A DNA stretch of 35,953 nucleotides, taken from positions 1 through 35,953 of the forward strand of contig JAIBBR010000046.1 in assembly GCA_019694575.1 (NCBI GenBank), read 5' to 3'. The notes under the pieces are model-generated. The model searched no databases. It had not been told where the DNA came from and worked only from the letters and a program-made list of their open reading frames with translations. The translations under genes and the position numbers were made by a program. The DNA comes from Myxococcaceae bacterium (GTDB taxonomy: Bacteria; Myxococcota; Myxococcia; Myxococcales; Myxococcaceae). Positions 1 to 35,953 of this stretch are shown in pieces; the first letter of the stretch is position 1; the number at the start of each line of letters is the position of its first letter.

Positions 1-1680
1 GGGTTAGACCCTGAATATGTGCTGATTCTGGTTGACGGCGAGCGCGTCAACGGCCGCGTCGGTGGCACCATTGATCTCTCACGGTTCTCGTTGCGTGACA
101 TCGAGCGGGTCGAAATCACCAAGGGCCCGGCGAGCGCGCTCTACGGAGCCGACGCGATTGGAGGCGTGATCAACTTGATCACCCGCCGCGTGCAGAAACC
201 GCTCGAGGGTGCGGTGCGTGGCAGCATGGGCACCCGCGGCAAGTGGGACATTCGCCAAGGCGGCGATCTCGATATTCGCGGCACCGCGGGCACCCGCGTT
301 GGCAACTGGGAGGCGCGCGGCGGCGGCGGTTACCGAGGCGCCATTCCTTATGATTTGAACCCTGAAGACCCCGCCACCAGCGGCGCGGGCTTCATTCGCT
401 ACGACGGCGATTTGTCGACCCGTTACGTGGTGCCTGAAAAAGGCGAAGTGAAGGCGCGCGGCGGGTACATGCGGCGCGACGAGCAAGCGGTCGACTTGTC
501 GAACACCGGCGCCATTTTTCGCCGCCGCAACCGCACTGAAACCTTCGACGCGATGGTGGGAGGCAAGCTGACCACCAGCCCGGGAACCGACGTGTCAGCC
601 AGTCTGGGCTACAACCTGTACCGCGATCAGCTGTTGCAAGATCAAGTTGGCTCCCGCGCGTTAGATCAGTTTACCCGCACCCTCGACAAGCAGTGGCAGG
701 GTACCGTGCAAGGCGAAAAGCGCATTGGCACGCATGGCTTCATGGGCGGCGTGGAGCTGCTCACCGAGAGCCTCTCGTCAGATCGTTTGGTGGGCCACGG
801 CGGACAACGACAACGGTTTGGTCTGTACGGTCAGGCCGAGATCGATCTGCTGCCCGAAAGCGCGAAGAGCAAGCTGCGGTTGGTGCCGGGGTTGCGCGTC
901 GATTTCGATTCTCAATTCGGAGGTGCCCAGTCGCCCCGTCTGGCGCTCAAGTATGACCCCAACCGCTCGTGGACCGTGCGCGCCGCGTACGGCTGGGGCT
1001 TTCGCTCTCCGTCGTTTCAAGAGCTGCTCTTGCTCTTTGAAAACCCAGGGGTCGGCTACATCGTCACCGGTAACCCCAACTTGAAGGCCGAGCGCTCGCA
1101 AGGCGTGAATGTGGCGATCGACTACCGGCCCAAGTGGGAAGGGTGGCTTCTTTCGCTCAGCGCCTTTCGTACCGACATCACCGACATGATTACCGTGAAA
1201 ACCGATGCTCCGGTCGACGTCGATAACCCTGCCATCTTCGCGTACGGCAACATCGCGTCGGCATATACGCAGGGTTTAGAGACGAGCGCGCGGGTTCGGC
1301 TCTCGCGGGGAGCCTTTATCGAAGTGGGTTACACGTTGACTGACACGCGCGACAACACCAAGGGCCGGCCACTCGAGGGCCGCGCCATGCACCGCGCCAA
1401 TTTTCAGCTCGGCGCCAAGTACCGCCCGCATGGGTTAGAGATTGTAGTGCGGGGCTCGGTCTCGAGCGCGCGCCCCTTTTATTTAGATGACGACGGCGAC
1501 GGAGTGGACACCACGATTTGGGTGCCTCCGTATGTCGATCTCGAAGTGCAGCTCACCTACCAGCCGTTCGATTGGCTGATTATTTCAGCGGGTGCGTCGA
1601 ACTTGCTCAACGCGGTCGATGCCCAGTTCTTGGTTCGGCCTCCACGCGGCGCGCATTTGGCGCTGCAGGTACAATACTGA
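1..1680 (+). CDS. TonB-dependent outer-membrane receptor, probably for haem (5' end outside window)
   Basis: The reading frame is open from base 1, so the signal peptide, TonB box and first part of the plug are missing. The visible start is the end of a plug domain (VLILVDGERVNG, then VEITKGPASALYGADAIGGV), followed by about 480 residues of beta-barrel strands. The protein ends LALQVQY, an aromatic C-terminus typical of outer-membrane barrels. The barrel contains FRSP followed by NPNLKAE, resembling the FRAP and NPNL boxes of haem receptors, but there is no histidine between the two boxes. The stop codon overlaps the start of the downstream HmuY-like lipoprotein by one base (TGATG). A haem or haem-protein substrate is inferred mainly from that partner; other large chelates are possible. 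Confidence 0.9.
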   Translation, partial: GLDPEYVLILVDGERVNGRVGGTIDLSRFSLRDIERVEITKGPASALYGADAIGGVINLITRRVQKPLEGAVRGSMGTRGKWDIRQGGDLDIRGTAGTRVGNWEARGGGGYRGAIPYDLNPEDPATSGAGFIRYDGDLSTRYVVPEKGEVKARGGYMRRDEQAVDLSNTGAIFRRRNRTETFDAMVGGKLTTSPGTDVSASLGYNLYRDQLLQDQVGSRALDQFTRTLDKQWQGTVQGEKRIGTHGFMGGVELLTESLSSDRLVGHGGQRQRFGLYGQAEIDLLPESAKSKLRLVPGLRVDFDSQFGGAQSPRLALKYDPNRSWTVRAAYGWGFRSPSFQELLLLFENPGVGYIVTGNPNLKAERSQGVNVAIDYRPKWEGWLLSLSAFRTDITDMITVKTDAPVDVDNPAIFAYGNIASAYTQGLETSARVRLSRGAFIEVGYTLTDTRDNTKGRPLEGRAMHRANFQLGAKYRPHGLEIVVRGSVSSARPFYLDDDGDGVDTTIWVPPYVDLEVQLTYQPFDWLIISAGASNLLNAVDAQFLVRPPRGAHLALQVQY

Positions 1681-2282
1681 TGAAGGCGATGACACGCGTG
1701 TTGGGCAGAATGTGGTGCGCAATGCTCTGGGTGGGCATGGCGGGTTGCGCGCCAGATTTGATCAAAGACTACCCGTTTGACGGGGAGCTGTCGGGCACGG
1801 GCCATTTCACCGCTGAAGCGCAGGGTGACGGCACCACGCTGTCATTCGTCGACGCCACCAACAAAGAAGGTTTTGTCTACGTCGATTTAGACAAGGCTGA
1901 GGAGCTCTCGACGGGCGACGCGCTCGACAAAAACACCTGGGAGCTTTCATTTCAGCGCTTCACCATTACCCTAAACGGCGGCGGTGGCGGCTTGGGCAAC
2001 GTCGAAGCGGCGGTGCTGCTGAATGCCGATTTTGATGCGCTGACGCAGGCTCCGGCCGACGGCTACCGCAAAGACGGTTCAGAAGGCGTGTTCACTGCGG
2101 TCGAAGGCGGCTGGTACTACTACGACTTGGGCAAGCACAAGCTCACCGCCAAAACAGAGCTCACGTACGTGATTCACAGCACCGACGACGCGTACTTCAA
2201 GCTGCAAATGGTGGGGTACTACGACGCTGCGGGTACGCCGGCGAACCCTTCATTTCGCTGGGCGAAAATAGCGCCTCCGTAG
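1680..2282 (+). CDS. HmuY-like haem-binding lipoprotein
   Basis: A 200-residue protein. The ATG at 1680 is chosen because it overlaps the receptor stop codon and opens a lipoprotein signal peptide with lipobox MAGC (Cys23). The mature part is beta-rich. It has the HmuY-like arrangement of an early block (FVYVDLDKA), a Trp-led strand (NTWELSFQRFTITLNGGG), and a late block GWYYYDLGKHKL followed by YVIHSTDDAYFKLQMVGYYD. HmuY proteins are surface lipoproteins that capture haem and pass it to a TonB receptor; in Porphyromonas HmuY two histidines ligate the iron. H153 and H166 lie in the matching late part here and are candidate ligands, which is inference. Its coupling to the receptor gene supports a shared uptake role. 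It nearly abuts the convergent gene at 2292. Confidence 0.7.
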   Translation: MKAMTRVLGRMWCAMLWVGMAGCAPDLIKDYPFDGELSGTGHFTAEAQGDGTTLSFVDATNKEGFVYVDLDKAEELSTGDALDKNTWELSFQRFTITLNGGGGGLGNVEAAVLLNADFDALTQAPADGYRKDGSEGVFTAVEGGWYYYDLGKHKLTAKTELTYVIHSTDDAYFKLQMVGYYDAAGTPANPSFRWAKIAPP

Positions 2283-2291
2283 TCGCCGCCG

Positions 2292-3002
2292 TCAGTCGTG
2301 GTAGCCGACGACTTGCCAGCCGATGCCCGAGGGGTGCTGCTTGAGCACTGCCACCGCTGCGTGGCCTGACAAGTTCGCCACCGCGATGACCGTTTTGCTG
2401 TTCTTCCACGGCAGGTTCGACAGCCGCGCAGGGGGCTTGCCGTATTTCTTTTCCATCTGGGCCGGCGACAACATCTCGATGCCATAGAGCGTCAGCAAGT
2501 CACTGCGCTTCGCACGCAGGGCCCGCACCCATTCTTGAAACAGCTCGTCACCCGAGCTGATGCGGCGATCTTCAAGTTGAAAAGGCAGCGCCGCGACTTC
2601 GGTGACCGCGCGGGCATTGCCGGCAATGAGTTGGTTGAAAAAATGCCTCGCCACCACCGAGGCTTGGTCGCCTTCGGGCAGCGCGAGGTAATTGGCATAG
2701 GCCTCGCCGTGCAAGCCCGCTGGGGCCAGGCCGCGCACGTCGGGCAGGCGCTTCATCAACTCTTGCATCTTCTGCATTTGCTCTTCGGGAGACAGACCGT
2801 GAATTTTCTCGAGCTCTTTGGCGATGTCTTCGGGACGGGTGAGGGTGCCGGGCTTGAAGGTGAAGGACTTGGGTTTGGGAGCTTCGGCGGCGGCAGCAGC
2901 TTTCTCTGCCGGTGCTTCAGCCGCGGGCGTCGGCTCAGGGGCCACTTCGGGTTCAGGGGTCTGCGTCAAGAGTGCAATCAAAATTAGCGCGCGCAAGGCC
3001 AT
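2292..3002 (-). CDS. exported protein of unknown function
   Basis: A 236-residue protein. The ATG at 3002 is preferred to the in-frame TTG at 3014 because it gives a compact signal peptide (MALRALILIALLTQTPEPE). A Pro/Ala/Glu-rich linker of about 35 residues follows, then a helical stretch rich in Met and Lys around residues 60-90. The C-terminal domain of about 130 residues ends KQHPSGIGWQVVGYHD. The alternation of helices and a terminal beta hairpin could fit an NTF2-like fold, but no family is recognised with certainty. It is transcribed divergently from carB across about 60 bases and converges on the HmuY-like gene with a 9-base gap, so it has no obvious operon partner. Confidence 0.7.
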   Translation of the reverse strand: MALRALILIALLTQTPEPEVAPEPTPAAEAPAEKAAAAAEAPKPKSFTFKPGTLTRPEDIAKELEKIHGLSPEEQMQKMQELMKRLPDVRGLAPAGLHGEAYANYLALPEGDQASVVARHFFNQLIAGNARAVTEVAALPFQLEDRRISSGDELFQEWVRALRAKRSDLLTLYGIEMLSPAQMEKKYGKPPARLSNLPWKNSKTVIAVANLSGHAAVAVLKQHPSGIGWQVVGYHD

Positions 3003-3061
3003 GTTGAAGGCCAAGTTACCGTTAAAGTTCCGGCGAGAAAACTGCTATGCGGTGGGTCCCG

Positions 3062-6000
3062 ATGCCCAAACGCAGCGACTTGAAGAAGGTCATGGTGGTC
3101 GGTTCGGGACCCATCATCATCGGCCAGGCGTGTGAGTTCGACTACTCGGGTACCCAGGCGATCAAATCGCTGAAAGAAGAAGGGGTCGAGGTGGTTCTGC
3201 TCAACTCCAACCCGGCGACGATCATGACCGACCCTGATCTCGCGGCGCGTACGTACATTGAGCCGATTACGGTCGAAGCCGCCGAGGCAATTATCAAAGT
3301 CGAAAAGCCCGACGCGCTCTTGCCGACGATGGGCGGGCAGACCGCGCTCAACTTGGCCAAGGCGCTCGCTGAGCAGGGCATTCTCGAGAAGCACGGCGTC
3401 GAATTGATTGGTGCGTCACTCGAGGCGATCAACAAGGCTGAAGACCGTCAGCTCTTCAAAGCGGCGATGCAGAAAATCGGCGTGCCGTTGCCCAAAAGCG
3501 GTTACGCCCGCAATTGGGAAGAAGCCCAGGCGCTGATTTCAGACATCGGTTTTCCCGCTATTCTTCGCCCCAGCTTCACCTTGGGCGGCACCGGCGGCGG
3601 CATCGCGTACAACCGCGACGAGTACGAGCAATTGGTGCGGGGAGCGCTCAAGGCCAGCCCCACCTCGACGGTGCTGATCGAAGAGTCAGTGCTCGGTTGG
3701 AAAGAGTACGAGCTCGAAGTGGTGCGCGACACCCAAGACAACGTGATCATCATTTGCTCCATCGAAAATTTAGACCCGATGGGAGTGCACACCGGCGATT
3801 CGATTACCGTCGCTCCCGCGCAAACGTTGACCGACAAAGAATATCAACGGCTGCGGCAAGCATCGTTGGCGATCATTCGTGAAATCGGCGTCGACACTGG
3901 CGGCTCCAACATTCAATTCGGAGTGAACCCAAAAGATGGCCGCTATGTGGTGATTGAAATGAACCCGCGCGTGTCTCGTTCGAGCGCGCTGGCGTCGAAA
4001 GCAACGGGTTACCCCATCGCGAAAGTCGCCGCGAAGCTCGCGCTCGGTTACACGCTCGACGAGCTGAAGAACGACATCACCCGCGACACGCCGGCGTCGT
4101 TCGAGCCCACGCTCGATTACGTGGTGGTGAAAATTCCCCGCTTCAATTTCGAGAAGTTCCCCCACGCTGATCGCACGCTGAACACGATGATGCGCTCGGT
4201 CGGTGAGGTGATGGCGATTGGGCGCACTTTCTCTGAAGCGTACGCCAAAGCGCTGCGTTCGATGGAGGCCACCCGCCTGGCGTTCGAGTCTCCCGATTTG
4301 CCCCCCAAAGGCGCTGATCGGCAGTTGGCATTGCGCGAAGGGCTGCGCATTCCCCGGCCTGATCGGCCCTGGTTTTTGGCGCAAGCGTTTCGCGAAGGCT
4401 GGAGCGTCGAAGAAGTGCATCGCTTGTCGGCGATTGACCCCTGGTTTTTAGAGCGCATTCGCGCGCTGGTGCTCGAGTCGGCGGTGTTGGGGAGCAAAGA
4501 GTCGCTCTCTGCGCTCGATGAAGCTGCCTTGCGTCGCGCAAAGACGCAGGGCTTTTCTGATCGCTACTTGGCGCAGCTGTTGTCGGCGACTGAAGGCGAC
4601 GTGCGCGCTTACCGGCATTCTCATGGGGTGCGCCCCGTTTACAAACGGGTTGATACGTGCGCCGCTGAATTCGAGTCGTACACCCCGTATCTCTATTCGA
4701 CGTACGACGAAGAAGACGAAGCGCCTCCGACGAATCGCAAGAAGGTGCTGATCTTGGGCAGCGGGCCGATTCGCATCGGGCAGGGCATCGAGTTCGATTA
4801 CTGCTGCGTGCACGCGTCGTTCGCCTTGCGCGAAGCCGGTTACGAAACGGTGATGATCAACTGCAACCCCGAGACGGTGTCGACCGACTACGACACGTCA
4901 GACCGGTTGTATTTTGAGCCGCTCACCATTGAAGACGTGCTCGAAGTGTCGGCGCGCGAAAAGCCCATTGGCGCCATTGTGCAGTTCGGCGGGCAAACGC
5001 CGCTGCGTATCAGCGTGGCGCTCGAGAAGGCGGGCTTAGAGATTCTGGGCACCTCGCCCGAAGCGATTGACCGCGCCGAAGATCGCGAACGGTTCGCCGA
5101 GTTGATTGAGAAGTTGGGCTTGAAGCAGCCTGAAAATGGCGTGGCGCGTTCGCCTGATGAAGCCTTCGCGATCGCCAAGCGCATTGGCTACCCAGTGATG
5201 GTGCGGCCATCGTACGTGCTCGGCGGGCGTGCGATGGAAGTTGTCTACGACGAGGGCAGCCTCGAGCGTTACATGCGCGAAGCCGTCAATGCGTCGCCTG
5301 AGCACCCGGTGCTCATCGATCGCTTTCTCAAAGACGCCACCGAAGTCGATTTAGATCTGATCGCCGATCGCACCGGCGCAGTGCTGGTGGGTGGTGTGCT
5401 CGAGCACATTCAAGAAGCGGGCGTGCATTCGGGAGACGCCGCGTGCACGTTGCCTCCGCATTCGCTGTCGCCTGATCTGGTTGAACGAATGAAGGACCAA
5501 GCCACTGAATTGGCCCGCGAGCTCGGCGTGGTCGGCCTGATGAACGTGCAGTTCGCGATTCAGGGCAAGACTGTGTACGTGCTCGAGGTGAACCCGCGTG
5601 CGTCGCGCACGGTGCCATTCGTTTCGAAAGCCACCGGCCGGCCGCTCGCGAAAATCGCCGCGCTGTGCATGGTGGGCAAGACGCTCAAAGAGTTGGGCGA
5701 GACCGAAGAAATTCAGGTGAAGCACAAGGCGGTGAAAGAATCGGTGTTTCCCTTCATGCGCTTCTCGGGCGTCGACGTGATTTTGGGCCCTGAAATGAAG
5801 AGCACCGGTGAAGTAATGGGGCTGGCCGATGATTTTCCCTCGGCGTTTGCCAAAGCGCAGCTTGCTGCTGGTGTGCGGCTGCCGCGCAAAGGCCGGGTGT
5901 TTCTCTCGGTGAAAGACGACGACAAGCCGGCGGTGGTCGACTTGGCGAAACGTCTGCGTACGTTGGGCTTCGAGATCGTCTGCACCCGCGGCACGCACCG

Positions 6001-6319
6001 CTACTTAGAAGGCAAGGGCGTGGCGGCGACGCAAGTGCTGAAGGTGACCGAAGGCCGCCCAAACATTGTGGACTTGATCGTCGATGGGCAGATCAACTTG
6101 GTGATCAACACCACGTTTGGCCGACAAGAAATCGCCGACAGCTTTTCGATTCGCCGCGAGGCGCTGATGCACGGCCTGCCGTATTACACGACAGTGCAAG
6201 CTGCGCGCATGGCCGTTGACGGCATCGAAGCGCTGAGCCGCGCACCCCTCGGCGTGAAAGCGTTGCAAGACTATCTCGAAGCTGACGCGTCAATTCGCAA
6301 AGCCGCGAACGGCGGGTAA
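3062..6319 (+). CDS. carB: carbamoyl-phosphate synthase large subunit
   Basis: A 1085-residue protein, close to the 1073 of E. coli CarB. The start [18 protein letters not shown] matches the conserved N-terminus, so ATG 3062 is preferred to ATG 3047. Two homologous synthetase halves are visible. The first carries [17 protein letters not shown] and [20 protein letters not shown]; the second carries [20 protein letters not shown] and [22 protein letters not shown]-terminal MGS-like allosteric domain follows. The enzyme combines bicarbonate, ammonia delivered by CarA, and two ATP into carbamoyl phosphate for pyrimidine and arginine synthesis. No carA lies in the window. carB is flanked by opposing genes on both sides, so it appears to be transcribed alone. 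No strong Shine-Dalgarno sequence is visible. Confidence 0.97.
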
Positions 6320-6327
6320 CCGCGCGC

Positions 6328-6855
6328 TCAAAACGACCAGCGCGACACCCACTTCTGCGGAGTGAAGTCGGGTATCGGCAATGGCGTCAGCACAGTGTGC
6401 TTGCCCGGTTCGAGCAGTGCCTTGAAGTCGAGGCGCTCACCGGTTTGGTAGAAATGTTTCAAGAAGGCCCAGTCGGCGTGCCACCAGTCAGTGAGCCAGC
6501 CGTCGAGGTGGGTGACCCCTGCCTCGTGCATCAAGGCCAGGCTGTAGCGCGTAGCGTCGCGCTCGTACTGGTTGATGGCTTGAAGCTGTGCCGGCGTGCG
6601 TTGCCCGGGCCTGGTTTCGAGCCCGAGCGCGCGGAACTCCTCTGACAGGTTCCACTGCACGGTGTGGCCGAAGAGGTGCACCAAGACGAAGAAGGCTGTT
6701 TCAAGGTCTTGATCGTAGTCGAGCTTGATGCTCATGCCGTCGAAGTCGCCGGTGTTGGGGTCCAACACGTCGCTGATGCTCACCGGTATGCCGTAGCGCT
6801 CTTCGATCAGCCGCTCTACCTTGTCGAACGCGCTTTTGAAGGGAATGGTCGTCAT
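6328..6855 (-). CDS. small protein with zincin-like HLFGH motif, function unknown
   Basis: A 175-residue protein with no signal peptide or membrane segment. Residues 50-70 read DLETAFFVLVHLFGHTVQWN, a hydrophobic helix with His60 and His64 spaced as in an HExxH metalloprotease helix. The position normally holding the catalytic Glu is Leu61. The N-terminal part resembles the helix-plus-strand region before the active helix in ImmA/IrrE-type peptidases. The C-terminal third is rich in Trp and His (GWLTDWWHADWAFLKHFYQ). It starts 6 bases after the MFS gene stop, so the two are probably co-translated. It may be a metal-binding but non-peptidase relative of IrrE-type proteins; this is inferred from the motif alone. 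Confidence 0.75.
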   Translation of the reverse strand: MTTIPFKSAFDKVERLIEERYGIPVSISDVLDPNTGDFDGMSIKLDYDQDLETAFFVLVHLFGHTVQWNLSEEFRALGLETRPGQRTPAQLQAINQYERDATRYSLALMHEAGVTHLDGWLTDWWHADWAFLKHFYQTGERLDFKALLEPGKHTVLTPLPIPDFTPQKWVSRWSF

Positions 6856-6861
6856 CGTCAG

Positions 6862-8100
6862 TCAGTCTGTCATGCCGCTGGCTCCTGGAATCAACGCCAA
6901 ATGTTCTCGCCGCCGCGCACCGGTGGCCAAGTGGCCGAGCGCGGCAATGATGCACAACCCAAGCGCGCTCCACCAGAGCGCCGGTGAGCCGTATTGGTTC
7001 ATCACTTGGGTGCCGATGATCGGGGCAACCAGCGACGCGGCGCTCCATGACCAGCTGTTGGCGCCGTTGTACCGCCCACGCAAATGTGCCGGAGCCAAGT
7101 CAGCCACGATGCTGGCGCTGGTCGGCATCCACAACAGCTCGCCGATGGTCCACACCGCGACTGAGAGCATCGCCAAGCTGACCTGCTCAACCGCGATGTT
7201 GAGCGCATAGCCGAAGCCGATCAGCAGACTGCCTAAGGCCAGCACATTGCTGCGCGCGAACGGCGTGATGCGCGAGGCCACCAAGGGTTGCGCGATGGCG
7301 ATCAAAAAACCATTCACCGCGATGATTGAGCCGTATTGGGTCAGGTTGAAGCCTTTGGCCGACAGAGCAGCGGGCAGGGCGACTTGAAACTGCAGAAACA
7401 CCAACGAGATCACGCAGTTGAGCGCCAAAAACGGTGCGAAAATGCGATCGACAAATGGCGTGAGCAGATGGCCCGCCGAAGCGGTGGCATGTGCGCTCTT
7501 TTCGGGCCGGGTTTCGACGAGCTTCAGCATGATGATGCCCACGAAAGCGAACGTGGTGGCGGCGTCGAAGAAGAAGAGCAGATTGAAGTGGCGATCGCCC
7601 ACCACGCCCGAGATCACGCTCGCCACCGCGAAGCCGATGTTGAAGGCCCAGTAGAGAACGCTGAACGCGCGAATGCGGTCTTTCGGTTCTACCACGTCGG
7701 CCACGTACGCCTGGCACGCGGGGCGAAACGCGTCGGTGGTGAGCCCGAGCAGAAAAAGACAAATGCCCAGCGCAGGCAATGCATGCGCCTGGCCGAAGAA
7801 GAGCATCACCGTTCCACTCGCCGATAGGCTGCTCACCATCGTCGTCTTGCGGCCGATGCGGTCGGCGAGCGCGCCTCCGGCCAAGCTGCCAAAGAGCGAG
7901 CCGATGCCGTAGAGCGCGACCAGGGTGCCCGTGGTGGTGAGTGAAACGCCGCGTTCTCGCGTCAGGTAGATGGCCATCATCGGCAACACGCAGTTGCCCA
8001 GCCGGCTGATCAACGCACCCAGCCACAGCAGCCAAAAGGCGCGTGGCAGGCTCTTGTAGAGCGCGATGGGAGCGCTCAAAACCAACATTGTTGACCCCAT
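6862..8100 (-). CDS. MFS transporter, drug-efflux type
   Basis: A 412-residue polytopic membrane protein with about twelve hydrophobic segments. The loop after the second segment reads GGALADRIGRKTT, the major-facilitator motif A. ATG 8100 is chosen over GTG 8127 because AGGGA lies about 8 bases upstream. The layout and length suit the DHA1 group of proton-coupled multidrug exporters, but the substrate cannot be read from sequence. The gene starts 45 bases after the second FHA gene and ends 6 bases before the HLFGH-protein gene, suggesting one transcript. Confidence 0.92.
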   Translation of the reverse strand: MGSTMLVLSAPIALYKSLPRAFWLLWLGALISRLGNCVLPMMAIYLTRERGVSLTTTGTLVALYGIGSLFGSLAGGALADRIGRKTTMVSSLSASGTVMLFFGQAHALPALGICLFLLGLTTDAFRPACQAYVADVVEPKDRIRAFSVLYWAFNIGFAVASVISGVVGDRHFNLLFFFDAATTFAFVGIIMLKLVETRPEKSAHATASAGHLLTPFVDRIFAPFLALNCVISLVFLQFQVALPAALSAKGFNLTQYGSIIAVNGFLIAIAQPLVASRITPFARSNVLALGSLLIGFGYALNIAVEQVSLAMLSVAVWTIGELLWMPTSASIVADLAPAHLRGRYNGANSWSWSAASLVAPIIGTQVMNQYGSPALWWSALGLCIIAALGHLATGARRREHLALIPGASGMTD

Positions 8101-8145
8101 CGGTGTTTCCCTAACGCAACTCGTCACGCAGACGCCAGCTGCGAT

Positions 8146-8694
8146 CTAAACGCCGCGGGGCAAGGCGCTGCTCTTCGGCTGCAACCGTTGATGCAACGTT
8201 TCGCTCAGCACGTACCAAAACTGCACGTCGCCGAACGAAAGAATATCGCCGTCACGCAGCGTCACCTCGCTGCGCACCTTGCTCGAGGCGTTCAAAAACG
8301 TGCCGTTGGTAGACCCCAAGTCTTTCAGCCGGCACTGCTTTTTCTCGCTGTCCCAGGTGAGCACGGCGTGCCGTTTCGAGACCGAGCCGTCGTCGAGCAC
8401 CAAGTCGCAGTCAGGCTGCCGGCCCACCGAGAGCGCGTCATTGCCTTCTATCGGAGGAATACTCGCCACCACCAGATCTTCGAACTCGAAGAACATCGCC
8501 AGCATCGCCGCGGTGGGGTCTTGCTTCTTCGAAATGAAAGTGCCCTGCACATTGGCGGGCAAACCCATGCGATCGGTCTGGGTAATGCTGGTGTTCGGAG
8601 GCCGTTGAATCAAAACGAAAGGCCCCAGCTGCTTACGAAACGCCTCACGCTTGAGTGAAGCCCCCAGGTTTCGCAGCTCTTTGACCGAAAGCAC
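8146..8694 (-). CDS. FHA-domain protein (downstream copy)
   Basis: A 182-residue protein starting with GTG immediately after the TAA of the upstream FHA gene. Residues 1-35 hold a conserved block (LSVKELRNLGA, then KQLGPFVLIQRPP) shared with its paralogue. The FHA domain spans about residues 85-165 and has the expected phosphothreonine-binding residues: Gly-Arg at 91-92, Ser106 in SVSKRH, and LGSTNGTFLN around 126-135. FHA domains recognise phosphothreonine peptides, so this is probably a reader of Ser/Thr-kinase signalling. No kinase gene is present in the window. No signal peptide or membrane segment is seen. Confidence 0.92.
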   Translation of the reverse strand: MLSVKELRNLGASLKREAFRKQLGPFVLIQRPPNTSITQTDRMGLPANVQGTFISKKQDPTAAMLAMFFEFEDLVVASIPPIEGNDALSVGRQPDCDLVLDDGSVSKRHAVLTWDSEKKQCRLKDLGSTNGTFLNASSKVRSEVTLRDGDILSFGDVQFWYVLSETLHQRLQPKSSALPRGV

Positions 8695-9222
8695 TTAGTG
8701 GCCCTCGCGAAAACGACCGGTGGTGAGTCGCTTGAAGAGCGTTTCGGTCATCAAGAAGCAAAACCGCGCGTCACCAAACGTAATCATGTCGCCGTCGCGC
8801 ACGTGTACTGGGCGCTTCAACTCATCGCCATTTACCTGCGTGCCATTCGACGAGCCCAGGTCTTCAAGCCGCGCGTAGTGGGTGCGATCGTCCCAATCGA
8901 TGCGGGCATGGTGCTTGCTCACCGAGGGGTCGTCGACCACCACGTCGCAGTCGGGCAACCGGCCCACCGTCAAGCTCCCCCCCACGTCAGACAACCGCGG
9001 CAATGTCGCCACCATCAAGTCGTCGAACGCGAAGAGCAACGACACGTCGTCATGATCATCGCGGCTCACGGCGACAGTGCGCTTGGCCCCCAACGCCATT
9101 GCCTTCTGCTGCACCAGCAGGTCAGGTGGGCGTTGCACCAAAACGAAGGGCCCCATTTGGTGGGTGAAGGCGCCCACGTGCATGCCGCGGGCAATACCGG
9201 CCAGCTCTTTCACTGAGATCAC
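8695..9222 (-). CDS. FHA-domain protein (upstream copy)
   Basis: A 175-residue paralogue of the adjoining FHA gene. GTG 9222 is chosen over TTG 9231 because it aligns VISVKELAG with the paralogue start LSVKELRNL. It has the same N-terminal block (HQMGPFVLVQRPP) and an FHA domain with VGRLPDCDVVVDD, SVSKHH and LGSSNGTQVNG. Binding residues Arg, Ser and Asn are all present. The N-terminal block is as well conserved as the FHA core, so it probably has its own partner or function. The gene is divergent from greA across about 205 bases that contain a long inverted repeat. Confidence 0.92.
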   Translation of the reverse strand: MISVKELAGIARGMHVGAFTHQMGPFVLVQRPPDLLVQQKAMALGAKRTVAVSRDDHDDVSLLFAFDDLMVATLPRLSDVGGSLTVGRLPDCDVVVDDPSVSKHHARIDWDDRTHYARLEDLGSSNGTQVNGDELKRPVHVRDGDMITFGDARFCFLMTETLFKRLTTGRFREGH

Positions 9223-9254
9223 GGCCTGCAACGATACAGCGAATGCCGCCAGGG

Positions 9255-9341
9255 CGCCGAACAGTTTACCGGATCGTCGCGAGGGTGCTTGAGACCGAAG
9301 CGAGGCCGCACGCCGCAGTAGATCGGGTAAACTGTTCGGCG
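9255..9341. promoter_or_regulatory. long inverted repeat between divergent FHA and greA genes
   Basis: Arms 9255-9275 and 9321-9341 are 21 bp each and complementary at 20 of 21 positions. The core is GAACAGTTTACC in the left arm and GGTAAACTGTTC in the right. They are separated by 45 bases, with arm centres about 66 bp apart, or roughly six helical turns. Position and symmetry suggest an operator bound by a protein dimer that could bridge two sites. No clear sigma-70 hexamers were identified alongside. Confidence 0.5.
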
Positions 9342-9427
9342 GATCTCCGAAGTGAAGAGTGCCTGTAGGTCAAGGTAGACCCCGGGCGCCCATCAAGGGT
9401 ACTTTTTGGCCCCTTTGGGGAGGAACC

Positions 9428-9913
9428 ATGGCTGACAGCTTTCCGATGACGTCTCAGGGTCTCAAGCGCATCAAAGACGAGCTCAAGCAGCTCCAGTCGG
9501 TCGATCGCATTAAAATCAGCCAAGAAATCGAGGTGGCCCGGGCGCACGGAGACTTGCGCGAAAACGCCGAGTACCACGCTGCCAAAGAAAAGCAGGGGCA
9601 CATTGAAGGCCGCATTATGGACCTCAACGGCGTTGTCGCTCGCGCCGAGATCATCGACGTCAGCGCGCTCAAAGGCTCCGAGAAAATCGTCTTCGGCGCC
9701 ACGGTGAAGTTGGTCGACTGCGAGACCGAGAAAGAAGCGACGTATCGCTTGGTCGGTGAATATGAAACCGACATCAAAAAGCGGTGGATCTCGATTACCT
9801 CGCCCGTCGCGCGCGGTTTGGTGGGCAAGAAGGTCGGTGATATCGCCACCATTCAAAGCCCAGGTGGCGCCCGCGAGTTCGAGATCGTCGGTGTCGAGTT
9901 CGAAGACATCTAA
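9428..9913 (+). CDS. greA: transcription elongation factor GreA
   Basis: A 161-residue protein, against 158 in E. coli. GreA binds the RNA polymerase secondary channel and stimulates cleavage of backtracked transcripts. The N-terminal coiled coil carries the acidic tip GDLRENAEYH with Asp42 and Glu45. The C-terminal FKBP-like domain includes SPVARGLVGKKVGD. ATG 9428 is chosen because GGAGG sits 4 bases upstream and the protein start then matches the family. It heads a tight plus-strand run; recG begins 16 bases after its stop. Confidence 0.97.
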   Translation: MADSFPMTSQGLKRIKDELKQLQSVDRIKISQEIEVARAHGDLRENAEYHAAKEKQGHIEGRIMDLNGVVARAEIIDVSALKGSEKIVFGATVKLVDCETEKEATYRLVGEYETDIKKRWISITSPVARGLVGKKVGDIATIQSPGGAREFEIVGVEFEDI

Positions 9914-9929
9914 GCTCAAGAGGTCGTTC

Positions 9930-12500
9930 ATGCCTCACCCGTTGGGCGCGCTGGTCGGCCCGCTCACCTATGCCAGCGGCCGTGACTTCGCCAACTTAGG
10001 TGCCATCAAAGCGCTGCGGCCGGTACTCGAAGGCGCGGTGGCGAGCGCGGCCCAGGCGGGGTTGGCGGCCGAACTGCAAGGTGTGCTCAAGGCCGAGCTG
10101 CCGCACATCGATCACGCTGATTCGAGCACCCGCCAAGCATCGGTGAAACGTTTGCTCGGAGTGCTGCGTGAAGCGGGGTTGCTTTTGGGCAACCAAGTGT
10201 CGCCGCAACCGAGTGCGAAGGTTTCTCCGCAGGCGATGATTCCTCCCCCGACTGCCCAGGTGCAGGCGCCCAGTGCTGAGCCGCCGAAGCGTGCGCGCGC
10301 GGTGAAAGGCAAGAATCGCGCGACGCCGGTCGCTGGCGCCGCGAAGACACCCCCAGCTGCTGACGCCGAAGCTCCCACGCGCATGTTGTCGATTTCTCCG
10401 CGCAGTGGGCCGCTCTCGACGCCGCTGGGCAAAGTCGGTTGGCGCGTCAACCCGCGGTTGATTGGAGCGCTCAACAAAAAGGGCGTTCGCAAAGTGGGTG
10501 ACGTGCTGTTTTTATTGCCGCGTGTTTACGAAGATCGCCGGCATTTGCGGCGCATCGCGCAGCTCACGGTGGGCGAGCGGGGAGTGTTCATCGCCGAAGT
10601 GCGCCGGGTCGAAGAAACGCGTGGCCGTGGAGGCCGCAATACTTTTCGCGCGGTGCTCGGCGACACCACCGGTTCTATCGCCGCGACGCATTTTCAAACG
10701 GGCCCGTGGCTCAAGGCGAAGTACCCGGTGGGCCGGCGGTTGGTCGTCTCGGGCGACGTGCGCCAATCGGTTTACGGCTGGGAAATACCGCACCCTGAAG
10801 TCGAGCCGGCCGACGACGCCGAAGGCTCTTCGATTCACTTCAACCGGGTGGTGCCGGTGTACCCCGGCTTCGAGCGCTATGAGCAACGCGCATTGCGCGA
10901 GCTGGTGTTCAAAGTGGCTGAAAAATTCGCTGACTCGATTGAAGAGCCGCTGCCCGAGAGCTTGACCGCGAAGTTGCGGCTGTTGCCGTTGAGCCATGCG
11001 CTCAGGTTGATTCATTTTCCCCTCGAGGGTGCGTCGCTCGACGAGCTCAATTTGCAGCAGTCGCCCGCGCACCAGCGCCTGGCGTTCGACGAGCTTTTCT
11101 TTTTGCAGCTCGGCGTGGCGTTGCGGCGGCGTGGGGTGAAGGTGAAAACCGGTACGGCCTTCAATGTCACCCAAGAAGGTTTGAAACAGGCAGAGGCGCT
11201 CTTTCCTTTTCAGCTCACGCAGGCGCAGCAGCGCGTGGTGGGGCAAATTTCGCGCGACATGGCGCGACCCGAGCCGATGAACCGGTTGCTTCAGGGCGAC
11301 GTGGGCTCGGGCAAGACGGCGGTCGCCGTGACCGCGGCGGCGTTGGCGGTGAGCGACGGCTACCAAGTCGCGGTGATGGCGCCGACCGAAATTCTGGCTG
11401 AGCAGCACTACCGTACGTTTCAGGCGCTGCTCAAACCGATTGGCGCAGAAACCGTGTTGCTCACCGGCGGCGGCAAAGTGACCGAGCGCCGTGCCCAGCG
11501 CGAAGGGCTTGCTTCGGGCCATTTCAAGGTGGCGGTGGGTACGCATGCGTTGCTTGAAAGCGGGGTTGATTTTCAAAAGTTGGGCCTGGTGGTGATCGAC
11601 GAGCAACACCGCTTCGGTGTGATGCAGCGTCACGCGTTGATGGCCAAGGGGCCGAGGCCCGATGTGCTGGTGATGACCGCCACGCCGATACCTCGCACGC
11701 TGGCGATGACGTTGTACGGAGATCTCGATGTGTCGGTGATCGACGAGCTGCCCCCCGGCCGTACGCCGATTCAAACCCGGGTGTACGTCGACAAAGCCCG
11801 GCCCAGCGCGTGGGAAATCGTCGATGCCGAGCTGAAAGCGGGCCATCAGGTTTACGTGGTGTACCCGCTGGTCGAAGAGTCAGAGAAAATGGATCTCGCC
11901 GACGCGACGAAAGGCGTCGCCACCTGGACCGAGCGTTTTCCCACCGCGCGGGTGGGGCTGCTCCACGGCCGCATGAAGAACGCTGAAAAAGAGCAGGTGA
12001 TGAGCGCGTTTCGCTCGCACCAAATCGACGTGTTGGTGTGTACGACGGTGATTGAAGTCGGCGTCGACGTACCCAACGCCTCGGTGATGGTGATTGAAGC
12101 CGCCGAACGGTTTGGGTTGTCGCAGTTGCACCAGTTGCGAGGCCGCGTGGGCCGGGGCGCTGCCCGCTCGTACTGCATGCTGCTGGCGGGTTATGCGCGC
12201 TCTGAAGAAGCACAGACCCGGCTCAAGGTGATGGAGGACAGCCACGACGGTTTCGTGATCGCCGAGAAAGATTTAGAGATTCGTGGCCCGGGCGAATTTT
12301 TGGGCACGCGCCAAAGCGGCATGCCCGAGTTGGCCGTCGCCAACTTGGGGCGCGATCAAGCCTTGCTTGCCACCGCGCAAGACGAAGCGCGGGCCATTGT
12401 CGCGGCCGACCCTCAACTGACAAAGCCCGAGCACCAACGGCTGGTGCGCGCGCTCGAAGAACGTTGGGAAGGGCGGCTCAAGTTGGCCGATGTGGGGTAG
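9930..12500 (+). CDS. recG: ATP-dependent DNA helicase RecG with long N-terminal extension
   Basis: An 856-residue protein, about 160 longer than E. coli RecG. RecG remodels stalled replication forks and Holliday junctions. The extra N-terminus has a small helical part (about residues 1-85), then a Pro/Ala/Lys-rich linker up to about 165. The canonical protein begins near RLIGALNKKGVRKVGDVLF with the wedge/OB domain. Walker A is GDVGSGKT (456-463) and Walker B is DEQH (557-560), followed by VMTATPIPRTLAMT and the RecG-type helical hairpin region LRGRVGRGAARSYC. ATG 9930 is preferred because AAGAGG lies upstream of it and downstream of the greA stop; longer in-frame starts would overlap greA. 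Confidence 0.96.
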   Translation: MPHPLGALVGPLTYASGRDFANLGAIKALRPVLEGAVASAAQAGLAAELQGVLKAELPHIDHADSSTRQASVKRLLGVLREAGLLLGNQVSPQPSAKVSPQAMIPPPTAQVQAPSAEPPKRARAVKGKNRATPVAGAAKTPPAADAEAPTRMLSISPRSGPLSTPLGKVGWRVNPRLIGALNKKGVRKVGDVLFLLPRVYEDRRHLRRIAQLTVGERGVFIAEVRRVEETRGRGGRNTFRAVLGDTTGSIAATHFQTGPWLKAKYPVGRRLVVSGDVRQSVYGWEIPHPEVEPADDAEGSSIHFNRVVPVYPGFERYEQRALRELVFKVAEKFADSIEEPLPESLTAKLRLLPLSHALRLIHFPLEGASLDELNLQQSPAHQRLAFDELFFLQLGVALRRRGVKVKTGTAFNVTQEGLKQAEALFPFQLTQAQQRVVGQISRDMARPEPMNRLLQGDVGSGKTAVAVTAAALAVSDGYQVAVMAPTEILAEQHYRTFQALLKPIGAETVLLTGGGKVTERRAQREGLASGHFKVAVGTHALLESGVDFQKLGLVVIDEQHRFGVMQRHALMAKGPRPDVLVMTATPIPRTLAMTLYGDLDVSVIDELPPGRTPIQTRVYVDKARPSAWEIVDAELKAGHQVYVVYPLVEESEKMDLADATKGVATWTERFPTARVGLLHGRMKNAEKEQVMSAFRSHQIDVLVCTTVIEVGVDVPNASVMVIEAAERFGLSQLHQLRGRVGRGAARSYCMLLAGYARSEEAQTRLKVMEDSHDGFVIAEKDLEIRGPGEFLGTRQSGMPELAVANLGRDQALLATAQDEARAIVAADPQLTKPEHQRLVRALEERWEGRLKLADVG

Positions 12501-12513
12501 GCTTTCGCACGCC

Positions 12514-13074
12514 ATGATTATCTGCCCGGTGTGTGAGAACCCGCAGGCCAGCGGCCCCGAATGCACGGTGTGCGGCAAAGATTTGCAAAGCCTCGCCGGC
12601 CCTGCACGGCCCCCGGCGCCATCGGCTCCCGTCGCTCCGTTGCCCGACTTGGAAGCGACGTTCGCCGCGCCGCTGGGTGAAGTGCCGGTGCAAAGGGTGG
12701 GTGAGCTCGAAGCCAGCCGTTACGAGCACGTCGAAGTGCCCAACCAGCCCATCGCGCAGCTCGATGCCTTGCCTGCTAACCCCGACGTGCCGGTGGAGCG
12801 CCTGGCCGAGCTCACCGTCGATCGCGTGCCTGAAGACCCCCATAAGACAGTGCTCCCGGCGGCGCGCAGCTGCCGTTATTGCGGCACACCGCTGGGCGCT
12901 GCAGCCGTGTGCAACCGCTGTGGCATGTCGGCGGGTTTGGCGCCTTTACCCAAACCGGCCGACGGCAAAAAGGCGGCCGCGCCTTGGGTGCGCTGCAGGG
13001 CATGCGGAGCGCCGGGGTATGCTCTTGAACCTTGCAAGGAATGTGGCCGCTTCGTGCCGCTACCCGAGCTATGA
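12514..13074 (+). CDS. protein with three zinc-ribbon CxxC modules
   Basis: A 186-residue protein with three pairs of CxxC motifs: CPVC/CTVC near the N-terminus, CRYC/CNRC near residue 125, and CRAC/CKEC near the C-terminus. These suit three zinc ribbons. Between the first and second lies an acidic, Pro-rich segment with degenerate repeats of the pattern Pro-Val/Ile-x-x-Leu/Val-x-x-Leu (PVQRVGELEAS, PIAQLDALPAN, PVERLAELTVD). There is no signal peptide or membrane span, so it is probably cytoplasmic. It lies 13 bases after recG in a run of nucleic-acid and nucleotide genes, but no family function is recognised. Confidence 0.85.
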   Translation: MIICPVCENPQASGPECTVCGKDLQSLAGPARPPAPSAPVAPLPDLEATFAAPLGEVPVQRVGELEASRYEHVEVPNQPIAQLDALPANPDVPVERLAELTVDRVPEDPHKTVLPAARSCRYCGTPLGAAAVCNRCGMSAGLAPLPKPADGKKAAAPWVRCRACGAPGYALEPCKECGRFVPLPEL

Positions 13075-13116
13075 CGTGCGCGGCCCATTTTGAAGCCATC
13101 ACTCAAAAGAGACACC

Positions 13117-13464
13117 GTGTCGATTCCGTCAGAGAAACAGAAGTCACATGAGGCGTACTTCGCGTTGCAAACGCAGCTGTCGACCCGCCGCAGCATTCGT
13201 CATTTTGCCCACGCGGCGATTGCTTCGTTGGTGGCGTTCACCGCGATCGCGACGTCAGCCAAGCTCCACTTAGATTATGGCTATGAGTTTCCCGCGTACC
13301 CGTACGCCGCGCTCGGTTTGGGTCTGCTCGCGGCCAGCTATGGCTTGGTGTGCGGTGTGAGGGGCTTTTTCGCCCACCGCCGTGAACGTGAGCAGTACCG
13401 GCTGCTGCAAGAAATGCGGCGCGCGTTGAACCTCGACGATCCGTCAGCACTGTTACCGCGATGA
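13117..13464 (+). CDS. small two-helix membrane protein, unknown function
   Basis: A 115-residue protein from GTG 13117, which has a weak AGAG upstream. An in-frame TTG at 13090 would add nine residues, so the start is uncertain. It has a polar N-terminus and two predicted membrane segments (about HAAIASLVAFTAIATSA and YAALGLGLLAASYGLVCGV). A basic cytoplasmic-type tail follows with HRREREQYRLLQEMRRALNL, which may be helical. It overlaps tmk by four bases (ATGA), so the two are translationally coupled. No family is recognised. Confidence 0.75.
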   Translation: MSIPSEKQKSHEAYFALQTQLSTRRSIRHFAHAAIASLVAFTAIATSAKLHLDYGYEFPAYPYAALGLGLLAASYGLVCGVRGFFAHRREREQYRLLQEMRRALNLDDPSALLPR

Positions 13465-14087
13465 GCCGAGGCCGCTTCATCGTTCTTGAAGGGCTCGACG
13501 GAGCCGGCACCACCACCCAAGGCGAGCGCCTGGGCAAAGCGCTGCGAGGGCCCAAGCGCAGCGTGTTGTTGACCCGCGAGCCTTCAGACGGCCCGATTGG
13601 CACCTTGCTCCGTCAAGCGTTGACCGGTCGCGTGGCGCTGCCCAATGGGCAGGGGCCCCTGACGCCCGCCACTTTGGCGCTGCTCTTCGCCGCCGATCGC
13701 GTCGATCATTTGGCCGCTGATGTCGAGCCGGCCTTGAAGCGTGGCACTTGGGTGCTGAGCGATCGCTATTTGTTGTCGTCGTTGGCGTATCAAGCGCTCG
13801 ACAACCCCATGGGGTGGGTCTTAGAAATCAACCGCTGGTCGCGTACGCCTGACCTGACGCTCTTTGTCGATGTCACCGCCGCCACCGCGGCGCAGCGCCG
13901 GGGTGGGCGCGGGGGCCGGGCCGAGCTTTTCGAGCGTGACGTGCTGCAGCGGCGCACGCGCAAGCTCTACCAAAAAGCAATTGCCGTTCGCCGGCGCGCG
14001 GGTGAACGCATCGTGGTGATTGACGGCTCACAAGCGGTCGAAGCGGTGACGCGCGACGCAATCACTGCCATCAAGAAGGCCTTCTAG
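13461..14087 (+). CDS. tmk: thymidylate kinase with altered P-loop
   Basis: A 208-residue protein that phosphorylates dTMP to dTDP. The start SRGRFIVLEGLDGAG is typical. The conserved VLSDRYLLSSLAYQ (DRY motif, substrate binding) and a Gly/Arg-rich LID segment (RRGGRGGRAELFERD) are present. The Walker A loop reads GLDGAGTTTQ at residues 11-20, so the lysine normally found before the Thr/Ser is Thr17. The DNA at 13499-13528 gives three consecutive ACC codons there. The LID arginines may compensate. It overlaps the membrane-protein gene by ATGA and is followed immediately by the cinA-like gene. Confidence 0.93.
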   Translation: MSRGRFIVLEGLDGAGTTTQGERLGKALRGPKRSVLLTREPSDGPIGTLLRQALTGRVALPNGQGPLTPATLALLFAADRVDHLAADVEPALKRGTWVLSDRYLLSSLAYQALDNPMGWVLEINRWSRTPDLTLFVDVTAATAAQRRGGRGGRAELFERDVLQRRTRKLYQKAIAVRRRAGERIVVIDGSQAVEAVTRDAITAIKKAF

Positions 14088-14822
14088 GTGACGCCCTCAG
14101 GAGCTGCCGCGCTGATCATTGGCAACGAAGTGCTCACCGCCAAGGTGAACGATCAAAACGGCCCGTACCTGATTCGGCGTTTGCGCGAGCAGGGCATTGG
14201 GCTGCACCGTGTTTATGCCGTGCCCGACGAAATCGACGCCATCGTCGAGGCGCTCCTTTCGGCCCGGCGTGCCGCCCGGTGGGTCTTCACCAGTGGAGGC
14301 ATTGGCCCCACCCACGACGATGTCACCGTGCGCGCGGTAGCGCTCGCGTTGGGCTGCTCGGTGGTGCGCATGCCCGAAATGGAAGTGCTGGTGCGTGCGC
14401 ACTATGGCGAGAAGCTCACGCCCGAAGCGTTGCGCTTGGCCGAAGCGCCCGCAGGCTCGCACCTCTGGTTTCAAAATGGCCTGCGCTACCCGGTGCTGGT
14501 GTGCAACGACGTGTTCATGCTCCCGGGTGTGCCGGAGCTCTTCAAGCTGCAGCTCGAGGTGGTGTTGGAGCGATTGCCGAAGGGCTCTTTATCAACCGCG
14601 GTGTTGTATTTATCGTTAATCGAGGCAGAAATAGCCGCCGCCATCGATCAAGTCGCCTTAAGCCTGCCGCAGGTCGCCATTGGCTCGTACCCGACTTTCG
14701 ACCCCACGGCTGACTACCGGGTGAAAATTACCGTCGAGCATGTTGACGGTAAAGCCGTGGCCGAAGCGGTGACGCGCATCGTGAAGTCGTTGCCTTCGGG
14801 CGCGCTCGTTCGCCGCGAATAG
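14088..14822 (+). CDS. CinA-type MoaB/Mog-fold domain protein
   Basis: A 244-residue protein starting with GTG directly after the tmk stop. It matches the N-terminal domain of CinA (COG1058): AALIIGNEVLTAKVNDQNG, then the molybdopterin-binding-like signature FTSGGIGPTHDDVT, then FMLPGVPELFK. The C-terminal nicotinamide-nucleotide amidase domain of full CinA is absent. In the family the COG1058 domain is linked to ADP-ribose or NAD-derivative pyrophosphatase activity, but the substrate here is uncertain. Its TAG is immediately followed by the stop codon of the convergent TPR gene. Confidence 0.88.
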   Translation: MTPSGAAALIIGNEVLTAKVNDQNGPYLIRRLREQGIGLHRVYAVPDEIDAIVEALLSARRAARWVFTSGGIGPTHDDVTVRAVALALGCSVVRMPEMEVLVRAHYGEKLTPEALRLAEAPAGSHLWFQNGLRYPVLVCNDVFMLPGVPELFKLQLEVVLERLPKGSLSTAVLYLSLIEAEIAAAIDQVALSLPQVAIGSYPTFDPTADYRVKITVEHVDGKAVAEAVTRIVKSLPSGALVRRE

Positions 14823-17800
14823 TTACAGTAGCGCGAAGCCCAACCGCTGCCGCAGCTTGAAGAAGTCGTCAGAGAGCGCGAAGGCCATTAGCTCGCGCAC
14901 CTCGTGCCGTTGCGACACGGCGTAGCGAATCGCTTCGGGGGTGTCAGCCCGGGTGCCCCCGGCGCTGTCGTCTTTGAGCATGGTGGCGAGCGACGACGTG
15001 ATGTCGCCCGAAAGGGCCAACCCAGCGCGATCGGCCGAGAGCGAAATGCCTTCTAAGAAAGCAGGCAACGCCAAGTCTTTGAGGTTGGCGAGCTGCGCCG
15101 CCGGTTCTTCGAGCGCGCGCAACGCTTTGCGTGAGTACGCCTTGCGCAAGGCTTTCGAAGCATCGTCGTTCTTTTTGCCCAGGCCAGTGAAGTGCGGCTG
15201 GTGAATGCGAATCGAGTTGCCCAGCAGATCAGCCGTTTCTCCCACCGACAGTTTTCGCAACACGGCGGTCTTGTCGAGCAGGCCCAACGCACCGCGGCCG
15301 AGCAGAAAGCGTTGCTCCCGTGCGTTGAAGCGGCGCACCACTTCTTGCCCTACGCACACCGAAAGCGGCTCGGTGGTGTCGAGGCCCACCAGCACTTTCT
15401 TCGACTGGTACACTTCGAGCTCTTCGACGCCAAAGATCTGCGCCAACGCCCGCACTTCTTTGAACACCGGGTGATCGTTCTTCAGGCGATCTGTTTTGCG
15501 ATCGACCCCCAGCTGCTCCAGAGCGGGTGGGTGTACTTTGGTCAGCTGGTCGCCGATCGCTCGCAACACGTCGAGCAGCGGAGTGCGTGCCTGCGGGTGA
15601 TGCAGCAACTGCACGTCGGCGGCGGCGAGAACGTGCGAAGTGTCTTTCGGCAACCGGTTACGGCCGTCGTTGTAGAACGCCAGCTCGGCTTCGGTGCCCG
15701 CGCGCAGAAAATTCAAAACACCCGCGGTACAGAATGCTTTGTCGAGCTGCTTGCTCTGCTCCCAAAGACGAAAGAGCGCGTGCAAGCTGTCGGCGCGGCC
15801 CGGTTCAATCTTCAGCAGGGTGCGGTGCGTTTCTACCGCCATCGACGACTGCGAAGGGTCACGCGAATATAAATCGGCGATCGCAATGTGGGCCTGCAAG
15901 TGCTGTGGCGCTAAGTCGAGCACGGAGCGATAGGTGGCGATCGCCTTGGGCGCGTTGTCCATCTGGCGGGCGTACAGCTCGGCGACGCGCAACTTGAGCT
16001 GCAGCGCCCGTTGGGTGTCAGACGCGTGCGACACTTGCTGCTCGAGCATTTGCACCAGCTCGTTGACGTTGCCGAGCTTCTCGTAGAGCACCGCCAAACG
16101 GTCGAGCACCGTGGCGTCGCCCGGCGCCCACTGCAGCGCCTGCCGGTAAATGGTGACGGCTTCTTTGGGGTCTTTCAGGCCTTCTTCGTAAACCTTGGCC
16201 AGCGCAATGGCGTGACGCGCGCGGGCGTGGGGTGACTTCTCAATCGCGATTGCTTTTTTCAGACAATCGGCCGCGCCGGTCCACGTTTGTGAAGCCATGT
16301 AGACCAGTGCCAAGCGCTCCAAGGCCTCGACGCTGTCGGGCTCTGACGCGAGCGCGGTTTGCAAGTGCGCCGCGGCCCGGGTGCCGTCGCCCAACTGATC
16401 GGTGTAGAGCGCGCCCAACTTCAAGTGAATGGCCGCCAAGTGCTTGGGGTCGCCTCCTTGTTGCACGCGCACCGAATAGGCCGCGGCCGCTTCGGCATAA
16501 TTCTGCGCTTCCAAAGCCAGGTCACCTTTCAGCTCCAAGGCTTGGGTGTGGGTGGGCTGGGCCACGAGCGCCTTGTCGAGCAGCTCGGCTGCGCGCACCT
16601 TGTTCTTCATGCCTTCTAAGTGCGCCTTGGCCGCCGCGAAGAAGTGGCTCGCCGCCACGATGTTGTCTTTCGCCGCCAACTTCGCATCGCCCCGCCGCTC
16701 GTTGAGCGCCGCCAAATCGCTCGCGCCGCCCTTCGAGGCCAGCAAGTCATCGAGCGCCGGCCCCGCTACTGGGTGCAGCGGTTCTCTCGCCAGCACTTTT
16801 TGAAAATAAGAGACCGCCATGTCGGGGTTGTGCAGCTTCTCAATCGAAAACCGGCCCGCGTGCAGCAGTGCGTCGATCGCGGTGGCGGGGTCTTTCGCGT
16901 TCAACGCCAGGTTGTCGAACGTCGCCAACGCTTGGTTGTGGTTGCCTTGCTCGGCGTGAATGCGCGCCAAGCCGGTGAGCGCAGGGTAGAGGCCGGGAGA
17001 CAACTTGAGCGCCGTTTCGTACGCGCTCGTGGCCTTGCCCAGTTCGCCCAGCGGGCTGAAATACAAGTCGCCCAGGCGCAGCGACACGTTCACCAGGTCT
17101 TGCTCTTCGGTCAGTGTGGCGCGCCGCTTTTCGAGCAAGTCGACCAAAGCCCGGGCATCACCCACGCGGCTCAGCACGCGCTCGAGCATGAAGCCGAGCG
17201 ACTCGTCGTTAGGGTCGGTTTCCCAAGTCGACTTGAGCTGCTGCACCAACGCCTCGGTGGGCTTGGCCACCGCGCCGACTGACTGTTCGAGCGCTGACAG
17301 GCGCATCGCCGCTGCCAACTTTGCGTCGCCAATGGCTTCGGCCAGCCGGGCGCGCAGTTCCATGCGGCGCGGTTTGTCGCCTGAACGAATGCGCTCGAGC
17401 AGCTTCAAAGCCGACAGGTTGTTCGGTTCGAGCGAAAGCACGCTCTCGCAGCACTGCGCCGCGCGGTTGGGCTCGTTGAGCCGGTCGAGATAGAGCCGGG
17501 CCAACTTCAGCCACGAGGCCACACGCATCGCCGACGACCCGGCCTGCGTTTGACGGTCGAGCACCAAAATCAGCTCCTTGACGTCGTCTTTGCCGGTGAG
17601 CAGCCGTTCGAGCTGTTGCAGCGCGGGGGTGTGGTTGGGGTTCAACCGCAGCGCTTCTTGGTAACCCTCGGCCGCCTGGTCGGTGTTCTTGAGCTGATCT
17701 TCCCAAATCGCCGCTGCTTGAAACATTGCGTTGGCGCGCTCTTGGGGGTCAGTGCGGTTCGCGGCTTCGCTCTTCAAAATTTCAATCACTTCTTCCCACG

Positions 17801-19835
17801 CGCCTTGCTGCCGGTACATGTGCCCCAGCGCGCGAATGGCGGGAAAGTAGTGGGCAGAAAGCTGGAGCACCGCGCGATACGAAGCCAGCGCTTCACTTTC
17901 TTTCTTCAGCTTTTGTTCGTAGAGCTCGCCGATTTTGTACGTGAGTGCGGCGGCTTGCTCGGGAGAAGAAGCGATCTCGGCTTCAGCCCGGTACATGCGC
18001 ACCAGTGCTTCCCACTGTTCGGTTTGAAAATAGAGCCGGCCCAGCGCCTTGAGCGCCGGCAGGTACGAGGGCGCCAGCCCAAGCACACGCTCGTAGGTAG
18101 CGATGGCGCCGTCGCGGTCTTTGACGTGCTCTTCGAGAATTTCAGCGTTGCGGTGGGTAAGTGACACCACTTGCTTGGTGTCGCCCGAAAGTGTCGCTTC
18201 ACGCTCGTGAAACTCAATCACGTCGGCCCATTGGCCCACGCGCTCGTAAAGGCGGGCCAAGCTGCGCACGGTGCCCAGGTGTTCAGGCGCGAGCTCGTGC
18301 GTACGCCGCAATGTTTCAATCGCGTGTGGCAGGTCGTCGAGTCGGTCTTCGTAAATGCTGGCGATCTTCTGCAGGGTGCCGATTTGCTGCTCTTTGTCGG
18401 TGGTCTGCAGCAAGTCTTGCTCGTGCATCTGCACCAAATCGCCCCAGCGGCTCTGTTTTTCGAAGAGCCGGGTGAGCGCTTTCTGCGCCGGTAAGTAGCC
18501 AGGAGAAAGCTGCAGACATTGGTTGTAGCGGGCGATCGCGTCTTCTTGCTCTTTCAACCGCTCTTCGAGCACCTCGGCCGCTTTATACAGCCGCGCGGCT
18601 TTCTGCTTCGGGTCGTCGGTGGCGGCGATTTCGGCGTCGTACGTCGAGAGCAGCCCGAGCCAGTTTTCACTGCGGTGGTAGAGCTTGCCGAGCGCCGCGA
18701 GCGACGTGGTGTGGCCGGGAATTTTCTGCAAAATCGCGTGGTAGCGGGTGATGGCGTCGTTGTCGCGCTTGAGCTTCTCTTCGTACAAGGCGGCGAGCCG
18801 AAGATTGAGCGCAACCAATTCGCTCTCGTCGTTCAGGTAAGTCACCCAGGTGCTGAGCACGTCAGCCAACTCTTCGTGGCGGGCCGTGCTTTCGTAAATG
18901 CGAGCCAGCTCCGACAAGATCAACGGCTCGGCGGGGCTTACCCGGCGCGCTGCGTTGAGCGCGGCCAAGGCGTCTTCCATACGCTCGAGGCGCTCGTAGG
19001 CTTTGGCGATCTGCAAATAGGTTGGGGCGGCCTGCGCTCCCAGCAATTCAGCTTCGGCGGCGAGGGCGCTCAATTCTTCATCGACGGTGCCTTCACGCTG
19101 CGAAACACGTTTGATCGCCGCGAGCAGCAGAGGGTCTTTGCGGTCGAGCTTGAAAGCCTCGCGAAACACCGTCGCCGCTTCGGGCAAATTTTTCAGCCGA
19201 TCTTCGAGAATCAAACCCGCCGCGAGCAAATAGTGCGCCTGCGCCGCAGGCTCTTGCACCACCTTGGCCAATAACCGTTGCACTTTGACGACTTGAAGGT
19301 GGTCGCCTTTTTCAGAGTAAATCTGCTCGAGCTGGCAGAGCACGGTGGCGTCTTCGGGGTCTAACGCCAAACATTGGTTGTAAGCACCCAACGCGTCAGC
19401 TTCTCGCGAGAGCTTTTGATCGAGCACGTGCCCTTTTTCAAAAAGCAGCGCGGCGCGGGTACGCGGCGTTTGCGTGGCGTTCAGCTCAGCGTCGATCAAC
19501 TGCACCACCATTACCCAGTTGCCGACTTCGGCGAACAACCGTCGAGCGGCCCGAATGTTGGCCAAAAACCGCGGCGCCAACTTGTAGGCGCTCTGGTACG
19601 CCACGGCTGCATTGCGCGGGTGCTTGAGCGGCGATTCCCACAACAAACCCATTTCGTGAAAGAGCAGAGCGGCGGTGGGGTTGGTGCCCATCGCCTTCGC
19701 TTCACGCTCGAGCGCGGTGACCCTGGCACGCGCTTCTTCTTCGACGGGGCCCGCGGCGTGCCCCGGAGCCGAAGGTGCCGATGGTACCGGCGTCGCTGAT
19801 GACACCGGGCGAGGTGAATCGTTCCGCTCAGTCAT
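14823..19835 (-). CDS. giant TPR-repeat protein (1670 residues)
   Basis: A very long, apparently cytoplasmic protein with no signal peptide or membrane segment. After a Pro/Ser-rich N-terminus (about 30 residues), nearly 1400 residues form TPR-like helical repeats. A 72-residue double repeat is clear in the central part, with units starting [24 protein letters not shown] and [12 protein letters not shown]. The last 270 or so residues are not TPR and include [20 protein letters not shown] and [10 protein letters not shown]. Such arrays act as protein-interaction platforms. The ATG overlaps the hutH stop (ATGA), so the two genes are coupled. Function unknown. It ends back to back with the cinA-like gene with no gap. 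Confidence 0.93.
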
Positions 19836-21367
19836 GAAGCTCCCTCTTGGCAGGCTTGGCGAACCGTTTGGGCGAGCTCACCCGATTCGATGAGCACCGC
19901 GACTTTCTTGATGTCGAGGTGAAGTTCACGATCGTCGTCCCAGGTGGGCACGTGGGCGCGAATCAACTGATGTGCCGCCGCCACGCCGCGGCCGCCTTTG
20001 AGCCCAGCGCGAAAGTCCAACGCTTGTGCTGCCACCAACAACTCGATGGCGAGACACTGCTTGGCGTGCTCGCAAACCGAGCGCGCTTTGAGCGCCGCGG
20101 TCATGCCCATTGACACGTGATCTTCGCGCCCCGCAGACGTGGGTATGGAGTCGACACTCGCGGGGTGGCTCAAAATGCGCGATTCCGCCACCAGCGCCGC
20201 GGCGGTGACTTGGGCAATCATGAAGCCTGAATTCAAGCCCGGGTTCTTCGACAAGAACGCCGGCAAACCCGAGAGAGAAGGGTTCACCATTTGCTCGATG
20301 CGCCGCTCGCTGATCGCCATCAACTGCGTCAGCGTCATTGCCAGTACGTCGAGCGCGAGTGAGACCGGCTGCCCATGAAAGTTCCCGCCCGAGACGATGT
20401 CTTGGGTGTCGGCGAAGACGAGCGGGTTGTCGGTGCCGCTGTTGACTTCAACTTCGAGCACCCCGCGGGTGAAAGCCATGCCGTCACGCGCCGCACCATG
20501 CACTTGTGGCATGCAGCGCAGCGAATAAGGGTCTTGCACCTTGGCGCAGTTTTTGTGCGATTCGACGATCGCGCTGTCTTGCAAGAGTGAACGCAAGTGC
20601 GCCGCGCAACGCTGCTGCCCCGCATGAGGGCGAACCCGGTGAATGCCTTCGGTGAATGGCTTGTGCGAACCCAACATGGCTTCGACCGTCATCGCTCCGG
20701 CGACGTCGAACAGCTCGGCCCACCTTTCTGCTTTGAGCAGCGTGGGTACACCCACCGCGCACATCGCCTGAGTGCCGTTGACCAGTGTGAGGCCTTCTTT
20801 CGCCTCTAACACCACGGGCTCGAGCTTGGCTTTGGCCAACGCCGTGCGGGCCGGCAAACGTTCGCCTTGAAAGAACGCTTCGCCTTCGCCAATGAGCACC
20901 AAGGCCAGGTGGGCGAGCGGCGCCAAGTCTCCCGAGGCGCCGACACTGCCGCGGTCAGGCACTACCGGCACGACGCCCCGGTTGAGCATCGCCATCGCCA
21001 AGTCGAGCGTCGAAGGCCGAATGCCTGAATAACCTTTCGCCAACACGTTACAGCGCAAGAGCAACAGCGCGCGCGCCTCGGGTAGCGGTAAGGGCTCGCC
21101 GACGCCCGCTGCGTGCGAGACGATCAGGTTTCGCTGTAGCTGAGCGAGATCTTTCTTGTCGATGCGCACTTCAGCCAAATTGCCGAAGCCGGTGTTGATG
21201 CCATAGGTCGCCACGTCGCCAGCGGCGATGCGATCGACCAGTGCGCGGGCTTTGCTTACCCGTTCACGTGCCGCCGGGTGCAAACCCACCTCGGCGCGGC
21301 CCATCGCGATTTCGCCAATCGCAGACAGTGACAGCGTTTCGCCGTCTAAAAGAACCGTGCTCATCAT
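19832..21367 (-). CDS. hutH: histidine ammonia-lyase
   Basis: A 511-residue protein that converts L-histidine to urocanate and ammonia. The Ala144-Ser145-Gly146 triad in [14 protein letters not shown] cyclises to the MIO electrophile. Tyr55 in [10 protein letters not shown] and the later [10 protein letters not shown] are also family hallmarks. Two adjacent ATG codons (21367 and 21364) could start it. No hutU, hutI or hutG is in the window; the only coupled gene is the giant TPR protein. A -10-like TATTAG lies on the minus strand at 21387-21382, about 14 bases from the start, suggesting a short leader. Confidence 0.96.
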
Positions 21368-21444
21368 TTTGCCGCCGCACCCTAATAGAAACCTCGGCTA
21401 AGGTGCCTTTGAAAGTAAGGTTTTTCAGGTGAAAGGGTCGGGCG

Positions 21445-21840
21445 ATGGGGTGGGGAAGAACGGGCGCATTGGCGCTCATTTGGTTGGCATTGGCGGTGGT
21501 GGCGTTGGGGCGGCAATGGGTCAGAAGGGTGAGTCCTTCGCCGCTGAGCTGCCCGAAAGAACAGTGGTGGCTTGATTCGCAAGGCGTGGTGGGGTGCTTC
21601 GAGGGGGCTTCTCGGCTACCGGCGGGCGCGCAACTCACGTTGGGGCTCAAGCTCGATCTCAACCGCGCCACCCTCGAAGAACTGCAGCTGATTGAAGGCA
21701 TTGGGCCGTCGTTCGCGCAGGTGTTGGTCGCGGCGCGGCAGCAGCACCAAGGCTTTCGCGACTGGGAGCAGGTAGACCGCGTTCCCGGGGTAGGTGCGAC
21801 CCGGCTTGAAGCACTGAAAGCTTGCACTGAAATTCGGTGA
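21445..21840 (+). CDS. membrane-anchored ComEA-like helix-hairpin-helix protein
   Basis: A 131-residue protein. Residues 5-23 form a single hydrophobic segment (RTGALALIWLALAVVALG), giving an anchored periplasmic protein. A short Cys-containing region follows (SCPKEQWW, VVGCFEG). The C-terminal 65 residues are a double HhH motif: LDLNRATLEELQLIEGIGPSF and VDRVPGVGATRLEAL. This matches the DNA-binding domain of ComEA, the periplasmic DNA receptor of natural transformation. AAAGGG upstream supports ATG 21445. It is divergent from hutH across 77 bases, and no other competence genes are near. Confidence 0.85.
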   Translation: MGWGRTGALALIWLALAVVALGRQWVRRVSPSPLSCPKEQWWLDSQGVVGCFEGASRLPAGAQLTLGLKLDLNRATLEELQLIEGIGPSFAQVLVAARQQHQGFRDWEQVDRVPGVGATRLEALKACTEIR

Positions 21841-21854
21841 TCGGGTGCTATAAG
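21822..21854 (+). promoter_or_regulatory. candidate promoter of the zinc-ribbon repeat protein
   Basis: TTGCAC at 21822-21827 and TGCTATAAG at 21846-21854 resemble a -35 and an extended -10 (TGnTATAAT with one mismatch). The spacer is 18 bases if TGCTAT is taken as the hexamer, or 21 if TATAAG is taken. The GTG start at 21863 follows closely, so the transcript would have a very short leader. It overlaps the end of the HhH gene. Confidence 0.4.
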
Positions 21855-21862
21855 AACGGGCC

Positions 21863-24040
21863 GTGCTTATTTCTTGTGAGAAATGTGCGACGACATATGT
21901 GCTCGATGACCGCCTCATTCCCGCGGCTGGAGCGCCGGTTCAGTGCACGCGTTGCAGCCACGTGTTTTTGGCGAAGCCAGGTGCAGGTGCACCCGACACT
22001 GCGCCTCCTGCGACGTCGGCACCCCCGGGTGGTTCACCCAATCGCACCATGATGTTTGGCGCGCCCGGTACCGACGCGCCAGGCCCGAGTGCGCCCACGC
22101 CCGCGGGCATGGGTGGCCCAGGTCTCGCCCACATGCCGAAGAGCACGATGATGTTCGGCGCTCCTGAAGTTCCCTCGGGGCCGGGAGCGGCCGTCGGCCC
22201 GGTGACGCCTTCGGCACCGGCCAACCGTACGATGATGTTCGGTGCACCTGGCACCCACGCGCCGGGGCCCGTGGCGCAAAAGCCCTCGGCGCCGGCCAAT
22301 AGCACGATGATGTTTGGCGCCGTTGCACCGTCAGCGCCTGAGCCCGTCAAGCCACCCAACAGCACGATGATGTTCGGTGCGGTTGCTCCCTCTGCGCCCG
22401 AACCTGCCAAGCCCGCCAACAGCACGATGATGTTTGGTGCCGTGGCTCCGTCGGCACCCGAACCCGCCAAGCCCGCCAACAGCACGATGATGTTCGGGGC
22501 GGTATCGCCCAGTACACCCTCGGCGCCCAAACCGGCCAGCACGATGATGTTTGGGGCCGTGGCGCCATCAGCGCCTGATGCTGCCTCGGCGCGTCCTCCG
22601 AGCAGCACTTTGATGTTTGGCGTGCCCAGTGCGCCGCCCGCGCCGGCTTCAGTCAGGGCGCCCAAGCTGACCGAGAGCACGGTGCGGTTGGGCCCCGACG
22701 AGCTCGATCGCATGATGCGCGAGCACGAAGCGAAGCGCGGAGCCGCGGCTACCACGCTGCCTCCCGAGAACGCGATGCCGCACGGGGGGCAGGTTGCTGC
22801 CGCAGCGAACCGCACCATGATGTTCGGCGCGCCGTCTGCGGCCGCCGAACCCGCGCCGGCTCCCAAGTCGACGCAAATGTTCGGAGCGGTGCCCACGCCG
22901 GCTTCGTTGCCGAAATCGACGCAGATGTTCGGACAAGTCAACGACGTGCCCCCGGGTGGCTTGTTGTCGCCGATGCCGCTGCCCAACCCCGAAGCGGGTT
23001 TGGGCTCGGTTGAATTGCCTCCTGAGCCGTTGATGTCGCCGCACATTCCGATGGCGGCGCAAATCGACGACGGCTCGGGTGAAGAAATGGCCTCAATGCT
23101 GCGCGCGCAACAACAGCGGCGCAACCGTGTGGCGTTAATCGTGATCGCGGTGGTTCTTGCTGGTGCCATCGTCGCGGTGGCGGCGAAGGTTCTGGGCGGT
23201 TCGGTATTCAGCAAGAAAGTGGCGCCCGAGTTGCTGCAAGCGTCTGAAGTGGGCTTGGCCACGTTGCGCCTCGACGATTCAGCGTCGAAGCAAAAAGCGG
23301 TCGCCACCTTTACCGAGTTGGCGGCCAAGAACCCCGACTTCATTGAAGCCCACGCGGGCCTGGTAACGGCTTTGGCGCTGCAATTCGACGACGTGCAGCA
23401 GCGCTTCACGCGTTTGGCCAAAGCTTTCGATGAGCGCAACAACCGCGTGGCTCGCTACAACAAGGAGCGCAGCCCTTCTGACTGGCAGAACAAAGCGGCG
23501 GTTCTCGAAGCCGAAGCCAAGGCGATCAAAGAAGAGCACGACCCGCTGGTGGCTGAAGCGACGAAGATCGACGCCAAGGTGCGCGCGGCTTACACGGCCT
23601 TGGGTGACGCAGCGACGCGGGCAGGCCAGCTGGAAAAATCGTCAGAGCTGGCGTTGATTCGCGCGCAGGCGATTTACCACGCGGTTTACAAGACTGATCA
23701 GGCCATTCCGCTCATTCAGCGTTATGACAACGTGGCCAAGGGCCAATCTGACGGGTGGATAGACCTGGCGCTCGCCGAGTACGCGGTGAACGCGGTGTCG
23801 AGCACCGAGAGCAAGAACGAGGCGCTGGCCAAGCTTGACAAGCTCACTGCGCGGGACTCGACCTTCTTGCGTGCTTACGTGCTTTCAGGCCGCGTCAACC
23901 TGGCGCTCAAGAAGTACGTAGACGCCGAGAACGACTTCGAGAAGGTGATCACCATGCGCAAAGAGCATGACGTCGCGTCGGAGCTCGCGAAGTGGTCGCA
24001 TAAGCTGAAGCGCGACTCCGATGGAGCCAACGGACCGTAG
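21863..24040 (+). CDS. MJ0042 zinc-ribbon membrane protein with 12 TxMFG motifs
   Basis: A 725-residue protein from GTG 21863. Residues 1-36 are an MJ0042-type zinc ribbon (Cys5, Cys8, Cys28, Cys31). Residues about 60-360 are a Pro/Ala-rich disordered region containing twelve T-x-M-F-G motifs: nine TMMFG, one TLMFG and two TQMFG, usually preceded by Asn-Ser, Asn-Arg or Lys-Ser. A short helical insert (LGPDELDRMMREHEAKRG) interrupts the series. One membrane helix lies at about 421-446 after QQQRRNR, which puts the N-terminus in the cytoplasm. About 280 periplasmic residues follow, helical and TPR-like. Zinc-ribbon plus long linker plus single membrane helix resembles the myxobacterial motility protein GltJ, but no GYF or TonB-like domain is seen, so that name is not applied. 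Confidence 0.92.
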   Translation: MLISCEKCATTYVLDDRLIPAAGAPVQCTRCSHVFLAKPGAGAPDTAPPATSAPPGGSPNRTMMFGAPGTDAPGPSAPTPAGMGGPGLAHMPKSTMMFGAPEVPSGPGAAVGPVTPSAPANRTMMFGAPGTHAPGPVAQKPSAPANSTMMFGAVAPSAPEPVKPPNSTMMFGAVAPSAPEPAKPANSTMMFGAVAPSAPEPAKPANSTMMFGAVSPSTPSAPKPASTMMFGAVAPSAPDAASARPPSSTLMFGVPSAPPAPASVRAPKLTESTVRLGPDELDRMMREHEAKRGAAATTLPPENAMPHGGQVAAAANRTMMFGAPSAAAEPAPAPKSTQMFGAVPTPASLPKSTQMFGQVNDVPPGGLLSPMPLPNPEAGLGSVELPPEPLMSPHIPMAAQIDDGSGEEMASMLRAQQQRRNRVALIVIAVVLAGAIVAVAAKVLGGSVFSKKVAPELLQASEVGLATLRLDDSASKQKAVATFTELAAKNPDFIEAHAGLVTALALQFDDVQQRFTRLAKAFDERNNRVARYNKERSPSDWQNKAAVLEAEAKAIKEEHDPLVAEATKIDAKVRAAYTALGDAATRAGQLEKSSELALIRAQAIYHAVYKTDQAIPLIQRYDNVAKGQSDGWIDLALAEYAVNAVSSTESKNEALAKLDKLTARDSTFLRAYVLSGRVNLALKKYVDAENDFEKVITMRKEHDVASELAKWSHKLKRDSDGANGP
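22298..22537 (+). repeat. four tandem 60-bp coding repeats
   Basis: Four consecutive 60-bp units each encode 20 residues of the form NSTMMFGAVAPSAPEPAKPA. The last unit has diverged in its second half. They are the most regular part of the TxMFG array, and similarity at DNA level points to recent duplication, so copy number may vary between strains. Confidence 0.9.
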
Positions 24041-24102
24041 CGCAAGTACATCTACGGGCTGTGCTCGCGAGTGTGCACTTCGCCGTTGCCAATGGGGTGA
24101 TG

Positions 24103-24126
24103 TCGTAGAAGCATTTGCTTTTACGA
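24103..24126. terminator. hairpin downstream of the zinc-ribbon gene
   Basis: An 11-bp stem (24103-24113 with 24116-24126, one G-T pair) encloses a 2-base loop. It starts 62 bases after the zinc-ribbon gene stop and 49 bases before the decayed lipoprotein gene. No run of T follows, so if it ends transcription it is not a standard intrinsic terminator. It could instead be an operator or an mRNA-stabilising hairpin. Confidence 0.35.
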
Positions 24127-24174
24127 AGATCGGTGGCTCCAGTGAAATGGCCACTCTCTTGCCTTCCCTCACGT

Positions 24175-24898
24175 ATGCGTTGGATTTGCCTCTTGGCGCT
24201 CCTGCTCGTTCTTCAGGGGTGCATCGGAGAGATTGGAGAAGGTGAGCCTCCCGGCCGCGACGCTTCGCAGCTGCTCGATGCGTCATCGGTGCCGAACCCC
24301 GACGCGGGCCATATCGACGCAGGCACGCCCGCGGACGCCGGACTTTTCGATGCGGGCCATGTCGATGTGCAACGCACCCATGAGCCGGCAGGGTATCGCC
24401 GCATCGCTGAGCTCGACTTCAGCGCCATGCTTCCCAATAGTGTCTCGTCACAAAATTGTACGGGCCCTGGCGTTTTGGCCGGCTGTTGGGGCCACTACCC
24501 GTACGACGTGGGTTTCCACACCATTCAAAACGATCCCACGGCACCCGCCAGCCCACTGGGCGTATTTCAGTTCGCCTACACGCAGGGCATGGAATGCGGC
24601 GTTACAGGCCAATGTCGATACCACGAAGCAAATTGAAGCCGGCCGCTGGCATCGCTACGAGCTGCTCATGGTGATCAACGACATTGGGCAGACGAATGGT
24701 GTCTTGAAGTTTTGGCTCGATGATGTGCAGACACACGACTTCAACGACATTACTTTCATCGACGCTGCAAATCCCCATGGCTTTTATTCTCGCACCTGGT
24801 CGCCGATTTATGGGGGCGGCTGTCCGAACGGAGATACCAAGAGTCGCAACGACTACTTGTGGATCGATCACCTCTATATTTCGGGCAAAGTCAAATGA
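24175..24898 (+). pseudogene. lipoprotein with polysaccharide-lyase-like fold, frameshifted and internally deleted
   Basis: The 5' part begins at ATG 24175 with a lipoprotein signal (LLVLQGC) and a DAG-rich linker (DAGHIDAGTPADAGLFDAG). It then enters a beta-rich domain (RIAELDFSAMLPN to GVFQFAYTQGM) and stops at 24636. The rest of the domain continues in the +1 frame (IEAGRWHRYELLMVIND to RNDYLWIDHLYISGKVK) to 24898. Polysaccharide-lyase-like jelly-roll lipoproteins usually have roughly 70-90 residues between these two blocks, and these appear to be missing near 24580-24640. The deletion and frameshift together argue for real decay over a sequencing error. The family assignment rests on the end motifs. 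Confidence 0.7.
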
Positions 24899-24901
24899 GC
24901 G

Positions 24902-25642
24902 CTATCGGTTCGCGAAGCGCGATTCCACGGGCAACACCGTGGCGTACGAATAAAACAGCTCACCGGTTAGCTGCGGCTTGCCCGACGATCCACGTTCGCG
25001 CAGATAGTCGTTGAGTGCCTTGCCTTCGGGCGTGGTGGCTGTTGACGGCTGTTCCAAATTCATGCGGTAGCGCACCACGCCTCGTGCCACGCGGTGAATC
25101 ACAACCACCGTGTTATCGGCTTCGACCGCTTCAACCAGCCCGACATGGGTCAGCCCATCATTGATGCGTCCGTCACGGTTCAAATCGTAAGTCTCTTTGA
25201 AGAACACCAAATCACCCGGTAACGGCCGACCCCCTCTGTACGAGCGGCCGTGCCGGGTGGCGAAGCGGTAGATCGCAGTGACGCCATTGTCGCCCTTCTC
25301 GGCGTTCTCGAAAACGTCGAGGTTCAAATGGGCGAACAACCCTCGAATCAAACCGGTGCAATCGTCGGGGTAACGCTTGCCGTCGATCAACACCTTGGGC
25401 TTGCCGATCAGCGACTTTGCCAGCGCCACGACTTTTTCGCGGCTGCCCGGTTCGAGCGAGGCGAGAAGTGTGGCTTCTTCAGCCGCAGCAGCCGGCGGCA
25501 CGGCAGGGTAAGCTCCCGGTGGAGTGAACGGCTCGTACCCTTCATCGCGCACGGCATAGCGACCGCCCATCGGGGCTTGGCTGGCGCAACCGGCCAACAC
25601 CCAACCTCCCAAAAACATAATGTGCAGTCGCTTCATCGGCAT
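24902..25642 (-). CDS. NlpC/P60-type lipoprotein, putative cell-wall hydrolase
   Basis: A 246-residue protein. ATG 25642 is chosen because GAGG lies 5 bases upstream. The signal peptide ends in lipobox LAGC (Cys19), and a Pro/Ala linker follows. The catalytic domain has YPDDCTGLIRGLF (nucleophile Cys95), LPGDLVFF, LTHVGLVEAV (His166) and VVVIHRVARG (His183), the usual Cys-His-His order of NlpC/P60 peptidases acting on peptidoglycan stem peptides. A DxNxDGxxND loop (DLNRDGRIND, 153-162) sits just before the His strand and may bind calcium. It converges on the decayed lipoprotein gene with a 3-base gap and is divergent from the repeat lipoprotein. Confidence 0.85.
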   Translation of the reverse strand: MPMKRLHIMFLGGWVLAGCASQAPMGGRYAVRDEGYEPFTPPGAYPAVPPAAAAEEATLLASLEPGSREKVVALAKSLIGKPKVLIDGKRYPDDCTGLIRGLFAHLNLDVFENAEKGDNGVTAIYRFATRHGRSYRGGRPLPGDLVFFKETYDLNRDGRINDGLTHVGLVEAVEADNTVVVIHRVARGVVRYRMNLEQPSTATTPEGKALNDYLRERGSSGKPQLTGELFYSYATVLPVESRFANR

Positions 25643-25695
25643 CAAGCCTCGTCCTATCGCGAGCGCAGGTCAAAAATCTTCCGCAAGTCTGCTAT

Positions 25696-27381
25696 GTGAC
25701 CCGCGTGGCCCGACTGTATTCCCGCTTGCTGGCGGTGGTGCCGGTGTTACTGCTTGGCGCTTGCCGTGACAGTGCGTTCAACGCTGCGTCGAAAGCCGGC
25801 ACGCCCGAAGCGCTGCGGTTGTATCTCGCCCAGCACCCTGAAGATGAACAGGTGCCCGCGGCGCAGGCGCAGCTCGAAGAGAAAGTCTTCGCGCAAGCGC
25901 GCGAAGCACACTCCGTGGTTGGGTACAAACGCTTCTTAGAAGAATTTCCCGAAGGGGCGCACGCTCCGTCAGCGCGCGCATTGCTCGAAGCGTTGCGGTT
26001 CAACGCCGCGAAAGACAAAGGCACTGCTACCGCGTGGAGACAATTTCTCGAAGATCACCCGCAAGGCGCCAAGGCGGCCCAAGCCCGCGACACCTTGCGC
26101 GCTCTCGAGCTGAAGCAAGTGTTGACCCCCGACGCCGACGCCGCGGCACTCGCGCGGGCCGCCGAGACGGCAGACGACGTGGCGGGAGCGCCGCTGCGTG
26201 AGCGGCTCGACGCGCAGACGTTCAAAGAAGCGCAAGGCCCGCGCGCCTGGTTTGATTACCTGCGTCGTTTCCCCGCTGGTAAATTTCGCGACGAAGCCAA
26301 AGCTGGCCTGTTGAACGCGCAGCTCGAGGGCTTGCTCGTCTCTGGTCAAATCGATGCCGCCACCGACTTGGTGAAGCGCTCGCCATTGGCCTCCGGGTTG
26401 AAAGGCGCCGCGGCACGGTTGTCGCACGAAACCGAAATGCTCAAGCTGCTCCAAGTGAAAGAACCCGCGGTACAACGCGCGTTGCCGCAGTTCTACCGCC
26501 GTTCGTTCGAAGACTTGAAAGACGCGTTGGGCTCATCTGACGCGCGCGACCGTTGGGACGCAGCGGTTGAGCTCGGTCACCATGTCGACGTGCGGGCAAT
26601 CGATGCGCTGCTCGAGGTTCTCAAGACCAACCGCAACGACAAGGTTCGACGGCACGCCGCCGAGAGCTTGCGGCAGGTGCTTACATTGTTGCCGCCACAG
26701 GCGGCTGAATACGAAGTGTTTTCGCGCATCGAAGCGGGGCGCGATACATCGAAAGACAGCAAGGTGATTATCGCGAATGGCCTTTTGCTCGAAGGGCTGA
26801 ACCTCGTCGACGACGCGCGGTTAGAATACCAGAAGGCTTTCGAGCCGCGGCTGCTCGACCCGGTGCTGTTGGCGCGTGGCGCGCAGATGCGTTTAGCGCG
26901 CAACGAAAATTATTCTGCGGTTGTAGCGGCGCGGTTGCTTGCGGTGTGGGCCCAAGAAACGATCGACGAGAATTTAGAGCCAGACGATCTTTCGGTTTCG
27001 GCGACGCGTCAGGTGTGCGCCGCGGCCGATGCGTCACGCCAAGCCGCGCAGATCTTCGCGCAAGTGCGTGGCAAACCTACCGAGTTTCAGAAAGACATTG
27101 AACAGTTCGAGCGGCAAGCGATGGCCTCCCGAGCCTTGGTTGAGGCGCGTCTACGAGACATGGAGCTCAAGGTGATGGAAAAAGACGCCAGCTTTCGCCC
27201 GTGTTTCGCAGAAGGCGCCGCCGAGCGCCTGGCAGTGGCCGACCAGAAGCGGCTCGAAGCATTCAAAAAGCTGACGCCACAGTGGTCGGGCAAAGTGCGC
27301 GCGTATGCGCTGCTGCGTGACCCGTCGCCGCAAGTGCGTGCCGCTGCCCAAGCGAGCCCGGCGAGTGCAACAGGCCAGTGA
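25696..27381 (+). CDS. lipoprotein with helical repeats and a HEAT-like segment
   Basis: A 561-residue protein starting with GTG 25696 (GTG 25705 is possible). The signal peptide ends in LLLGAC (Cys23). The first 200 residues contain TPR-like helical repeats of the form FLxxxPxGxxAxxAR (RFLEEFPEGAHAPSAR, QFLEDHPQGAKAAQAR, YLRRFPAGKFRDEAK). Near the middle is one or two HEAT-like units (SDARDRWDAAVELGHHVDVRAIDALLEVL, given here only in part: RWDAAVELGHHVD and KVRRHAAESLRQVL). The rest is helical. It probably serves as a periplasmic or outer-membrane-attached interaction scaffold. It precedes the Hsp70 gene by 53 bases. Confidence 0.88.
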   Translation: MTRVARLYSRLLAVVPVLLLGACRDSAFNAASKAGTPEALRLYLAQHPEDEQVPAAQAQLEEKVFAQAREAHSVVGYKRFLEEFPEGAHAPSARALLEALRFNAAKDKGTATAWRQFLEDHPQGAKAAQARDTLRALELKQVLTPDADAAALARAAETADDVAGAPLRERLDAQTFKEAQGPRAWFDYLRRFPAGKFRDEAKAGLLNAQLEGLLVSGQIDAATDLVKRSPLASGLKGAAARLSHETEMLKLLQVKEPAVQRALPQFYRRSFEDLKDALGSSDARDRWDAAVELGHHVDVRAIDALLEVLKTNRNDKVRRHAAESLRQVLTLLPPQAAEYEVFSRIEAGRDTSKDSKVIIANGLLLEGLNLVDDARLEYQKAFEPRLLDPVLLARGAQMRLARNENYSAVVAARLLAVWAQETIDENLEPDDLSVSATRQVCAAADASRQAAQIFAQVRGKPTEFQKDIEQFERQAMASRALVEARLRDMELKVMEKDASFRPCFAEGAAERLAVADQKRLEAFKKLTPQWSGKVRAYALLRDPSPQVRAAAQASPASATGQ

Positions 27382-27434
27382 CACGCAAAGCAAACTGAAG
27401 TCTTGCTCCAACACGTGCTACGAAGTGAGTGCAG

Positions 27435-29048
27435 ATGGCTGACACTCCACGAATCGTGGGTATCGATTTGGGCACCACCAACACCTTGGTGGCGTCAGTT
27501 CGCAACCGTGTTCCCAAAGTGGTGCCTACTGATCGCGGTAGCTTGGTGTTGCCCTCTGTGGTGGCGCTGTCAGCGAAGAACGATTTGTTGGTGGGAGGCG
27601 TGGCGAAAGATCAGGTCGTCACCAACCCCAAGAACACGATTTATGGAGCCAAGCGGCTCATCGGGCGCAAATACGATTCTAAAGTGGTGCGCGACCTGAA
27701 GAGTTATTTCACCTACGACATCGTTGAAGGTGCAGACGGTGACGCAGCGGTGAGTCTGGGAGGCCGCACGTATTCGTTGCCCGAGATTTCGAGCTTCGTG
27801 CTTACCCAAGTGAAGACGATTGCCGAGCAGTTTTTGGGTGGCCCCATTCAAGACGCGGTGATCTCAGTGCCCGCGTACTACAACGACAACCAGAGACACG
27901 CGGTGAAAGAGGCGGGCAAGTTGGCCGGCTTCGACGTGAAGCGCATTGTCAACGAGCCGACCGCGGCGGCGTTGGCGTACGGCTTCAACCGCGGGTTAGA
28001 TCAGAAGGTCCTTGTTTACGATTTGGGCGGAGGCACCTTCGACGTTTCGGTGCTGCAGCTCACGGGCAATGTGTTCGAAGTGTTGGCCACCGGCGGCGAC
28101 ACGTTTTTGGGCGGTATCGACTTTGACAACCGCGTGATCGATTACGTGCTCGAAGCGTTTCGCAAGGAAAGCAAGATCGACTTGTCGCAAAGCCCGATTG
28201 CGATGCAGCGCATCAAAAATGCGTCTGAAGCTGCGAAGATCGATCTCACGTTGATTCCTAACGTGGTGGTCGAGCTGCCATACATCGAAGAGCGCAAGGG
28301 CAAGCCGGTCGATTTGCGCGTGCCGTTGAGCCGCGAGCAGCTGAACCAGCTCACGCACGATCTTGTCGATCGCACCTTTCATATTTGCGACGAAGTGTTG
28401 AACGACCGAGGTATTCAGCGCTCGAGCATTGACGAAGTGTTGTTGGTGGGCGGGCAGAGCCGCATGCCGTTGGTACAGCAAAAAATTCAGCAGTTCTTTG
28501 GTAAACCGGCGCGCAAAGGCGTGCACCCTGACGAATGCGTGGCGTTGGGCGCGGCGTTGTTGGGCGATTCGCTCGGGCAGATCGACGCGGTGACATTGAT
28601 CGACGCGTTGTCGATGCCGATTGGTTACGCGCTGCCGACGGGCCGTTTCCGCAAGGTGATCGAGAAGAACCAGCGAATACCGTTGGTGAAGAGCTTTCGG
28701 TTGCCGCCTCCGTTGCAGCCGGGCGGCCCGTTCATCGAGCTCGATATTTTCCAGGGCGATAGCGAGTTCATTGTCGACAACGAGTATTTAGGCACAGTGC
28801 GCGTGCCGGCAGGAGCAGTGGGGCGACGCATCGATTTTCGACTTGATGAAGAGTGTTTGTTGAAAGTCGTGGTGGCAGACGTGGGAGACCCCCGCGAGGT
28901 CACCTTGGCGACCCGAGACACGCCCGACACGTTGAAGCGGGCGTTGGCCGAGATGATGGCCAAGAAGACGCCAATTGATGCACGTGAAGCGGCCGAGGCG
29001 GGCGGCTTGTTTTCGAGCTTGAAGCGGTTTTTGGGCGGCAAAGATTAA
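27435..29048 (+). CDS. short Hsp70-family (DnaK-like) protein
   Basis: A 537-residue protein, about 100 shorter than DnaK. The N-terminal ATPase domain is complete: phosphate-1 motif GIDLGTTNT (9-17), [12 protein letters not shown], phosphate-2 [14 protein letters not shown] and the adenosine motif [13 protein letters not shown]. The interdomain linker reads [13 protein letters not shown] in place of the DVLLLDVTPLSLG type. A beta-sandwich substrate-binding region follows, but the C-terminal helical lid is nearly absent and the protein ends [14 protein letters not shown]. It is likely a specialised Hsp70, not the housekeeping DnaK. No grpE or dnaJ is nearby. The 89-residue gene follows within 18 bases. 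Confidence 0.95.
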
Positions 29049-29066
29049 AGAAGGGAAAAAAGCGAC

Positions 29067-29336
29067 ATGGGTTTGAGCTCGCGTTTGAAACAAGAAGCGA
29101 TGGGGCTGACCCAGAAGGCGATGGAAAAGCTGTTTGCCGACGAGCAGCGCGCCGCGAAGATTGCGAGCGCGTTAGGGTCGGTGCAGCGGGGCAAAGAAGC
29201 ATTCGACAAGGGCCAGCACGAGGTGATGCACCAGCTGAATTTGGCGGTGAAGAGCGACTTCAAAGAGCTGGGCAAAAAACTTTCAGTGATCAAGCGTCGG
29301 CTGCGCGACCTTGACGCCAAGTTGAGCGATCTTTAA
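29067..29336 (+). CDS. 89-residue helical, coiled-coil-like protein
   Basis: A small, charged protein predicted almost entirely helical, with heptad-like spacing in the C-terminal half (VKSDFKELGKKLSVIKRR, then LRDLDAKLSDL). It starts at ATG 29067, with a purine-rich GAAGGG about 11 bases upstream, 18 bases after the Hsp70 stop. It has no signal peptide or membrane segment. The position suggests a partner or client adaptor of the short Hsp70, but no family is recognised; phasin-like proteins have similar composition. Confidence 0.8.
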   Translation: MGLSSRLKQEAMGLTQKAMEKLFADEQRAAKIASALGSVQRGKEAFDKGQHEVMHQLNLAVKSDFKELGKKLSVIKRRLRDLDAKLSDL

Positions 29337-29358
29337 GCGGTTTGTGTGACGCGAAGCG

Positions 29359-29387
29359 TTGACATGGGCAGGCTCGCCTGGCAAAAC
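29359..29387 (+). promoter_or_regulatory. promoter of tRNA-Val
   Basis: A perfect -35 TTGACA (29359-29364), a 17-base spacer and a weak -10 CAAAAC (29382-29387) precede the tRNA. The predicted start would be about 8 bases before the mature 5' end, as usual for a tRNA gene. Confidence 0.55.
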
Positions 29388-29401
29388 CCCGCGCGTTTCA
29401 A

Positions 29402-29473
29402 GGGCGCATAGCTCAGCGGTAGAGCACTGCCTTCACACGGCAGGAGTCGTAGGTTCGATCCCTACTGCGCCCA
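29402..29473 (+). tRNA. tRNA-Val (anticodon CAC)
   Basis: A 72-base cloverleaf. The acceptor stem GGGCGCA pairs with TGCGCCC (29466-29472), with discriminator A29473. The D arm is GCTCAGCGGTAGAGC. The anticodon stem CTGCC/GGCAG encloses loop TTCACAC, giving anticodon CAC for GTG codons. The T arm is GTAGGTTCGATCCCTAC. CCA is not encoded. Confidence 0.97.
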
Positions 29474-29718
29474 CTTCGTAGCGCCCTGGTTTCGTTGAGA
29501 GATTTCTCCCGGTGGCGCGCGTGGTCGGCGCTTTTTCCCTTTGGTTGGACCCTATTTGGACCCTGGTCGTGCGTTTCTTATTCGGAAACGGTCGATGGAC
29601 CCGTTCCTGTCGCTCGGGCTGCTTTGTCGGGTTCGGGCAGCTGACGGTCAGCCTCTAGCTCCAATGCCGATCACTTAGGGCGCAGATCTGAAAAGTCGGG
29701 GCAGCGAGTAAAGAAAAA
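29474..29718. other. spacer between tRNA and IS remnant, with short direct repeats
   Basis: No gene is seen. TTGGACCCT occurs at 29545-29553 and 29556-29564 (11-bp period), with a shorter TGGACCC at 29596-29602. A weak GCGC stem followed by five T (about 29517-29535) could help end the tRNA transcript. Short repeats beside a tRNA resemble arm-type sites of tyrosine recombinases, but no integrase gene is present, so an old integration site is only a possibility. Confidence 0.35.
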
Positions 29719-29784
29719 GGGTACCTCCGCCTGGGGAGAATCAGCTCCCCAAGCACGACCGAGTTAGCGCTCGGCGAGGTACCC
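29719..29784 (+). promoter_or_regulatory. three-way-junction leader burying the transposase ribosome binding site
   Basis: A 9-bp perfect outer stem (GGGTACCTC 29719-29727 with GAGGTACCC 29776-29784) closes two hairpins. The first is a 7-bp stem, TGGGGAG with CTCCCCA (29732-29738 and 29745-29751). The second is a 5-bp stem, CCGAG with CTCGG (29759-29763 and 29770-29774). The GAGG within the 3' outer arm is the likely Shine-Dalgarno of the ATG at 29788, so folding would block translation. Protein binding to the DNA palindrome is an alternative role. Confidence 0.6.
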
Positions 29785-29787
29785 GAA

Positions 29788-30657
29788 ATGGTTTCTACAA
29801 GAGAATCAAATGTTGAGTGGCTTGTTCTTGTGCGCGAAGCGTTCGCAAAGACTGACGGGTCAGCATCTGCGGTGACGGCCGCGCTGGCAAAGACCTTCTC
29901 CAATGCCGGGGCTGTGGCCGGTGCGTTCATCGAAGGGCTTGGTGAATTGATGGGGTACGCCGAGAAGGCGGCCAGCGGCACGGCAATTGATGCTGAAATC
30001 GAGGCAGTGGCGGCTTCAAGGCGAATCGCTGCTCCAGGCGAAACTGCAGGCGCAAGTCGACGCGTTGGACAAGGAGGGCCAGGGAAAGGCGTTGTGCCTC
30101 GACTGCGGAGGCGTTGCACAGTCAGAGGGTCGGCGCGCAAGGAGGTGGGGCAGCCTCGTGGGGAGCATTGAGCTGAAGCGTCGCTATGCCACATGCGGCA
30201 AGTGCAAGTCAGGCATTGCCCCGCGCAGAAGCCTCTTGGGCTGTCTGAGAGTGACTTCACGCCGCGGCTCGAAGAAGTGACGACAATGTTGGCGACGACG
30301 GTGCCGTACGGCATGGCGACGAGCTTGGTGGAAAAATTGTGTGGCATCGAGGTGAGCATCAAAGGTGCAGAGGAGATGACCTGGCGTCGAGGCGAAGCAG
30401 TGCTTTCGCAGAATGCAGCCGAGGCGGAAAAATGTGCGGGCGGCTATCCGTCTCCCTCTCAATGCAAGGTCTCGTCGACCAAGCCAATGGCGGCACTTCC
30501 TCGTGCCACCCGCAGGCAACGCTGCAGGCGCAACGATGCTGACCTACTCAAGCGCGCGACAGCCATTCTTGAACGTTACCGATTCAACAGCGTGAACGAT
30601 GCGCAAGCACACGGCCTCGCGTCGCGAACGCTTCAACGGCTTAAGGCTGTTCCTTAA
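29788..30657 (+). pseudogene. decayed ISKra4-like transposase gene
   Basis: Pieces of one transposase appear in shifting frames. The first runs from ATG 29788 (VSTRESNVEWLVLVREAF) to about 30005. The second frame continues with LQAKLQAQVDALDKEG and a zinc-ribbon region with two CxxC pairs (CLDCG, CGKC) and RRYATC. The first frame resumes near 30235 with LGLSESDFTPRLEEV, MLATTVPYGMA and IKGAEEMTWRRGEAVL. This order matches the N-terminal half of ISKra4-family transposases. The catalytic DDE half is missing or unrecognisable. The open frame continues to 30657 with a helical tail (LERYRFNSVNDAQAHGLASR) of unknown origin. Two opposite shifts plus truncation show it is dead. Terminal inverted repeats were not found. 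Confidence 0.7.
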
Positions 30658-30665
30658 ATTCGAGC

Positions 30666-32513
30666 CTACCGCCCGCTGGCCCACCAAGCGGCTGTTCCCA
30701 CATCTCGGAGCGTGTTGGTGCCGCAGTGCACTTCGCCGGCTTCGCGGTGGTACAGGTCCCAGTCTTCGACCCACGCCACGTTCACCCCCACCGTTGACAG
30801 CGCCATTTCGAGCTGGGTTTTGAAAATGTCCTTCCCGTCGACCAATGGACCATGAGGGTCGGGCGACGCGAACAGGTTGTCCTTCACGTACAACCCATTC
30901 ACCGTGCCTGGCTGATACGCCAACGACTGCCCCTGCGAAGACTCGTGCAAGTACGGCACGCGAATGATCTCTGCATCGGTCAGACCAGTGGCTTGCTTCA
31001 AAATCTGCACCTGCGAGTCTACGTGTGCCGCGGTGGTGCTGCTCTCGCCCATCACCCCGGTGTCGGCGAGCACTTCTTGAATCGACACCTGCGCGGGTGT
31101 CTCAAAACCGTTGTCCTGAATCCAGTTCATACCCACGAACATGCGGGTGCTGCCTCGGCCCGCTTGCACTTCGTTTTGGAGCATTTGGCGCGCGAGGGTC
31201 GGGTCGTTCACCAGCATCACCCAGCCCCGCGGGGTGTTGGCGCGCACAAAGCTGATCGTCTCATCGACGTGGCCCACCAAAAGCCATGACGTGTCGACGT
31301 ACACCGGCGGTTGCACCGATTGCGACTCGAGCATTTTGGCAAACACAGGGTCGGGAAAGAACGTGGCCGTCGAACCGCGAAAGAGCCGACCCAAGGGGAA
31401 GGTTTCGTTGCCCAGTGTGTAGGGTGGAATCGTCTCGGTGTTGCCGAAAGAATTCAGAGAATCGGCGTCGGGGTTGTGGTTCACATCAAAAGCTTGAAGG
31501 CCGGCTGCGTCGGGCCCACGAAATTTGGCGAAGACCACCTTGCCAGCAGACCGCAGCGGGTTGCGCGCGCTTTCTTGATACACGTTGGCTGAGCGCAGGT
31601 AGACGTTGATCACATGCGGCCCTCCTACGGCGGGCATCGACATCGATGCCACTTCGAAGAAGTCTTGGGTCCATTGGTCCATGAGGGGGTAATCGCCGCC
31701 GAACGAAGCCTCGCCGTTAATTTCCTTCAGCATGTCTTGTGAAGCGTTGGGCCCATGCGCCGTGTTGATCGCCGCACGCAACCCACGCCGTGTCGCCACT
31801 GAGCCAGGGTCGCTGTTCATCGCGGTGACGTAGAACTCTTTTTCACGCAGCAGGTGGTGCGCAGTGACAACCGGAGCCACCCGCAACTTCACGCTGTCGC
31901 TGCGTTGACCCACGGTGAATGTGACGGTGACATAGCCGTCCCACTCGGCGCGGTCGCGTACGATGTCGGTGGCCTCAATGGCCAAAGTGACGCCGGTACG
32001 GAGCAAACCGGTCGTCAGCGGCTCGTTTTGCCAGTTGAAATATTCATATGCATTGTCGCGCTTGATGAAGAGCCGTACATGCCCCGCAGCAGCCGCGTCG
32101 ATTGCTAGCCGCCCCTGCACCCCGTCAGCAGTGAAGGGAGAACGGCGAATGGCCAACGGAGCCAAGTCGAGCAAATCGGCGTCGCCGTTAATCACCGTGT
32201 CAGCGGCGTCGTTGCACTTGGCCAAGGTGTTGTCGTCGAGCAGTTTGCCTTGACTCGTTGTTGAACCGCAGGCGCCCTGATCGTCGTCGATATTGGCCAA
32301 CATGATCGCGCCATGTGTCGCGTTCCACGTGGTCTTGTCGTTTTCTTCGGTGGGGTCGCCCCAATCGAGCGTGCCGTTGCGGTTGGTGTCGGCGATGATC
32401 TGCACCACCGGCTCGTTTGATACCGGGTAAACGTCGGCGTTCAACGTAGACAAGGGGGCATTTCCACCACAGGCGCTGCCCACCCCAACCGCGATCATCA
32501 ATAAGCGCTTCAT
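30666..32513 (-). CDS. protein-arginine deiminase family lipoprotein
   Basis: A 615-residue protein. The signal peptide ends in a lipobox VGSAC (Cys15), so it is exported and lipid-anchored. Residues 42-53 (DTNRNGTLDWGD) form an EF-hand-like calcium loop. From about residue 195 the sequence follows vertebrate PAD enzymes: VKLRVAPVV and EFYVTAMNSD (middle domain), DQWTQDFFEVAS, SLNSFGNTETIPPYT, FPLGRLFRG, WLLVGHVDETISFV and HREAGEVHCGTNTLRD. Asp284, His415, Asp417 and Cys597 correspond to Asp350, His471, Asp473 and Cys645 of human PAD4. The predicted reaction is calcium-dependent conversion of peptidyl-arginine to peptidyl-citrulline with ammonia release. It overlaps the upstream HEAT gene by ATGA. 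Activity and targets are not known. Confidence 0.93.
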   Translation of the reverse strand: MKRLLMIAVGVGSACGGNAPLSTLNADVYPVSNEPVVQIIADTNRNGTLDWGDPTEENDKTTWNATHGAIMLANIDDDQGACGSTTSQGKLLDDNTLAKCNDAADTVINGDADLLDLAPLAIRRSPFTADGVQGRLAIDAAAAGHVRLFIKRDNAYEYFNWQNEPLTTGLLRTGVTLAIEATDIVRDRAEWDGYVTVTFTVGQRSDSVKLRVAPVVTAHHLLREKEFYVTAMNSDPGSVATRRGLRAAINTAHGPNASQDMLKEINGEASFGGDYPLMDQWTQDFFEVASMSMPAVGGPHVINVYLRSANVYQESARNPLRSAGKVVFAKFRGPDAAGLQAFDVNHNPDADSLNSFGNTETIPPYTLGNETFPLGRLFRGSTATFFPDPVFAKMLESQSVQPPVYVDTSWLLVGHVDETISFVRANTPRGWVMLVNDPTLARQMLQNEVQAGRGSTRMFVGMNWIQDNGFETPAQVSIQEVLADTGVMGESSTTAAHVDSQVQILKQATGLTDAEIIRVPYLHESSQGQSLAYQPGTVNGLYVKDNLFASPDPHGPLVDGKDIFKTQLEMALSTVGVNVAWVEDWDLYHREAGEVHCGTNTLRDVGTAAWWASGR

Positions 32514-33454
32514 CGGGCCACCCGGGTTGGGTTGTGATCAAAACGGGTTCGCAAGGCCGCCAAGGCTGTCTGTCCGGGTGGCGATGCGTGAGCCATTTCG
32601 GCGGCGATCAACGCCGGTGTTTCAGGGGCATCAATCGCCATCAGCGCGTCAGATGCCGCATCACGTGCTTCTCCCTCGGTGGAAATGAAGAGCGTGAGCG
32701 CCGCCCGCGCGGTCTGGCTGCGCAGTGAGGCCATTTCGGCGGCGGGCTTGTCGAGCGTTTCCAAGGCCCATGCCGAGCCCATGGTTCCGAGCGACTGCGC
32801 GACGCGCTTGGCCCGGGCCGTATCAGGCTTGCTCGCAGCCACCGCCATCAGTGCGCGGGCGGCGACCGGGTGCCGGCAAGACCCTAACCCGGCGATCACC
32901 GCGTCTTGCTTGTTTCCAGGGCTGGTGGCGAGCTTGGCCAGCCAGGTGACGTCGGCATCGAGCCCCAGCTTGCCCAGCGCTTCAGCCGCGGCGCGCAGCT
33001 CGAAGAATTCTACCCCGTTTGCCAGAATCGCTCGGTACACCGGCGCGGCGAGATCGTCTTTGAAGTTGCCCGCCGCTTCGAGCAGCCCCGCGCGCAAAGC
33101 CACCTGGGCACTGGGTGACTGAGGCCGCACAAACCGCTCGGGGAAAATCACCGGCTCGAGCAGCAGCAGAGCGGGGTGACCGGTGGCTCCGCGTGCCGCT
33201 TGTCGCAGCATCGGCCCCATGGGAAAGAAGCGGCCTCTGCGCTTTTGATCGAAAGTGTCGGCACGTTTGACAATCGCCGCCACCGCCGTTGCAACCCGTG
33301 GTGCTTCGAGCTTGGCGAGACCGAGCACCGCGGCGATGTGCTCTTTCGAAGCCACATCAAGGGGTACCGAGGCCAAAGGTGCGGTGTTTTGCGCGAATGA
33401 AGGCACCGCAACCAGAAAAGCGGGAACCACCAGCGATCGAAGAAGAAGGTGCAT
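32510..33454 (-). CDS. exported HEAT-repeat protein coupled to PAD
   Basis: A 314-residue protein. ATG 33454 is chosen because it opens a clean signal peptide (LLLRSLVVPAFLVAVPSFAQ); upstream in-frame codons would only add an unlikely N-terminus overlapping argH. The mature part is a series of about five to seven HEAT-like helix pairs (AALRAGLLEAAGNF, LRAAAEALGKLGLDADV, ARALMAVAASKPD, KRVAQSLGTMGSAWAL, ARDAASDALMAID). HEAT arrays are protein-binding solenoids. Its stop overlaps the PAD start (ATGA), so the two are made together and both exported. It begins 80 bases after argH. Confidence 0.88.
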   Translation of the reverse strand: MHLLLRSLVVPAFLVAVPSFAQNTAPLASVPLDVASKEHIAAVLGLAKLEAPRVATAVAAIVKRADTFDQKRRGRFFPMGPMLRQAARGATGHPALLLLEPVIFPERFVRPQSPSAQVALRAGLLEAAGNFKDDLAAPVYRAILANGVEFFELRAAAEALGKLGLDADVTWLAKLATSPGNKQDAVIAGLGSCRHPVAARALMAVAASKPDTARAKRVAQSLGTMGSAWALETLDKPAAEMASLRSQTARAALTLFISTEGEARDAASDALMAIDAPETPALIAAEMAHASPPGQTALAALRTRFDHNPTRVAR

Positions 33455-33534
33455 GGGCGAACCGAGAGGGGCAGCGTGCTTCACTGCGAGAAGAGTGGGT
33501 CGGCCGGCCCGAACCGCGAAAAACGAAGGGTGTT

Positions 33535-34938
33535 CTAAGCCCTCTTGGCGTGGGCTGCAAGCCGCTGTGTCCATGTGGTGAGACCTTGCGCCACACGTTT
33601 GCGCGCCGTACCGCCCACCAGGGCTTTGCGATCGATGGCGGCGTCGACGGTGAGCATGGTCAGCGCGTCAGCGTCGAAATGGGCTGAAAAAGAACGAAGC
33701 TCATTGAGCGAAAGTTGCGTGAGCTCGCGGCCATTGTCGACGCCAAAGCGAACCAAGCGCCCGATGGTTTCATGGGCTTCACGAAACGGTACACCTTTGA
33801 GCACCAGGTAATCGGCGAGCTCGGTGGCCAACATGCCGCCTTGCTCAGCGGCTTGGCGCAGGCGCGACCGGTTCATTTTCAACCGCGCGATCATCGCCGT
33901 ATAAACCTCGAGCGACGAAGTCACTGTGTCCAACGCGTCGAAGAGCGCTTCTTTGTCTTCTTGCAAGTCGCGGTTGTAACTGAGCGGCAGACCTTTGAGC
34001 GTGGTGAGCAGCCCGATCAAGTGCCCATAGACGCGGCCTGTCTTGCCGCGCACCAGTTCAGGCACGTCAGGGTTTTTCTTCTGCGGCATCATGCTGCTGC
34101 CGGTGCAAAAGGCATCGGGCAAGTCGACGAACTGAAATTCCTGCGACGACCACAAAATCAGCTCTTCGCTCAAGCGTGACAGGTGCATCATCACCAGCGA
34201 AAGCGCGGCCACCACTTCCACCACGAAGTCGCGATCAGACACGCCATCTAAGCTGTTCTGGGTGACCGTGGGAAAGTCGAGCAGCTGCGCGGTGTAGTGG
34301 CGATCGACAGGGTAGTTGTTGCCCGCCAAAGCGCCTGAACCCAGCGGCATGACATTCAGTCGGGCCAGTGCGTCGTGAAGGCGGCCTTTGTCGCGCTCAA
34401 ACATTTCGACATAAGCCAGCAGGTGGTGGGCGAAGAGCACGGGTTGGGCACGTTGCAAGTGGGTATACCCCGGCATCACCACGTCGCGGTGGGCGTGCGC
34501 TTGTTCCACCAAGGTGCGCTGAAATGACACAACCGCTCGCGCCAAATCAGCCAACGCGTCGCGCAGGTAAAGCCGAATATCCAACGCGACCTGATCATTG
34601 CGGCTGCGGCCGGTGTGTACCTTGCCACCCACAGGGCCGATCAGTTCAGTGAGCCTGCGTTCAATGGCCATGTGAATGTCTTCGTCTTGTGCCTTGAAGC
34701 GAAACCTGCCCTTGTCGAGCTCGGCTTTTACGTTGCCCAAGCCGCGAATGATCGCCGCGCCGTCTTTTGCACTTAGCACCTTGGCGCGGACCAATGTCTT
34801 GCAGTGGGCGACGCTGCCCATGATGTCGTGCGCGTAGAGCCGGCGATCCACCGCCAACGAAGCGGTAAAGATTTCTACCAGGCGGTTGGTCGGCTCTTTG
34901 AAACGCCCCGCCCACGCTTTTTGTCGTCGCTTGGCCAT
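33535..34938 (-). CDS. argH: argininosuccinate lyase
   Basis: A 467-residue protein that splits argininosuccinate into arginine and fumarate, the last step of arginine synthesis. It starts AKRRQKAWAGRF. Family motifs include HTGRSRNDQVALD, PGYTHLQRAQPV, the fumarase/lyase signature GSSMMPQKKNPD and LPLSYNRDLQEDKE. It begins 16 bases after the argG stop. The spacer is pyrimidine-rich with no visible Shine-Dalgarno sequence, so its translation may depend on argG. Confidence 0.97.
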   Translation of the reverse strand: MAKRRQKAWAGRFKEPTNRLVEIFTASLAVDRRLYAHDIMGSVAHCKTLVRAKVLSAKDGAAIIRGLGNVKAELDKGRFRFKAQDEDIHMAIERRLTELIGPVGGKVHTGRSRNDQVALDIRLYLRDALADLARAVVSFQRTLVEQAHAHRDVVMPGYTHLQRAQPVLFAHHLLAYVEMFERDKGRLHDALARLNVMPLGSGALAGNNYPVDRHYTAQLLDFPTVTQNSLDGVSDRDFVVEVVAALSLVMMHLSRLSEELILWSSQEFQFVDLPDAFCTGSSMMPQKKNPDVPELVRGKTGRVYGHLIGLLTTLKGLPLSYNRDLQEDKEALFDALDTVTSSLEVYTAMIARLKMNRSRLRQAAEQGGMLATELADYLVLKGVPFREAHETIGRLVRFGVDNGRELTQLSLNELRSFSAHFDADALTMLTVDAAIDRKALVGGTARKRVAQGLTTWTQRLAAHAKRA

Positions 34939-34954
34939 GGAAAAGAGAGCGGCG

Positions 34955-35953
34955 TTAACTGTTTTTTCGCTGCGTGCGAATGGCGAGCCGCAAAGCGTTC
35001 AGGCGAATGAAGCCTTCGGCGTCTTTCTGCCGGTACACGTCGTCTTCTTCGAAGGTGGCCATGTCGAGCCGGTAGAGCGACTTTTCCGACTTGCGGCCCA
35101 CCACCATGCAGTTGCCTTTGTAGAGGCGCACCCGAACCGTGCCGCTGACGTCTTTCTGGGCGTCATCGAGCGCACGCTGCAGCATTTCGCGTTCTGGGCT
35201 GTACCAATAGCCGTAATAAATCAGCTCGGCGTAGCGGGGAATGAGGCTGTCACGCAGGTGCAGCACTTCGCGGTCCATCGTCAACGATTCCAGTCCCCGG
35301 TGGGCCGCGTGCAAAATGGTGCCGCCTGGAGTTTCGTAGACACCGCGCGACTTGATACCCACGTAGCGGTTTTCCACCAAATCGACACGGCCGACGCCAT
35401 GCTCACCGCCCACTTTGTTCAAGTGTGCCAGTAAAGCCGCGGGGGCCATTTTCTTGCCGTCCACCGCCACCGGGTCGCCTTGCAGGTAGTCGATTTCGAG
35501 TTCCACCGGTTGGTCGGGGGCTTTCTGAGGCGACACGCTCATCACGAAAATTTCTTCAGGGGGCGCCTTCCACGGGTCTTCGAGAATGCCGCCTTCGTAG
35601 CTCACGTGAAAGAGGTTCATGTCCATGCTGTAGGGCTTGGCGCGGGTAGCGGTGACAGGAATGCCGTGCTTTTCGGCGTAAGCGATGAGATCGCTGCGCG
35701 AGCGAAAGTCCCAGTCGCGCCAGGGGGCAATGATTTTGATCTTCGGGTCCATCGCCATGTACGTCAGCTCGAACCTCACCTGATCGTTGCCTTTGCCGGT
35801 GGCGCCATGACACACCGCTTCGGCGCCTTCTTTGTTGGCGATTTCAATTTGGCGTTTGGCGATCAGCGGCCGGGCGATAGAGGTGCCAAGCAGGTAAGTG
35901 CCCTCGTACACCGCGTTGCCGCGCAGCATGGGGAACACGTGATCTCGAACGAA
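34955..35953 (-). CDS. argG: argininosuccinate synthase (N-terminus outside window)
   Basis: The frame is open to the last base, so about 70 N-terminal residues including the ATP-pyrophosphatase loop are missing. The visible 332 residues carry [53 protein letters not shown] and [17 protein letters not shown], all typical of ArgG. The enzyme joins citrulline and aspartate using ATP. It is the first visible gene of a minus-strand run continuing through argH, the HEAT gene and PAD. Confidence 0.97.

Follow-up and report, generated by a model that had tools for sequence, protein, structure and literature searches.

Protein-arginine deiminases (PADs) matter in human disease, where they are tied to arthritis and neutrophil traps, and to our knowledge their bacterial relatives have barely been studied. 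A survey of the superfamily (Cummings et al. 2021, PMC8826395) separates two groups. The animal and cyanobacterial clade carries a PAD_N domain, calcium sites 2 and 4, and a calcium-switch aspartate, D389. The actinobacterial, fungal and proteobacterial group has no PAD_N, has a different linker with a triple-histidine motif, and replaces D389 with glycine; its actinobacterial and fungal members also carry D125N and E131D in calcium site 6. The same study reports that the three-domain PADI of Cyanothece sp. 8801, a member of the animal clade, is active and calcium-dependent, and that the Porphyromonas enzyme PPAD belongs to a separate family (PMC8826395).

Here we analyse a PAD gene from a Myxococcaceae bacterium, together with the HEAT-repeat gene that overlaps it. 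Both lie in the 35,953-nucleotide stretch of DNA that we studied, hereafter the window (contig JAIBBR010000046.1).

Results

The PAD gene is an ATG-initiated open reading frame at 30666-32513 on the minus strand, with a product of 615 amino acids. Its features are as follows.

30666-32513, minus strand: PAD coding sequence, 615 amino acids plus stop (Pfam PAD 1.2e-84; AlphaFold2 pLDDT 91.5; human PAD4 overlay Z 50.2)
32469-32513, minus strand: lipoprotein signal MKRLLMIAVGVGSAC with putatively lipidated Cys15 (PROSITE PS51257 pattern as coded here)
32355-32390, minus strand: calcium site 6 loop, residues 42-53 (DTNRNGTLDWGD), aligned with PADI4 120-131
32166-32294, minus strand: calcium ligands of the middle domain (PAD_M), N74, D76, D78, D102, D105, D113 and D116 (PADI4 N153-D179)
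31854-31859, minus strand: AHH linker histidines 219-220 between the middle and catalytic domains, as in bacterial and fungal PADs
30681-31901, minus strand: PAD_C catalytic domain, residues 205-611 (Pfam PF03068, 1.2e-84)
31662-31664, minus strand: catalytic Asp284 (PADI4 D350), in 34 of 34 homologues
31509-31511, minus strand: calcium-switch Asp335 (PADI4 D388), Asp in 27 of 34 homologues, Asn in 6, Gly in 1
31263-31271, minus strand: catalytic His415 and Asp417 (PADI4 H471 and D473), in 34 of 34 homologues
30723-30725, minus strand: catalytic Cys597 (PADI4 C645), in 34 of 34 homologues

The identity of the product as a PAD is far beyond chance, because the catalytic tetrad is invariant and the matches are strong: 1.2e-84 to the Pfam PAD_C model, 1e-38 to human PAD3 in a single-sequence search, and 8e-91 to human PAD4, over nearly the full protein length, in a family-profile search. 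Asp284, His415, Asp417 and Cys597 align with PADI4 D350, H471, D473 and C645, and are unchanged not only in the 34 close homologues but throughout a wider alignment of 42 rows. A first-pass annotation, made from the sequence alone, had named these four positions correctly, along with their spacings (131 residues from Asp to His against 121 in PAD4, and 182 from His to Cys against 174). The equivalent of PAD4 R374 is ambiguous in the alignment and could be R307 or R321.

The structural model agrees with the profile matches. PADs rank first among the fold matches of the AlphaFold model (pLDDT 91.5), which overlays human PAD4 residues 111-663 with a Z-score of about 50 and a deviation of 1.8 Å over about 508 residues. 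This overlay indicates a protein with a middle domain but no PAD_N; just 38 residues precede the middle domain, and the alignment begins at PAD4 residue 111-112. Although the PAD_M Pfam model scores 16 bits, below its cut-off of 24.8, the region is complete in the predicted structure and covers the entire PAD4 middle domain. The annotation had described an intact PAD with a middle-domain block and had proposed a profile search and an overlay on PAD4 as checks; the profile match to PAD_C, the overlay and the conservation of the PAD_M calcium ligands bear the description out. A search against named NCBIfam families gave nothing above cut-off for the PAD or its HEAT partner, a PADLOC search for known defence proteins gave no match, and 50,697 phage records, searched for signs of a phage origin, held no match.

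The same annotation called the enzyme vertebrate-type, a label that does not fit. Calcium site 2 is lost, with PADI4 E351, D369 and N373 replaced by F285, R307 and V311 (369 and 373, in a gap-rich region, are less sure than 351). The linker reads ...VTAHHLL, with two of the three histidines of the triple-His motif, and HH occurs in most homologues. In calcium site 6, N44 and D50 replace D125 and E131 (D125N/E131D). A tree of 43 rows, including human PADI4 and Streptomyces PADs and no cyanobacterial PAD, places the window PAD in a 35-row clade with the Streptomyces PADs (support 100/99); human PADI4 falls outside on a long branch, which leaves its exact place unsure. Because PAD_N is absent, calcium site 2 is lost, the linker is AHH, site 6 carries N44 and D50, and the tree groups the protein with Streptomyces PADs, the window PAD belongs on the bacterial and fungal side. 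Judged from its sequence, the window gene is thus an intact bacterial PAD of that kind.

Ligands of calcium sites 1, 3-5 and 6 are retained. Site 1 keeps Q283, E287, F356 and E360 and is nearly invariant among the 34 homologues. In the middle domain, N74, D76, D78, D102, D113 and D116 occur in 34 of 34, and D105 in 31 of 34. Since the ligands of sites 1 and 3-5 are kept, calcium dependence is likely, as had been suggested at first pass. The EF-hand-like loop reported there is present, from D42 to D53, but it coincides with calcium site 6 and is intrinsic to the PAD; a separate EF-hand module is ruled out by this alignment. Glycine at the calcium switch is confined to one Streptomyces row among the 34. 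A PAD that keeps the switch aspartate and has no calcium site 2 adds detail to the published division of PAD calcium regulation into two types.

The N-terminus of the window PAD, MKRLLMIAVGVGSAC followed by GG, has a positive start, a hydrophobic stretch and a lipobox cysteine at position 15, and matches the PROSITE PS51257 rule as coded here. Position -3 of the lipobox is glycine, which is not the commonest choice there. A strict PS51257-type test is passed by 27 of 52 homologues, against 0.4 expected from shuffled N-termini, and lipoboxes are visible by eye in many further homologues; Streptomyces PADs fail the test. Going by these N-termini, lipoprotein export is a family trait here and the window PAD is probably lipid-anchored, so that the lipoprotein signal noted at first pass is credible.

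Directly upstream of the PAD gene, and overlapping it, lies a second gene on the same strand, a conserved partner that the first-pass annotation had overlooked.

32510-33454, minus strand: predicted Sec-exported HEAT-repeat protein, 314 amino acids, signal MHLLLRSLVVPAFLVAVPSFAQ
32510-32513, minus strand: ATGA overlap, the HEAT stop TGA within the PAD start ATG, which would couple translation of the two genes

The HEAT_2 match in this partner (2.4e-5) falls just short of the Pfam cut-off, and its AlphaFold2 model (pLDDT 92.4) is an all-helical alpha solenoid. A fold search of the PDB returned nothing more specific than generic alphaRep/HEAT matches, and these had low TM-scores. Residues D69, R73-G74, C193-R194, W229, E240 and R245 are conserved in the partner family, and the conserved arginines are R73, R154, R194 (25 of 25) and R245. 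Arginine makes up 9.7% of residues in the family on average and 7.6% in the window protein, which looks ordinary for G+C-rich myxobacteria. Signal peptides are present on partner-family proteins, with starts picked from the listed start codons so that each leads into a signal peptide, and the partner would be exported by Sec.

PADs had been described at first pass as sparse in bacteria. This does not hold here, where 54 of 195 genomes searched in the phylum Myxococcota carry one, and a cyanobacterial PAD had already been assayed (PMC8826395). Genomes G110 and G119 yielded PAD fragments only. Named PAD matches come from Myxococcota and one Acidobacteriota (Holophagae) metagenome-assembled genome, and the nearest homologue, from genome G071, is 59-60% identical to the window PAD.

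The HEAT partner follows the PAD closely. The partner family occurs in 41 of the 195 genomes, all 41 of them PAD-bearing, and has no member in the 141 genomes that lack PAD (Fisher 4e-31). All 44 copies adjoin a PAD gene on the same strand, and within the phylum the family was found nowhere else. This adjacency is not general synteny, because PAD and HEAT are the only widely shared genes across 18 distant loci that we compared. PAD precedes HEAT in 42 of the 44 copies, with HEAT first in the window and in its nearest relative, G071; the 4-nt ATGA overlap is common to most loci, where the gene order is opposite to that of the window. Genomes with two cassettes keep matching PAD/HEAT pairs, and across paralogous cassettes the distances among PADs track those among HEAT proteins (correlation 0.75, against at most 0.42 in permutations), with HEAT evolving 1.35 times faster than PAD. 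Two adjacent, co-inherited genes, with the partner absent wherever PAD is absent (0 of 141), are what would be expected of an effector-immunity pair.

The association has exceptions. A HEAT partner was not detected beside the PADs of L059 (genome G063), L070, L077, L081, L087, L090, L091 and three loci of Streptomycetaceae, so that some PADs do not require one. At L088 the adjacent gene is exported and has no Pfam match. In a single case (L092:5576-9688, genome G115), a PAD with intact active-site motifs and no signal is followed by a HEAT protein that also has no signal, which is the behaviour to be expected if the two proteins bind each other. That PAD sits behind a gene for a peptidoglycan-binding-domain protein.

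The phylum also holds a second, divergent PAD type (L073-L080, L086 and L089), 25-30% identical to the window PAD. These proteins, some of which, L074 among them, have PKD domains, adjoin human PADI4 and its long branch in the tree and may be relevant to how animal PADs arose. The gene beside the PAD contains HEAT_2 at L073, L074, L076, L078, L079, L080, L086 and L089, several of these matches being below cut-off. Elsewhere, a PAD with no signal (L081:8291-10942, genome G127) joins PAD_M and PAD_C to a Ulp1/C48 cysteine protease domain at its C-terminus and looks like a multi-domain effector-type protein. Two further PADs with no signal, each of 753 amino acids (L090:6542-8800 and L091:6948-9206), contain a PAD_M that can be recognised, and are extended at the N-terminus, where L090 gives a weak carboxypeptidase-regulatory-like match; no HEAT partner was found beside either.

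In the window, the pair is preceded on its own strand by argG and argH (33535-35953), an arrangement that is not conserved elsewhere. Some 5 kb from the pair, at 25696-27378 and adjoining an Hsp70 gene, is a gene for another putative lipoprotein (LLLGACRDS) that contains weak HEAT repeats; the partner-family search gave no match to it. Downstream of the PAD, plus-strand open reading frames at 29788-30657 have no Pfam match and give the impression, from their sequence, of transposase remains.

Discussion

We observe a PAD homologue with an intact active site and calcium ligands, a predicted PAD fold and a lipobox, in a conserved, co-inherited cassette. The best explanation, which we consider probable, is a calcium-dependent deiminase, lipid-anchored in the envelope, that works with a dedicated Sec-exported HEAT protein. 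The PAD would be exported and anchored in the myxobacterial cell envelope and would citrullinate arginines of envelope or surface proteins, or of imported or prey proteins, using the standard, calcium-dependent Cys/His/Asp/Asp chemistry. The HEAT solenoid, made in translational coupling with the PAD, would bind it in the same compartment and, as our best guess, restrain or chaperone it. Several points weigh against this explanation. With calcium site 2 and PAD_N missing, calcium regulation may differ; several PADs have no detected partner, and in the window and G071 the two genes stand in the opposite order; the pair with no signals is one case; and plain vertical inheritance also yields a correlation of distances.

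Could the PAD instead be a degenerate, non-catalytic protein, as human PAD6 is described to be? The loss of calcium site 2 would fit, but the tetrad and the ligands of sites 3-5 are conserved among the 34 homologues, and those of site 1 nearly so, which makes this very improbable. We give hardly any credence to a role in arginine or citrulline metabolism, in which the PAD would supply citrulline to argG-argH. In the window these genes immediately precede the pair on its strand, but they lie near the PAD in no other locus examined (L050 has an AAA-ATPase-like gene instead), so that a link to arginine biosynthesis is ruled out as a conserved feature; moreover, the PAD is predicted to be exported and its product would be peptide-bound.

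The role of the partner as an inhibitor is the least certain element of the proposed mechanism. We prefer an inhibitor or guard over a chaperone or scaffold, and either over a substrate; inhibition and chaperoning are about equal, with inhibition slightly favoured because of the gene order, the higher rate at which the partner evolves and the match of compartments. As a guard, a role that we entertain with some doubt, HEAT would be the cognate inhibitor protecting the producer from a PAD that damages arginine-containing proteins in prey, in competitors or in the producer's own envelope, and would be exported with lipoprotein PADs and cytosolic with the PAD that has no signal. The order PAD then HEAT in 42 of 44 copies, mostly with the 4-nt overlap, is consistent with this, as are a partner that evolves faster and is never found without PAD, the tracking of compartments at L092, and the existence of multi-domain PADs with no signal, such as the C48 protease fusion at L081. 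However, the window PAD has no delivery module, its gene order is reversed, several PADs have no partner, and there are no orphan partner copies, whereas orphan copies are common for immunity genes.

The same association, and the confident all-helical model, would also suit a non-inhibitory role in which HEAT, as a chaperone for export, a folding factor or a scaffold, keeps the PAD stable or brings substrates to it. Solenoids of HEAT repeats serve widely as scaffolds that bind other proteins, but the Streptomyces PADs and some myxobacterial ones (L059 and L070) do without a partner, and we hold this reading tentatively. That the PAD acts chiefly on HEAT itself, with citrullination of R73, R154, R194 and R245 altering a binding surface, seems unlikely: the conservation of these arginines speaks for it, but they may be structural, and the arginine content (9.7% in the family, 7.6% in the window) looks ordinary.

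Returning to the guard role, we put forward as a speculative proposal that PAD and HEAT make up a system of two proteins, undescribed so far and present in Myxococcota and at least one genome of Acidobacteriota, where HEAT is a natural PAD inhibitor or guard matched to the compartment of its PAD. Open-access literature, which leaves aside preprints and most subscription papers, held nothing relevant on PAD-HEAT, myxobacterial PADs or PADs as T6SS effectors. The PAD is thus a member of a known superfamily, while the cassette is undescribed as far as that literature shows. A large set of bacterial PADs anchored in the envelope, together with their dedicated partner, would offer tractable models for citrullination outside animals and perhaps, in the HEAT protein, a natural protein that modulates PAD activity.

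Comparison with known systems

The partner resembles bacterial HEAT_2 or PBS-lyase HEAT-like proteins and alphaRep in being an alpha solenoid of HEAT-like repeats. It differs from them in forming a family with its own conserved residues, in its predicted export, and in occurring, in this phylum, only beside PAD. Like Porphyromonas PPAD, a bacterial enzyme that is secreted or at the surface and acts on peptidyl-arginine, the window PAD is a predicted exported deiminase; PPAD is of a separate family, to which a Pfam scan of the window PAD gave no match.

With human PADI1-4 the window PAD shares the fold of the catalytic and middle domains, the tetrad and the ligands of calcium sites 1 and 3-5. 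It is only about 24-26% identical to them, however, lacks PAD_N and calcium site 2, and is a predicted exported lipoprotein. It shares the switch aspartate (PADI2 D389, PADI4 D388) with the vertebrate and cyanobacterial clade, but not PAD_N or site 2, and it has the same catalytic residues as the PADI of Cyanothece sp. 8801 while standing outside the animal clade.

Its closest likeness is to the bacterial and fungal type (PMC8826395), with which it shares PAD_M and PAD_C without PAD_N, the loss of calcium site 2, a histidine-rich linker and D125N/E131D, and whose Streptomyces members, in the same clade, are 35-39% identical to it. Unlike that published type, it keeps the switch aspartate, D335, in place of glycine, reads AHH rather than HHH in the linker, and has an N-terminal lipobox and a HEAT partner gene.
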